Source of the DNA: Eubacteriales bacterium
Lineage (GTDB): Bacteria > Bacillota > Clostridia > Oscillospirales > Acutalibacteraceae
Direction of reading: 5' to 3'
NCBI GenBank assembly: GCA_029219885.1
Contig: JAQXUH010000061.1
Location: forward strand, 1 to 54,023
Length of the DNA: 54,023 bases
Shown here: positions 1-54,023 of the stretch, one piece after another
Layout: each line of letters begins with the position of its first letter
Position numbering within the stretch: position 1 is the stretch's first letter
Made by a program: the position numbers and the translations under genes
The notes under the pieces: generated by a model
What the model was told of the DNA's origin: nothing
What the model saw: the letters and a program-made list of their open reading frames with translations, nothing else
The model's database searches: none

Positions 1-237
1 ATTCAGACAATTATCCTTTTCGGCGGACTGAATATTATGGGTTATAACGAGCAGATTACAAACAATTCCATTAACGAGCCGACAAAGACGGCTATCGGAA
101 TTATCTGTTTCGGCGTTCCTGCAATTCTCGTTACAATTTCACTTATTGTATTTTCCACAAAATTCAAGCTTTACGGCGACCTTGCAGACAAGGTACACGC
201 ATTTGTCCTTGAAAAAAGAAGCAAGGAAGAAAAATAA
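1..237 (+). CDS. GPH-family sugar:cation symporter, C-terminal fragment (5' end outside window)
   Basis: The frame is open from base 1 to a TAA at 235-237, giving the last 78 residues of a longer protein. It contains a hydrophobic helix (around IGIICFGVPAILVTISLIVF) followed by a short charged tail with several Lys/Glu. The helix, the following KFKLYG-type sequence and the charged end match the last transmembrane segment of glycoside-pentoside-hexuronide (GPH) symporters of the major facilitator superfamily. A complete GPH member lies at 44152-45657. The substrate cannot be read from this fragment. It is convergent with the alcohol dehydrogenase gene and shares a terminator hairpin with it. 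Confidence 0.7.
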   Translation: MQTIILFGGLNIMGYNEQITNNSINEPTKTAIGIICFGVPAILVTISLIVFSTKFKLYGDLADKVHAFVLEKRSKEEK

Positions 238-250
238 ATTTACGCAAAGA

Positions 251-286
251 AAAAGCGTTGCAGACTTTTAAATCTGCAACGCTTTT
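251..286. terminator. Bidirectional intrinsic terminator
   Basis: A 14-bp perfect stem (AAAAGCGTTGCAGA with its complement) around an 8-nt loop is flanked by A and T tracts on both sides. It separates the convergent symporter and alcohol dehydrogenase genes and can stop transcription from either side. Confidence 0.85.
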
Positions 287-315
287 GTTGTTATATTCAG
301 TTTTCCTGGGAAATA

Positions 316-1470
316 TTATTTCCAAAGTGATTTATAAATCTTAAGGACATCAGCCTTGTCGATTTTCTTAATAGTATTAGCAGGTGAGCCTGATGCAACT
401 GCGTCATCTGCCATTTTATCCATAACGGAGAAAAATTCGTCCTTATCAATACCATACTGCTCAAGAGTAGGAATTTCGCACATTCTGCAAAGGTCACCGC
501 ATTTTTTGATAAACTTCTGTGCGGCGTCTTTATCGTGGTCATCGTGAGATGCAACGCCGATTGCTCTTGCCATATCAGCAAAGCGGTCATAGGCACCATC
601 GTAAACGTAGCTAAAGCATTCTGTTAAAAGCATAGCATTACTGATGCCGTGAGGAACGTGGAACATTGCACCGATAGGACGGCTCATTCCGTGAATAATT
701 GTTACGGATGCGTTATTGAAAGCGATACCTGCCTCGAGAGCGGCCAATGACATCTGTGCTCTTGCGTTGACATTATTTCCCTCGTTGTAGCAAAGAGGAA
801 GATACTGAAAGATTTTCTTAACTGCTGAAAGTGCCAGCTCGTCAGTTAAAGGCTGAGCCTTTCTTGAGGTATATGCTTCTGCTGCGTGGCAGAGAGCGTC
901 AAGTCCTGTTGCGGCAGTTACAGACTTAGGTGCAGTCATTGTAAATGCAGGGTCATCAATAGCAACATCAGGCATAAGAACGGCACCTTTAAGAAGCATT
1001 TTTATGTCCTTTTCAGTATTAGTGATAATAGTAAACTGAGTAGCCTCTGAGCCTGTACCGGAGGTTGTGGCAACGGCAACCATAGGTGGTGTAGGAACTG
1101 TAATTTCCTTGCCCAAATAATCGTCAATACTGCCGCCGCTGGTGGAAACCGCTGCGATTGCTTTCATTGAATCGATAGGAGAGCCGCCGCCTACTGCAAT
1201 AAGAAAGTCACACTTTTCGCTGTTATAAACCTCAAGTCCCTTTGCAATCATTATATCGGTAGGCTCGCCTGTTATTCCGTCAAAAATCGCATATGCTGTT
1301 TTGTTTTCATCAAGAATATCGGTAACGAGCTTAACATTACCCAATTTAACCATTACAGGGTCGGTTACGATAAGTGCCTTACTGCCGAGAGTTGAAAGCA
1401 CAGAAGCTGAATCTTTTAACGCACCCTCGCCGTAAAATACCTGCTTTGGCATTATAAATTTATTTCCCAT
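316..1470 (-). CDS. Iron-containing (group III) alcohol dehydrogenase
   Basis: This 384-residue protein has the full length of the Fe-ADH family (FucO, DhaT, AdhB type). The NAD(P)-binding motif GGGSPID is at residues 94-100 and TTSGTGSEA at 135-143. The expected metal ligands are present: Asp191, His195, His260 and His274, the last two within HGMSRPIGAMFHVPHG. The enzyme should interconvert an aldehyde and an alcohol with NAD(H), using Fe2+. The substrate is not predictable; 1,2- or 1,3-diols and short alcohols are typical. The ATG has an AAGGGG Shine-Dalgarno at 1482-1487 and its own promoter. The acylating aldehyde dehydrogenase just upstream suggests the pair handles one aldehyde intermediate, which is inference. 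Confidence 0.9.
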   Translation of the reverse strand: MGNKFIMPKQVFYGEGALKDSASVLSTLGSKALIVTDPVMVKLGNVKLVTDILDENKTAYAIFDGITGEPTDIMIAKGLEVYNSEKCDFLIAVGGGSPIDSMKAIAAVSTSGGSIDDYLGKEITVPTPPMVAVATTSGTGSEATQFTIITNTEKDIKMLLKGAVLMPDVAIDDPAFTMTAPKSVTAATGLDALCHAAEAYTSRKAQPLTDELALSAVKKIFQYLPLCYNEGNNVNARAQMSLAALEAGIAFNNASVTIIHGMSRPIGAMFHVPHGISNAMLLTECFSYVYDGAYDRFADMARAIGVASHDDHDKDAAQKFIKKCGDLCRMCEIPTLEQYGIDKDEFFSVMDKMADDAVASGSPANTIKKIDKADVLKIYKSLWK

Positions 1471-1509
1471 ATGTAAAAATACCCCTTAAGTCTTTGCTGA
1501 TTTTTTAAT

Positions 1510-1537
1510 ATTTTACAACTCACAAAATTAAAGTCAA
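1510..1537 (-). promoter_or_regulatory. Sigma-A promoter for the iron alcohol dehydrogenase
   Basis: Reading the minus strand, TTGACT (1532-1537) and TAAAAT (1510-1515) are separated by 16 bp. They lie about 40 bp before the start codon and just after the hairpin that ends the upstream gene. Confidence 0.65.
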
Positions 1538-1558
1538 GGGATAATTTTACATATCATT

Positions 1559-1588
1559 AAAGCCACCAAAATATCATTTCGGTGGCTT
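1559..1588 (-). terminator. Hairpin terminator behind the mmsA-type gene
   Basis: An 8-bp stem AAGCCACC/GGTGGCTT with a 14-nt loop lies 30 bp after the aldehyde dehydrogenase stop. The T-run is short, so termination may be incomplete and the alcohol dehydrogenase may be partly co-transcribed. Confidence 0.55.
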
Positions 1589-1618
1589 AATATTTTTGTT
1601 AATATTACTATTTAAGAA

Positions 1619-3124
1619 TTAAAGGAGACCGTCCCAGGTGTCAACCTCTTTAGCCTTCTTTTCCTCCTCGTCAAACCAATGCTGAGTTACTGACTTGCTC
1701 TCTGTAAAGAAGCGATAAGCGTCCTTGCCGAGACAGTGAAGGTCGCCGAAAAAGCTCTGCTTATGACCGCTGAAAGGAATGAATCCAACAGGTACAGGAA
1801 TACCTACATTGATACCAACCTGACCGCCGTCTGTATGACGTGCAAATTCTCTTGCATAGTAACCGCTCTGTGTGTAAATTACAGAGCCGTTAGCATATGG
1901 GTTATCATTCATAATCTTAAGGCCGTCTTCAAAGTCCTTACATCTCTTAATACAAAGAACAGGGCCGAACACTTCATCTCTGCCGATTGTCATATCCTCA
2001 GTAACATTATCGAAGATAGTAGGACCTACAAAGTAGCCGTTTTCATATCCCTCAGGAACCTCAGGATTACGTCCGTCAAGAACAAGAGTTGCACCCTCGT
2101 CAATACCCTTCTGAATATCAGCAAGAACTTCCTTATAGTGCTTTTCATATGTGATAGGTCCGAGACGGGTTGACTTATCCCAAGCAGGACCGCAGTTTAC
2201 ATTTTTAGCCTGAGCCTTAAGCTCTGCAACAAATTTATCGGCAATAGACTCCTGAACAACACAGCAGGAAAGTGCCATACATCTTTGACCTGCACAGCCG
2301 TAAGCGGAATTGATTACGCCTGCAACAGTTCTTTCAAGAGCACAGTCCTCAAGAACAAGAGCGTGGTTCTTTGCCTGACAGAGAGCCTGGCATCTCTTTC
2401 CGTTAGCAGCAGCCTTTTCGTAAATCTTAAGACCAACAGGAGTTGAGCCGACGAAAGTTATACCCTTAACATCAGGATGCTCAAGGATAGTATTAATCTC
2501 ATTTCTTGAGCAGGTAACAATGTTGATAACGCCGTCAGGAATACCTGCTTCCTTGTAAAGCTCGCCGATTCTCATAGCAGTTCTCGGTGTAAGAGATGCA
2601 GCCTTAAGCACAAGAGTGTTACCGCAGGCAACGCATACAGGAGCCATCCAGCCGAAAGGAATCATTGCAGGGAAATTAACAGGAACGATACCTGCAAATA
2701 CGCCGAGAGGTTCACGATACTTAACTGTATCAAAGCCTGTTGACGCATCCATAAGGCTTTCGCCCATCATAAGTGACGGTGCCTGAAGTGCAAGCTCTGT
2801 ACCCTCCTGAGCTTTACCTACGTCGCCTTGAGCCTCGCCCCAGGTTTTACCATTTTCCTCGCAGACAAGCATTGTAAGTTCGTCCATATGCTCCAAAAGA
2901 AGCTCTCTGACCTTAAAGAGAATCTGAGTTCTCTTTCTTGCAGGTGTTGCTCTCCAAGCAGGATAAGCAGCCTTTGCGGCCTCGATTGCTTCAAGTACCT
3001 CATCATTAGTACAGCAAGGAGCCTGTCCTGTTACCTCGCCTGTTGACGGATTATGTAAATCGTACCAGACATCAGTCTTGGACTCTTTAAATTCTCCGTT
3101 GACAAAATATTTGAGTTTTTCCAT
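1619..3124 (-). CDS. CoA-acylating methylmalonate/malonate semialdehyde dehydrogenase family protein
   Basis: This 501-residue protein is full length for the MmsA/IolA branch of the aldehyde dehydrogenase superfamily. It has FVGSTPVG at 224-231 (cofactor binding), AKNHALVLED at 251-260 and the MmsA-type active-site segment GCAGQRCMAL with catalytic Cys282. Known members oxidise (methyl)malonate semialdehyde with NAD+ and CoA to acetyl- or propionyl-CoA and CO2. No other inositol or valine degradation gene lies nearby, so the substrate is open, and a role with the adjacent alcohol dehydrogenase is equally possible. The ATG has an AAGAGG Shine-Dalgarno at 3134-3139. The gene is divergent from feoAB. 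Confidence 0.85.
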   Translation of the reverse strand: MEKLKYFVNGEFKESKTDVWYDLHNPSTGEVTGQAPCCTNDEVLEAIEAAKAAYPAWRATPARKRTQILFKVRELLLEHMDELTMLVCEENGKTWGEAQGDVGKAQEGTELALQAPSLMMGESLMDASTGFDTVKYREPLGVFAGIVPVNFPAMIPFGWMAPVCVACGNTLVLKAASLTPRTAMRIGELYKEAGIPDGVINIVTCSRNEINTILEHPDVKGITFVGSTPVGLKIYEKAAANGKRCQALCQAKNHALVLEDCALERTVAGVINSAYGCAGQRCMALSCCVVQESIADKFVAELKAQAKNVNCGPAWDKSTRLGPITYEKHYKEVLADIQKGIDEGATLVLDGRNPEVPEGYENGYFVGPTIFDNVTEDMTIGRDEVFGPVLCIKRCKDFEDGLKIMNDNPYANGSVIYTQSGYYAREFARHTDGGQVGINVGIPVPVGFIPFSGHKQSFFGDLHCLGKDAYRFFTESKSVTQHWFDEEEKKAKEVDTWDGLL

Positions 3125-3152
3125 AAAATAATACCTCTTAGTTAAAAATTAT

Positions 3153-3180
3153 TGTATAACATTACTATATCACAAACAAA
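3153..3180 (-). promoter_or_regulatory. Putative promoter of the mmsA-type gene
   Basis: The minus strand carries a TATACA -10 (3153-3158) preceded by an extended TG motif. A weak TTTGTT -35 (3175-3180) sits 16 bp further upstream. It lies about 30 bp before the start codon. Confidence 0.4.
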
Positions 3181-3199
3181 TTCAAAATACAATATTGAT

Positions 3200-3228
3200 T
3201 TAACAATAATTCACCCTTTTCATAGAAT
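3200..3228 (+). promoter_or_regulatory. Putative promoter of feoAB
   Basis: TTAACA (3200-3205) and TAGAAT (3223-3228) are spaced by 17 bp and each matches five of six consensus bases. The start site would be near 3235, leaving a leader of roughly 14 nt that holds the GAGGTG Shine-Dalgarno. No convincing Fur box was found. Confidence 0.5.
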
Positions 3229-3248
3229 GAAATTAACGAGGTGACATT

Positions 3249-3470
3249 ATGCTTCTTTCACAAATAAAGCAAAACGAAACTGCAACGATAATAGGCGTTG
3301 ATGACGGCTGTACACTTAAAAGACGGCTCTGCGATATGGGCTTTGTCAGCGGTCAGCAGATTTGCTGTACTGATATCGGGTTTTGCGGTTCGCCTATTGC
3401 ATACACCATAAGAGGAAGTAAAATTGCCTTGAGAAAGAAAGATGCGTCTATGATAGGAGTGGTTTTGTGA
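3249..3470 (+). CDS. feoA: Ferrous iron transport protein A
   Basis: A 73-residue SH3-like protein with the FeoA pattern: a basic, glycine-containing stretch (RRLCDMGFVSGQ) followed by a strand-rich end with SKIALRKKDA. FeoA is a small cytosolic partner needed for full activity of the FeoB permease. A GAGGTG Shine-Dalgarno precedes the ATG. The stop codon overlaps the GTG start of feoB (GTGA), so the two are translationally coupled. Size and position leave little doubt about the family. Confidence 0.9.
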   Translation: MLLSQIKQNETATIIGVDDGCTLKRRLCDMGFVSGQQICCTDIGFCGSPIAYTIRGSKIALRKKDASMIGVVL

Positions 3471-5287
3471 AAAGGAAAAGGACAGTAGTTCTTATGGGAA
3501 ATCCCAATGTGGGAAAGAGTACTGTTTTTAACGAAATTACAGGCTCTCATCAGCATACAGGCAATTGGACAGGAAAGACGGTTGACATAGCTTCGGGCAA
3601 ATACTATTACAAATATAACGACTACGAGCTGATAGATTTGCCCGGTACATACAGTCTTGTCACAATGAGCGAGGAAGAAAGAATTGCAAGAGATTTTTTG
3701 CTGAAAGAAAAATACGACTGCGTTGTTATGGTAGTTGACTCAACATCACTTTTAAGAAATCTCAACCTTGTTTATCAGGTTTTGGAGATAACGAACAAAA
3801 TTGTTCTTTTGCTTAATCTCAGCGACGAGGCAAAGAAAAAGAATATTGTAATTGACAGAGAAATTCTTTCAAATCTTTTAGGCATTCCCGTTGTGAAAGC
3901 TACGGCACGAAGCGGTAAGGGCATCAACGAACTGCTTGAAGAGGTGCATTTAATCTGCACAAGCTGTGAAGATTATTATACAAAAAAGGACGTTGACTTT
4001 GATGACATTTCAACAGAATTTCTTTTGGAAAAGGCGGAATTTGTCTGCGAAAAAGCAGTAACCTCAGCACCATCACGCAAAGAGGAAATTGAGAAAAAAG
4101 TTGACAAAATACTTCTCGGCAAATACACATCAATTCCTATTATGCTGCTGCTTTTCGGTATTGTCCTATGGATAACCATTGCAGGCTCTAACTATCCGTC
4201 AGATTTTCTCAGAGGAGTATTTGACAGCTTTGAGCTTTGGCTGGCGGAAAGTCTTGATAAAATCGGCGTACCGCAGACGATTATCAGCCTTGCGGTAAAC
4301 GGCGTACTCAGGGTGCTTTTGTGGGTTGTAGCGGTTATGCTGCCTCCTATGGCAATATTCTTCCCTCTTTTCGCAATTCTTGAAGATATCGGAATACTTC
4401 CACGATTTGCGTTTAATCTTGACAGACCATTTGAAAAATGCGGTGCCTGCGGTAAACAGGCACTGACTACCTGTATGGGTTTCGGCTGTAATGCGGTAGG
4501 CGTTACGGGATGCCGAATTATCGACTCTCCGAGAGAACGGCTTGTGGCAGTAATAACAAATTCTCTCACGCCTTGCAACGGCAGATTTCCGCTTTTGATA
4601 GCCGTTATATCAATGTTTTTCTGTGAAAACAGTTTCGGTGCGGCTTTAATTCTTCTGTGCTTTATTGTGGCGTCAATACTTGTAACCTTTGCCTGCTCTA
4701 AGGTGCTCACATCTACGGTGCTAAAAGGCGTAAACAGTTCTATGATGATTGAACTGCCCTCCTTTCGTATGCCGAGATTTTTAAAGCTTATCGGCGATAC
4801 TGTCAGGGAAAAGATTGTTTTTGTACTGCTAAGAGCTGTGGCAGTTGCCGCACCGGCAGGACTGATTATTTGGGCATTGGCAAACATCAAAGTCGGCGGT
4901 ACTTCTTTGCTTTGCAGTATTGCAGACGCACTTAACCCCATAGGTCATTTTATCGGTCTTGACGGCGTAATGCTTTTGGCGTTCATTCTTGGCTTTCCTG
5001 CCAACGAAATTGTCATACCTGTAGCACTTATGGCATATCTTTCAACAGGCGAAATGAGCGACTATTCCTCTCTTGAAAGCCTGAAATCAATACTGACCGA
5101 CAACGGCTGGACAGCGGTAACTGCCCTTTGTACCTGCATTTTTTCAATGTTTCACTTCCCTTGCTCCACAACGCTTATCACAATTTGGAAAGAAACAAAA
5201 AGCGTCAAGTGGACACTTCTTTCAATTCTGACTCCCTTAACCGCCGGAACTGCCCTTTGTGCGTTAATAAACTTGATTTTTGAGTAA
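3467..5287 (+). CDS. feoB: Ferrous iron transporter FeoB (GTPase-permease)
   Basis: This 606-residue protein begins at a GTG overlapping the feoA stop. The N-terminal G domain shows GNPNVGKS at 11-18 (G1), a DLPG motif (G3) and an NLSDE-type G4. The C-terminal half holds the two Gate segments and the Nucleos_tra2-like membrane core, including the conserved GACGKQAL and LTPCNGRFPLL motifs. FeoB imports Fe2+ across the cytoplasmic membrane. It is shorter than the roughly 770-residue E. coli protein, as is common in Clostridia. It would feed iron to enzymes such as the neighbouring Fe-dependent alcohol dehydrogenase, which is inference. Confidence 0.95.
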   Translation: MKRKRTVVLMGNPNVGKSTVFNEITGSHQHTGNWTGKTVDIASGKYYYKYNDYELIDLPGTYSLVTMSEEERIARDFLLKEKYDCVVMVVDSTSLLRNLNLVYQVLEITNKIVLLLNLSDEAKKKNIVIDREILSNLLGIPVVKATARSGKGINELLEEVHLICTSCEDYYTKKDVDFDDISTEFLLEKAEFVCEKAVTSAPSRKEEIEKKVDKILLGKYTSIPIMLLLFGIVLWITIAGSNYPSDFLRGVFDSFELWLAESLDKIGVPQTIISLAVNGVLRVLLWVVAVMLPPMAIFFPLFAILEDIGILPRFAFNLDRPFEKCGACGKQALTTCMGFGCNAVGVTGCRIIDSPRERLVAVITNSLTPCNGRFPLLIAVISMFFCENSFGAALILLCFIVASILVTFACSKVLTSTVLKGVNSSMMIELPSFRMPRFLKLIGDTVREKIVFVLLRAVAVAAPAGLIIWALANIKVGGTSLLCSIADALNPIGHFIGLDGVMLLAFILGFPANEIVIPVALMAYLSTGEMSDYSSLESLKSILTDNGWTAVTALCTCIFSMFHFPCSTTLITIWKETKSVKWTLLSILTPLTAGTALCALINLIFE

Positions 5288-5288
5288 C

Positions 5289-5322
5289 AAAAAACGCTTG
5301 CAAACAAATGCAAGCGTTTTTT
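5289..5322. terminator. Bidirectional intrinsic terminator between feoB and the fucosidase gene
   Basis: A 14-bp perfect stem (AAAAAACGCTTGCA and complement) with a 6-nt loop and A/T tracts on both sides. It closes feoAB on the plus strand and the long housekeeping-glycosidase operon on the minus strand. Confidence 0.9.
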
Positions 5323-5327
5323 CACTG

Positions 5328-6707
5328 CTATTCATAAAAGCCGATTGATTTAATTACAGGAGTGCTGCGTGACTGACGGATGACGAATCTGACTCCTGTG
5401 CACTTTTTGTGTTTCAGCGGAATTATTTTTTTCATTCCGATTACTGTGCCTTTATACACTCTTTTAAGCTTTCCGTTTTTCTTCATAAGATAAAGGTCAA
5501 AGGCTTCAACTCGCTGACTTTTGGTAATATCCTCGCTGATTACGGCATAGGACAGCTTTTTCTCGCTGTCAAACTTAAAGTCGATATAGCCGTTATCCTT
5601 AGTAAGCTCACCTAACTCCTGATAAATAACAGGCTTTTCCGTAATGGCTTTAATCTTTTTGCCTAAGGACTTAAGCACTATTGCGTCCTTTCGATGAATT
5701 ACGCCTTTATTTGTAGGCGGAACATTAAGGAGAAGTGTGCAATTATTGCCTACCGAGCCGAGATATAACTTAAAAAGTTTATTTGCAGATTTAACTGTAA
5801 TATTCTCGTTTCTTGAATAAAACCAGCCTTTGCGGATTGACACATCAACCTCAGCAGGATACCAGCAGAGATAGGCATTTTTGCTGAGAATTTTTCTCGA
5901 GCCTAAGTCTTCATCCGATGAAGTATATTTCTGCATTACGGCAGCCTGCGATTCGTCCTGCTGACTTTTTTCCATAGTCTTTTCTGCATCTTTGAGAGCA
6001 CAAGGAACAACACAGTATTCGCTCTTTCTCGTTTTACCGCCCTCATTGCCTACCCAACGGATATCAGGACCGCAGATTGCGATATTTGCCTTTGGCTGAA
6101 GCTTGTGGATAATGTCGTAATACCGCTGCCAATTGTATTCAAACTTCACGGCATTCGAGCCCTTTGCACCATCAAACCACACCTCGAAAATCTCGCCGTA
6201 ATTAGTGAGAAGCTCTGTAAGCTGATTGCAGAAATAATCGTCATATTCCGGTGTGCCGTAGCGTTTATCGTGCATATCCCAAGGTGAAAGATAAACACCA
6301 AAGTCAATTCCCTGCTTGTGGCACTCGTCGGAAACCATCTTGACAATATCGCCGTCAAAGCTCGTATTTCTAACGCAGAAATCGGTATATTTTGTGTCCC
6401 AAAGGCAAAAGCCGTCATGGTGCTTGCAGGTAAGAATTATGCCTGTTGCACCGCTTGCCTTGACAGTTTTTACCCACTGTGCAGCGTCAATTTTCTTAAT
6501 TGTGAAATCGTTGACAGTTTCAACACCTGCACCCCATTCACGAGCCGTTGCGGTATTCATTCCGAAGTGCATAAAGCAGTAAAACGGCTTTTCTGCCAGA
6601 CGAATTTGATTTTCACTCGGCAGTACGGAAATATACCTTTCAACCTCGTTACTGTTAAGGTCGGCACCGCCGTTATTGGTTGTCCAGTTTTTATCAAAAG
6701 TACTCAT
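5328..6707 (-). CDS. Alpha-L-fucosidase, glycoside hydrolase family 29
   Basis: A 459-residue intracellular-looking protein without a signal peptide. GH29 hallmarks are MHFGMNTATAREWG near residues 46-59, LTCKHHDGFCLWDT at 92-105 and the nucleophile in FEVWFDG (Asp179). A C-terminal beta-rich part follows. The enzyme releases alpha-linked L-fucose with retention of configuration. The general acid cannot be fixed by eye. It is the last gene of the long minus-strand run, 10 bp after the GH38 gene, and its Shine-Dalgarno is weak, so its translation may depend on the gene before it. Lack of an export signal implies action on imported fucosylated oligosaccharides. Confidence 0.92.
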   Translation of the reverse strand: MSTFDKNWTTNNGGADLNSNEVERYISVLPSENQIRLAEKPFYCFMHFGMNTATAREWGAGVETVNDFTIKKIDAAQWVKTVKASGATGIILTCKHHDGFCLWDTKYTDFCVRNTSFDGDIVKMVSDECHKQGIDFGVYLSPWDMHDKRYGTPEYDDYFCNQLTELLTNYGEIFEVWFDGAKGSNAVKFEYNWQRYYDIIHKLQPKANIAICGPDIRWVGNEGGKTRKSEYCVVPCALKDAEKTMEKSQQDESQAAVMQKYTSSDEDLGSRKILSKNAYLCWYPAEVDVSIRKGWFYSRNENITVKSANKLFKLYLGSVGNNCTLLLNVPPTNKGVIHRKDAIVLKSLGKKIKAITEKPVIYQELGELTKDNGYIDFKFDSEKKLSYAVISEDITKSQRVEAFDLYLMKKNGKLKRVYKGTVIGMKKIIPLKHKKCTGVRFVIRQSRSTPVIKSIGFYE

Positions 6708-6717
6708 AGCTTTACAC

Positions 6718-9700
6718 TCATACGCTTCTTTTAGCGTGTCTTGTTTCTACTCTTTTGCCGTGTTTTCCGTTATTGTTATTGCTGATAAAATTATCCTTGT
6801 CGCCAAGCTGCCAGATACATTTATTGTAAATGTACTGAATTTTCTGTATCGGTGAAAGTGTGAAGTCGAAAGGTCTTTCCTCCACCTCATCATATACAGG
6901 AGTTACAAGAGATGCATTTTCTGCTGTAACTGCACTTGCAGAAAGAATAACTATATCATCGTCATTTGGGAGAGTAACGCTTTTTGCTGATGATGTATCA
7001 AGCTCTGTAAGATAGAAATACATACCCTTTGCAACAGCGTCCTTGCCGTTTTGATGACTATGTGTAGCCTCAAAAGCAAGCTTGCCTTTTTTGATATACG
7101 CAGTTTCCTCAAGGTCGTAAAGGTCCCAACGTGCAAAATTCTCAAAGCAGGAATTAATCTGCTTTTTAACTTTCTTTTCACCTACAAGAAATTCTGCTGT
7201 TTTGTCACCCTTAAGTGACGCACAGAGAAGAACTGCTTTGTTTGCTCCGTCAGGCACTGTAAAGGTCTGTCCCTTTGCAGTTAAAGCGTTTTTGCCGTTT
7301 TTATTAATATCAAAGGTTACACCGTTTGAAGTGATTTTTTCAGGTGTAATCTCGTAAGGAGCAGTAAATTCGAAGTCACCTTTTTCGCCCTGCTTAGTAA
7401 TTATGCTCTTATCATACGGCAGGTCAATGGGCGTGCTGACTGCCTTATTTCCCTGTACTGATGCAGGTTTCAGCTTTAATGCAAAGCTCTTTATTTCGTA
7501 AGGCTCAAAGTCGCAAACAAGCTTGCCGTCCTTAACAACAGCCTCGCCCTTGTATTCCTCGCTGGCGTAAATCTCTCTTGCTGATTCGATGCCCTCGCCA
7601 AGTGTCAAGGCGAAGCCCTTTACAGCTTTTTTACCGCCTTCGCCGAGACGAACAACGATTTCGTCGCTGTCCTCTGCCTTTTTGATAGCCCTGATAATAA
7701 CATCATTAGTGGAAACAGAGCCAAAGGAATATTCTGTTTTGAGAGCACCCTGATGCTTTGTGCATACATAAGCGGTCATAGGAGTGATGAACTTTCTTGC
7801 CTCAAGCTGAGTAGCTTCGCCCACATTACCCTTATGGCTGTAAATCGCATAGGAATATCTGTTAAGTCCTAAGTCCATAAATGACTGCATTGAGTCAATG
7901 CGATAATTCTTTTTCGGTGTATGGAGGACTGTCATACGAAGTGTGTTGTCCTTAAATTTGTCCCAACCATACTTACATTCGCTGATAACGGAAATACCGA
8001 AATCACCGCTTTTATCGGTCAGGTCAACCCAATTCTGTGCAGGAACTTCAAAGAGCTTTTCGCTCATATTTTCACGCTCAATTGCACCGAGACCTAAGTC
8101 AAAGGTTGCCTTGTCATTTGATGCGGTAAAGGAGAATTTATTTTTAGCAAGTGTGCGAAGCGAACGCCACTCTATCTCCGAATAAACCTCAACAACATCA
8201 CAGCCGTCAGTTAATGCAATTATATTTGTAAATGTGCTTTTGCCGTCCTTTTGAATTACCTGAAAGGCAACTCTTGCCGGTCCCTGCTCAAGAACCGTAA
8301 CTGTTACAACATTAGGAATTCTGTCGGCTTCCTTATTAGCTTCCTTGAAATTCATTTCCCAAGCAGGCCAATCTTTAGAGCCGTTATATTTGAAAAGTCC
8401 AAGGCTGATAGGCTCCTTGAGAAGCTCCAGCTCGTCCTGTTCTTTATCAATAATAGATGTTATGTTGCCCTTTTGATTAAGTGTTACTATGTACTTTTGA
8501 TTTTCCATAACATTATCGGTGTTAATGGAAATCTCGCTTTTAACACAGCAAGGCTTATCACTCGGCCTGATATCATAAACTCTCGTGCCGAGACTCTTAA
8601 CATCGGCAACAAAAACTACTTCTAAGCCATCCTTTGAGTCAAACGAAATCTGGCTCTTAATCTCTTTGCCCTTTTCGTCATAAACGCGAACATACGGTGA
8701 CGGCACATCGGTAAGGCAAACAGTAACCGCACCTCGTCTGTCAGCCTCGATAGGGTTATAAACCATAACAGGAATACCTGAGCAGAAGTCGGTTTTCATC
8801 AGCTGAGAAACAGGAGCAACAGCACCCTCGATTTCATTTGCAAACTGATTCATTGACATTGCGTAGTCATTCCAGGAACGCCTGTATGCTCTTTGAACAG
8901 AAGTACCCGGAATATCATCGTGGAACTGATGAGCAATAAATCTCTTCCAGGAACGATTAAGGCTCTCCTGATTATAGTCGGCAGTACCGAGATATGAGGA
9001 CATAACGCTACCTCTCTCTGCCACATCAGCAAGCTCCTGGCATCTTCTGTTCCAGCGTTTGCCTACTGCCCTTGAGGTATAACCGCCAACAGCGTGATTC
9101 TGCATAACAAGCTCGTTTTTCCAAACAGGGAGCTTTGCTTTCTGCTCGTCGGTAAACTGCTCGTCAATATCGTGATAGATTTGGTCAGCAGACGCAGCCA
9201 CAACCTCAATGTCACTTGATGGATTTTTCTTGATTTCCTCTTCAACAAACTTAACGGTTGCCTCCTCAGGAGCACCGCCTCGGTCGCCGGTTCCGTGGAA
9301 AATGTAGGTCCAATCTAAATCGTACTTCTCATTTTCCTTAAACTTCTTCTGTACAAATTCCCAATCACGAAGCTTTTTAAGTGTGAAGTAATAATCGTGA
9401 GGATTGCAGGAGGCGTAAATCTCATTGCCATCCACGCCTTGCCACTTACCGATATCAAAAGGTATGCCGTAAGCACTGCCCCAAGCAAGCTTTTGAGTAG
9501 TAAAGCCCATAAGGTGTGCGTGGTTTGCAATACTCGGAAGTGCCCAACCAAAGCCGAAGCAGTCAGGCAAATAAATGTCAACACTTCTTTTGCCGAAAGT
9601 CTTGTCGAAATAAGAATTGCCGAAAAGAATATTCCTGAAAAGAGCCTCAGGAGACGGAATATTTACATCACCATTTTCAAATGATGAACCGCAGACATTC

Positions 9701-9939
9701 CATCTTCCCTGCTTAACATATTCTTTCATTTTTTCAAAAAGCTCAGGATAATATTCCTCCATAAGCTCATATCTGTATGTACCCTCAAAGGAGAAAGTGT
9801 AGGTTGGATATTTTTCAAAAAGCTTGAAATTATCCACAAGGGTATTGTAAATATATTTGCTTACGGTTTCTTCAAAATCCCAACTCCAAATGGTGTCAAG
9901 ATGAGCTGTTGCAACAGTATAAATTTTCTTTTTATTCAT
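6718..9939 (-). CDS. Alpha-mannosidase, glycoside hydrolase family 38
   Basis: This 1073-residue protein starts at the ATG at 9939, which has a GGAG Shine-Dalgarno at 9946-9949. The frame stays open further upstream, but there it overlaps the GH4 gene. The N-terminal catalytic barrel shows AHLDTIW with zinc ligands His13 and Asp15, PDCFGF with nucleophile Asp126, a HGTGDRGG segment and AHQFHDDIPGTS. The middle and C-terminal parts are the beta-sandwich domains typical of GH38. The enzyme is Zn2+-dependent and retaining and removes alpha-mannose. No signal peptide is seen. Together with GH4 and GH29 it suggests intracellular processing of host-type glycans. Confidence 0.92.
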   Translation of the reverse strand: MNKKKIYTVATAHLDTIWSWDFEETVSKYIYNTLVDNFKLFEKYPTYTFSFEGTYRYELMEEYYPELFEKMKEYVKQGRWNVCGSSFENGDVNIPSPEALFRNILFGNSYFDKTFGKRSVDIYLPDCFGFGWALPSIANHAHLMGFTTQKLAWGSAYGIPFDIGKWQGVDGNEIYASCNPHDYYFTLKKLRDWEFVQKKFKENEKYDLDWTYIFHGTGDRGGAPEEATVKFVEEEIKKNPSSDIEVVAASADQIYHDIDEQFTDEQKAKLPVWKNELVMQNHAVGGYTSRAVGKRWNRRCQELADVAERGSVMSSYLGTADYNQESLNRSWKRFIAHQFHDDIPGTSVQRAYRRSWNDYAMSMNQFANEIEGAVAPVSQLMKTDFCSGIPVMVYNPIEADRRGAVTVCLTDVPSPYVRVYDEKGKEIKSQISFDSKDGLEVVFVADVKSLGTRVYDIRPSDKPCCVKSEISINTDNVMENQKYIVTLNQKGNITSIIDKEQDELELLKEPISLGLFKYNGSKDWPAWEMNFKEANKEADRIPNVVTVTVLEQGPARVAFQVIQKDGKSTFTNIIALTDGCDVVEVYSEIEWRSLRTLAKNKFSFTASNDKATFDLGLGAIERENMSEKLFEVPAQNWVDLTDKSGDFGISVISECKYGWDKFKDNTLRMTVLHTPKKNYRIDSMQSFMDLGLNRYSYAIYSHKGNVGEATQLEARKFITPMTAYVCTKHQGALKTEYSFGSVSTNDVIIRAIKKAEDSDEIVVRLGEGGKKAVKGFALTLGEGIESAREIYASEEYKGEAVVKDGKLVCDFEPYEIKSFALKLKPASVQGNKAVSTPIDLPYDKSIITKQGEKGDFEFTAPYEITPEKITSNGVTFDINKNGKNALTAKGQTFTVPDGANKAVLLCASLKGDKTAEFLVGEKKVKKQINSCFENFARWDLYDLEETAYIKKGKLAFEATHSHQNGKDAVAKGMYFYLTELDTSSAKSVTLPNDDDIVILSASAVTAENASLVTPVYDEVEERPFDFTLSPIQKIQYIYNKCIWQLGDKDNFISNNNNGKHGKRVETRHAKRSV

Positions 9940-9958
9940 AGCAATCTCCAAAAAATTA

Positions 9959-11323
9959 TTATTTCCAGCCTTTTGAATATTCCTTGTTATGCTCGACATA
10001 CTCACTTACAAGCTCTTTAGCCAAGGAGTAGGAGTCAACAAGAGGATGAAGCGTCAACGCCTGAACTGCGGCGGAAATGCTCTTTTCCCTAATAGCCTTT
10101 GAGGCAAGACGCTCGTAATTCTTCACTCTGCGGATAAGCTCCAGATTCTGCTCATCAACCTTGCCTATCTTATGAGGAGTACAGCCGTTTGCGTCAACAT
10201 CGCAAGTAATCTCCACCACATCATCGTCAAGAAGTCCGTCAATGGAGCCCTCGTTTGGAATACACATAATCATTGTACCTGTTTTACCGCTTTGGGCAGT
10301 TTCAATAAACTTAAGTGCAACGCCTGCATATCCGCCGTCATCCTCCTCGTAAATATCAAAATGCCAAGGAGTTGTCCTTTTTTCACCGGTTTCGCTCGCC
10401 ATATAACTGCCTTCACGCATACCGTACCATTTGTTAAACACCTGAAGACAGCCGTCAAAATCGTTTTCAATATCCATTTTTGACAGCTCTTCGGTCATAT
10501 TTTTATTGATATCCCTAATCTGCTCACCTCTTGTTTGGGGAGCTTTAAGGATATTTTCCACCGCTTTTTCACGATAGTAGAAATAGTAGAGATACTCGTT
10601 TAATACTGCTTTTCTGTCACGGAGGAGGTCCTTTTCAAAATAACGCATATCAGTCTTTTTATACGCCTCGTCGTTTTCGATAAGGTCATTTGTAATCTCT
10701 TTTCCGTTAAGGGTAATGCTCTTAAAGTAGGAAAGATGATTAAGTCCGTACACCTCACCGCTGATATTGTCAGGACTTTCGCCATAGAGAAGTGCAAAGG
10801 AACGGAGCATACCTGACGGAGCGTCGCATATGCCGTATGTAAAATCATAGCCCATATCACGCAGAGTTTGAGAAACTACGCCGGCAGGATTTGTAAAGTT
10901 GAATACCTTTACATTCTTTTTAGCATACTTTTTAATAAGCTCGCAGTATTCGGCAAGAGCAGGCACGCTTCTCATAGCAAATGAAAAGCCTGCTGCACCT
11001 GTTGTTTCCTGACCGAGAACACCTTTATTAAGGGCAATTCTCTCGTCCTTTGCTCTCATATCGTCCTCTCCTACACGAATGGTAGTGATGACATAATCTG
11101 CATCTTTTACCGCCTCAACAGCATTTTCGGTAAGAGTGAATTTCATTTCAGGGCAAAGGAGCCTTGCCACGTGTGACGCCATACCGCCGTAAATTTTCAG
11201 CTTTTGGGAATTATTATCCATAAAGCAAAGCTCGTCGATTTTAAGTCTTTCGGCTTTTTGTGCAATACTCTTTGCAAGAAACATTGAGCGAACTCCACCG
11301 CCGCCGATTACAGTAATTTTCAT
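9959..11323 (-). CDS. NAD+/metal-dependent glycosidase, glycoside hydrolase family 4
   Basis: The 454-residue protein starts with an NAD-binding Rossmann fold (VIGGGGVRS at 5-13) and carries the family-4 metal ligands Cys166 (CDAP) and His196 (GLNHLSYF). GH4 enzymes use NAD+, a divalent metal and a redox-elimination mechanism to cleave alpha- or beta-glycosides, often 6-phosphorylated. The exact substrate cannot be deduced; the NH-L-S-Y-F context is closest to the phospho-beta-glucosidase-like branch. It follows leuS by 33 bp, has a GGAGAAAAGG Shine-Dalgarno, and precedes GH38 by 19 bp. Its frame and spacing place it in the same transcript as leuS. Confidence 0.85.
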   Translation of the reverse strand: MKITVIGGGGVRSMFLAKSIAQKAERLKIDELCFMDNNSQKLKIYGGMASHVARLLCPEMKFTLTENAVEAVKDADYVITTIRVGEDDMRAKDERIALNKGVLGQETTGAAGFSFAMRSVPALAEYCELIKKYAKKNVKVFNFTNPAGVVSQTLRDMGYDFTYGICDAPSGMLRSFALLYGESPDNISGEVYGLNHLSYFKSITLNGKEITNDLIENDEAYKKTDMRYFEKDLLRDRKAVLNEYLYYFYYREKAVENILKAPQTRGEQIRDINKNMTEELSKMDIENDFDGCLQVFNKWYGMREGSYMASETGEKRTTPWHFDIYEEDDGGYAGVALKFIETAQSGKTGTMIMCIPNEGSIDGLLDDDVVEITCDVDANGCTPHKIGKVDEQNLELIRRVKNYERLASKAIREKSISAAVQALTLHPLVDSYSLAKELVSEYVEHNKEYSKGWK

Positions 11324-11356
11324 AACCTTTTCTCCGCTGTATCTGTAAAACTTTAA

Positions 11357-13765
11357 TTAAACTGCAACGATATTTACAAGCTTACACGGAACGTAGATTT
11401 CCTTTTTGATAGTCTTGCCCTCGATTGCAGCGGCAATTTTCTCGTCTGCCTTAGCAAGAGCGATTGCATCTTCCTTGCTGATGTCAACAGGAACTGTAAT
11501 ACGTGAACGAACCTTGCCCATAATCTGAAGTGCGATTTCTACTGAATTTTCCTTAGTCTTTTCCTCGTCAAATTCAGGCCACTTTGCTTCGTTTACCATT
11601 CCGCCGAAGTCCATTACCTGCCACATTTCCTCTGTAACGTGAGGAGCAAAAGGATTAAGGAGGATTGTGAGAGTTTTAAGCTCTGCTTTGTTGACGCCCT
11701 TAGCATACATCTCGTTTACGAGAGTCATCATAGCGGCAATAGCAGTATTGCACTTAAGGTTGTCGATATCCTCAGTTACCTTTTTGATAGTCTTGTGCAT
11801 AAGAGCCTCAAGGTCAGCTGAATAAGTGTCGCCGTCCTTAACAATTTCCTGAAGTCCCCAAAAACGCTCAACAAATCTCTTACAGCCCTTGATAGAATCG
11901 CTGTTCCAAGGAGCAGCCTTTTCAAAGTCGCCGATGAACATTTCGTAAAGACGCATTGTATCTGCACCGTACTTGTCAACGATTTCATCAGGATTTACGA
12001 CATTACCTCTTGACTTTGACATCTTCTCGCCGTTTTCACCTAAAATCATACCGTGAGAAGTTCTCTTAGCGTATGGCTCCTTAGTCGGAACTACGCCGAT
12101 ATCATAGAGGAACTTATGCCAGAAACGAGAGTAAAGCAGGTGGAGAGTTGTATGCTCCATACCGCCGTTGTACCAATCAACAGGTCCCCAATACTTAACT
12201 GCTTCAGGAGAAACAAGCTCCTTGTCGTTGTGAGGGTCCATATATCTGAGGTAGTACCATGATGAGCCTGCCCACTGAGGCATAGTATCGGTCTCTCTCT
12301 TTGCAGGTCCGCCGCAGCAAGGACAAGTTGTATTTACCCAATCGGTCATTTTAGCAAGTGGTGATTCGCCTGTATCGGTAGGCTCGTAGGAATCGACCTT
12401 TGGAAGCTCCAGAGGAAGCTCGCTTTCAGGAATCGGAACATATCCGCACTTCTCACACTTAACGATAGGAATAGGCTCACCCCAATATCTCTGACGTGAG
12501 AATACCCAGTCACGAAGCTTGAAGTTTACTTTTTCGTGTCCCTTGCCCTCTTTGGTCAGCCACTCAACGATAGCAACCTTTGCCTCTTCAACAGTCATAC
12601 CTGTAAGGAAGCTTGAGTTTGTCATAACTCCTGTTGCACAATCGGTAAACGCCTCGTTTTCAACGCCAACCTTTGAGCCGGCAACTACCTCGATAATAGG
12701 CAAGTCAAATTTCTTTGCAAATTCCCAGTCACGAGTATCGTGAGCAGGAACAGCCATAATAGCACCTGTACCGTATGAGGTGAGAACGTAGTCGGAAATG
12801 AAGATAGGAATTTCAGTATCGTTTACGGGATTGATACCCATAACGCCCTGAAGCTTAACGCCTGTCTTATCCTTATTAAGCTCTGTTCTCTCAAAATCTG
12901 ATTTGTGTGCAGCCTCGTCCTGATACTTTCTTACCTCGTCAAGATTCTCGAGCTTATCCGCCCACTTTTCAATGAGAGGATGCTCAGGAGAAATAACCAT
13001 ATATGTAGCACCGAAAAGGGTGTCAGGTCTTGTGGTATAAACAGTAAGTGTGTCCCCTAAAGTAGTGCCGAAATCAACCTCTGCACCTGTTGACCTGCCA
13101 ATCCAGTTTTTCTGCTGTACCTTTACTCTGTCAATGAAGTCAAGGTCATCAAGGTCGTCAACAAGACGCTGTGCATAGTCTGTAATCTTAAGCATCCACT
13201 GACTTTGATTCTTTCTGATAACCTCGCTGCCGCAACGCTCACAAACGCCGTTTACAACTTCCTCGTTTGCAAGAACGCACTTACAGGAAGTACACCAGTT
13301 GACAGCCATTTCCTTTTTATAAGCAAGGCCTTTTTTGAAAAGCTGAAGGAAAATCCACTGTGTCCACTTGTAGTATGACGGGTCAGTAGTATTAATCTCC
13401 CTTGTCCAGTCGAAAGAGAAACCGAGAGACTGAAGCTGAGCCTTGAAGTGAGCAACATTATTCTTAGTTACCTCAGCAGGATGAATGTGGTTTTTAATTG
13501 CAAAATTCTCGGTAGGAAGACCGAAAGCGTCCCAGCCCATAGGATAAAGAACATTGTAGCCCTGAAGTCTTTTCTTTCTTGCAACAATGTCAAGAGCGGT
13601 ATATGAACGCGGATGTCCTACGTGAAGTCCCTGTCCTGACGGATAAGGGAACTCTACAAGACAATAATACTTAGGAAGCGAATAGTCATCCTTAGCGGCA
13701 AAAGTGTTTTGAGTGTACCAGACATTCTGCCATTTTGCTTCAATCTTTTTAAAATCGTAATCCAT
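11357..13765 (-). CDS. leuS: Leucyl-tRNA synthetase
   Basis: At 802 residues it has the usual length of bacterial LeuRS. The class I signatures are [12 protein letters not shown] ending at residue 51 and KMSKS at 581-585. A CP1 editing insertion and zinc-type cysteine clusters (CTSCKCVL...CERCG and CEKCGYVP) lie between them. The enzyme charges tRNA-Leu with leucine and edits mischarged products. It starts 3 bp after rsfS with a strong GGAGG Shine-Dalgarno. It is the last housekeeping gene before three glycosidase genes in the same direction. Confidence 0.98.
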
Positions 13766-13768
13766 ATG

Positions 13769-14122
13769 TTAATCCTCCAAAAAATTTGTTATGTCTATAT
13801 TCTTTCCGTCTTCCCACAAACGTTCAAGACGGTAAAAATCTCTTTGGTCCTTGTAGAAAATGTGAATAACCACCGAATTATAGTCAAGGCAAACCCAAGG
13901 TGTGTTTCTGCCATCAATATGATGCGGTTCAATTCCTGCAAGGGAAAGCTTATACTCAACCTCGTCAGCAAGAGCCTTAACCTGAGTTGAGCTTGTACCT
14001 GTTGCGATAACGAAATATTCGGCAAGAATAGTCAAATCTTCAATACCGATTACCTCAATATTTTCGCCTTTTTTGCTGTCAATGGCTTTGACTGCGATTT
14101 TTACAATATCTGTATTTTCCAT
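13769..14122 (-). CDS. rsfS: Ribosome silencing factor RsfS (RsfA/YbeB)
   Basis: A 117-residue protein of the RsfS/Iojap family with the conserved run DYNSVVIHIF and GRNTPWVCLD. Family members bind ribosomal protein L14 and block subunit joining when nutrients are short. It has an AAGGGG Shine-Dalgarno, lies 14 bp after yqeK and 3 bp before leuS. The nadD-yqeK-rsfS order is the usual Firmicutes one and supports the call. Confidence 0.95.
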   Translation of the reverse strand: MENTDIVKIAVKAIDSKKGENIEVIGIEDLTILAEYFVIATGTSSTQVKALADEVEYKLSLAGIEPHHIDGRNTPWVCLDYNSVVIHIFYKDQRDFYRLERLWEDGKNIDITNFLED

Positions 14123-14136
14123 TGAAATCCCCTTTA

Positions 14137-14715
14137 TTATTCTTTGCTGAAATACTTTTGAAGTATCCAGTTATAAGTATCCACCGTGTCGGTATTAAGA
14201 ATTTTTCCTTTTTCCACAACAGAGGATATTGTATATTTTGTACAGTAGAGAAGTCCCTCTTCCTTTGAGCTTTCGGTTTTAGCTCTCATAACGTCTACAT
14301 CATCATAATCTCTGTCGGCTGAAACGAAGTCGGCAAGATAGACAATTTCTTCAAGGAGCGTCATATTTGCTCTGCCTGTTGTATGATAGCGGATTGCACC
14401 GAGAATTTCCTCGTCTGTTATGCCGAAACGAACCTTGGCAAAGGCCGCACCTGACACCTGATGAAGAAACTTTTTTTCAGTCTTTTCAAAAGGAGTCATT
14501 TCAATTCCGGCAAGTTTTACATATTCAAGCTGTTCTTCTCTCGAGCTTTCTTTCATTGAATCGTGGAGAAGTCCTGCCACAAGTGCCTTTTCTGTATCTG
14601 CACCATATTTTTCGGCAAGCTGCTTTGCACTTTCTGCAACGCAGAGAGAGTGGTAAAACCTGTAATCTGAAAGACGGCTCCTTATTTCATTTTTATATTC
14701 ATCAATATTATACAC
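14137..14715 (-). CDS. yqeK: HD-domain Ap4A hydrolase YqeK (symmetrical diadenosine tetraphosphatase)
   Basis: The frame is open to a TTG at 14736. The GTG at 14715 is preferred because AGAAGAGG lies 7 nt upstream of it and it overlaps the nadD stop by only 8 bp, giving 192 residues. HD-domain motifs are visible: FYHSLCVAE, AGLLHDSMK and RYHTTGRANM with YLADFVSADR, carrying the His/Asp ligands for a di-metal site. YqeK proteins split Ap4A into two ADP. The position between nadD and rsfS is canonical. Confidence 0.9.
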   Translation of the reverse strand: MYNIDEYKNEIRSRLSDYRFYHSLCVAESAKQLAEKYGADTEKALVAGLLHDSMKESSREEQLEYVKLAGIEMTPFEKTEKKFLHQVSGAAFAKVRFGITDEEILGAIRYHTTGRANMTLLEEIVYLADFVSADRDYDDVDVMRAKTESSKEEGLLYCTKYTISSVVEKGKILNTDTVDTYNWILQKYFSKE

Positions 14716-15325
14716 CGTAAAGCCTCTTCTCAACAATATATTTATTAACCTTAGGGCAGATTAGGGATGAGGTATCTTCACCTGATTTGATTTTATCTCT
14801 TATCTCGCTGGAGCTGACCTTAATCACAGGCTGATTTAAAAGGAAAAATCTGCCCTCATCAAGTCCCTCAAGTGATTTTGCAAAATCAAGAATTTTTGCC
14901 TTTTCCGCCTCGTCCTCTCTTGCGGTGGTACAAAGATTTACCATAGAAAGAATATCCTTGTATCTGTACCACATATCAAAGGTCAGAAACTGGTCGGCAC
15001 CGATGATAAGATAAAATTCATCATCAGGATACATTTTTTTAAGAACGCAGAGAGTATCATATGTATATGACTTACCCTGACGCTGAAATTCGATATCGGA
15101 AATCTCAAACCTGTCACAGTCCTCTATGGCAAGAGAAAGCATATTAAACCTATCCTCTTTTGAGGCAAAGGACCTGTCTGTTTTATGAGGTGGATTTGCC
15201 GTAGGGATAAAAATAATTCTGTCAAGCTCAAGGAAGTTTAAAAAGCCCTTTGCAAGTGCTATATGGCCGTTGTGAACAGGATTGAATGCTCCGCCGAAAA
15301 TTCCGATTTTCTTTTTATCTGCCAT
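14708..15325 (-). CDS. nadD: Nicotinate-nucleotide adenylyltransferase
   Basis: The protein is 205 residues from the ATG at 15325, whose ATG overlaps the yhbY stop region. An in-frame ATG at 15343 would add six residues, and neither has a clear Shine-Dalgarno. The nucleotidyltransferase signature IGIFGGAFNPVHNGH is at the N terminus and a SSEIRDKI motif (ISSTxxR-like) near the C terminus. NadD adenylates nicotinate mononucleotide in NAD synthesis. It overlaps yhbY by 11 bp and yqeK by 8 bp, so translation is probably coupled. Confidence 0.95.
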   Translation of the reverse strand: MADKKKIGIFGGAFNPVHNGHIALAKGFLNFLELDRIIFIPTANPPHKTDRSFASKEDRFNMLSLAIEDCDRFEISDIEFQRQGKSYTYDTLCVLKKMYPDDEFYLIIGADQFLTFDMWYRYKDILSMVNLCTTAREDEAEKAKILDFAKSLEGLDEGRFFLLNQPVIKVSSSEIRDKIKSGEDTSSLICPKVNKYIVEKRLYGV

Positions 15326-15740
15326 AATATTTCGGTCTGTCATACTTAGCGTAAGGATTTTTTGCTTCCTTTTCTCTCTGACGCTGTCTTTTGCCTTTAA
15401 TCTTTACTTTCTTTTTAGCAACAGCCTTGGCAGTACCTGAACCTCTTTTTTTCTTTTTCTCGGCAATTCTTTCCTCGTCTGCCTCTCGGTAAAGAACGAT
15501 AATACCGCCGATAACCTGAATAACGTCTGCCTGCAAAGCCTCTGCAAGCTTTTGTGCAAGGTCCTTTGGCCCTTCAGGTGAGGACTCAAGATGAACTCTT
15601 ACTTTTATCAGTTCACGAACATCGAGAGTATCGTCAATCTGTGTAATAAGGTTGTCGCTGATACCCTCTTTACCGATTTGGATAATCGGCTCAAGTCCGT
15701 TTGCTTTTGCTCTTAAAGCAGCTCTTTCCTTAGATGTCAT
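15315..15740 (-). CDS. yhbY: CRM-domain RNA-binding protein YhbY
   Basis: A 141-residue protein. The first ~97 residues form a CRM/YhbY domain (LRAKANGLEPIIQIGKEGIS, ending VIQVIGGIIVLYREA), which associates with pre-50S ribosomal subunits. A strongly basic Lys/Arg-rich tail of about 45 residues follows and is longer than in the ~97-residue E. coli and B. subtilis proteins; it probably adds RNA affinity (inference). It overlaps the rdgB stop by 4 bp (ATGA) and has a GGAG Shine-Dalgarno. Confidence 0.92.
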   Translation of the reverse strand: MTSKERAALRAKANGLEPIIQIGKEGISDNLITQIDDTLDVRELIKVRVHLESSPEGPKDLAQKLAEALQADVIQVIGGIIVLYREADEERIAEKKKKRGSGTAKAVAKKKVKIKGKRQRQREKEAKNPYAKYDRPKYYGR

Positions 15741-16324
15741 ATAATTTTCTCCAATTCTTTAGTCAAAAGTCTTAATGCGTTTCCTCTGTGGCTGATTTTG
15801 TCTTTTTCCTCAGCAGTATATCTGCCGAAAGCCTTACCATCCACAAGAAACAGCGGGTCATATCCGAAGCCCTCGTGTCCGTCACGCTGAAAGCCGATTT
15901 TACCATAACACTCGCCCCTGACAACTATCTCCTTGCCGTCAGGAAAACAGCAGCAGATAGCACATACATAGTGTGCACCACGCTTTTCCTCCGGAACGCC
16001 GTCAAGCTTTTCAAGAAGCAGGTCATTATTTTTTTCATCGTTTCCGTGCTCACCTGCAAATCGTGCAGAATACACACCGGGAGCACCGTCAAGATAGTCA
16101 ACACAAAGTCCTGAATCGTCTGCAATAGCAGGCATATTCGTTTCTTTGCAGGCAGCGTGAGCCTTGAGCTTTGCGTTGTCCTCAAAGGTTTCGCCGTCCT
16201 CTTCCACATCCTCGAGCGTGATACCGAGCATTTTTGCCGTTACCACATTGATGCCGAGAGGTGAAAGTATTCTCTGCATTTCTGCAAGCTTTTTCATATT
16301 ATTTGTAGCAAGAATAAAATCCAT
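15737..16324 (-). CDS. rdgB: XTP/dITP diphosphatase (RdgB/HAM1)
   Basis: A 195-residue HAM1-family protein. The N-terminal ILATNNMKK binds the triphosphate, and [17 protein letters not shown] and GFGYDPLF are conserved. It hydrolyses non-canonical purine triphosphates (dITP, XTP) and keeps them out of DNA and RNA. It lies 11 bp after ftsY with a GAGG Shine-Dalgarno and overlaps yhbY by 4 bp. Confidence 0.96.
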
Positions 16325-16335
16325 ACAAAACCTCG

Positions 16336-17304
16336 TTATTCTTCATCGTCACTTGAAATAAAGTCAACAATTTCCTTGTCGTCATCAGGAATTTTAGCGT
16401 CGAAAAGTGCTGATGCAAAAGCATCTGCATCAAACGGCTGTAAGTCCTCAATCTTTTCGCCAACGCCCACGAATTTAACAGGAACATCAAGTTCGTTATT
16501 GATTGCGAGAACTACACCGCCTTTAGCAGTACCGTCAAGCTTTGTAAGCACGATACCTGTAATACCTGCCGCCTCTTTAAAGTCCTTAGCCTGATTAACG
16601 GCATTCTGACCTGTTGTAGCATCAAGTACAAGCAGAATTTCCTTTGATGCGTCAGGAAGCTCTCTTTCAATTACACGGCTGATTTTATTAAGCTCGTCCA
16701 TAAGATTCTTTTTGTTATGAAGTCTGCCGGCAGTATCAATGATAATAACATCACTGCCTCTTGCCTTGCCTGCCTGAATTGTGTCATAAACTACGGCAGC
16801 AGGGTCAGCACCCTCACCATGCTTAATAAGATCAACTCCTGCTCTGTCAGCCCACACCTGAAGCTGTTCGATAGCGGCAGCCCTGAATGTATCTGCTGCA
16901 CCGAGAATAACCTTTCTGTTCTGCTCCTTAAGTCTTAAAGCAAGCTTGCCGATTGTAGTAGTTTTACCTACTCCGTTTACGCCGATAACGAGAATTACAG
17001 ACGGCTTGGTCCTGAGCCTGAGATAACTACCGCCCCAAACAATACCTGAGACGATATCTTTCATCGTTTCTCTTACCTGCTTAACGTCGGTAATCTTGTC
17101 ATTTTCGATTTTCTTTTTAAGGTCCCTGATAACTCTTTCGGCGGTATTCATACCAACATCGCCCATTATCAAGATTTCCTCAAGCTCGTCGAAAAGGTCA
17201 TCGGTAATCTCTTCATAGGACTCCATAACCTCGTCCATCTGAGCTGTAATTCCCTCGTCACGTGTCTTTTTAAGACCTCTTTTAAATACGTCAAAAATTC
17301 CCAT
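16336..17304 (-). CDS. ftsY: Signal recognition particle receptor FtsY
   Basis: Translation is taken from the ATG at 17304, with AAAGGA 8 nt upstream; a TTG two codons earlier lacks support. The 322-residue protein has an NG domain with GVNGVGKT at 108-115, [20 protein letters not shown] and [10 protein letters not shown]. The acidic A domain seen in E. coli is almost absent, as in other Firmicutes, leaving a short basic N terminus (FKRGLKK) that can bind the membrane. FtsY docks SRP-ribosome complexes at the translocon. Its partner Ffh is at 32209-33609. Confidence 0.97.
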
Positions 17305-17329
17305 AGTCAATATCCTTTAGCAATTAGTA

Positions 17330-20300
17330 TTATTCCTCTAAGCCCATTTGTGCGGCAAGCTCCGCAGTCTGAAGCTCAATAAGCTTTGAAACGCCCTTTT
17401 CCTGCATAGTAACGCCGTAAAGAACGTCTGCCTCCTCCATAGTACCACGTCTGTGGGTAATAGAGATAAACTGTGTCCTGTCGGTCATTTTACGCATATA
17501 CTTTGCAAAACGCTCAACGTTTACATCGTCGAGAGCAGCCTCAACCTCATCATAAATGCAGAACGGTGCAGGCTGTACCTTAAGCACTGCAAAAAGCAGA
17601 GCCATTGCGGCAAGTGACTTTTCACCGCCTGAGAAAAGGTTAATATTCTGTACCGATTTTCCCGGAGGCTGAATTTTAATCTCAATTGGAGATTCAAGGC
17701 AGTTGTCAGGCTCTTCAAGAATAAGCTCGCCCTTTCCGCCGCCGAAGAAGTCGGCAAAGCAAACCTTAAACTCCTCATTAATTTTGTTAAACTTTTCAAG
17801 GAATTTTTCGCTCATAGATGCAGTCAAATCTTCAATGATTTTAAGAAGCTCGGACTTTGATTTTTCCACATCGTCTACCTGCTCCTTAAGGAATACATAC
17901 CTTTCGGAAACCTCCTTGTACTCCTCGATTGCACCTACATTGATTGAGCCTAAAGACTTAATTGCAACCTTGATTTCGTGAAGTCTTTTCTTTGCCTCAC
18001 TCATATCCTCGATAACAATATTAAGTGCCTGAGCCTCGTGCTTTGTCAGCTCGTACTGCTCAAAGAGCATATCGTTAAGCTCGTCATATTCCTTTTGCAT
18101 TGCAAGCTTTCTTTCATCAAGTCTAACAAGCTCCCCTGAAAGCTTTTCTCTGTCCTGATTTTTAAGCTTTTCGTTGTTTCTGAGTTCGGCAGTACGCTTT
18201 TCAAAATCGTTTCGCTGACTTATCTGCTGCTGTACCTGCTCGTCGGAATTTTTAGCCTGAGCTCTTAAGCCGTCGGCAGTATTTTTGATTTCCTGAATTG
18301 AAAGGAGAAGTGCAGAATTTCTTTCCTCAATTGCTTTGATTTCGTCCTCGATAGTTTTAACTCTGTCGGACTGCGTGCTCTTTCTCAGCTCAAGCTCTTC
18401 AATGGCAATTTTGGCACTTTCGGCATCCTTGGCAAGAGTAACAAGAGAAAGGTTGATTTCCTCGCTTTTCTGCCTGTACTCCTCACGCTTTTCGTTTATA
18501 GCGTTAGCGTCGCCGGTTATCTTTTTCAGTTCGTTTTCAGCCTGTGAAATTTCTGTTTCAATAGACTTGATTTCATTTTCGGACTGAGCCTGAATTTTTT
18601 CAAACTCGTTTATTCTTTCAAGGGCAGTATCTTTTTCGTTTTGGAGAGCTGTTTTTCTCGACTTTAACGTTTCAAGCTTTTCGGTAACAAGCTTATGCTC
18701 GCCCTGTGCCCTGATAAGCTCCTCTTTTGCCTGCTGTAAGTCAGCCTCAGCACCCTGAAGCTCCGACGCTGCAAAATTTGCGTCCTCAACAGCAGTTTTA
18801 TATTTAGCCTTAAGCTCCTCTGCTGTCTTTTCAAGCTCTGCCGCCTGAGCATTGAGCTCGTCAATCTGATTGCCTCTTGAGAGTATTCCTGCTCCCTTTG
18901 ACTGAGAGCCGCCTGTCATTGAACCGCCTGGATTAACCACCTGACCGTCAAGAGTGACAAGCTTAAATCTGTTGCCGTATCTTTTGGAAATACCGATGGC
19001 ACAGTCCATATCCTCAACTACCACAACTCTGCCTAAGAGGTTGGAAACAATATCTCTGTACTCTTTTTTGCAGGTAACCAAGTCAGCGGCAACTGCCACA
19101 AAGCCTAAATTATCATCCAAATCTCTTTCGTCAAGAGTTCTTGGTTTAATGGCTGAAATAGGCAAAAATGTTGCTCTGCCCAAATGATTATTCTTAAGGT
19201 AGTAAATCGCTCTTTTAGCGTCTGCCTCGTTAGTGGTAACAATGTTTTGCATTGCGGCACCGAGAGCAACCTCAACGGCAACGGAATACTCGTTGTCAAC
19301 AGTAATTATCTGTGACAGCGGTCCGTGAATACCTGAAAGCATTTTGCTCTGTGACTGTTTCATAACAGCCTTAACCGCACCTGAAAAGCCCTCCATATTC
19401 TTCTCAAGGTCAAGGAGCATTTTGGCTCTTGACTGCTTTTGAGAAAGTTCGCCGAGTACCTTATCAAGCTCTGCCTTTACCTTTTCGGCAGCCTTTGTTT
19501 TGTTTTCAAGCTTCAGCCTGTAGCCAGACATTGAATTGTTGTTTTCGTTTATTCTGTCATTTAACAAATCGAGGTTTGACCTGCTTTGATTATGCTGAAG
19601 TGTTGCCTGATTTATCTCGGCGTCAAGCTGTGACACAGTATCGTCAACAACGCTTTGACGAGATTTGATTTCCTCAATTGAAGAAACAGCCTGTGAGCAT
19701 TTTACACGGCAGTCGGAAAGCTTTAAGGTCAGCGAGGTAATCTTTTGATTAAGCTCAACAGAACGCTTTGAAAACTCCTCATTTGATGAAATAAGACTGC
19801 TCATCTCATCTGTAACTGCTTTAAGCTCCTGCTTCTTATCTTCAATTTTGCTTTCGCTGTCAGCGATAAAGGCTTTCTTTTCTTCTATCTGCGTGTCAAT
19901 TGACGCACCTGTATTATCTGCGTCGCCGATATCATTTTTAAGTCTTTCGATAGTTTCGTTATTGTGAGAAAGTGTTGTTTCAAGAACAGATGCCTCGCCA
20001 TCTTTACGAAGAGCCTCTTCCTCGTATGCCTTTGAGCCTGTTCTAATCTGCTCGATTTCCATATTGATTGAGGCTGTTTTTTGAGCAATATCCTCTATCT
20101 CTGACTCAATTGCGTTAAGCTCTTTTTCGCAGATTTCGTAGGAAGCGTTGGCAGCGTCAATCTTGTGCTCCTGCTCCCTTAAATCATTTGTAAAGCGGTT
20201 AATTTTATTAACCCAAACACCGATTTCAAGAGTCTTTTTTTCTTCGGAAAGCTCAATGAATTTCTGTGCCTTTTCGCTCTGCTTTCTAAGTGGCTCAACT

Positions 20301-20902
20301 CTGCTTTCAAGCTCGCCGAGAATGTCAAGCAGTCTTACGAGATTTTCCTGTGCCTGGTCAAGTCTTCTTGTGGCGTCTGTCCTTTTGTGACGGAAAAGAG
20401 AGATACCTGCCGCCTCTTCAAAAAGCTCTCGCCTGTCCTCGTTCTTTTGGGAAATTATGGAGTCGATTTTACCTTGACCAACCATTGAGTAGCCGTCGGA
20501 ACCGAGACCGGTATCCATAAACAGCTCGTGAATATCACGTCTTCTTACGTTTTCGCCGTCAATTTTATATTCGCTTTCCCCTGAACGATAGTAGCGTCTT
20601 GAAACAGTTACAATGTCGCCTTTATCCTTAAGAGTATGGTCGGAGTTATCGAGAGTAAGCTGTACCTGAGCAAAGCCGAGAGCCTTTCTCGCAGAAGTAC
20701 CGCCGAAAATAACATCCTCCATTTTAGAGCCTCTGAGGGACTTTGTGCTCGTTTCACCGAGAACCCAGCGTACTGCGTCGGAAATATTACTTTTACCTGA
20801 GCCGTTAGGCCCTACAACTGCCGTAATACCCTTGCCGAAATTCAGCTCAGTTCTGTCAGGAAAGGACTTAAAGCCCTGCATTTCAAGTGTTTTTAAAACC
20901 AT
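17330..20902 (-). CDS. smc: Chromosome segregation SMC ATPase
   Basis: A 1190-residue protein with classical SMC architecture. The N-terminal Walker A GPNGSGKS is at 31-38. A long coiled coil leads into a central hinge (around the GIHGPLSQII and VNPGGSMTGGS segments), followed by the returning coiled coil. The C-terminal head has signature LFSGGEKSLAA and Walker B IYDEVEAALDD. It forms the condensin core that organises and separates the chromosome. The ATG shares one base with the stop of the radical SAM gene (TAATG), and GAGGA lies just upstream. Confidence 0.98.
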   Translation of the reverse strand: MVLKTLEMQGFKSFPDRTELNFGKGITAVVGPNGSGKSNISDAVRWVLGETSTKSLRGSKMEDVIFGGTSARKALGFAQVQLTLDNSDHTLKDKGDIVTVSRRYYRSGESEYKIDGENVRRRDIHELFMDTGLGSDGYSMVGQGKIDSIISQKNEDRRELFEEAAGISLFRHKRTDATRRLDQAQENLVRLLDILGELESRVEPLRKQSEKAQKFIELSEEKKTLEIGVWVNKINRFTNDLREQEHKIDAANASYEICEKELNAIESEIEDIAQKTASINMEIEQIRTGSKAYEEEALRKDGEASVLETTLSHNNETIERLKNDIGDADNTGASIDTQIEEKKAFIADSESKIEDKKQELKAVTDEMSSLISSNEEFSKRSVELNQKITSLTLKLSDCRVKCSQAVSSIEEIKSRQSVVDDTVSQLDAEINQATLQHNQSRSNLDLLNDRINENNNSMSGYRLKLENKTKAAEKVKAELDKVLGELSQKQSRAKMLLDLEKNMEGFSGAVKAVMKQSQSKMLSGIHGPLSQIITVDNEYSVAVEVALGAAMQNIVTTNEADAKRAIYYLKNNHLGRATFLPISAIKPRTLDERDLDDNLGFVAVAADLVTCKKEYRDIVSNLLGRVVVVEDMDCAIGISKRYGNRFKLVTLDGQVVNPGGSMTGGSQSKGAGILSRGNQIDELNAQAAELEKTAEELKAKYKTAVEDANFAASELQGAEADLQQAKEELIRAQGEHKLVTEKLETLKSRKTALQNEKDTALERINEFEKIQAQSENEIKSIETEISQAENELKKITGDANAINEKREEYRQKSEEINLSLVTLAKDAESAKIAIEELELRKSTQSDRVKTIEDEIKAIEERNSALLLSIQEIKNTADGLRAQAKNSDEQVQQQISQRNDFEKRTAELRNNEKLKNQDREKLSGELVRLDERKLAMQKEYDELNDMLFEQYELTKHEAQALNIVIEDMSEAKKRLHEIKVAIKSLGSINVGAIEEYKEVSERYVFLKEQVDDVEKSKSELLKIIEDLTASMSEKFLEKFNKINEEFKVCFADFFGGGKGELILEEPDNCLESPIEIKIQPPGKSVQNINLFSGGEKSLAAMALLFAVLKVQPAPFCIYDEVEAALDDVNVERFAKYMRKMTDRTQFISITHRRGTMEEADVLYGVTMQEKGVSKLIELQTAELAAQMGLEE

Positions 20903-21873
20903 TATTTTATCCTCAATTCGTCAACATCAAGTGAGTTGTCGATAATAATTTTTATATTATATCCTCTTTCAATAAGAGCGTAGATATTGCTTTTTTTGTT
21001 ACCTTTAAGCTTTGATACAGATTTTGAATTAACAAAAACCTGATAGTCGTCAGGAGGCAAAGCAAGAATTTTGCCAAGCATAATTTTAGATTTAACAAGC
21101 TCGCCGAAGGAATCGTGAAAACCTCCTGCAAGCATATTTTTCTTGATGTCCTGGCTTGAGTGAAGTCCGAGCCTGATAATTCTTATTCCTGCGTTTTCAA
21201 ACATCGGAACAAGCTTTACACAAAGCTCTGCGGAATCTTCAGCGTTGAGCGGCGTATATTTCTCTGCAAGATAAAGCTCTGCAAGATATGTATCCTTAAG
21301 CACTACGGTTGGATAAATTCTTATCGTATCAGGAGAAAGAGAAATAAGCTTTTTTGCAGTTTCTATCGCTTTTTCTTCTGTGTCCTTATAAAGTCCCGTC
21401 ATCATCTGAAGTCCAAGCTCAAAGCCGTAAGACTTAATAAGCTTTGACGCTTTTACTACATCCTCGGCAGTATGACCTCTCCTGTTAGCCTCAAGGACTT
21501 CATCGTCCATACTCTGTGCCCCAAGCTCAATGCTTGTGACTTTATACTCCTTAAGGATAGAAAGTATTTCATCATCGATGCAGTCAGGTCTTGTGGAAAT
21601 TCTTATTCCGCTGACCTGTTTTGTGTCAATATACTTACTTGCGGCAGAGAGAAGTTCAATCATATAATCTCTCTCAATTGCAGTAAAGGAGCCGCCAAAA
21701 AAGGCTATTTCATATTCAAAATCTTTTCTTTTAAGTGCAGTTAAAACTGCCTTGTCCACATCGGCTGCGGTAGGCTTTTTCGTTTCGCCTGTAATGGTCT
21801 TTTGATTGCAAAAGGAACATTGACAGGGACAGCCCTGATGAGGTACAAAAATGCTGATATTACTTTTTTTCAT
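20902..21873 (-). CDS. Elp3-like radical SAM protein (no acetyltransferase domain)
   Basis: A 323-residue protein with the radical SAM cluster motif Cys15-x3-Cys19-x2-Cys22 (CPCQCSFC) and the elongator-type segments FFGGSFTAI, ISTRPDCID and SIELGAQSMDDEVL. It matches the radical SAM half of Elp3 but lacks the C-terminal GNAT domain. A protein of this kind commonly sits between rnc and smc in Clostridia; its substrate is unknown, with tRNA modification a guess from the Elp3 relationship. Its ATG overlaps the rnc stop by one base and its stop overlaps the smc start by one base. Confidence 0.85.
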   Translation of the reverse strand: MKKSNISIFVPHQGCPCQCSFCNQKTITGETKKPTAADVDKAVLTALKRKDFEYEIAFFGGSFTAIERDYMIELLSAASKYIDTKQVSGIRISTRPDCIDDEILSILKEYKVTSIELGAQSMDDEVLEANRRGHTAEDVVKASKLIKSYGFELGLQMMTGLYKDTEEKAIETAKKLISLSPDTIRIYPTVVLKDTYLAELYLAEKYTPLNAEDSAELCVKLVPMFENAGIRIIRLGLHSSQDIKKNMLAGGFHDSFGELVKSKIMLGKILALPPDDYQVFVNSKSVSKLKGNKKSNIYALIERGYNIKIIIDNSLDVDELRIK

Positions 21874-22556
21874 TACTCAATTCCCATTAATCTGAGGGCT
21901 TCTTTTGCGGCAGCCTGCTCGGCACTTTTCTTTGACCTGCCCTCGCCTTTGCCGATAACATTGTGGTTAAGTCTGACCTCTGCCTCAAAAAGCTTGTTGT
22001 GGTCAGGCCCTTTTGTGCCTGTTATGACATAGTAAACATTTTCTCCGGGATTTTCCTGAATAATCTCCTGAAGCTTTGTTTTGTAGTCTTTGAAGTTAAT
22101 ATGGTGAGTTTCCACAGCAGGAGCAAGAAAGCTCAGCACAAATTCCCTTGCCGATTCAAGTCCGCCATCAAGATAAATTGCGGCAGTCAACGCCTCAAAA
22201 GCATTTTCAAGAATAGAATCTCTGTCGGCACCGCCTGTATTGATTTCGCCTTTTCCAAGAAAGAGAAAATCACCGAGATGAATTTTCCTTGCAAATTCGG
22301 AAAGAGATGTGGTGCAGACAAGGGAGCTTCTCAGCCTTGAAAGGTCGCCCTCGTTCATATCAGGAAATTTTTCAAAAAGAAATTTTGCTGAAACAATTGA
22401 CACTACTGCGTCGCCGAGAAATTCAAGCCTTTCGTTAGACTTTGCGTTTACTGCTCTGTCGTGCTGTTCGTTTGCAAAGGAGGAATGAGTTAAAGCCTCC
22501 ATAAGATACGCACGATTTTTAAATTTGTAGTTTATATTTTTTTCAAGTTTGTCCAT
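21873..22556 (-). CDS. rnc: Ribonuclease III
   Basis: The 227-residue protein has the RNase III signature ERLEFLGDA at 42-50 and a C-terminal double-stranded RNA-binding domain (KTKLQEIIQE ... AEQAAAKEALRLM). It processes rRNA precursors and structured mRNAs. It lies 5 bp after plsX. In most Firmicutes fabD, fabG and acpP, or at least acpP, lie between plsX and rnc, but here none does. Confidence 0.97.
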   Translation of the reverse strand: MDKLEKNINYKFKNRAYLMEALTHSSFANEQHDRAVNAKSNERLEFLGDAVVSIVSAKFLFEKFPDMNEGDLSRLRSSLVCTTSLSEFARKIHLGDFLFLGKGEINTGGADRDSILENAFEALTAAIYLDGGLESAREFVLSFLAPAVETHHINFKDYKTKLQEIIQENPGENVYYVITGTKGPDHNKLFEAEVRLNHNVIGKGEGRSKKSAEQAAAKEALRLMGIE

Positions 22557-22561
22557 TGGGA

Positions 22562-23560
22562 TTATGCTTCCTTTGGCTTATCAATATTTTTCTCAATGCA
22601 GGCAATCAAATCGTTTTCAAGAAACCAAACGGCCTGCTTGATAGCATTTTTAAATGTCCTTGCATCGGCGGAGCCGTGAGCCTTGATAACAGGCTTTTTA
22701 ACGCCTAACATTACTGCTCCGCCGTAGTCTTTATAATCAAACTGCTTTTTCATATCGTCAATACCGCTTTTTACGCCGAGATATGCAAGCTTTGTAAGTG
22801 TATTTTTCATAAAGGCGTCCTTGATGGAACTCATCAAAACCTTTGCAACGCCCTCGTACATTTTAAGAATCAGATTTCCCGTAAAGCCGTCGGCAACAAT
22901 TACATCAGCATCGCCGAAAGGAATCTGCCTGCCCTCGATATTACCGATGAAATTATAGGGAGCATTTTTCATAAGCTCGTAGGCCTCTTTAACAATAGGA
23001 GTGCCCTTTGTTTCCTCTGTGCCGTTATTTGCAAGTGCAACAGTCGGGTTTTCGTATTTAAGAATATTTTTCATATAAAGACTGCCCATAAGACCGAACT
23101 GATAAAGATGCTCAGGACGGCACTCTGCATTTGCACCGCAGTCCATAAGGAGAATAGGCTTTTTGGCACTTGGCATAACTGACGCAATGGCAGGTCTTTT
23201 AACGCCCTTAATACGCTTGGTGATAAAGGTTGCACCTACAGTTACCGCACCTGTATTTCCTGCACTGACAAAAGCGTCGCCCTTGCCCTCGCTGAGAAGC
23301 TTAAAGCCCACAGCCATTGAGGAATCGGACTTTTCCTTAAGTACGCATTTTGCGTCGTCACACATAGAAATAACGCCCTTTGCGTCAACAATCTCTGTAT
23401 TCTTAACAGTAATATTGTTTTCGCTGATACAGCTTTCTATCTTCTTTTCATCGCCTACAAGAACAGCGTCAATGCCGTATTCGTCAACGGCAAGCATTGT
23501 ACCCTTAATTATTTCGAGAGGAGCATTATCTCCTCCGAAGGCGTCAATTATAATCTTCAT
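22562..23560 (-). CDS. plsX: Phosphate acyltransferase PlsX
   Basis: A 332-residue protein with the PlsX features IDAFGGDNAP at the N terminus, SAGNTGAV, DCGANAECRPEHL and ADGFTGNLILK. PlsX converts acyl-ACP to acyl-phosphate, the donor for PlsY in phosphatidic acid synthesis, at the inner membrane face. The ATG overlaps the trmFO stop by 4 bp (ATGA) with a GGAG Shine-Dalgarno. Confidence 0.97.
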   Translation of the reverse strand: MKIIIDAFGGDNAPLEIIKGTMLAVDEYGIDAVLVGDEKKIESCISENNITVKNTEIVDAKGVISMCDDAKCVLKEKSDSSMAVGFKLLSEGKGDAFVSAGNTGAVTVGATFITKRIKGVKRPAIASVMPSAKKPILLMDCGANAECRPEHLYQFGLMGSLYMKNILKYENPTVALANNGTEETKGTPIVKEAYELMKNAPYNFIGNIEGRQIPFGDADVIVADGFTGNLILKMYEGVAKVLMSSIKDAFMKNTLTKLAYLGVKSGIDDMKKQFDYKDYGGAVMLGVKKPVIKAHGSADARTFKNAIKQAVWFLENDLIACIEKNIDKPKEA

Positions 23561-24858
23561 TTCAAATTCTCCATTGATTTCTCAAGAGAGGTTAAAGCTC
23601 TGTTTGAAAGTGCCATATAACGCTCTCTTTTGTCGCGTATTTTCGGCTCAATAGGTGGAAGAACTCCGAAATTCGCACCCATAGGCTGAAAATTCTTTAC
23701 GCTTTCATCACTTATATATTCGCTTAAAGCACCCATCATTGTGTCATTATTGAGAACAAATGACGGCTTACCCTCTGCGTATCTTACTGCGTTAATTCCT
23801 GCAATGATACCGCTTGAGGCTGACTCCATATATCCCTCAACGCCGGTAATCTGTCCTGCAAAGAAAATGTTGTGATTAGCTCTAAGGCTGAAATTTTTAT
23901 TTAAAAGCCTCGGTGAGTCGATAAAGGAATTTCTGTGCATTACACCGTACCTGACAAACTCTGCATTTTCAAGTCCCGGAATCATAGAAAATACTCTTTT
24001 CTGCTCGCCGAACCTCAAATTTGTCTGAAAGCCCACAAGATTGAACATTGTGCCCTTGTCATTCTCACGCCTGAGCTGAACACACGCCCAAGGTCTGTGT
24101 CCTGTTCTCGGGTCCACAAGACCAACAGGTTTCATAGGTCCGAAGCGTGGAGCATCAAGTCCTCTCTTGGCAAGTTTTTCAATAGGCATACAGCCCTCGT
24201 AAACATCAAAATCGTGAACAACCGCACCCTGAGCGTTTACAAGCTCGCTGATGAAATTCTCATATTCTTCCTTGTTAAATGGACAATTGATATAATCGTC
24301 CTCACCGCCTCGGTCATATCTTGAGGCACCGAAAGCCTTTGACATATCAACGCTGTCGGCGGTTACGATTGGAGCAGCTGCGTCATAAAAGGAAAGATAG
24401 TCGCCTGTAAGATTGCTGATGCTTTCTGCCAAAGTGCCGTCGGTTAAAGGACCTGTGGCAACGATTGTGATTGTATCATCATCTGTATCAATAGTTTCAA
24501 CAACCTGATTGATTATTTCAATATTCTTGTGAGATTTAATTTTTTCTGTAATTTTCGAGGAGAAAATATCTCTGTCAACAGCAAGTGCACCGCCTGCAGG
24601 AACAGCACATTCCCTTGCAACAGGCACAGTTACAGAGCCGAGACGAGCCATTTCCTCTTTAAGCAGACCTGCTGCACTGTCAAGCCTTGAGGCTTTGAGA
24701 GAATTTGAGCAGACAAGCTCCGCAAACAAATCTGTCTTATGGGCAGGAGACCTTTTGATAGGTTTCATCTCATAAAGCTGAACCTTGTATCCCCTTTCGG
24801 CAATCTGCCACGCCGCCTCAACGCCGGCAAGCCCTGCTCCTAAAACTTTAAACTTCAT
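23557..24858 (-). CDS. trmFO: tRNA (uracil-54-C5)-methyltransferase, folate/FAD-dependent (TrmFO)
   Basis: A 433-residue flavoprotein with the FAD-binding motif VLGAGLAGVEAAW at the N terminus and family segments ELVCSNSLKA, GCMPIE and FAGQITGVEGYMES. It makes ribothymidine at tRNA position 54 using methylenetetrahydrofolate, the route typical of Gram-positive bacteria. It lies 6 bp after topA, the usual topA-trmFO pair. Confidence 0.97.
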   Translation of the reverse strand: MKFKVLGAGLAGVEAAWQIAERGYKVQLYEMKPIKRSPAHKTDLFAELVCSNSLKASRLDSAAGLLKEEMARLGSVTVPVARECAVPAGGALAVDRDIFSSKITEKIKSHKNIEIINQVVETIDTDDDTITIVATGPLTDGTLAESISNLTGDYLSFYDAAAPIVTADSVDMSKAFGASRYDRGGEDDYINCPFNKEEYENFISELVNAQGAVVHDFDVYEGCMPIEKLAKRGLDAPRFGPMKPVGLVDPRTGHRPWACVQLRRENDKGTMFNLVGFQTNLRFGEQKRVFSMIPGLENAEFVRYGVMHRNSFIDSPRLLNKNFSLRANHNIFFAGQITGVEGYMESASSGIIAGINAVRYAEGKPSFVLNNDTMMGALSEYISDESVKNFQPMGANFGVLPPIEPKIRDKRERYMALSNRALTSLEKSMENLK

Positions 24859-24864
24859 AAAGAA

Positions 24865-26967
24865 TTACTCTTCCTCTGTTTTCTTTTTTCTCGGTACAGG
24901 CTTTGTAAAACCGCAGCCCTCTGTATCAGGACAATAGAGTACGTTGCCTTTACGCTTAAACAGTGATTTACCGCACTTAGGGCAAACCTCATCTGACGGA
25001 ACGTCCCAGGTCATAAAGTTGCAGTTAGGGTAATTTGAGCAGCCGTAGAATGATGCACCCTTCTTTGTCTTCTTTTCTATTACGTCGCCGCCGCATTCAG
25101 GACATTTAGCCTTTGTCTTGAACACAAGAGGCTTTGTATTTTTACATTCGGGATATCCGGGACAAGCAAGGAATTTGCCGTATCTGCCAACCTTGATAAC
25201 CATATTGCGTCCGCATTTTTCGCAGACAACATCTGTTTCCTCTTCCTTAAGCTTAATCTTAACGCCTTGCATTTCTTCCTTAGCTTTTTCGAGAGGCTTT
25301 TCAAAATCGTCATAGTAAAGACGAATCATATCCTTGTAATTCTTGTCACCGCTGTCAATCTTATCAAGGTCTGTTTCCATTTCAGATGTATAATTCACAT
25401 CAACGATATTAGGAATTTTATCCTTAAGAAGATTTGTTACAGCCTCGCCAAGCTCAGTAGGAACAAACTGCTTGCCCTCACGCTTAACATATTCACGATT
25501 GAGAATAGTTGAAGTGATAGTAACGTAAGTTGACGGTCTGCCTACGCCGTTTTCCTCAAGTGCTTTTGTGAGAGAAGCCTCGGTGTATCTTGCAGGTGGC
25601 TGAGTAAAATGCTGATTGCCTAAAATACTCTTAAGCTTAAGCACGTCGCCTTTGCTCATTTTAGGAAGAGGAGCAGAGGAATCATCCTTTGCATCGTCGT
25701 CCTTTTCCTCATAAAGAGCAGTAAAGCCGTCAAACTTAACTGTATAGCCTGTTGCAACAAATGTATAGTCACCTGCTGCAATTTCAATTTTCATAGTTTC
25801 CTGAACGCAGGATGCCATAAGTGATGCAATAAAGCGTTCCCATACAAGCTTGTAAATTTTGTACTGGTCAGTAGTCAAATAATTTTTAACCGACTCAGGA
25901 GTAACATTCGGCATTGTAGGTCTGATAGCCTCGTGACCGTCCTGAATATTGCTCTTTGACTTGAAGTATCTCGGCTTTTCCGGAAGATACTTTTCGCCGT
26001 AGGTGTCGGTGATATATTTATTTCCTGCTGCTCTCGCCTCTTCGGAAATACGGAGTGAGTCAGTTCTCATATAAGTGATAAGACCCACAGTACCAAGCTC
26101 GCCTGCGTCAACGCCTTCATAAAGCTCCTGAGCGGCTTTCATTGTTCTTTTTGCCTGGAAAGAAAGACGTCTTGACGCTTCCTGCTGGAGTGTTGAGGTG
26201 ATAAACGGAGGAGTAGGATTTTTCTTCCTCTGTCCTTTTTTAACAGAGTCAACTATATATGATACACCCTCAAGGTCGGCAAGGATAGAATCGCTTTGCT
26301 CCTTGTTGGTAATCTTTATCTTCTTTCCGCTTTTGCTGTAAAGCACGGCAGGAAAAGATTTTCTTTCGGGAGGATTTGTAAACTTAGCGTCAATTGACCA
26401 GTATTCCTCAGGCTTAAAGGCTCTGATTTCCTCTTCTCTGTCAACAATAAGTCTTAAAGCTACTGACTGAACTCTGCCTGCTGAAAGACCTCTCCTGATT
26501 TTTTGAGAAATAAACGGTGAAAGCTTATAGCCGATAAGTCTGTCGAGAATACGTCTTGCCTGCTGTGCATTGACTAAATCAATATCAATAGCTCTCGGAT
26601 GAGCCATACCGGTCTGCACGCCGTTTTTGGTAATCTCGTTAAATGTTACTCTGTTCTCGTCATTCATATCAAGACCGAGAAGTGTTGCAAGATGCCAGGA
26701 AATAGCTTCTCCCTCACGGTCAGGGTCAGTTGCGAGATAAACATAATCGGCAGCGTCGGCTTTCTTTTTTAAATCTTTTACAAAATTTTCCTTGCCCTTG
26801 ATAATTGCATACTTAGGCTCGAAATCATTTGCAACATCAACGCTGAGTCTTGCGGCAGGAAGGTCTCTTACATGTCCCATTGAGGCAACAACATCATAGC
26901 CTCTGCCTAAATAACCCTTTATATTTTTTGCCTTGGCAGGCGACTCAACAATAACTAATTTTGACAT
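24865..26967 (-). CDS. topA: DNA topoisomerase I (type IA)
   Basis: A 700-residue enzyme. The Toprim domain shows Glu8 in LVIVESPAKA and Asp81/Asp83 in DPDREGEA, and the catalytic Tyr299 is in GLITYMRTDS. The C terminus carries three four-cysteine zinc ribbons (CEKCG...C...C, CPECGG...C...C, CPKCG...C...C) that bind single-stranded DNA. It relaxes negative supercoils. It lies between dprA (12 bp) and trmFO (6 bp) with an AAAGGA Shine-Dalgarno. Confidence 0.98.
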   Translation of the reverse strand: MSKLVIVESPAKAKNIKGYLGRGYDVVASMGHVRDLPAARLSVDVANDFEPKYAIIKGKENFVKDLKKKADAADYVYLATDPDREGEAISWHLATLLGLDMNDENRVTFNEITKNGVQTGMAHPRAIDIDLVNAQQARRILDRLIGYKLSPFISQKIRRGLSAGRVQSVALRLIVDREEEIRAFKPEEYWSIDAKFTNPPERKSFPAVLYSKSGKKIKITNKEQSDSILADLEGVSYIVDSVKKGQRKKNPTPPFITSTLQQEASRRLSFQAKRTMKAAQELYEGVDAGELGTVGLITYMRTDSLRISEEARAAGNKYITDTYGEKYLPEKPRYFKSKSNIQDGHEAIRPTMPNVTPESVKNYLTTDQYKIYKLVWERFIASLMASCVQETMKIEIAAGDYTFVATGYTVKFDGFTALYEEKDDDAKDDSSAPLPKMSKGDVLKLKSILGNQHFTQPPARYTEASLTKALEENGVGRPSTYVTITSTILNREYVKREGKQFVPTELGEAVTNLLKDKIPNIVDVNYTSEMETDLDKIDSGDKNYKDMIRLYYDDFEKPLEKAKEEMQGVKIKLKEEETDVVCEKCGRNMVIKVGRYGKFLACPGYPECKNTKPLVFKTKAKCPECGGDVIEKKTKKGASFYGCSNYPNCNFMTWDVPSDEVCPKCGKSLFKRKGNVLYCPDTEGCGFTKPVPRKKKTEEE

Positions 26968-26979
26968 ACTTTTTTCCTT

Positions 26980-28185
26980 TCAGGCTTTTTTGTACCTCTT
27001 ACCTGAGGCACTTTCTATTATTCCGAGCATTTCAAGCTGTATTACGGCAGCCGTAACCTTTTGGCTTGAAAGTCCTGATTTTTCAATAATTGTATCGATA
27101 TGAGTAAAATTTTCCTCAATAGCGTCATAAACGGCTTTCAAATCGCCGTCAAGGGACACTGCCTTTTTTTCATTTTCAAGGCGAGTTTTTCTGCCTTTTT
27201 CCAAATTGTCAAAGGAATATTTATCCTCACTCTTTTCCACATTGGCACTGCTGTCCTGCTCATCATTTATAAGCTCGTCAATGCTTCTTATCTTTGAAAT
27301 ATCCGCTGTGGGATAATCGGACAGATAACCCTCTATCAAATGTTCAGGCTTTGTGGCAACCTTGGCACCATCATCAATAAGCCTGTTAGTGCCGGAGAAA
27401 TCTGTGGATAAAACAGACACGGGAACGGCATAAACATCTCTGTTCTGCTCAATTGCATACTTGGCGGTAATAAGACTTCCGCTTTTCTCTCCTGCCTCAA
27501 CCACAAGAACGCCTAATGACAGACCGCTGATAATTCTGTTTCGTATAGGGAAAGTTCTTTTACCGGCAGGAGTGAACGGCTCGAATTCTGTAACCAAAGC
27601 ACCATTGTGCCTTATAGCATCACGGAGAGAGCTGTTACTGCTTAAATATTTTGTACCTAAACCGCAGCCTAAAACGGCAACAGTTTTACCGCCTGCCGCC
27701 AAAGCTCCTCTGTGAGCGTAGGTATCAACGCCGAGAGCACCGCCGCTGACAACAAGAGCACCTGCCTCAGCAATACCTCTGCTCATTATATGTGTAACCT
27801 TAACTGCATATTCGCTGGCTTTTCTTGTACCTACAACGCCTATGGTGATTAAAGAGTCCACATCGGGAAGCTCACCGTCAACATAAAGGACAGCAGGAGG
27901 ATTGATTATTTCTTTAAGTCTTTTAGGATATCGTTCATCCTCATAATCAATAATCTGCCAGCCGTTTTCCTCGCAGGTATAAATTATTTCATCGGCAACA
28001 GTAATAGGCGTTTCCTCAAGATGCTTAATTTTAACTGCCGTAAGTGACGGGCTCATTCTCCACTCGATAAGGTTAGCGTCATAAAGCTCCTTAGCCGAAC
28101 CGAACTCGTCAATAACAGGCTTGATATTTGCACCGGCACCTAACGCTCTTTGAAGCCACAGCCAATAGCGTACATTTTCACTCAT
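26980..28185 (-). CDS. dprA: DNA processing protein DprA
   Basis: Start at the ATG at 28185, which overlaps the upstream methyltransferase stop as ATGA and has GGGAG upstream; the GTG at 28200 is less likely. This gives 401 residues. The Rossmann-like core shows VSGGALGVDTYAHRGAL, VLGCGLGTKY and GVLVVEAGEKSGSLITA. The last ~65 residues form a winged helix (SGLSSQKVTAAVIQLEMLG). DprA loads RecA on incoming single-stranded DNA during transformation; the gene is kept in most bacteria whether or not they are competent. Confidence 0.96.
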   Translation of the reverse strand: MSENVRYWLWLQRALGAGANIKPVIDEFGSAKELYDANLIEWRMSPSLTAVKIKHLEETPITVADEIIYTCEENGWQIIDYEDERYPKRLKEIINPPAVLYVDGELPDVDSLITIGVVGTRKASEYAVKVTHIMSRGIAEAGALVVSGGALGVDTYAHRGALAAGGKTVAVLGCGLGTKYLSSNSSLRDAIRHNGALVTEFEPFTPAGKRTFPIRNRIISGLSLGVLVVEAGEKSGSLITAKYAIEQNRDVYAVPVSVLSTDFSGTNRLIDDGAKVATKPEHLIEGYLSDYPTADISKIRSIDELINDEQDSSANVEKSEDKYSFDNLEKGRKTRLENEKKAVSLDGDLKAVYDAIEENFTHIDTIIEKSGLSSQKVTAAVIQLEMLGIIESASGKRYKKA

Positions 28186-28958
28186 CGAAGCATCTCCCAC
28201 ATTGTTATCGCACCGGCAACAGAAGCGTTAAGACTTTCTGCTCTGCCGAGCATCGGAATAGTAATCAGCTCACTGCAACTTTTTTTAACCTCATCACTTA
28301 TTCCGTTTGCCTCATTTCCTATAACGCAGATACATCCGCCGTTAAAATCAATCTCGGTAATTTTCTTAAGACTGCTGTCAGGTGAAGTGCCGTAAACTTT
28401 CATTCCCTTATCTCTCATACAAGAAAGATAATCAGGCAGGTTTTCACAGCTTTGGATATTCATTCTGAGCACCGAGCCCATTGAAGAGCGGAGCACCTTT
28501 GGGTTAAAGACATCACAGCCCTGAGAGTAGATTATTCCGTCAATACCAAGAGCCTCGGCAGTCCTGATGACAGTACCGAAGTTTCCCGGGTCCTGAAGAT
28601 TATCAAGGGCTATATACTTTCCGCCATTATTTATATCAAGACTTTGGTCTTTCATCTTACAGACAGCGAAAACGCCCTGAGTATTTTCCGTATCGGAAAG
28701 CTTACGGGCAATTTCCTCGGAAATTATATACGACCTTTCGCTTTTTTCAATCATTTGATTTGCAAGGTCATTATATTTTTCCATAGCGTTTTCCGTAATA
28801 AGAAACCATTTTACCTCATAAAAAGAATGAAGGACATCAAAAACGAGCCTTGCTCCCTCAAGCACGAAAAGCTGTTGTTCCCTACGTTGTCTTGAAGAAG
28901 TAAAGAGTTTTTTAACGTCCTTAACAATATCATTATTTTTACCTGTGATTTTTTCCAT
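28182..28958 (-). CDS. SpoU/TrmH-family RNA 2'-O-methyltransferase
   Basis: The ATG at 28958 has GGAG 6 nt upstream and gives 258 residues; a TTG at 28970 is unlikely because it lies within that Shine-Dalgarno. An N-terminal substrate-binding domain is followed by the SPOUT fold with the three TrmH motifs: DNLQDPGNFGTVIRTAEA, CVIGNEANGIS and LNASVAGAITMWE. Such enzymes methylate ribose 2'-OH in rRNA or tRNA with S-adenosylmethionine. Which nucleotide is modified cannot be told. It is the first gene of the 18-gene minus-strand run. Confidence 0.92.
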   Translation of the reverse strand: MEKITGKNNDIVKDVKKLFTSSRQRREQQLFVLEGARLVFDVLHSFYEVKWFLITENAMEKYNDLANQMIEKSERSYIISEEIARKLSDTENTQGVFAVCKMKDQSLDINNGGKYIALDNLQDPGNFGTVIRTAEALGIDGIIYSQGCDVFNPKVLRSSMGSVLRMNIQSCENLPDYLSCMRDKGMKVYGTSPDSSLKKITEIDFNGGCICVIGNEANGISDEVKKSCSELITIPMLGRAESLNASVAGAITMWEMLR

Positions 28959-29033
28959 ACACAACTCCAAGAAAGCGTGCCAATAATTTACATTCGTTTA
29001 AAGAAATCACTGACTTATTAATAATTTTATATT

Positions 29034-29062
29034 ATATTACATTATATAAGAAAAAATTTCAA
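29034..29062 (-). promoter_or_regulatory. Possible promoter of the 18-gene run
   Basis: On the minus strand TTGAAA (29057-29062) and TAATAT (29034-29039) are 17 bp apart, in a very AT-rich stretch that contains further TATAAT-like hexamers. It lies just after the hairpin closing the fn3 gene. Several overlapping -10 candidates make the exact promoter uncertain. Confidence 0.35.
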
Positions 29063-29071
29063 TACTTAAAA

Positions 29072-29106
29072 TAAAAAAATCGCAGAGAAATTTTCATTTC
29101 CCTGCG
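29072..29106 (-). terminator. Intrinsic terminator of the first fn3 gene
   Basis: A 10-bp stem (CGCAGGGAAA with one mismatch against TTTCTCTGCG on the minus strand) with a short loop is followed on the minus strand by a run of seven T, 8 bp after the stop codon. Confidence 0.8.
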
Positions 29107-29113
29107 AGGTGTA

Positions 29114-30259
29114 TTATCTTTTAACGGTAATAGACTTAACTTCGCTCCAAGAGGAGAATACTGTTTTGCCGTCAACCTTCTTGTATGCACGAACTCTTAC
29201 GTAATACTTTTTACCGCCTTTAAGATTTTTGACAGTCTTTGAGGTGTCCTTGGTAGTAATCTTCTTAGTAGTTTTTGATGTGAACTTCTTGCTTGTGGAA
29301 TACTGAATCTGGTATCCGGTAGCATAAAAAGACCTGCTGAATTTTACTGTAAGTTTACGGCTGCCTTTTTTAAGAGAAACAGATGAAGGTGCAGAAAGCT
29401 TTTTCTTTGCGGTATAGCTGTCTTTATAAGAATATCCGCAGATAGTGCAGGTGTGAAGACGATAGCCCTTTGCTGTAAAGGTAGATTTTACAGTCTGTGA
29501 CTTATAGGAATGAGTGCAGTTTTTCTGTGTCAGCTTGTACCAGGAAAGCTGATATTTTCCGTCGCTGTTTACGTTGATGTAATATGTGCCCTTATCAAGA
29601 TAAACAGTTGTCTTTTGAGAATCGGCAGTTTTGCTGTTTCCCGAAAGAACAGACTCCTTGATTACGTTAGTCAAGCCCTCGTCATAAAGCTTGAAATAAG
29701 CATTGGAATTTGCAGACGCATCAACAATATAGTATGCGTCCTTTGAAACAGTCAGCTTATACCACCAGCCGTTTTCGTCCTGAGTATTTGAGCCGCTTAC
29801 CTTAGTGTTAATAGGAAGAATTTGAGGGTTTACGCTGCTGTTACCGCCGAATGTTGCATTAATTGTATATTTGCCCTCACTTCTGACTGTGAGATAGTAT
29901 GTTCCGGGCTGGAGCATTTGATTTCTTACCATAGAAGCAGACTCACCTGAACCTGTCAGGCGGACATTAAAATACTCTGTCCTGAAATCGCTGCTGCTGA
30001 GAACTGCATCAAGAGCTGTAAAAGCCTGAATTTTAACATTCAGCTTGCCTGCGGCAGATGCTGTAATCGAATAAGTAACGGTAGGGTCTGTGCCGTTTGT
30101 GTTATACTCTCTCCACTTTCCGTCGCATACAAGGCTTACTGCGTTTTCTGCAACAGAAGATACTGCTGAACTTGAATCGTCAGCATATGCACATACTGAA
30201 AATGACAGATAAGATACTGCCATAACTGCCGCCATAATAAGGCTGATAATCTTTTTCAT
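29114..30259 (-). CDS. Secreted protein with PPC-like repeats and a fibronectin type III domain
   Basis: Start at the ATG at 30259 with AAAGGTG 7 nt upstream; a GTG three codons earlier lies in that site. The 381-residue protein has a signal peptide (Lys-Lys, hydrophobic core, cleavage after the AYA region). Two beta-sandwich repeats end in GTYYLTVRSEGKYTI and GTYYINVNSDGKYQL, resembling bacterial pre-peptidase C-terminal domains. A Cys-pair motif HTCTICGYSY follows, then a C-terminal fn3 domain (GYQIQYSTSKKF ... YYVRVRAYKKVDGKT). No catalytic domain or cell-wall anchor is seen. A surface or matrix binding role is inference. The neighbouring gene upstream is a paralogue. Confidence 0.8.
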   Translation of the reverse strand: MKKIISLIMAAVMAVSYLSFSVCAYADDSSSAVSSVAENAVSLVCDGKWREYNTNGTDPTVTYSITASAAGKLNVKIQAFTALDAVLSSSDFRTEYFNVRLTGSGESASMVRNQMLQPGTYYLTVRSEGKYTINATFGGNSSVNPQILPINTKVSGSNTQDENGWWYKLTVSKDAYYIVDASANSNAYFKLYDEGLTNVIKESVLSGNSKTADSQKTTVYLDKGTYYINVNSDGKYQLSWYKLTQKNCTHSYKSQTVKSTFTAKGYRLHTCTICGYSYKDSYTAKKKLSAPSSVSLKKGSRKLTVKFSRSFYATGYQIQYSTSKKFTSKTTKKITTKDTSKTVKNLKGGKKYYVRVRAYKKVDGKTVFSSWSEVKSITVKR

Positions 30260-30291
30260 ACTGTTCACCTTTTAATTCTTTATTTGACTAT

Positions 30292-30320
30292 ACAATATCA
30301 CAATATGTACTGTATGTCAA
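30292..30320 (-). promoter_or_regulatory. Sigma-A promoter of the first fn3 gene
   Basis: Minus strand: consensus TTGACA (30315-30320), 17-bp spacer, TATTGT (30292-30297). The start codon is about 33 bp downstream of the -10. Confidence 0.65.
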
Positions 30321-30385
30321 AACTATTTGTATAAAGTTTACAAAATATACAAAAAGGAGAAATATATTTTCCATTTTGTATATTA

Positions 30386-31444
30386 TCATTTTAAAGTTTT
30401 TACTCTTTGTTTAGCAGACCAGGAGCCGTAGTACTTTACGCCGCCTATTGTCTTATATGAACGCACTCTCGCGTAATAAGTTTTTTTGCTTTTTAGGTTT
30501 GAAATTGTTTTTGAATATGTACTTTTCTTGGAAATATTGACTGTTACTGTTTTGCTTTTATAAAACTTTGGCGACGTGCTGTACTGAAGCTCGTAGCCTG
30601 AGGCGTTATTATCCTTATTCCATTTGACAGATATGGACCTTGACTTTTTAGACTTCAAATAAGTTACTGCCTGCTTTGACGGAACTATCAAAAAAGACTT
30701 TGTAAGCTCGCCGTCATACCAGAGAGAATTGAAGGTAACAGTAACAAAAGCTTTTCCCGGAAGAATATTATCCTCATATGTCACTATATATTCAGCAGGT
30801 GAAATTACTGCTCCGCTTTTATCGTAAACTGTTACGGCAGGACGCCTTTCAACGCCGTTATATGAATATTTAGCGGTTGAAAGAACTACATTTGACGGAC
30901 AGGAATAAGCACCCGCATCATAGTATGAACCGCATACGGAACAGGCAAATCTTGTAAAGCCGTCTCTGCTTATTTCAGCCGTGTCATCAGCCACAGCTTT
31001 TACTGTCTGAACGTTTGTATAAAGATGATTGTGCACGTCGATTACTGCATCAAGCTCGCAGAGAGTACCGTCAGTTTCAATGCAGAAATAGTAGGTCTGC
31101 CAAGCATAAAGATACGTAACAGTTTTAAACGAAAGCTGAGATGTACCGTTAGATGAGAAATTAATTGTGTTTTTACCGCTGTCAAAAACAGTTACGTAAA
31201 GTGCTCCATAGGGTGCTGATTTGCTTGTACAGGTAAGCTCATAATATCCGTCTGCCGTACAGTCAAATTTAATCCAGCTTTTATATGAGCTTTCCACAGT
31301 ATCACAAACAGAGGTGGAATACACCTGTCCTAAAGAAACAGGAACTGCGGTGGTCATAGAATTTGCACTTGCCGAAAATGACACGGCTGTTAAGGTACAA
31401 ACCGCCGTCACAATGGACAAAATCAAAGATAAAATTCGTTTCAT
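30386..31444 (-). CDS. Secreted fibronectin type III protein, paralogue of the downstream gene
   Basis: The 352-residue protein has an N-terminal signal peptide (KR, hydrophobic stretch, cleavage near SASA). A beta-rich N-terminal part resembles a PPC domain. It has the same kind of Cys-pair motif as its neighbour (RFACSVCGSYYD), an Ig-like segment (PAVTVYDKSGAVISPAEYIVTYEDN) and a C-terminal fn3 domain ending YYARVRSYKTIGG. The order of modules matches the neighbour, so the two arose by duplication and then diverged. The Shine-Dalgarno AAGGA is distant (about 14 nt). It has its own promoter. No enzymatic motif is seen. Confidence 0.8.
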   Translation of the reverse strand: MKRILSLILSIVTAVCTLTAVSFSASANSMTTAVPVSLGQVYSTSVCDTVESSYKSWIKFDCTADGYYELTCTSKSAPYGALYVTVFDSGKNTINFSSNGTSQLSFKTVTYLYAWQTYYFCIETDGTLCELDAVIDVHNHLYTNVQTVKAVADDTAEISRDGFTRFACSVCGSYYDAGAYSCPSNVVLSTAKYSYNGVERRPAVTVYDKSGAVISPAEYIVTYEDNILPGKAFVTVTFNSLWYDGELTKSFLIVPSKQAVTYLKSKKSRSISVKWNKDNNASGYELQYSTSPKFYKSKTVTVNISKKSTYSKTISNLKSKKTYYARVRSYKTIGGVKYYGSWSAKQRVKTLK

Positions 31445-31488
31445 AGCTATATCATATTTCCTTAATTTGTAAACAATAAGATATTTTT

Positions 31489-31516
31489 ATTATACGCTAA
31501 AAGAAAAATATTTCAA
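31489..31516 (-). promoter_or_regulatory. Sigma-A promoter of the second fn3 gene
   Basis: Minus strand: TTGAAA (31511-31516), 16-bp spacer, perfect TATAAT (31489-31494). The start codon lies about 45 bp downstream. Confidence 0.7.
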
Positions 31517-31565
31517 TAGGATAAAAAAGATTAATTAAATTTTTATATTTGATAGAAATTTCAAC

Positions 31566-31599
31566 AAAAAAACTGCCTCGGAAAAATATCCGAAGCAGT
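31566..31599 (-). terminator. Intrinsic terminator closing the SRP operon
   Basis: An 11-bp stem with one mismatch (ACTGCTTCGGA against TCCGAGGCAGT on the minus strand), a 6-nt loop and a run of at least six T, starting 5 bp after the khpA stop. In many Firmicutes rimM, trmD and rplS continue this operon; here it ends. Confidence 0.88.
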
Positions 31600-31604
31600 A
31601 AATG

Positions 31605-31838
31605 TCAGTCTATTTCTATAGAGATTTTGTCGTCGTTTCTGATGGCTGCGGCACGCATAACGACACGTATCGCCTTAGCAATACGGCCTTGCTTGCCGAT
31701 AACTCTGCCCATATCTTCCTCGCTTACGTGGAGATGATAAACAGTTACGCCCTCTTCGTTAGGTTCGTCAACGTCAACAGAAATTGCGTCAGGGTTTTCA
31801 ACTAAGCCCTTTGTTATAGAAATTAACAAATCTTTCAA
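31605..31838 (-). CDS. khpA: KH-domain RNA-binding protein KhpA (YlqC)
   Basis: The open frame reaches a GTG at 31847, but that codon overlaps the AGGAGG Shine-Dalgarno (31847-31852). The TTG at 31838 sits 8 nt after it, so a 77-residue protein starting MKDLL is preferred, as in other KhpA proteins. The type II KH motif GRVIGKQGRIAKAIRVVM is complete. KhpA pairs with KhpB to bind many RNAs and influence cell elongation. Its place after rpsP is canonical. The khpB gene is not in the window. Confidence 0.92.
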   Translation of the reverse strand: MKDLLISITKGLVENPDAISVDVDEPNEEGVTVYHLHVSEEDMGRVIGKQGRIAKAIRVVMRAAAIRNDDKISIEID

Positions 31839-31878
31839 AGAAAACACCTCCTGTAATATCTTTAAAGCTAATCAAAGA

Positions 31879-32121
31879 TTAAAGGATGCCTTCTTTTTTA
31901 AGGATGCTCTTAACTGTATCTGTTGGCTGTGCACCGTTTGCAATCCACTTCTTAGCCTTCTCTGCATCAATCTTGATTTCAGCAGGGTCTACCATTGTGT
32001 TATATGTGCCGATTTCCTCGATGAAACGACCATCACGTGGGAATCTTGAATCTGCTACTACTACACGGTAGAATGGTGCCTTCTTTGCACCCATACGACG
32101 AAGTCTGATTTTTACTGCCAT
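31879..32121 (-). CDS. rpsP: 30S ribosomal protein S16
   Basis: An 80-residue protein with the S16 N terminus [22 protein letters not shown] and the [14 protein letters not shown] motif. It binds 16S rRNA during early 30S assembly. A GGAGG Shine-Dalgarno precedes the ATG. An 87-bp gap separates it from ffh, the largest in this operon; it contains only a small CCAAA/TTTGG palindrome, with no obvious separate promoter. Confidence 0.98.
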
Positions 32122-32208
32122 TTTAATTTACCTCCAAAATGTAATTATAAAATATTATTGATTATTTATACAAACCAAAATTATTTGGTGAATATATGAT
32201 TTTATGCG

Positions 32209-33609
32209 TTAAAAGCCGAATGGATTATTTGAGCCGCCGCCCATTTTACCCATCATTTTCTCTGCCATATCGGGATTAGCCTGCATCATACGACGCATTT
32301 TTTTGCTCATCCTCGGGCCTTTGTTTCCGCCGATTTGCTTAACCATTTTCTGCATCTGCTTAAACTGAGCAAGGAGCTTATTAACATCCTCAACCTGCAT
32401 ACCGCAGCCGGCTGCAATTCTGCGTTTACGGGACGGATTGATAATTTCAGGCTTTTCACGTTCCTGCTTTGTCATTGAATAAATGATTGAACGGAAACGT
32501 GTAAACGCTGATTCGTCAATATCCTCGTCCTTGATTTTACTTCCGATACCCGGAATCATTTTTATTGTATCCTTAAGACTTCCCATACGCTCGATTTGGT
32601 CGAACTGGTCAAGGAGGTCGTTAAGGTCAAATTTATTTTTAGCAAGCTTTTTCTCAAGCTCGGCAGCCTTTTTTTCGTCAAGGCTCTGCTCTGCCCTCTC
32701 AATAAATGAAAGAACATCGCCCATACCGAGAATACGGGATGCCATTCGTGCAGGATGGAAAGTTTCCAGATTATCAAGCTTTTCGCCTGTACCTACAAAT
32801 TTAATAGGCTTGCCTGTTACAGCTCTTACTGAAAGTGCAGCACCGCCGCGAGTGTCACCGTCAAGCTTTGTAAGAATAACACCGTCAATACCAAGTGTTT
32901 CATTAAAGCTCTTTGCAACGTTTACGGCGTCCTGACCTGTCATTGCGTCGATAACGAGGAGAATTTCGTGAGGATGAACAGTAGAGCGGATATTTGTAAG
33001 CTCATCCATAAGCTGTTCATCAACGTGAAGTCTACCTGCTGTATCGAGAAATACATAGTCGTTGCCGTGGTCCTTTGCGTATTTTACGGCTTCCTCTGCG
33101 ATATGCACAGGATTTTCAGTGCCCATTTCAAATACAGGAACACCAACCTGCTCGCCGACAACCTGAAGCTGTTTAATAGCCGCAGGACGATATACGTCGC
33201 AGGCAACAAGAAGAGGTCTGTGACCTTCTTTTTTAAGCTTAAGGGCAAGCTTTGCCGAGTGGGTAGTTTTACCGCTTCCCTGAAGACCGCACATCATAAC
33301 GATTGTAGGCGGATGATTGGCAATAGTAAGTCTTGCTTCGTTGCCGCCCATAAGGTCTGTCAGCTCTTCGTTTACTATTTTAATAACCATCTGACCGGGA
33401 GTCAGAGATTCCATAACATCAGCACCGATAGCACGCTGAGTTACTTTAGCGGTAAATTCTTTTGCAACCTTGTAGTTTACGTCCGCCTCAAGAAGTGCAA
33501 GACGAACCTCTCGCATAGCTTCCTTAACGTCCGCCTCGGTCAATTTGCCCTTGGCACGAAGCTTTTTAAAGGAATTCTCCAAGCGTTCGCTTAAACCTTC
33601 AAATGCCAA
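32209..33609 (-). CDS. ffh: Signal recognition particle GTPase Ffh
   Basis: A 466-residue protein whose start codon is TTG at 33609, with AGGAGT 7 nt upstream; the MAFEGLSERL beginning matches other Ffh proteins. The NG domain has GLQGSGKT at 108-115, DVYRPAAIKQL, DTAGRLHVDEQL and TKLDGDTRGG. The methionine-rich M domain lies at the C terminus (MQKMVKQIGG ... MSKKMRRMM). It binds 4.5S RNA and signal sequences at the ribosome and docks with FtsY. Confidence 0.98.
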   Translation of the reverse strand: MAFEGLSERLENSFKKLRAKGKLTEADVKEAMREVRLALLEADVNYKVAKEFTAKVTQRAIGADVMESLTPGQMVIKIVNEELTDLMGGNEARLTIANHPPTIVMMCGLQGSGKTTHSAKLALKLKKEGHRPLLVACDVYRPAAIKQLQVVGEQVGVPVFEMGTENPVHIAEEAVKYAKDHGNDYVFLDTAGRLHVDEQLMDELTNIRSTVHPHEILLVIDAMTGQDAVNVAKSFNETLGIDGVILTKLDGDTRGGAALSVRAVTGKPIKFVGTGEKLDNLETFHPARMASRILGMGDVLSFIERAEQSLDEKKAAELEKKLAKNKFDLNDLLDQFDQIERMGSLKDTIKMIPGIGSKIKDEDIDESAFTRFRSIIYSMTKQEREKPEIINPSRKRRIAAGCGMQVEDVNKLLAQFKQMQKMVKQIGGNKGPRMSKKMRRMMQANPDMAEKMMGKMGGGSNNPFGF

Positions 33610-33620
33610 GAAATCAACTC

Positions 33621-33986
33621 CTAACCCTCTTTAAGAAAAGAGGCAAGTGTTTTAATACGGGCAACGTTATCGTTAATTTCCATAGAAAGAGAGTGGCTGA
33701 GATTATATTCATTAATCTTGTCGGCACACTCAACGATTTCGTCAATGCCCTTTTTCATTTCGTTAAATCTTTTTGCAAGACCGAGACGCTCCTCCATATC
33801 AAAAAGCTGAGCCTCAGCACGCTTTATGGAATCGCGGACACCCTGACGAGTGATACCCTCATTCTCTGCAATTTCGGAAAGTGAAAGGTCTTCTTCATAA
33901 TAATATACAAGGCAGTCATATTGCTTTTTAGTAAGCATTTCGCCGTAAAAGTCAAGCAAAAACGGAATTTCCAAATTCTTTGCCAC
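33621..33986 (-). CDS. ylxM: SRP-operon helix-turn-helix protein YlxM
   Basis: Start at the GTG at 33986, with AAAGGAGAGG 6 nt upstream, giving 121 residues. The helix-turn-helix resembles sigma-factor region 4 (DLSLSEIAENEGITRQGVRDSIKRAE), the hallmark of the YlxM/p13 family (UPF0122). It is always next to ffh in Firmicutes and is thought to assist SRP function, though its target is unsettled. It is the first gene of the ylxM-ffh-rpsP-khpA operon and lies 11 bp before ffh. Confidence 0.93.
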   Translation of the reverse strand: MAKNLEIPFLLDFYGEMLTKKQYDCLVYYYEEDLSLSEIAENEGITRQGVRDSIKRAEAQLFDMEERLGLAKRFNEMKKGIDEIVECADKINEYNLSHSLSMEINDNVARIKTLASFLKEG

Positions 33987-34009
33987 GAAAACCTCTCCTT
34001 TCAAACTGT

Positions 34010-34033
34010 CTGTAAAGTATTAAGTCTTTACAG
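34010..34033 (-). promoter_or_regulatory. 5'-leader hairpin of the SRP operon
   Basis: An 8-bp perfect stem CTGTAAAG/CTTTACAG with an 8-nt loop begins within a few bases of the expected transcription start (about 34035). It would form the very 5' end of the ylxM-ffh mRNA. Such 5' hairpins can protect transcripts from 5'-end decay, which is inference. Confidence 0.5.
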
Positions 34034-34041
34034 CAAGCAGT

Positions 34042-34070
34042 ATTATACTAAAGACTTTCGGTTATGTCAA
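34042..34070 (-). promoter_or_regulatory. Consensus sigma-A promoter of the SRP operon
   Basis: Minus strand: perfect TTGACA (34065-34070), 17-bp spacer, perfect TATAAT (34042-34047). It lies 55 bp before the ylxM start and is the strongest promoter match in the window. Confidence 0.93.
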
Positions 34071-34165
34071 GACAAAAATGAATAATATTTTTAATTAAAT
34101 TTTTCTCAAATCTCTTGACACAATCTGTTGTGCTTTTAATTTTCAAAGCTCAAATATGTAGTTGT

Positions 34166-34194
34166 AAAAAAAGCTTCAGCACAAAGCTAAAGCT
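34166..34194 (-). terminator. Intrinsic terminator downstream of mutS2
   Basis: Minus strand: 9-bp stem AGCTTTAGC/GCTGAAGCT with one G-U pair and a 5-nt loop, followed by seven T. It is about 75 bp after the mutS2 stop, with a repeat element in between. Confidence 0.75.
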
Positions 34195-34203
34195 CTTTAA
34201 CAA

Positions 34204-34258
34204 TCAATCCCTACGAGTTGCCTTACGGCAACCCACCTCCCTTTACACAAGTGAGGCT
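34204..34258. repeat. Candidate dispersed intergenic repeat with two inverted repeats
   Basis: The ~55-bp stretch contains the perfect hairpin GTTGCC-ttac-GGCAAC (34217-34232) followed by a near-perfect inverted repeat CCTCCCTT/AAGTGAGG (34236-34256), with CAATCCCTACGAG at one end. It resembles, from memory, a short repeat scattered through many Ruminococcaceae genomes (GCCTCCCTTGTGTAAAGGG type). There is only one copy in this window, so its repetitive nature is inferred. Confidence 0.5.
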
Positions 34259-34269
34259 GTTGATATGTG

Positions 34270-36642
34270 TTATTTAATTTTTGCAATAGTTACGCCGTTT
34301 TCGCCCTCGCCGTATTTACCGAGACGATATTCCGAAATATTGGGGTGGTGTTTGAGATAGTCTGTTACGGCACTTCTCAAAGCACCTGTTCCTTTTCCGT
34401 GAATAATTCTTATTTCGTCAATGCCGTTGAGAACACAGCGGTCGATAAACAAACCAAGCTCGCCTATCGCCTCGTCAACAGTTTCGCCCCTTAAATCAAG
34501 CTCGGTAGTAACGTCAGCGTCGGCACGGGAAGATGTGCGGTAAACATTGTGCTGAACGTTTTTCTGCTTTGGCTTTGGCTTATCAAGAAGCATAATATCA
34601 GAGAGCTTAACTCTCGTCTTGAGCAGTCCTGATTTGACGAGAAGTCTGTCCTTTGTGATTTCCACAATCTCACCCTCGCCGATACCGCGGATAACAATTC
34701 TGTCCCCTGCTTTCGGCTCTCTCGGAAGCTTATAGTCATCGTCCCAATTGTCAGCAAGCTGTGCAGGATTGATAAGCTCGTCCATCTCGCCCATTTGAGA
34801 TTTAACGGCTTTTCGTGTCTTTTTGGCAATTTCCGTTGCGTTTGTATCGTTTTGCTCTTTCTTCAGCTTTTCAAGCTCAAGGAGAAATTCCGACGATTTT
34901 CTCTTGGCAGAGTCAATAAGCTTTTCAGCCTCACGCTTTGCCTTGTCAAGCTCACGCTGTTTGAGCGTTTCTATCTTATCCTTTTCAGACTGAGCCTTTT
35001 CTTCAATCTTCTTTGCTCTTGCCGTCATTTCCTCGGCAATTTTTCTTTCGTCCTCAAGTGCCTGCCGTGACGCCTCAAGTTTTTCCAGAACGGCCTCAAA
35101 GGAACGATTGTCAGAGCCCACAATAGCCTTGGCGTTTTCGACAACGTCCTTATCCATTCCCAAATGCTCGGAAATTGCAAAAGCGTTTGACCTGCCGGGA
35201 ACGCCTATCAAAAGCCTGTATGTAGGCCGCAAGGTTTCCACATCAAACTCGCAGCAGCCGTTTGTTACTCCCGGAGTTTCAAGAGCGTATGCCTTTAGCT
35301 CGGCATAATGAGTTGTGGCGGCAATAACAGCACCCTTTTCACGAAGCTTTTCAATAATAGAAACAGCAAGAGCCGCACCCTCAACAGGGTCCGTACCGGC
35401 ACCCAGCTCATCAATGAGCACAAGTGAGCTGCCGTCTGCCTTTTTCATTATATCTATTATATTTACCATATGAGATGAGAAAGTGGAAAGGGACTGAGCT
35501 ATGCTCTGCTCGTCGCCGATATCCACAAGTATCTTGTCAAATACGGCAATTTTTGATTTGTCGGAAACAGGAATAAGCAGACCGCACATTGTCATAAGAG
35601 TAAGCAGTCCGAGAGTTTTAAGCGATACAGTTTTACCGCCTGTATTAGGTCCTGTTATAACAAGAGTATCGTATTCCTCGCCGAGAGAAATGTCAGTAGG
35701 CACAACCTTTTTCGGGTCAATCAAGGGATGCCTTGCTTTTTTTAGCTGAATAATTCCCTCGTTGTTCAAAATCGGCTTTGTGGCTTTCATCTTATACGCA
35801 AGATGAGCCTTGGCAAAAATCAAATTAAGCCTTACTGCACTTTCGTAGGAATGTTTAATTGATTCGGAAAATTCACCTGCTTCGGCAGAAAGCTCAAAGA
35901 GAATACGCATAATTTCGTCACGCTCTTTGCCTTGAAGCACCTTGATGTCATTATTGGCATCTACAACAGAGGCAGGCTCAATAAATACGGTAGCTCCTGT
36001 TGATGAGGTATCGTGAACAAGTCCCGGAACACTTCCTCTGCATTCTGCTTTAACAGGAACAACAAATCGGCCTCCACGCTGAGTAACGATAGCCTCCTGC
36101 AAAAACTGCTGATAGTGGGAGGAGTGGACAAGAGAGTCCAGCTTTTCCCTTATTGAATTTTCCTTTGACCTGATTTTACGCCTGATGTCATAAAGAGCGT
36201 CCGACGCTTTATCGGCAATTTCCTCCTCACTGATAATGCAGGTTAAAATCTTCTGCTCAAGATATTTATTTGTTGTAACACCCTCAAAGAAGAAGTCAAG
36301 GCTTGTTTTAACTCCGCTGCAATGAGAACGCCACTCGTCAAGACCTCTCAAGGCACGGAGACAGTATGCAATATCAAGCAGCTCTTTTGGATTAAGAGAA
36401 CCGCCTGCCGACGCTCTGTGGAGAGGGTTGTTTACATTTTTTAGGCCTGAAAATGATGGAGCACCAAATCGTGCCAAAAGGGAAAAAGCGTCTTCCGTCT
36501 GTGAGAGAAGAAGCTCTGTTTCGTTCATACCGGACGCAGGCTTAAGTGACAACGCCAAGTCTTTTGCGTCGTCACAGGTACATTCGTCTGCGAGCTTTTG
36601 AAGAATAATATCAAGCTCAAGTGTTTTAAAATTCTTATCCAT
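34270..36642 (-). CDS. mutS2: Endonuclease MutS2
   Basis: The 790-residue protein has the MutS-type ATPase with Walker A GPNTGGKT at 331-338 and Walker B VLIDELGAGTDP near 415. A long coiled coil follows (about 510-620), then a C-terminal Smr nuclease domain at 715-790 with LDLRG and the HGKGTGALR motif. The mismatch-recognition domain of MutS is absent. MutS2 suppresses recombination and, in B. subtilis, rescues collided ribosomes. It follows recO by 14 bp with an AAGGAT Shine-Dalgarno. Confidence 0.97.
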   Translation of the reverse strand: MDKNFKTLELDIILQKLADECTCDDAKDLALSLKPASGMNETELLLSQTEDAFSLLARFGAPSFSGLKNVNNPLHRASAGGSLNPKELLDIAYCLRALRGLDEWRSHCSGVKTSLDFFFEGVTTNKYLEQKILTCIISEEEIADKASDALYDIRRKIRSKENSIREKLDSLVHSSHYQQFLQEAIVTQRGGRFVVPVKAECRGSVPGLVHDTSSTGATVFIEPASVVDANNDIKVLQGKERDEIMRILFELSAEAGEFSESIKHSYESAVRLNLIFAKAHLAYKMKATKPILNNEGIIQLKKARHPLIDPKKVVPTDISLGEEYDTLVITGPNTGGKTVSLKTLGLLTLMTMCGLLIPVSDKSKIAVFDKILVDIGDEQSIAQSLSTFSSHMVNIIDIMKKADGSSLVLIDELGAGTDPVEGAALAVSIIEKLREKGAVIAATTHYAELKAYALETPGVTNGCCEFDVETLRPTYRLLIGVPGRSNAFAISEHLGMDKDVVENAKAIVGSDNRSFEAVLEKLEASRQALEDERKIAEEMTARAKKIEEKAQSEKDKIETLKQRELDKAKREAEKLIDSAKRKSSEFLLELEKLKKEQNDTNATEIAKKTRKAVKSQMGEMDELINPAQLADNWDDDYKLPREPKAGDRIVIRGIGEGEIVEITKDRLLVKSGLLKTRVKLSDIMLLDKPKPKQKNVQHNVYRTSSRADADVTTELDLRGETVDEAIGELGLFIDRCVLNGIDEIRIIHGKGTGALRSAVTDYLKHHPNISEYRLGKYGEGENGVTIAKIK

Positions 36643-36656
36643 TTTTATCCTTATTT

Positions 36657-37394
36657 TTAGGTTTTAATACTTTTATAAAATTCAAGTGTTGGAAGTTTTC
36701 TCTGTATTTTGGAAATTAAATATTTTTCGCTGACAGAGGAAAGAAGTGACAGGCTCTCGTCGCTGAGGTTGAAAGAAAATATCTTTTTAGGCTCTGTCAA
36801 GCAGATAAATCTTATTGCGGTAATAACATTTTTAGGGCACGGAACGGCACCTGCTTTACCGCAGTTTTCACAGTAAATACAGCCGTCAAGAGTATCAAAG
36901 TACATCAAGTCGCTTTCATATGTACCGCAGGAGGCACAGGCGAGAATGTTAGGCATATATCCGCCTAATGACATCAGCCTGAATTCAACAGCCGACTTAA
37001 TTATCCTCATATCCTTTTTTCCTGAACAGAGAAGATGAAGTGAGTTCAAAACTACGCTGAGCATTTCCTCCTCAGGCTGTTCCTCTGCACCGAGCTCGTA
37101 AGCAAGCTGGGCAAAATACTGTGCCAAAGAAAGACGCTCTATATCCTGCCGAAGTTCAAAAAACACCTCAATAGGTGCGGCGTTATCCACCACATAAGCA
37201 TCTCTGCCTCTATAAAGCGAAAAATCGGAATAGGCAAAGAGAGAGGTGGAAGACGCAAGACGGCTTCTTGTCTGCTTTGCACCTCTGACGAAAGCTCTCA
37301 CAAGTCCCAAATCAGCAGTAAGGAGAGTAACTAATCGGTCACTCTCCCCTATCGACTGTTCTCTTATTACTAAACCCTTTGTGGAAGCCGCCAT
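36657..37394 (-). CDS. recO: DNA repair protein RecO
   Basis: A 245-residue protein with an N-terminal OB fold (KGLVIREQSIGESDRLVTLLT) and a zinc site formed by Cys153/Cys156 and Cys175/Cys178. RecO works with RecR to load RecA onto SSB-coated DNA. The ATG has AAAGG 9 nt upstream. The first 56 bp overlap the end of the upstream yqzL gene in another frame, an unusually large overlap. Confidence 0.95.
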   Translation of the reverse strand: MAASTKGLVIREQSIGESDRLVTLLTADLGLVRAFVRGAKQTRSRLASSTSLFAYSDFSLYRGRDAYVVDNAAPIEVFFELRQDIERLSLAQYFAQLAYELGAEEQPEEEMLSVVLNSLHLLCSGKKDMRIIKSAVEFRLMSLGGYMPNILACASCGTYESDLMYFDTLDGCIYCENCGKAGAVPCPKNVITAIRFICLTEPKKIFSFNLSDESLSLLSSVSEKYLISKIQRKLPTLEFYKSIKT

Positions 37395-37509
37395 CGTTTT
37401 TGCCTTTCAAATCAGTCAAATTGGACTGCTGTCTTTCCTGCTCTTTATATTTAAGATAATCGCTGACACTTCCCGAATTAACAAAATTCAACCAGCCGTT
37501 ATCATTCAT
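37339..37509 (-). CDS. yqzL: YqzL-like small protein between era and recO
   Basis: A 56-codon frame opens with ATG at 37509, immediately after an in-frame TAA, and stops with TGA at 37339. The N-terminal half has the spacing W-x2-F-x2-[ST]-G-x-V-x3-YL-x-YK-x2-E (GWLNFVNSGSVSDYLKYKEQE). This matches what is known of YqzL, a ~47-residue Bacillus protein encoded at the same place, between era and recO. The C-terminal half is polar and could be lineage-specific. A GGTGGTG Shine-Dalgarno lies 6 nt upstream. Function is unknown in any organism. Confidence 0.75.
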   Translation of the reverse strand: MNDNGWLNFVNSGSVSDYLKYKEQERQQSNLTDLKGKNDGGFHKGFSNKRTVDRGE

Positions 37510-37587
37510 TTAAAACACCACCAAAGACATCCTCAATAATAGTTTATCCTATGGCGGTGAATATAATTTGTTCATTTATGTGGAAGT

Positions 37588-38475
37588 TTAATCCAAACCG
37601 AAATTGTGAATCAAGCCCTCTCTGTTACGCCAATCTTCCTTAACCTTAACCCAACAGTGAAGATTGACTTTAATCTGGAAAAAGTTTTCCAAATCTTGCC
37701 TTGCGTAAGTTGAAACCTTTTTGAGCATTGCTCCGTTTTTGCCGATAACCATACCCTTGTGGCTTTCCCTTTCGCAGTAGATTACAGCGTCGATATCGAG
37801 AATATCCTTATCGTCACGCTCTCTCATTTTCTCTACTGCAACGGCAATACCGTGAGGAATTTCCTTATCCATAAGGCGTAGAATTTTTTCTCTTATAATC
37901 TCTGCTGCCAGTACTCTTTCAGGCTGGTCGGTCAGCGTATCGTCAGGGAAGAAATGAGGTGACTCAAAAGCAAGCTTGTCAAGCTCGTCAATAAGCTCGT
38001 CAACGTTGTCGCCGTTTGCTGCACTGACAGGAACAACTGCCGTAAAATCATAAAAGCCGTTTAAATAAACAATTCTCTTTAAAAGCTCTTCCTTGTCGGA
38101 AAGCATATCTATCTTGTTAATTGCCAGAATTACAGGCATTTTCTGTTTCTTGAACATATCGAGAAGTTCAAGTTCCTGAGGGTTAAGCTCACCCTTAGGC
38201 TCTGTTAAAAACAGGCAGGCATCTACTCCGCCCACTGTATCGCCAACAGCCTCGTTCATCTTTTCGCCAAGCTTATTATGAGGCTTGTGAAATCCGGGAG
38301 TATCTGTGAAAACAAGCTGAGTTTCCCCTCTTGTCAAAACGCCCATAATCTTAGTTCTTGTGGTCTGCGGCTTTGAAGAAACAATGGCAATTTTCTGCCC
38401 TAACATCTTATTTAAGAGAGATGATTTGCCCACATTGGGCTTGCCTACTATTGCTATAAAAGCGGTTTTTGTCAT
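37588..38475 (-). CDS. era: Ribosome-assembly GTPase Era
   Basis: The 295-residue protein has G1 GKPNVGKS (11-18), the DTPGFHKPHN switch II motif, NKIDML (G4) and a C-terminal KH domain with GMVIGKNGAMLKKVS. Era binds the 3' end of 16S rRNA in 30S maturation. The ATG shares one base with the ybeY stop, and GGGAG lies just upstream. The 78-bp gap after era is the only sizeable one in this operon, and it leads into yqzL. Confidence 0.98.
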   Translation of the reverse strand: MTKTAFIAIVGKPNVGKSSLLNKMLGQKIAIVSSKPQTTRTKIMGVLTRGETQLVFTDTPGFHKPHNKLGEKMNEAVGDTVGGVDACLFLTEPKGELNPQELELLDMFKKQKMPVILAINKIDMLSDKEELLKRIVYLNGFYDFTAVVPVSAANGDNVDELIDELDKLAFESPHFFPDDTLTDQPERVLAAEIIREKILRLMDKEIPHGIAVAVEKMRERDDKDILDIDAVIYCERESHKGMVIGKNGAMLKKVSTYARQDLENFFQIKVNLHCWVKVKEDWRNREGLIHNFGLD

Positions 38476-38978
38476 TATTCGTCTCCCATATAATAGCTGT
38501 TATTTCTCTTCCAGCCGATTTGAGTCAGTACAGTTTCTTCCTTTTCTCTCATATGTACTTCCTCAAGACCGCCGTTTTCGTGGTCGTAGCCTAAAAGGTG
38601 AAGCATAGAGTGAACGGTAAGAAAGCCGATTTCTCTTTGAAGTGGGTGATTGTAAAGTTCTGCCTGCTCCATAGCTTTCGGAACAGAAATAACAATATCC
38701 CCCAAGAGCTTTGCTCCTGTATCGTGGTTGATGTCATACACACCGTTTTCGCCCAAAGGAAATGAAAGAACATCAGTTTCTTTATCAATGTTCCTGTATT
38801 CTCTGTTAAGCTCTCTTATCTGCTCATTGTCAACAAATCTTACGCTGACCTCGGCAGAGCCTTCAAAATTCTCAAGCTCCAAAACAGCATGACAGCATCT
38901 TCTGATTAACATTCTGATGCCTGTGGGAATTTTAACTGCCTTTTGGTCGTTTGTAATGATAACCTTAACTGTTTCCAT
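38475..38978 (-). CDS. ybeY: Endoribonuclease YbeY
   Basis: A 167-residue metalloprotein with the zinc motif H-x3-H-x5-H (His123, His127, His133 in HSMLHLLGYDH). YbeY takes part in 16S rRNA 3'-end maturation and ribosome quality control. It overlaps phoH and era by one base each. The Firmicutes genes dgkA and cdd, often found between ybeY and era, are missing here. Confidence 0.97.
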   Translation of the reverse strand: METVKVIITNDQKAVKIPTGIRMLIRRCCHAVLELENFEGSAEVSVRFVDNEQIRELNREYRNIDKETDVLSFPLGENGVYDINHDTGAKLLGDIVISVPKAMEQAELYNHPLQREIGFLTVHSMLHLLGYDHENGGLEEVHMREKEETVLTQIGWKRNNSYYMGDE

Positions 38979-39940
38979 TATTTCTTCTTTTCCTCCTCGT
39001 ATTTTTGGTATGCGTTTACTATATCCTGAACGAGCTTGTGACGTACAACATCCTTTTGGTTAAACCTACAAATTGCTATATCGTCAACATCCCTTAGTAT
39101 ATACATAACTTTTTTAAGTCCAGATTTCTTGCCGTCGGGCAAATCAATCTGAGTAATATCGCCTGTAACCACCATCTTTGAGCGAAAGCCGAGACGGGTT
39201 AAAAACATTTTCATCTGCTCAGGCGTTGTGTTCTGTGCCTCATCAAGAATTATAAAGCTGTCGTCAAGGGTTCGTCCTCTCATATACGCAAGAGGTGCAA
39301 CCTCAATTGCTCCACGCTCCTGATAACGCTGGAAATTTTCTGCACCGAGCATATCAAACAAAGCGTCATAAAGGGGTCTGAGGTATGGGTCAACCTTACT
39401 CTGCAAATCTCCAGGCAGGAAGCCTAACTTCTCACCTGCTTCAACGGCAGGTCTTGTAAGAATAATTCTGCTGACCTCTTTTGCACGGAAGGCAGTAACA
39501 GCCATTGCAACGGCAAGATATGTTTTACCTGTACCGGCAGGACCCACGCCGAAAGTGATAGTGTTATTTTCAATCGCCTCGCAGTATCTCTTCTGCCCTA
39601 TTGTTTTAGGCTTAACCGGTCTGCCTTTTGAAGTGATACAGATAGTATCGGAGCTCATTGTACTGAGCAAATCTTCATTGCCCTCGTTGACAAGAGAAAT
39701 TACATATCTTACATTCTGGTCGGAAAGCACTTCTCCTTTGTTGATAAGCACCAAGAGAGAATTAAGCACTCTTGCCGCCTTGTCAACGCTTTCAATATCA
39801 CCCACAACTTTAAGGTCAGAGCCTCTTGAAATAATTGACACGCCGTATTCTCTTTCAATAAGCTTTATATTTTCATCGAAACTGCCGAACAGACTTACTG
39901 CCTGCTCCACAGCGTCAAATTGAATTATCTTTTCAGTCAT
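38978..39940 (-). CDS. phoH: PhoH family ATPase
   Basis: A 320-residue protein with an N-terminal KH-like region (about residues 20-65) and a PhoH ATPase core: Walker A GVGPAGTGKT at 131-140, TRPAVEAGEKLGFLPG and ILDEAQNT (Walker B). It is probably an RNA-associated ATPase or helicase that works with YbeY. It overlaps corC by one base upstream and ybeY by one base downstream. Confidence 0.95.
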   Translation of the reverse strand: MTEKIIQFDAVEQAVSLFGSFDENIKLIEREYGVSIISRGSDLKVVGDIESVDKAARVLNSLLVLINKGEVLSDQNVRYVISLVNEGNEDLLSTMSSDTICITSKGRPVKPKTIGQKRYCEAIENNTITFGVGPAGTGKTYLAVAMAVTAFRAKEVSRIILTRPAVEAGEKLGFLPGDLQSKVDPYLRPLYDALFDMLGAENFQRYQERGAIEVAPLAYMRGRTLDDSFIILDEAQNTTPEQMKMFLTRLGFRSKMVVTGDITQIDLPDGKKSGLKKVMYILRDVDDIAICRFNQKDVVRHKLVQDIVNAYQKYEEEKKK

Positions 39941-40749
39941 TAATTCCTCTCAACTTTAATTTTTTCAATTCGTCTCTCATCTACCTCTAAAACAGTAAAA
40001 GTGAGATTTTTATATGTTACAGATTCATTTTCTGCATCGTCGCCTTTAGGGAGAAAGCCTAAAAGGTTAATCACAAAGCCTGCAAGAGTATCGTAATCGC
40101 CCTCAGGAAATTCCACTCCCAAAATCTCGGCGGCATCATCAATATCAGTAACGCCGTCAAAGGTGTATGTCCTGTCATCTATCTTGGTAACAGACTCCTG
40201 CTCCTCGTCGTCATACTCATCACGGATGTTACCTACAATACTTTCAAGCACATCCTCCATTGTAACAAGTCCTGCCGTACCGCCGTATTCATCAACAACA
40301 ACGGCAAGCATAATTCTCGTTTCCGTCATTTTGGCAAAAAGCTTTCCGCAGGGAATTGTTTCAGGAACAAAAAGCGGTTCTCTTACATAATTAGCCAGCT
40401 TTTCGTCTGATGAAATTTTATTTCCTACAAACTTAAGCAAGTCCTTTACATATATTATGCCACGGATATCGTCTAAATCTTCGTTATATACAGGAATTCT
40501 TGACCTGCCGTGTTCAATGGCAATTTTAACAACATCCTCAATGCTGTCATCAAGCTCTACTGCGTCAATGTCTGTTCTGTGAGTCATAATATCTCCGGCG
40601 TTTAAATCGTCAAACTCGAAGATATTGTTAATCATATCCCTCTGATTTTTTTCAAGCTCGCCTACCTGTTCGTCACCCTCGACAAGCTGTTTAATTTCCT
40701 CTTCTGTTGAGCTTTCTTTTTTGAATAGCTTTAGCAGACCGCTGCCCAT
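39940..40749 (-). CDS. CBS-domain protein of the CorC/HlyC family, without membrane domain
   Basis: Start at the ATG at 40749, with GGAGGG about 10 nt upstream; a TTG six codons earlier is inside that site. The 269-residue protein has a short basic N terminus, a pair of CBS domains (IMTHRTDIDAVELD, RIPVYNEDLDDIRGIIYVKDLL) with EYGGTAGLVTMEDVLE, and a C-terminal CorC_HlyC domain. The DUF21 membrane domain of larger paralogues is absent, as in E. coli CorC (YbeX), which is also encoded beside ybeY and phoH. Roles in Mg2+/Co2+ handling or ribosome maturation have been proposed for that protein. Confidence 0.88.
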   Translation of the reverse strand: MGSGLLKLFKKESSTEEEIKQLVEGDEQVGELEKNQRDMINNIFEFDDLNAGDIMTHRTDIDAVELDDSIEDVVKIAIEHGRSRIPVYNEDLDDIRGIIYVKDLLKFVGNKISSDEKLANYVREPLFVPETIPCGKLFAKMTETRIMLAVVVDEYGGTAGLVTMEDVLESIVGNIRDEYDDEEQESVTKIDDRTYTFDGVTDIDDAAEILGVEFPEGDYDTLAGFVINLLGFLPKGDDAENESVTYKNLTFTVLEVDERRIEKIKVERN

Positions 40750-40788
40750 AAAGGCAAATCCCTCCAATATATAGTTATTTGTCTTTAT

Positions 40789-40817
40789 ATTATATAATAA
40801 AAATTTTTATTTGTAAA
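40789..40817 (-). promoter_or_regulatory. Sigma-A promoter of the corC-phoH-ybeY-era operon
   Basis: Minus strand: TTTACA (40812-40817), 17-bp spacer, perfect TATAAT (40789-40794), about 40 bp before the corC start. It is divergent from the FkbM promoter. Confidence 0.8.
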
Positions 40818-40888
40818 GACTAATAATTTATTAAAAACAGACAAAATAATATGTATTTAACTATTAATTACAATATTATTTTTTAGTG

Positions 40889-40917
40889 TTGCAAAGAGTT
40901 TTGATTTTTGTTATAAT
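40889..40917 (+). promoter_or_regulatory. Sigma-A promoter directly abutting the FkbM gene (leaderless)
   Basis: TTGCAA (40889-40894), 17-bp spacer, perfect TATAAT (40912-40917). The ATG begins only 9 bases after the -10, where the start of transcription is expected, so the mRNA would have almost no leader and no Shine-Dalgarno. Confidence 0.75.
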
Positions 40918-40926
40918 GTCCTTGCG

Positions 40927-41985
40927 ATGTTAGAATTAGTAAAAGAAGAAAATATTTGGAATTTTCTTAAAAGCGACGGCAAGCCCATTGTAATATATGG
41001 TATGGGCAACGGTGCCGAAAAAATAATTGCTACGCTTAAAAGTTATGGTATGGAAGTCAGCGATATTTTCGCCAGCGACGAATTTGTGAGAGGTCACTCC
41101 TTTCTCGGTCATAAGGTGCTGAAATACAGTGAGGTCTGCGAAAAATATGAGGACTTCAATGTGGTTCTCGCTTTTGCAACACATATTGACAGCGTTCTCG
41201 AAAATATCGAAAAAATCAACAAAGAGCATCCTGTATTTGCACCTGATGTTCCTGTGACAGGCGGCGGTCTGTTCACCAAAGAATACGTCAAGGAGCACGA
41301 TGAAGATTTTGACTTTGTATATAATCACCTTGCGGATGATGAAAGCAAAAAAGTTTTTGCAAATATAATCAATTTCAAAATCAGCGGTAAAATTTCCTAT
41401 CTTCTTTCGTCATTTTGCGACAAGGAAAATATTTACCGGGAAATATTGAAGCTTTCAGAAAGCGAAACGATTGTTGACTTAGGTGCATACGACGGCGACA
41501 CCATAAGAGAGTTTACCTCCTTCACCGACGGTAAATACAATAAAATAATTGCCCTTGAGCCTGATGCTAAAAACTTCAAAAAGCTCGTCAGAAATACTGA
41601 GGGTATGGAAAATATAACTGCACTTAACATAGGTGCGTGGAACAAAAAGGACACGCTTATTTTTGCCAAAAAGGCAGGCAGGAATTCCAAGCTTTCCAGC
41701 GAGGGAGTGCCTGTTGAGGTGACGGATATTGACTCCATTATCAGCGAGCCTGTCACTATGATAAAAATGGATGTTGAGGGCAGCGAGCTTAAAGCTCTTG
41801 AGGGAGCGGAGAAAACAATAAAAAAATATCTTCCCAAGCTTTATGTCTGTGCTTATCACAGGAATGAGGACTTATTTGTTTTGGGCAGGAAGATAATTGA
41901 AATGAGTGACAGCTACAAGCTCTATTTCAGGCACAGCAAATATATTCCTGCGTGGGAAACGAATTTTTACGCAGTAAGTGAATGA
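40927..41985 (+). CDS. FkbM-family methyltransferase with N-terminal nucleotide-binding-like domain
   Basis: In this 352-residue protein, residues ~180-340 form an FkbM methyltransferase: VDLGAYDGDTIREF (SAM motif I), IALEPDAKNFKKL, IGAWNKKDTL and IKMDVEGSELKALEGA. The first ~120 residues look like a Rossmann fold (IVIYGMGNGAEKIIATL) often found ahead of FkbM domains in glycan-related proteins. Such enzymes O-methylate sugars or polyketides; the acceptor here is unknown. No Shine-Dalgarno precedes the ATG. It heads an operon with an anion permease, a sulfatase and a sugar symporter, so a glycan substrate is a reasonable inference. Confidence 0.85.
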   Translation: MLELVKEENIWNFLKSDGKPIVIYGMGNGAEKIIATLKSYGMEVSDIFASDEFVRGHSFLGHKVLKYSEVCEKYEDFNVVLAFATHIDSVLENIEKINKEHPVFAPDVPVTGGGLFTKEYVKEHDEDFDFVYNHLADDESKKVFANIINFKISGKISYLLSSFCDKENIYREILKLSESETIVDLGAYDGDTIREFTSFTDGKYNKIIALEPDAKNFKKLVRNTEGMENITALNIGAWNKKDTLIFAKKAGRNSKLSSEGVPVEVTDIDSIISEPVTMIKMDVEGSELKALEGAEKTIKKYLPKLYVCAYHRNEDLFVLGRKIIEMSDSYKLYFRHSKYIPAWETNFYAVSE

Positions 41986-42013
41986 TGAAAAAGTATTAAG
42001 ACGGAGAAAATAA

Positions 42014-42802
42014 ATGGTTATTCTAATTTACAGCATAATAATATTTATTGCCTGTACAATCGGTGCTCTTGTTGGTATAGGTGGCGGAGTTATAATCAAA
42101 CCTATGCTTGATATGATAGGCTTTCATACAGTTGATGTTGTGGGCTTTATATCCACCTGTGCAGTTTTTGCAATGAGTATCAGCTCATCTGTTAAGCATA
42201 TCACCTCAAAAACAGAGATGAATAAGAAAATAGTTCTTTTCGTTTCTTTCGGCTCGATTTTCGGCGGAATAATCGGAAATGAAATATTCGACGCTGTATT
42301 TGAGAAATTCAACACAGATATTGTCAAAGGCGTTCAAGCCGTAATTATTGCAGCATTTATAATTTTCGTCATAATCTATGTAAATTCAAAAAATGTTAAA
42401 ACGCTGAAAATAACAAATCCTATTGCAATTGTCCTGACAGGCTTGATGTTAGGACTGATGAGTGCGTTTTTAGGTATCGGCGGAGGACCTATCAACACGG
42501 CATTTCTTGTACTTCTCTTCTCCTTTAATGTTAAGGAAAGTGCAGTTTATTCCGTTGCGATTATCTTTTTCAGCCAGTTAAGTCAGCTTATTACAATATT
42601 TATCAACAATCGTTTTGAGCCGTATAAGGAGTATTTTCCAATCGTAGTTTGTGCAATGGTAGTTGCCGTTGTCAGCGGTCTTATCGGCTCCAAGCTTAAC
42701 AAAAAGCTTTCAAACGATGTTATAACAAAAGTATTTTCGATAGTGCTTTCCTTTGTTGCCGTTGTTAATGTTTACAACGCAATCAGAGGCTTCACTGCAT
42801 AA
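42014..42802 (+). CDS. TauE/SafE-family sulfite/sulfonate (anion) exporter
   Basis: A 262-residue membrane protein with about eight predicted helices and the duplicated family motif: LVGIGGGVIIKPML near residue 17 and FLGIGGGPINTAFL near 153. TauE/SafE permeases move sulfite, sulfoacetate or other organic and inorganic anions across the cytoplasmic membrane. It lies 28 bp after the FkbM gene with a GGAG Shine-Dalgarno and 20 bp before a sulfatase, which suggests export of sulfate or sulfite released from glycans (inference). Confidence 0.88.
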   Translation: MVILIYSIIIFIACTIGALVGIGGGVIIKPMLDMIGFHTVDVVGFISTCAVFAMSISSSVKHITSKTEMNKKIVLFVSFGSIFGGIIGNEIFDAVFEKFNTDIVKGVQAVIIAAFIIFVIIYVNSKNVKTLKITNPIAIVLTGLMLGLMSAFLGIGGGPINTAFLVLLFSFNVKESAVYSVAIIFFSQLSQLITIFINNRFEPYKEYFPIVVCAMVVAVVSGLIGSKLNKKLSNDVITKVFSIVLSFVAVVNVYNAIRGFTA

Positions 42803-42822
42803 AAATAAGGGGGAAAGATTAA

Positions 42823-44151
42823 ATGAAGCAAAAGAATATTATCTTTTACTTCTCGGACCAGCAAAGATGGGACACCATCAACGAAGAGGTTACGCCTAAC
42901 CTCTGCAAGCTTGCTGAAGAGGGTGTTAAGTTTGAAAACAACTTTACCTGTCAGCCTGTATGCGGTCCGGCAAGAGCCTGTCTTCAAACAGGTGTTTATG
43001 CTACTCAGTGCGGCTGCTACTACAACGGCATTCCGCTTCCTGACGATATCACTCCTCTTGCTCATTACTTTAATGAGGCAGGATACGAGACTGCGTATAT
43101 CGGCAAGTGGCATTTGGCGTCTGACAGACTGCCGGGAATAGGTCTTCACTGTGAAAAGACTGCTGTTCCAAAGAATAAGCAAGGCGAGTATCAGTATTGG
43201 AGAGCAGCTGACGTTCTGGAATTTACATCTCACGGCTATGACGGATATGTATTTGACGGCGACGGAAATCAGATTGATTTCAAGGGCTACAGAGCAGACT
43301 GCATTAACGATTTTGCTATTGAGTACATAGAGAAAAATCGCAGCAAGGACAAGCCGTTCTTTATGTTTATCAGTCAGCTTGAGCCTCATCACCAAAACGA
43401 CCGCCATTGCTATGAGGGTTATAAGGAAACAGTAGATAACTACAAGGACTACCCTATTCCTGATGACCTTTCATTCCTTGAGGGTGATTATAAAGAAATG
43501 TACCCTGACTACATTTCAGCTATCAACAGACTTGACTACAATGTAGGCAGACTTGTAGAGGCACTTAAGGAACAGGGCATTTACGATGACACTATCATAA
43601 TTTACACATCAGACCACGGCAGCCACTTTAAAACAAGAAATCTTGAATACAAGAGAAGCTGTCACGAAAGTGCTATCCACACACCGCTTATTATCAAAGG
43701 CGGCGGATTTGAGGGCGGTAAGAGTGAAGAAAGACTTTCATCACTTATTGACCTTCCGCCTACTCTCCTTTCAATGGCTGGTATTCCTATTCCGAGCACA
43801 TATATGGGTGTTGATTTAACAAAGCAAATAGATGATCCTGACGAAAAGCGTGACTGCGTATTTATGCAAATCAGCGAAAGTCAGTGTGGTAGAGCTATAA
43901 GGACAGACCGCTATAAGTACGCAATCAGAAGTATGAGTGGTACGGGCTACATTCATCACTCGGCAAAACCTTATTTCGAGGATTATCTGTATGATTTGGA
44001 AAAGGACCCTATTGAGAAAAATAATCTCATTAAGGACCCTGAGTACAGAGAAGTTAGGCAGGAGCTTAAATATCTGCTTATCAATCAAATGAAAAATGCT
44101 CAGGAGGAGCCGCCGGTTATCCTTCCTGCACTGTTCACAAGGAGGAAATAA
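42823..44151 (+). CDS. Sulfatase (formylglycine-dependent, Cys-type)
   Basis: A 442-residue type I sulfatase without signal peptide. The activation motif CGPARACLQTG carries Cys47 (C-x-P-x-R), which must be oxidised to formylglycine by an anaerobic radical SAM maturase; none is in the window. Metal-site features include FSDQQ near residues 10-14, YTSDHGSH and GKWHLA. It removes sulfate esters from a carbohydrate; the exact sulfated sugar is unknown. An AGGGGGAAAG Shine-Dalgarno precedes it. The last codons (AGG AGG AAA) serve as Shine-Dalgarno for the symporter gene, whose ATG follows the stop directly. Confidence 0.92.
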   Translation: MKQKNIIFYFSDQQRWDTINEEVTPNLCKLAEEGVKFENNFTCQPVCGPARACLQTGVYATQCGCYYNGIPLPDDITPLAHYFNEAGYETAYIGKWHLASDRLPGIGLHCEKTAVPKNKQGEYQYWRAADVLEFTSHGYDGYVFDGDGNQIDFKGYRADCINDFAIEYIEKNRSKDKPFFMFISQLEPHHQNDRHCYEGYKETVDNYKDYPIPDDLSFLEGDYKEMYPDYISAINRLDYNVGRLVEALKEQGIYDDTIIIYTSDHGSHFKTRNLEYKRSCHESAIHTPLIIKGGGFEGGKSEERLSSLIDLPPTLLSMAGIPIPSTYMGVDLTKQIDDPDEKRDCVFMQISESQCGRAIRTDRYKYAIRSMSGTGYIHHSAKPYFEDYLYDLEKDPIEKNNLIKDPEYREVRQELKYLLINQMKNAQEEPPVILPALFTRRK

Positions 44152-45657
44152 ATGGAACAGAAAAAATATCTCACAATGAAAGAGCGTATCTGCTTTACAG
44201 TTGGTGCGTTCGGCCGTTCAGGAATTTATACGCTGATGTCAATGTTTACTCTCGTATTTTTCCAGAATGGTGCAGGCCTTAGCCTTCAGCAAGGCACAAC
44301 AATCATTCTTATCGGACGAGTATTTGACGCACTTAACGACCCTATTATGGGTATGCTTGTTGATAAGACACACAGCAAATGGGGCAAAATGAGACCTTAT
44401 CTTCTCTTCGCTCCGGTCCCGATTGCTATCACCACCATTCTTCTCTTCACTGCTCCATTTGAGCACGGCTCAACAGCAGCATTTGTATGGGCACTTGTTA
44501 CATACATTCTTTGGGGTGTTGCATTCACAGTACAGGATGTTCCTTTCTGGGGTCTTTCATCAGTAATCACTCCTCTCGAGAATGAAAGAACATCATTCAT
44601 TTCAACTGCTCGTTTAGGCTCAACATTCGGCGGAATTCTTCCTGCACTTCTTGTACCGATTCTCTATCAGAGCAACCTCGGTTACACAAAGGGCTTCTTC
44701 GTAAGTGCAGTAATCTTCGCTCTTTTAGGCTGCGGACTTTCAATTCTCATTTTCTTTGTATCTAAAGAAAGAGTTCCTAAGATGGACCACACACCATCAT
44801 TCAAAGAAACATTTGTTGTTCTCGGCAAGGATAAGCTTCTCATCATCGTTATCTTCGCATCAATTCTCGGCTCAACAATGGTTACAGCTAACCAGTGTGC
44901 TGACTATATCGGTAACTACCTTATCATCCAGAACTACACAGACTTCAGCCAGATATTTACAGACGCTTCACAGACAGCACTTGTAAACAATGTTGATGCA
45001 GCTGCCGCTTACGATTTCTGGATTCCGAGAGGAACAATCGTAACAACACTTACAGTTGCTATCGGCGTTGGTATGGTGCCTGCAATGGCTCTCTTCCCTG
45101 TTATGAGAAAGAAGTTCTCATTAAAGCAGATTTATATCGGCTCCGCTCTCTTCGGCTTTGTTGTTCACGCACTTTGCTATGTTGTCCTTTCACAGGATGT
45201 AACTAAGATTAACATTTATCTCCTTTGGGTATTCCTCTTCCTTATGGGACTTCCTCTTGGTATTTACAATGTTATCACCTATGCTCTTATCGCAGACTCT
45301 GTTGACTACCTTGAGTGGAAAACAGGCGAAAGACACGAGGGCGTTTGCTTCTCATTCCAGACATTCCTTTCAAAGGTTAATGCTGCTATCGCAACATTCG
45401 TATTCGGTCAGATTCTTAATCAGACAGACTTCAAGGCAGTTAATAAAGACCTTGTCGATGTTGCAGGCAGACAGATTTTCTACGAGCAGTCACTTGACAC
45501 TCAGAAGATGCTTTTAGCTCTTGTAACTATCGTTCCTGCTGTCGGATTTATCCTTACAATCATTCCTATGTTCTTTAACGACTACACAGGAAAGACTAAG
45601 GAAAAGGCTCAGAAAGAGCTTGAAAAAGCAAGAATTGCAAAGGGTATTGAGGAATAA
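44152..45657 (+). CDS. GPH-family (MFS) sugar:cation symporter
   Basis: A 501-residue membrane protein with about 12 helices and the GPH signature: GRVFDALNDPIMGMLVDKT with the following WGKMRPYLLF motif, and a second half containing GLPLGIYNVITYALIADSVDYLEWKTGER. Such symporters import mono-, di- or oligosaccharides and glucuronides with Na+ or H+. Placed directly behind the sulfatase (no gap, AGGAGG within the sulfatase end), it probably imports the sulfated sugar that the cytosolic sulfatase desulfates. The cut gene at 1-237 encodes the end of a related symporter. Confidence 0.92.
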   Translation: MEQKKYLTMKERICFTVGAFGRSGIYTLMSMFTLVFFQNGAGLSLQQGTTIILIGRVFDALNDPIMGMLVDKTHSKWGKMRPYLLFAPVPIAITTILLFTAPFEHGSTAAFVWALVTYILWGVAFTVQDVPFWGLSSVITPLENERTSFISTARLGSTFGGILPALLVPILYQSNLGYTKGFFVSAVIFALLGCGLSILIFFVSKERVPKMDHTPSFKETFVVLGKDKLLIIVIFASILGSTMVTANQCADYIGNYLIIQNYTDFSQIFTDASQTALVNNVDAAAAYDFWIPRGTIVTTLTVAIGVGMVPAMALFPVMRKKFSLKQIYIGSALFGFVVHALCYVVLSQDVTKINIYLLWVFLFLMGLPLGIYNVITYALIADSVDYLEWKTGERHEGVCFSFQTFLSKVNAAIATFVFGQILNQTDFKAVNKDLVDVAGRQIFYEQSLDTQKMLLALVTIVPAVGFILTIIPMFFNDYTGKTKEKAQKELEKARIAKGIEE

Positions 45658-45673
45658 TTCATACTTGCAAAGC

Positions 45674-45707
45674 AAAATCCACCGACTTTATGCCGGTGGA
45701 TTTTTTT
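45674..45707. terminator. Bidirectional intrinsic terminator
   Basis: An 11-bp stem AAAATCCACCG/CGGTGGATTTT with a 9-nt loop and a T-run. It lies between the symporter gene and the convergent lipoprotein gene. Confidence 0.88.
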
Positions 45708-45711
45708 GTTT

Positions 45712-46227
45712 TTAGTACCACTTGGTAACCCAACCCTCATTGTCAGTTGCCGGCTGAGTTTGCTTTTTTGTGGTAGTTGTAGTAGCTTTTGCCGTTGTAC
45801 TGCTATGAGTATCGGGCTTTTCTGAGGTTGTCTGTGTTTCGGCTTTTTCAGAAGTTGCAGATTCCGTTTTGTCAGCAGTTGATGTTTCGGAAAAGGCTAC
45901 TTCATTATCGGCACTGTTGCTGTTTGCAGCAGTGCTTTTTTCTTTTTTCTGCGTTGCAGTTTTGGTTGTCGCTTTAGCTGTCTCCTTGCTTGAGGAAGTA
46001 ACTTTCTGCTTTTTTGCCTGCGTTGTTTCAGTCACTTCTTTAATTTCTGCAAGAACAGTTGTACTGCTGTCATCTGTTACAATCTCATAATAATGAGTTG
46101 TACCGCTGTTGTCCGTAACAGCAGTAGTTGAAACATTCTCGCCGCCGTTACTTGCCGAACAGGAAACAAACGCACAAGCAATTACCACCGCCGATATAAT
46201 GATTAAAATACGCTTTTTCATAATCAT
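45712..46227 (-). CDS. Ser/Thr/Lys-rich putative lipoprotein
   Basis: The 171-residue protein has a signal sequence (KKR, hydrophobic core) ending in a possible lipobox FVSC, with Cys at residue 23. Residues ~50-160 are low complexity, rich in Thr, Ser, Lys and Ala (TTKKQTQPAT type), and the protein ends NEGWVTKWY. It looks like a spacer or stalk protein on the outer face of the membrane. No domain is recognised. Its ATG directly follows the stop of the small peptide gene (TAAATG), so it should be translationally coupled to that gene. It is the last member of the protease-peptide-lipoprotein cassette. Confidence 0.7.
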   Translation of the reverse strand: MIMKKRILIIISAVVIACAFVSCSASNGGENVSTTAVTDNSGTTHYYEIVTDDSSTTVLAEIKEVTETTQAKKQKVTSSSKETAKATTKTATQKKEKSTAANSNSADNEVAFSETSTADKTESATSEKAETQTTSEKPDTHSSTTAKATTTTTKKQTQPATDNEGWVTKWY

Positions 46228-46350
46228 TTACCAGCCGTCACTTCCGTCTACAATATTATCATCATCGCGGATATCACCGCTGGTTGTAATAATGTCAACA
46301 GTTTTGAACATATCTATTTCACTAAACGGCTTCAGGTATTTTTCTTTCAT
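46228..46350 (-). CDS. Small 40-residue peptide gene between protease and lipoprotein
   Basis: A 41-codon frame runs from ATG at 46350 to TAA at 46228, with a strong GGAGGTG Shine-Dalgarno at 46356-46362 inside the last codons of the protease gene. The peptide starts MKEKYLKPFSEIDMF, continues with VDIITTSGD and an acidic stretch, and ends GSDGW. It has no signal peptide. Many Clostridia appear to encode small peptides with the same layout (Lys-Pro near residue 8, a hydrophobic segment, then D-[VI]-I-x-T-S), but I know of no defined function. Leader-core-like layout could mean a processed peptide, which is speculation. Confidence 0.75.
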   Translation of the reverse strand: MKEKYLKPFSEIDMFKTVDIITTSGDIRDDDNIVDGSDGW

Positions 46351-46352
46351 AA

Positions 46353-49300
46353 TCACACCTCCAAAAGATTTTTAACAGCGTTTTTAGTGTTCGTGTCAAT
46401 TTCATTATCCGCTAAAACAAGTCCTGCTACTTCGTTGAAACTTCCTTTAAGCACATTTGAATAGAAATACATTCCGTCTATACAGACATAGGCTCTCGCC
46501 GTTATTTCTCTGCTATAATATGCTGCCGGAATATTTGAAATAACAAGATTGAACGATGTATTGTCGCCGTGGTCTACACGATTGTTTGCAACTATGCTTT
46601 TCACATTTATATCGTCAACAGTATTTATCGACAAATCTTCTTTGCCTTTTTGACTGTAGATAAAACCATATTCGATATCTGTTGCCAAATTTTCTATTTC
46701 GTCAATATTGTTCCAAGTAAAGCCAAAGCGTAAACCTGCAACAGAAGTACAAATAGACCTGCCCAAATCTGTTACATTTATAGGATTATCAACGCTTTCG
46801 TCTCTGTAATCGCTTGGGATATATTTAGTACCATTTTCTTTTGCCCATTCTGCTGCGTATGAACCTTCTGGGGCGACTATTGTTGTACTGCTGTAATCAT
46901 AATTACTACCGTTTATTAATTCTGTTTTTTCAGACAAATATAGTGTAGCGTTCCATTTTGTTGTTATGGTTGTTATGTACTGGATATTTGGCAAGTAAGC
47001 CCATTCTAATTTATGGCATAAGGAAAAACCATTCTGCAACCGGCGATTAGTATAAATTGCTTTAGGAGCATAAATATACTTTAACGACAATTCGTTAGGA
47101 TAATCTGGATTAGTTGCATCTGTAACCAAAATATCAGGCAAATAAATTGCATTTGGAAGATATAATTCCTCAAGAGCGAAACAATCATTAAACATACTTT
47201 CATATTGTGCTCGGGTGCCATCAACAAAATTCGGCATATTTATATGCTTAAGTTTTTTGCATCGATAAAACGTATGATCCGAAAGGAATGTTACATTTGG
47301 AATATCTATATACTCCGCCTGACTATATTGAAAGGCTCCTGAAAAATCTATCTTAGTTATCAGCGGCAGATAAATCTCTTTAAAGCAGGAATGGGCAAAT
47401 GCGTTTCCCTCCATAAGTTTTATTTTTGTAAGGTCATACTGACCGTCCTTAACAAACTCGGTGAGCTTTGTACAGTTTCCAAATGCGCTTTCGGCAACCT
47501 CCTCAAGTTCAGGAGCATAAAGCCATTCAAGAGAATAACAGTTGCTGAAAGCTCCGCTTGCCCAGTACATAAGCGGCAAATCGGCAGCAACCAGAGGCGT
47601 ATCAGCAAAGGTATCCTGAAAGTTATAAACATTCGGGAAATATGCATAAGTAAATGCTGTGCCTTTAAATACGCTGCCGTAAAGTTCCTCTACTGTTTCG
47701 TTGAAGTTTACCGATTGCAGCTTTCGGCATCCCTCAAAGCCTGAGCGGTTCACCAGCTTGACATTCGGCATATCCACATCCGTAAGAGAGGTGCAGTAAT
47801 AGAATACAAAAGTACCTATATTTTCTACACCCGGCGCTGTTATACTCGTCAGGCTTGATGCCTTGTTAAAGGCATAATTTCCAAGTTTTGTTATGCTTTC
47901 AGGCAAAACAACCGCCTTTATATCAGTAGAGTTAAAAGCACCTTTTGATACCGAAGTTGGTGTTATTCCGTTTATTGTATCAGGAACGATTATGCTTTTT
48001 TTATCCCCTGTATAACCATCTATAGCTCCTGCATCCGTTATGGAAAAATCGCCCTCGTCAGCGGGATAAATAACGGAATAACTCAGAGGAATATATCTGC
48101 TCTTGCCGTCCTTATTAATGGCTACTGCCACTAAATTCATAGCATCGGTTATTTCTATCGGCTCGGTATATTCTGTTCCGTTAGTTAATGTCGGCACGGT
48201 ATTATCAGTTGTATATACAATTTTATATTCTTCCGTTGCAGTCATCTCCAGGCTGAATTCACCGCTATATGAACCGCTTTCCCTGCTGACAGATGGTGAT
48301 GGTGCAAGCGACTCCTCAAACAGTGCTGAATAATTCAATATACCCGCACCGCACCACTCTACGCCAGAAGTGTTGTTCACGATAGGAAACGCTGCATCTT
48401 TTATTTTACTTTCCACCTGTGTAGGTGTGAGAGTATCGTCAAGCATCAGCACGGTAGCCGCCGCTGCGGATACAAATGGTGCTGCAAAGGAAGTACCGCT
48501 GTAACTGCTTGTATAACCGCCTCCTTTAGTATATGTAAAGATATTATCACCTGGAGCAGCAATATCTATAACTGTACCGAAATTGCTGTACGAACTTCTG
48601 GCATTTGACGAATTTGAGGCAGCAACTGTTATGACATTGCTAATGTTTGCCGGTGAATAATTTCCCGCATCTGTTGAATCATTACCTGCTGAAACGACAA
48701 CAACAATGCCCTTAGCAACAAGACTTTTTATCAACTCATTCTGCGTTTCCACGAAGGGATCTGCTTTATTTATTTCTCCGCCGAGAGATAAATTAATAAC
48801 ATCCGGAGCATCGTTCTCCGAAAGTATGTAATTGACAACAGCGATAATCTGCGTGGTGGCACATTTGCCGTTTGAGCCTAAAACCTTGTATGGCTTAATT
48901 TTTACATTATCCGTTGTGTTCTGTGCAATAATGCCTGCCACCATCGTGCCATGCCCCTGGTCATCCATACTGCCGTTTTCCTGACCTGTTGAACTGAAAT
49001 TTAAACCTGTTTCCACTATTCTATCTTTAAGTTCAGGATGTGTATTATCTATACCTGTATCTACAACACCCACCTTAATATCAGAAAGTTCTGCACCGGA
49101 AATTTTAATAGAGTTAAGCGTTTTGGCAGATTCTACTCTGTCATTGCCCCAACGCGTCGAAGTAGAGGAAGTTGAATTGACATCCTCACATGATATAACG
49201 CTATCATATTGTGCATTGTATCCGTCTGCAACAAAACTTTCCTTTGCTGCTGTGGCGGTCTCCTCGCTGTCATACTGCAAAACAGTGTATCCCATGGCGC

Positions 49301-49559
49301 AAAGGCTTTCGGTGGCGCCATAGTTATTTTTTACTTTGTCGGATGGTATTATGAGTCTGTCTTTGATAAACACCTGCGAACTCTCATCATTGTCAGCATA
49401 TTCTTCATCAGCGTCATATTCATCAATGAGTTCATTTACACAATCAGAAAAATACCCTGCACTGTTTTTGTTTGTCTGCGACGCAATCACGCTATAGCAG
49501 GGATAAATAGTTGACGTCAACATTACTAACGATAAAATCAAACTTATTGTTTTTTTCAT
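46353..49559 (-). CDS. Secreted subtilisin-like (S8) protease with BspA-type leucine-rich repeats
   Basis: A 1068-residue protein. The signal peptide spans ~1-27 and a propeptide ~30-135. The catalytic triad is Asp167 (VVDTGID), His203 (GHGTMVAG) and Ser357 (SGTSFAAP), with oxyanion Asn293 (SAGNDS). Residues ~425-500 resemble a chitobiase-type beta domain (YTTDNTVPTLTNGTEY). From ~510 to ~930 there are repeated BspA/LRR_5 units (ITKLGNYAFNKASSLTSI, VENIGTFVFYYCTSLTDV and others). A ~130-residue C-terminal domain of unknown type ends the protein. No cell-wall anchor is seen. The Shine-Dalgarno is AGGGGTG. It starts a three-gene coupled cassette and has a shared upstream element. Confidence 0.93.
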   Translation of the reverse strand: MKKTISLILSLVMLTSTIYPCYSVIASQTNKNSAGYFSDCVNELIDEYDADEEYADNDESSQVFIKDRLIIPSDKVKNNYGATESLCAMGYTVLQYDSEETATAAKESFVADGYNAQYDSVISCEDVNSTSSTSTRWGNDRVESAKTLNSIKISGAELSDIKVGVVDTGIDNTHPELKDRIVETGLNFSSTGQENGSMDDQGHGTMVAGIIAQNTTDNVKIKPYKVLGSNGKCATTQIIAVVNYILSENDAPDVINLSLGGEINKADPFVETQNELIKSLVAKGIVVVVSAGNDSTDAGNYSPANISNVITVAASNSSNARSSYSNFGTVIDIAAPGDNIFTYTKGGGYTSSYSGTSFAAPFVSAAAATVLMLDDTLTPTQVESKIKDAAFPIVNNTSGVEWCGAGILNYSALFEESLAPSPSVSRESGSYSGEFSLEMTATEEYKIVYTTDNTVPTLTNGTEYTEPIEITDAMNLVAVAINKDGKSRYIPLSYSVIYPADEGDFSITDAGAIDGYTGDKKSIIVPDTINGITPTSVSKGAFNSTDIKAVVLPESITKLGNYAFNKASSLTSITAPGVENIGTFVFYYCTSLTDVDMPNVKLVNRSGFEGCRKLQSVNFNETVEELYGSVFKGTAFTYAYFPNVYNFQDTFADTPLVAADLPLMYWASGAFSNCYSLEWLYAPELEEVAESAFGNCTKLTEFVKDGQYDLTKIKLMEGNAFAHSCFKEIYLPLITKIDFSGAFQYSQAEYIDIPNVTFLSDHTFYRCKKLKHINMPNFVDGTRAQYESMFNDCFALEELYLPNAIYLPDILVTDATNPDYPNELSLKYIYAPKAIYTNRRLQNGFSLCHKLEWAYLPNIQYITTITTKWNATLYLSEKTELINGSNYDYSSTTIVAPEGSYAAEWAKENGTKYIPSDYRDESVDNPINVTDLGRSICTSVAGLRFGFTWNNIDEIENLATDIEYGFIYSQKGKEDLSINTVDDINVKSIVANNRVDHGDNTSFNLVISNIPAAYYSREITARAYVCIDGMYFYSNVLKGSFNEVAGLVLADNEIDTNTKNAVKNLLEV

Positions 49560-49616
49560 AAAATCACCCCTAATTAATTTATTTCAGCATAACAAATTAA
49601 GGGGAAAATTTCATTA

Positions 49617-49659
49617 AAAATGCAAAACTATGCTATAAAAATGACAAAAAAAGCAAAAA
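49617..49659 (-). repeat. Upstream element shared with the Rhs locus (copy A)
   Basis: This 43-bp stretch is identical to 53911-53952 apart from one A in a homopolymer. It ends 57 bp before the protease start codon. Its core (plus strand TGCAAAACTATGCTATAAAA) contains the direct repeat TATGC/ATGCA spaced within it and a TATAGC-like -10 on the minus strand, but no convincing sigma-A -35. A regulatory role is inferred from position. Confidence 0.7.
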
Positions 49660-49692
49660 ATTCCCTGCACAATTAAAGTACAGGGAATTTTT
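49656..49692. terminator. Intrinsic terminator downstream of the phosphatase gene
   Basis: A 12-bp perfect stem AAAAATTCCCTG/CAGGGAATTTTT with a 13-nt loop, flanked by A and T tracts, located 3 bp after the phosphatase stop. Its T-tract runs into the shared upstream element of the protease gene. Confidence 0.85.
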
Positions 49693-49694
49693 AT

Positions 49695-50405
49695 TTAATC
49701 TAATTTAAACTCTTTATAATCATCAAGTCGAAGCAAAATCGGCTCGTTTCCCGCCGTAACGCCTGCGTCAATATCAATCCAGGTTTTGGTTTTTATAATT
49801 TTGCCGTTATATTCTTCTCCGTAACAGCAGGTAGGCGTATGACCGAAAACGGTTATGATATTTTCAAAATACTCGTCATCAAGCTTAGGTCTTGCCCACA
49901 GGAAATCGTCGGTTGAATAGTCGGACAATTTCTTATCCTTGCTGAAATTCTCAATACCGCCGTGAACGAGAAAATAATCTCTGTCACCTACTGTTACTGC
50001 GTCATAAAGCGGTAAGTCCTCAATATAGTCTATTATATCGGCGACAGTTTCCGGAGAATCTTTCATGAGCTTGTGCAAGGCTTTCAGCGTTACGTCACCG
50101 CCGTTGAACATATAGTCAGAAAGAGCTCCCACTTTATCCTCGCTCATAGAGTCAATGCTTTCATCTGTGATTTCATCAAAAACAAATAAGCAGGTTAAAA
50201 GCATTGCCTCGTGATTGCCGAGAATAAGCTGAATATTAGGCTGTTCCATCAGCCAGCAAAGCATTTCCACTCCGCCGTCGCCGTTTCGGTCAATGACGTC
50301 GCCGAGTATGTAAAGAAAATCTTTATCCGAAAACTGTGCCTTTTCAAGCAGCCTTTTAAATTTTTCAAGCGGATAACCATGAAGGTCGGATATTATATAT
50401 GTCAT
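49695..50405 (-). CDS. PPP-family metallophosphoesterase
   Basis: A 236-residue calcineurin-like phosphoesterase with the motif set of Ser/Thr protein phosphatases and symmetrical Ap4A hydrolases: SDLHG (Asp7, His9), GDVIDRNGD (Asp36, Asp39), GNHE (Asn64, His65) and HGG with FGHTP near the C-terminal half. It needs two metal ions. Substrate may be phosphoproteins or dinucleoside polyphosphates and cannot be decided. A GAGGA Shine-Dalgarno lies 8 nt upstream. It follows the WYL-encoding frame by 39 bp, so the original regulator and phosphatase were probably one operon. Confidence 0.88.
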   Translation of the reverse strand: MTYIISDLHGYPLEKFKRLLEKAQFSDKDFLYILGDVIDRNGDGGVEMLCWLMEQPNIQLILGNHEAMLLTCLFVFDEITDESIDSMSEDKVGALSDYMFNGGDVTLKALHKLMKDSPETVADIIDYIEDLPLYDAVTVGDRDYFLVHGGIENFSKDKKLSDYSTDDFLWARPKLDDEYFENIITVFGHTPTCCYGEEYNGKIIKTKTWIDIDAGVTAGNEPILLRLDDYKEFKLD

Positions 50406-50444
50406 TATATCAAGTCCTCAAATATTATTGTAGATTTTGTAAGT

Positions 50445-52571
50445 TCAGTCATCATAAATTTTCAAGGCGTCAATCAAATCTTGCTTGCAGCCGTCGGCAA
50501 GGCTCTTTGGAGATATAACTTTCATTTGGCCTGCATACAGCTTTGCCCACATACGAATATCTGTTTCGTTTGCTTTTACCGTTGCAAGAATTTTTCCGTT
50601 TTCAAGCTCTTTGAAATTAACGTTTGCTTTAAAATAATCAAGCACATCGGAAATGAGATAATACGGCATTTCAATTTTTGCCGAAACCGACTTGCCTGTA
50701 AACATATAAATATGCTCATTCATATACTGTGCAACATCAAGACCTACCAAACCCTCAACCTGATTTTTCGGTTTACGCGGAGTGTCAAGGACTTCAATAT
50801 CTGTAATTCTGTCAAGACGATAATTGGATAAGCCGTCATATTTATCGTTATTGCAGATAAGGTAATACTTGCCGTTTGTTGTTGCCATCGTGTAAGGATT
50901 TATGATATATTCTCTCACATCGCCGTCGGAATTAAGGCGGTTGTGCAATTTTTTGTCAACGCCGTATTCGTCATAGGTATATTTTATTAAATCCTCAGTT
51001 TCGCCGTTTTCATCGGTATATAATATTGAGGACAACTGCCTGCCGTTAGTCCAGTTAAAATCGCAGTCGCCAAGCTTTATTAAATTTCCTTGTGAATCGT
51101 AGAGTAAAGTATCGTCATCCTGCTGAGTTACAGCGTCAAGCCAAATCTCATTCTCATACTCAAGCTCCATTTCCTCTGTGGTTTCAGGTGCTTGGGTAAT
51201 GTCACCGCGGGTAAACGGATATTGCTTAACTGTTTCAAGATTGCCGCGGCTGTCATACTTGTATGTAACAGTTGCACTTGCACTGCCAAGCTGATAATCT
51301 TCTCTTACAAGCTGACCTTTGCTGTCATATACATAATATGCAACAGAGCCTTCGTCAGGATGATATTCTACAAGTCTGCCAAGCTCGTCATAACTGTATG
51401 TGCTGACAATTTCACCTTTTGCAAAGGTGTTAGTCATTTTGCTGACATAGCCTTTTTCGTTGTACTCATAGGCTGTGCTTAAAACAGTTTTTTCTTCGCC
51501 GTCTGCGGTATTAGTAATTGATGTGGAAAGCAGTTCTCCTGATTCGTCATACTGATAATTGTATCTGCAGATTTCCTGGTCATCTTTTGTAAATACATCG
51601 CAGTTTTCATTAAATGTTGTATTTAATGTTGAATCCGCAAAACGCTGATTGAGATACTGTGAAGTGTCTTCCTCCGAGTTTTCGGTATCATTTTCAGTAT
51701 TTTCTTCACTTTCCTCGTAGGAATAATACAATCCTGTAACGCTGATTTCTCCGTCAACGATTTCAAAATTGCTGATAGTAACAGTATTGCCGTCATATTC
51801 AGTTATTTGATTATTGGTATAATCAATTTTGCTTGATAACACGAAATCGCTGTCATCGTCGGAATTTTCGGTATATGTGTATTCGTATTGTGTTTCTACA
51901 GGAGCAGTTTCGCTGTCTTTGTATTTTTGATATACAATCTGACTTAAGTCATTATATTCATAAAATACAGTTTGGTCATTACCGTAATCTATAGATTCAA
52001 GAAGATTTCCGTCATAGTTATATGTTGCATAAAGATTGCCTGAAATTTCAATATTTGCGACATTTCCTTTATTATCATAATTGAATTCGTAAATATCAAA
52101 AAACTCGGTTTTCTTTTCGCCTGTATCGTAATATTCGTAATCAGTTACAACATCAAGGCGGTTAATCTCTCTGTCAAGATTGCCTGTTTCAGAGTTGTAG
52201 TAATATCTCTGACCTGCATTTGAGTCGGAATATGTGTTTTCGGTAGGCAGTCCGTCTTTTGTGCTGTCGTAATCTTCAGGTGCAATTTCCTGTACTGTTC
52301 TGCCAAGGTCATCATACAGAGTTCTGGTACATTCTCCGTTTTCGTCGGAAAGGAGTGTTCTGCCTGCGGCGTCATAGACATATGATGATGTATCGCATTC
52401 CGTGGCAGTTGTAAGCACATTGCCGAACTCATCATAGGTATATGATGTAACGGTAGTTGTTGTTTCGCCGTCTTTTGTAACGGAATATGTTTCCTTAGTT
52501 ACATTTCCTCTGCTGTCATACCCGTACTCTGTAACAGTACCTGAGCTGTCCTGCTCTTTGGTAATTCTACC
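50445..52571 (-). pseudogene. 5'-truncated Rhs/YD-repeat stalk fused in frame to a WYL regulator domain
   Basis: The frame is open from a TAA at 52572-52574 to the stop at 50445, about 708 codons, with no ATG near its beginning; the first usable start is a GTG at 52418. From 52571 to about 50960 it encodes YD repeats (YDAAGRT, YNYDGNLLESIDYGND, YSYDELGRLVEYH, YKYDSRGNLETV). From about 50960 it encodes a WYL-domain regulator C terminus: DKKLHNR, EYIINPYTMATTNGKYYLIC, NYRLDRITDIEVLDTP and MWAKLYAG. The helix-turn-helix part of the regulator is gone. The junction falls at TYDEYGVDKK and shows no stop or frameshift. Whether it is expressed is unknown. Confidence 0.8.
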
Positions 52572-52591
52572 TTATGATGTCATATAAAAGA

Positions 52592-53002
52592 CTATTTATA
52601 TTCGATATGGAAACCGTTTCCTACAAACTCAATATGTTTGCATTTTACTGTTAAGTAATTCAGTTCTTCGTTATGTTTCGTAATGTATTGAGTTAAAAGA
52701 TGAAGTTCGTATCTGCCATTATCTAATTTATATAATTCCTCTGCAATACACCAAGCGTTTTTCAGCTTGCAATTTTCCAATACAGTATAATTATCAATGA
52801 CAATTTTGTTAATATTTGACATACTTCCTGAATTATCAAGCAAAAGTATATGTTTTCCTTGAGAACGAGCATCAGGAAAATCATTTGAAATTATTTGACA
52901 ATCGTGCAGATTTATCAAATCATTGTCGATATAATTTTTATCAGTAATTTGATTATGCTTGGTACATCCTGAACGATACCACTCTTTTGTATAAATTTTC
53001 AT
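52592..53002 (-). CDS. Putative immunity protein for the Rhs tip toxin
   Basis: A 136-residue protein without signal peptide or membrane helices, beginning MKIYTKEWYRSG, a start seen in a family of small proteins found beside polymorphic toxins (identification tentative). It begins 9 bp after the Rhs tip gene with an AGAGG Shine-Dalgarno next to that stop codon, so the two are coupled. Its base composition is visibly more AT-rich than the housekeeping genes, consistent with horizontal transfer. Immunity function is inferred from position: Rhs effectors are normally followed by a cognate immunity gene. Confidence 0.6.
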   Translation of the reverse strand: MKIYTKEWYRSGCTKHNQITDKNYIDNDLINLHDCQIISNDFPDARSQGKHILLLDNSGSMSNINKIVIDNYTVLENCKLKNAWCIAEELYKLDNGRYELHLLTQYITKHNEELNYLTVKCKHIEFVGNGFHIEYK

Positions 53003-53011
53003 AATAACCTC

Positions 53012-53875
53012 TTATAACAAAAACCAAGCGTGACTTTTGTATATTCTTTTGTTAACATGATAATGATAATAATATCCTATAGTGTTTTCCTTATTTTTGT
53101 CAATTTCTGGTCCTACTGGTACTTTGTTGTTGTATGAACTTTTAGCAAGAACATAAGCTTTATTTTGTGATGAACAAAACACATTTTTATTCTTTTTCAT
53201 GCGATTTTTAGCTTCTTCTTTGCTAATACCAGAACCTATTCTGACAAAAGAAGATGTACCCGTACTATCAATCCAAGCATTCCAATAATTATATCCCCTA
53301 TCTTCTTTAGTTTTTGTTTTAATTTCTGCATCTGCCGTTACAACAACTATTGTATCAGAAATATTTTTAGCCTTAGATTTTGCCTGCTTTTTTAATTTAT
53401 TATAAGTTGAATTAATTGTCGCAGATAGTAAAGATATAATCGCTTTTTTGCTTAATGAATAGTTATTACCAAATGAACGAACTTGAGAAATAGCGGAAGA
53501 ATAATCAGAATTATTCGCAACACTAGATGTCGTTAAACTAATTCCTACTTCTGCTATTACTGCGATAATTATAGCAATAGCAATTGCTGTTGTTATTGCA
53601 GAAGCTACAGCTGCCGATAAAGAATGTCCATCTCTATCCGCAAAATTTACAGCATTATTATTACAGTATGCAACAGCATTACATCCAATACTTGTATTTT
53701 TTGATTCAATCAAAAAACAATAGGTATCCGCATTTATAAACCTACAAATATCCGGGTCATAGTAACGGGACTGGAGGTAATAATAACCTGTTTCGGTATC
53801 GTAGTAATAACCGCGATAACGAAGTGGGTTAGCGCTAGCAAGCTGAACTTGTTCAGGGTTTTCATTATTTGTTAA
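53012..53875 (-). pseudogene. Orphan Rhs tip: 3' part of Rhs core plus C-terminal toxin domain
   Basis: The frame runs from just after a TAA (53876-53878) to the stop at 53012, 287 codons, and contains no ATG near its beginning; the first possible start is a TTG at 53713. The beginning carries the end of an Rhs core (NPLRYRGYYYDTETGYYYLQ, SRYYDPDICRFINAD, and AVNFADRDG). After this conserved DG, ~207 residues of non-core tip follow: a hydrophobic stretch (AITTAIAIAIIIAVIAEVG), a polar part, then VGPEIDKNKENT, YYYHYHVN and SHAWF near the end. The His-rich end may be a toxin active site (inference). The main core and any secretion signal are missing. Confidence 0.75.
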
Positions 53876-53910
53876 TTACAATATATCATTTTGAGAAAAC
53901 TTTTTCAACC

Positions 53911-53952
53911 AAAATGCAAAACTATGCTATAAAAATGACAAAAAAGCAAAAA
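53911..53952 (-). repeat. Upstream element shared with the S8 protease gene (copy B)
   Basis: This 42-bp element matches 49617-49659 with a single A missing. It lies 36 bp upstream of the open part of the Rhs tip frame. Between the two is a near-palindrome TTGAGAAA-ac-TTTTTCAA (53891-53908). No gene with a proper start follows it, so the promoter of a lost gene may remain here. Confidence 0.7.
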
Positions 53953-53989
53953 TCGGATTAATTTTTTTAATTTTTAGTCTTGACAAACA

Positions 53990-54018
53990 AAAAAGCAAGT
54001 CCAAAAGACTTGCTTTTT
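53990..54018 (-). terminator. Intrinsic terminator of a gene beyond the right edge
   Basis: An 11-bp perfect stem AAAAAGCAAGT/ACTTGCTTTTT with a 7-nt loop, followed on the minus strand by a T-rich run. It would end a minus-strand gene lying outside the window, which indicates that the Rhs tip fragment is not the continuation of an upstream Rhs gene. Confidence 0.75.
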
Positions 54019-54023
54019 ATGGA

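Follow-up and report, generated by a model that had tools for sequence, protein, structure and literature searches.

An in-frame junction of a headless Rhs fragment with half of a WYL regulator gene, probably a dead recombination product, in a metagenome-assembled Eubacteriales genome

The window, that is, the whole stretch of DNA analysed (54,023 bp), is the complete contig C61 of a metagenome-assembled genome (MAG) of 1.89 Mb in 105 contigs, which is 85.8% complete and 3.8% contaminated. The contig end (54023) adjoins an Rhs block that reads, on the minus strand, 27-bp repeat, Rhs cassette, DUF4085-like gene, fused frame and calcineurin-like phosphoesterase (Table 1). The repeat has four exact copies in the genome and none with one or two mismatches, and is present (with at most one mismatch) in three of 80 genomes of the genus, this one included. 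The tip of the orphan cassette has a 34%-identical counterpart downstream of an Rhs gene in genome G034 (locus L121). The DUF4085-like gene lies 20 bp from the YD fragment and sits where an Rhs immunity gene would, a position that suggests an immunity role; the first bases of this gene (52963-53007) match positions 1011-1055 of locus L130 (G000:C4) at 43 of 45 bases, probably a remnant of a second copy of the gene. The phosphatase gene has GAGG 10 nt before its ATG. The S8 protease gene beyond it (46353-49559) encodes a large subtilase that carries BspA-type leucine-rich repeats together with a chitobiase C-terminal-like domain.

Table 1. Features of the Rhs block and its surroundings, in minus-strand order.
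Feature	Positions	Strand	Remarks
27-bp exact repeat TTTTGTCATTTTTATAGCATAGTTTTG, copy 1	53917..53943	-	Upstream of orphan Rhs cassette
Headless orphan Rhs cassette	53012..53872	-	Rhs core TIGR03696 (E 5.8e-18) and C-terminal tip
DUF4085-like gene, 136 aa	52592..53002	-	PF13315, E 5.2e-6, 26.7 bits against a cut-off of 24.1
Headless Rhs fragment, 531 codons of YD-repeats, without N-terminal half	50979..52571	-	TAA (52572-52574) directly upstream
Crossover interval, at most 19 nt, within the codons of (Y)TYDEYG	50961..50979	-	Placed from relatives of both halves
C-terminal half of WYL regulator (WYL and weak WCX-like region), N-terminal half missing	50445..50960	-	
Calcineurin-like metallophosphoesterase	49695..50405	-	PF00149, E 2.7e-12; about 40 bp downstream of fused frame
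27-bp exact repeat TTTTGTCATTTTTATAGCATAGTTTTG, copy 2	49623..49649	-	Upstream of S8 protease gene

The fused frame (52571-50445, minus strand) translates as 708 codons with no internal stop and joins two protein families, RHS_repeat (PF05593, E 8.9e-19, in five stretches) and WYL (PF13280, E 2.1e-8, 34.4 bits against a cut-off of 21.8, at residues 549-594). The original prediction, made from the letters alone, had described a single frame running from Rhs repeats into a WYL domain, and that description holds, with both families above their Pfam cut-offs. The upstream limit given there for the frame, 52571, is set solely by the TAA that directly precedes it. When the halves were scanned apart, the YD-repeat portion (480 aa, counted from the GTG at 52418) matched RHS_repeat and not WYL, and the C-terminal 181 aa matched WYL (E 4.5e-9, 36.6 bits against 21.8) and not RHS_repeat, so that the predicted WYL identity of this part is confirmed by a separate profile search. 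A false WYL match was ruled out by these separate scans and by relatives at 34 loci in GTDB, and a chance open frame by the fact that both families score above cut-off and that each side of the switch has homologues. For the WCX region (PF25583) the window scores 12.4-13.8 bits, where the cut-off is 23.9; among ten relatives (set A1), all of which match PF13280, nine match WCX at E up to 1, the best at 5.8e-6.

The point at which one family gives way to the other was located by comparison with relatives of each half. YD relatives occur in 25 of the 80 genus genomes (own included); of eight stretches taken, seven were read as long Rhs frames of 1205-1432 aa that continue on both sides (the 1205-aa frame, in L127, is cut by the fetched stretch), and the eighth, from G031, is a fragment. 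Relatives of the WYL half were found at the 34 GTDB loci and in 67 of the 80 genus genomes (E 0.001 or better), the latter being mostly paralogues near 30% identity; 46 loci were reduced to 43 with matches at E 1e-25 or better and to 39 distinct sequences for alignment, by exclusion of weaker matches and four duplicates. All seven Rhs genes read Y-x-Y-D-x-x-G-I-R-T-S-K and continue into the Rhs core, and the WYL relatives mostly read F-x-Y-x-x-Y-x-x-D-K. The Tyr encoded at 50981-50979 (K-Y-T) is Tyr in all seven Rhs relatives and Phe in 35 of the 39 WYL relatives, which have a Tyr two places on from that position (37/39) and the Tyr of E-Y-G (38/39); the residue after the Gly is Val in the window (50960-50958) and Ile in all seven Rhs relatives. 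Judged by these residues of the relatives, the Tyr fits the Rhs side and the Val the WYL side, which bounds the crossover to the interval in Table 1, the limit of 19 bases assuming that the lost partner sequences had family-typical residues. The switch that the original prediction placed within TYDEYG-VDKK, at about 50960, thereby lies close to the interval found, and the likeness of the two family strings supports its idea of microhomology. On the WYL side, at least 150 open codons precede the switch point in 41 of the 43 loci with matches; the other two are L012, which is cut by a contig end, and L023, which has a C-half-only frame.

The fusion was found in no other genome searched, whether of the genus (80) or of the family (300), none of these being of the same species. 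Among the WYL matches listed (67 of the 80 genus genomes at E 0.001 or better, 20 of the 300 family genomes at E 1e-25 or better), only the frame of the window exceeds 502 aa; the 502-aa frame (G011, L087) matches the regulator N-half and has no YD match, and a 533-aa frame, stop to stop, at GTDB locus L027 has a regulator-like N-half. A recurrent Rhs-WYL domain architecture is not favoured by these matches. The viral_contigs collection held neither the exact junction nor a pattern match for the WYL half, and in a literature search 'WYL domain' and 'Rhs' co-occurred in one paper, within its reference list. Rhs sequence near the regulator was seen in two of the 46 WYL loci (many of them cut by contig ends), L034 and L082, both from G031, in which the start of a YD-core fragment is about 1.1 kb away from that of the regulator and the fragment points away from it. 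L125 (G012:C7) has, at 4491-5972 and 9566-10033, an Rhs gene and a distantly related WYL paralogue (29% identity) in the same orientation, separated by about 3.6 kb.

A fusion seen once, beside a contig end, in an incomplete MAG of 105 contigs with 3.8% contamination and within a class of loci that is repetitive, might be an assembly or binning chimera, in which the assembler joined an Rhs fragment and a regulator half at their shared string. This is the main rival explanation, and is judged unlikely. Common assemblers start from 21-mers, and parents with family-typical residues could share at most 19 identical bases; the sequence contains no N at this point, the MAG has only one long copy of the Rhs part, and G031 has an Rhs orphan as a close neighbour of the intact regulator. 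The junction is probably a true genomic one.

The first ATG of the fused frame is at 51437, the start listed by the ORF tool (GTG 52418) falls inside the YD-repeats, and the first ATG past the switch (50888) is inside the WYL match. No Shine-Dalgarno motif (any of seven motifs, 4-12 nt upstream of the start) precedes any of the 22 in-frame ATG, GTG, TTG or CTG codons, compared with 16 positives, including the phosphatase gene and the DUF4085-like gene, among 24 other genes of the window that were chosen by hand from the ORF list with the first ATG taken as the start. Because only 16 of the 24 controls pass, and because the start of the S8 protease gene fails, this test is supportive of non-translation and does not decide it; a promoter scan, with 26 sites against 18.2 (sd 5.0) expected, carries no weight either way. 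The Rhs relative at L121 has about 500 residues or more before its YD part and a core after it, neither of which is present in the fused frame: no N-terminal export part precedes the YD-repeats, the frame being closed upstream by its TAA, and the Rhs core TIGR03696 is absent from the frame (matches at E up to 1), so that none stands before the WYL half. With no Rhs head, no core and no Shine-Dalgarno start, translation of the whole fused frame as one protein is most unlikely.

The other outcome considered in the original prediction, a new Rhs tip, fares badly by the same features. An exported, functional Rhs-WYL hybrid with the WYL half at its tip has in its favour the single continuous frame and a study of Salmonella, in which a headless orphan tip can recombine onto a full-length rhs gene and then be expressed (PMC3967940), but the lack of the Rhs N-terminal half, of a Shine-Dalgarno start and of a core before the WYL half, the lack of any other Rhs repeat found in the MAG, and the failure to find such a hybrid in the other genomes searched make it the least credible of the explanations weighed here.

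The YD fragment is instead typical of an orphan, being a displaced part of an rhs gene that lacks initiation signals and stands beside genes like those of rhs-CT and immunity modules. In these respects it resembles the orphan rhs-CT fragments of Salmonella LT2, which are displaced Rhs fragments beside toxin- or immunity-like genes, usually lack translation initiation signals and have junctions made by recombination (PMC3967940). Unlike those orphans, which lie downstream of a main rhs gene (PMC3967940), the YD fragment of the window lacks a core and tip of its own and runs into half of a regulator, and no main rhs gene was found in the MAG as assembled (85.8% complete, with the contig ending at 54023).

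The regulator half has equally lost its partner. The N-terminal half of the WYL relatives is presumably, as is typical of the family, a DNA-binding helix-turn-helix, to which ten relatives give weak Pfam matches only (HTH_12 at E 0.059, HTH_11 at E 0.32); it is absent from the frame of the window, where YD-repeats take its place, and has no close match in the MAG, only paralogues of 26-30% identity on contigs C80 and C83. In three genus genomes (G061, G073 and G031), the same phosphatase is preceded, at a distance of 1.4-3.9 kb, by an intact regulator in the same orientation, with genes between. In G061, whose WYL half is 72% identical to that of the window, the order is regulator, DUF2779 protein (PF11074, E 7.6e-48, with a weak Cas4-like match), PD-(D/E)XK-like protein (below its Pfam cut-off), retron-type reverse transcriptase (Ec107-like, E 5.2e-116) and phosphatase; the intervening gene in G073 encodes a 433-aa protein with a weak UDG match, and G031 has a GH18 protein and a 145-aa ORF. 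These genomes support the predicted loss of a regulator upstream of the phosphatase gene. The intact pair expected in relatives is thus found in three genomes, but in four others it is arranged otherwise: the phosphatase is upstream of the regulator in G019 and G020, and the two are on different contigs in G002 and G029, so the two do not form a fixed operon. With matches required to reach E 1e-40 or better, 12 of the 80 genus genomes match the WYL half, 13 the phosphatase and eight both (own included), a co-occurrence with a Fisher p of 1.7e-5 for a threshold chosen afterwards and relatedness left uncorrected.

A DUF2779 gene lies within 3 kb of the regulator in eight of the 46 loci (L077, L004, L079, L080, L083, L085, L016 and L033), of which L077 (G061) and L004 are judged to be the same record, L016 is a weak match (30%) and L033 has its DUF2779 gene upstream. 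Some of these loci also carry PD-(D/E)XK, Mrr-like or retron reverse transcriptase neighbours, which gives sites with the WYL regulator and DUF2779 a defence-like appearance. The relatives resemble BrxR and CapW in having WYL after an N-terminal half and, in some cases, in standing beside retron reverse transcriptase, PD-(D/E)XK or DUF2779 genes; the window, in contrast, keeps the WYL half only, with none of those defence-like neighbours at the site. BrxR (PMC9122601) and a second WYL regulator, presumably CapW (PMC9122588), are reported to be defence-associated. The WYL half is not placed in either family because its matches to PDB sequences are marginal (best E 0.039).

The original prediction spoke of a decaying product, and this is apt for the locus, which is a graveyard, but less so for the WYL half, which has decayed little. 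That half departs from its relatives at three of the 31 columns conserved in at least 90% of them, and the nearest relative, L004, departs at the same three, at one of them with the same residue; dN/dS against L004 is 0.07, a rough value because dS is near saturation (pS 0.73). Selection therefore acted on the WYL half for most of its history, perhaps with some recent relaxation, whether because the event is recent or because the half is still used. A relative-rate count leans towards a faster window branch: with all nine outgroups, which are not independent, the window branch has more changes than that of G061 (13:9 up to 24:5; chi-square over 3.84 with three of the nine), and a second alignment gives 17:10, 17:9 and 15:9 in the same direction, whereas the phosphatase leans the opposite way (12:30, 14:32 and 19:24). 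The count is in keeping with some relaxation; it speaks against intact function and also against an extremely recent event. Since the WYL half shows little decay, the fusion event looks recent, and probably is.

The same conservation could mean that the WYL half is still made, from an internal start, as a stand-alone ligand-binding protein kept by selection. The 708 codons are open without stop or frameshift, no departure at a conserved column is absent from the nearest relative, dN/dS is low, and at L023, from another genus, there is also a C-half-only frame of 184 aa; accessory WYL proteins not described as regulators, such as RspWYL1 of type VI-D CRISPR systems, have been reported (PMC6547453). 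This explanation is nevertheless improbable, and more so than an assembly artefact: no Shine-Dalgarno motif precedes any internal in-frame start, the ATG at 50888 falls within the WYL match, the conservation is accounted for just as well by a recent event, and the window branch tends to be the faster one in the relative-rate count. The frame at L023 (5953-6504, Oceanobacillus alkalisoli) has no in-frame N-half, and a second WYL match lies at 1669-2142 of the same locus.

The reading that we hold to be likely is that a headless YD fragment was joined to the middle of a WYL regulator gene by illegitimate recombination in an Rhs orphan graveyard, and that the result is most likely a dead product. 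Recombination would have taken place within at most about 19 bases of microhomology, and would have removed or displaced the Rhs core and tip of the YD fragment together with the N-terminal, presumably DNA-binding, half of the regulator, its start and its promoter, so that the regulator would have been lost. Both parents encode a similar Y-x-x-x-G string there in the same phase, which is why the join keeps the frame. The junction of the window could have arisen from a same-strand arrangement by deletion, or from an arrangement like that of G031 by inversion between microhomologies.

The inversion route allows a further reading, in which an Rhs orphan and a defence-associated WYL regulator carry inverted microhomologies, an inversion took place between these, and the junction of the window is one of its two sides; Rhs rearrangement would thus switch the regulator off. 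The other side would then be the regulator N-terminal half joined to an Rhs core and tip, G031 would resemble the unswitched state and, if the inversion were reversible, Rhs rearrangement would switch the defence regulator on again. The reciprocal half of the junction was not found in the MAG, which is incomplete, and we regard this reading as very doubtful, scarcely better placed than a functional hybrid.

If the junction is the dead product that we favour, Rhs graveyards can break neighbouring genes, of which this locus would be a clear example, and the locus carries a warning that one cannot take a long open frame across two families as evidence that a hybrid protein exists. A more useful by-product of the comparison is a set of defence-like sites with a changing gene content, at which a WYL regulator and a conserved phosphatase are accompanied by DUF2779, PD-(D/E)XK, Mrr-like or retron genes. 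In four other genomes (G074, G029, G051 and G002) the same phosphatase is preceded by a 3' remnant of a DUF2779 gene; genes at this site thus often decay, and the window fits the pattern. On visual inspection, G074 has a short N-terminal DUF2779 piece directly in front of the remnant, and G029 has one about 200 bp ahead of it. The start residues of three of the four 3' remnants (L147, L148, L149 and L151) lie close together (446-457), which may mark a recurrent breakpoint. At L146 (G076, 8224-9498), a 424-aa ORF with YDENGN-type strings precedes the closest relative of the phosphatase.
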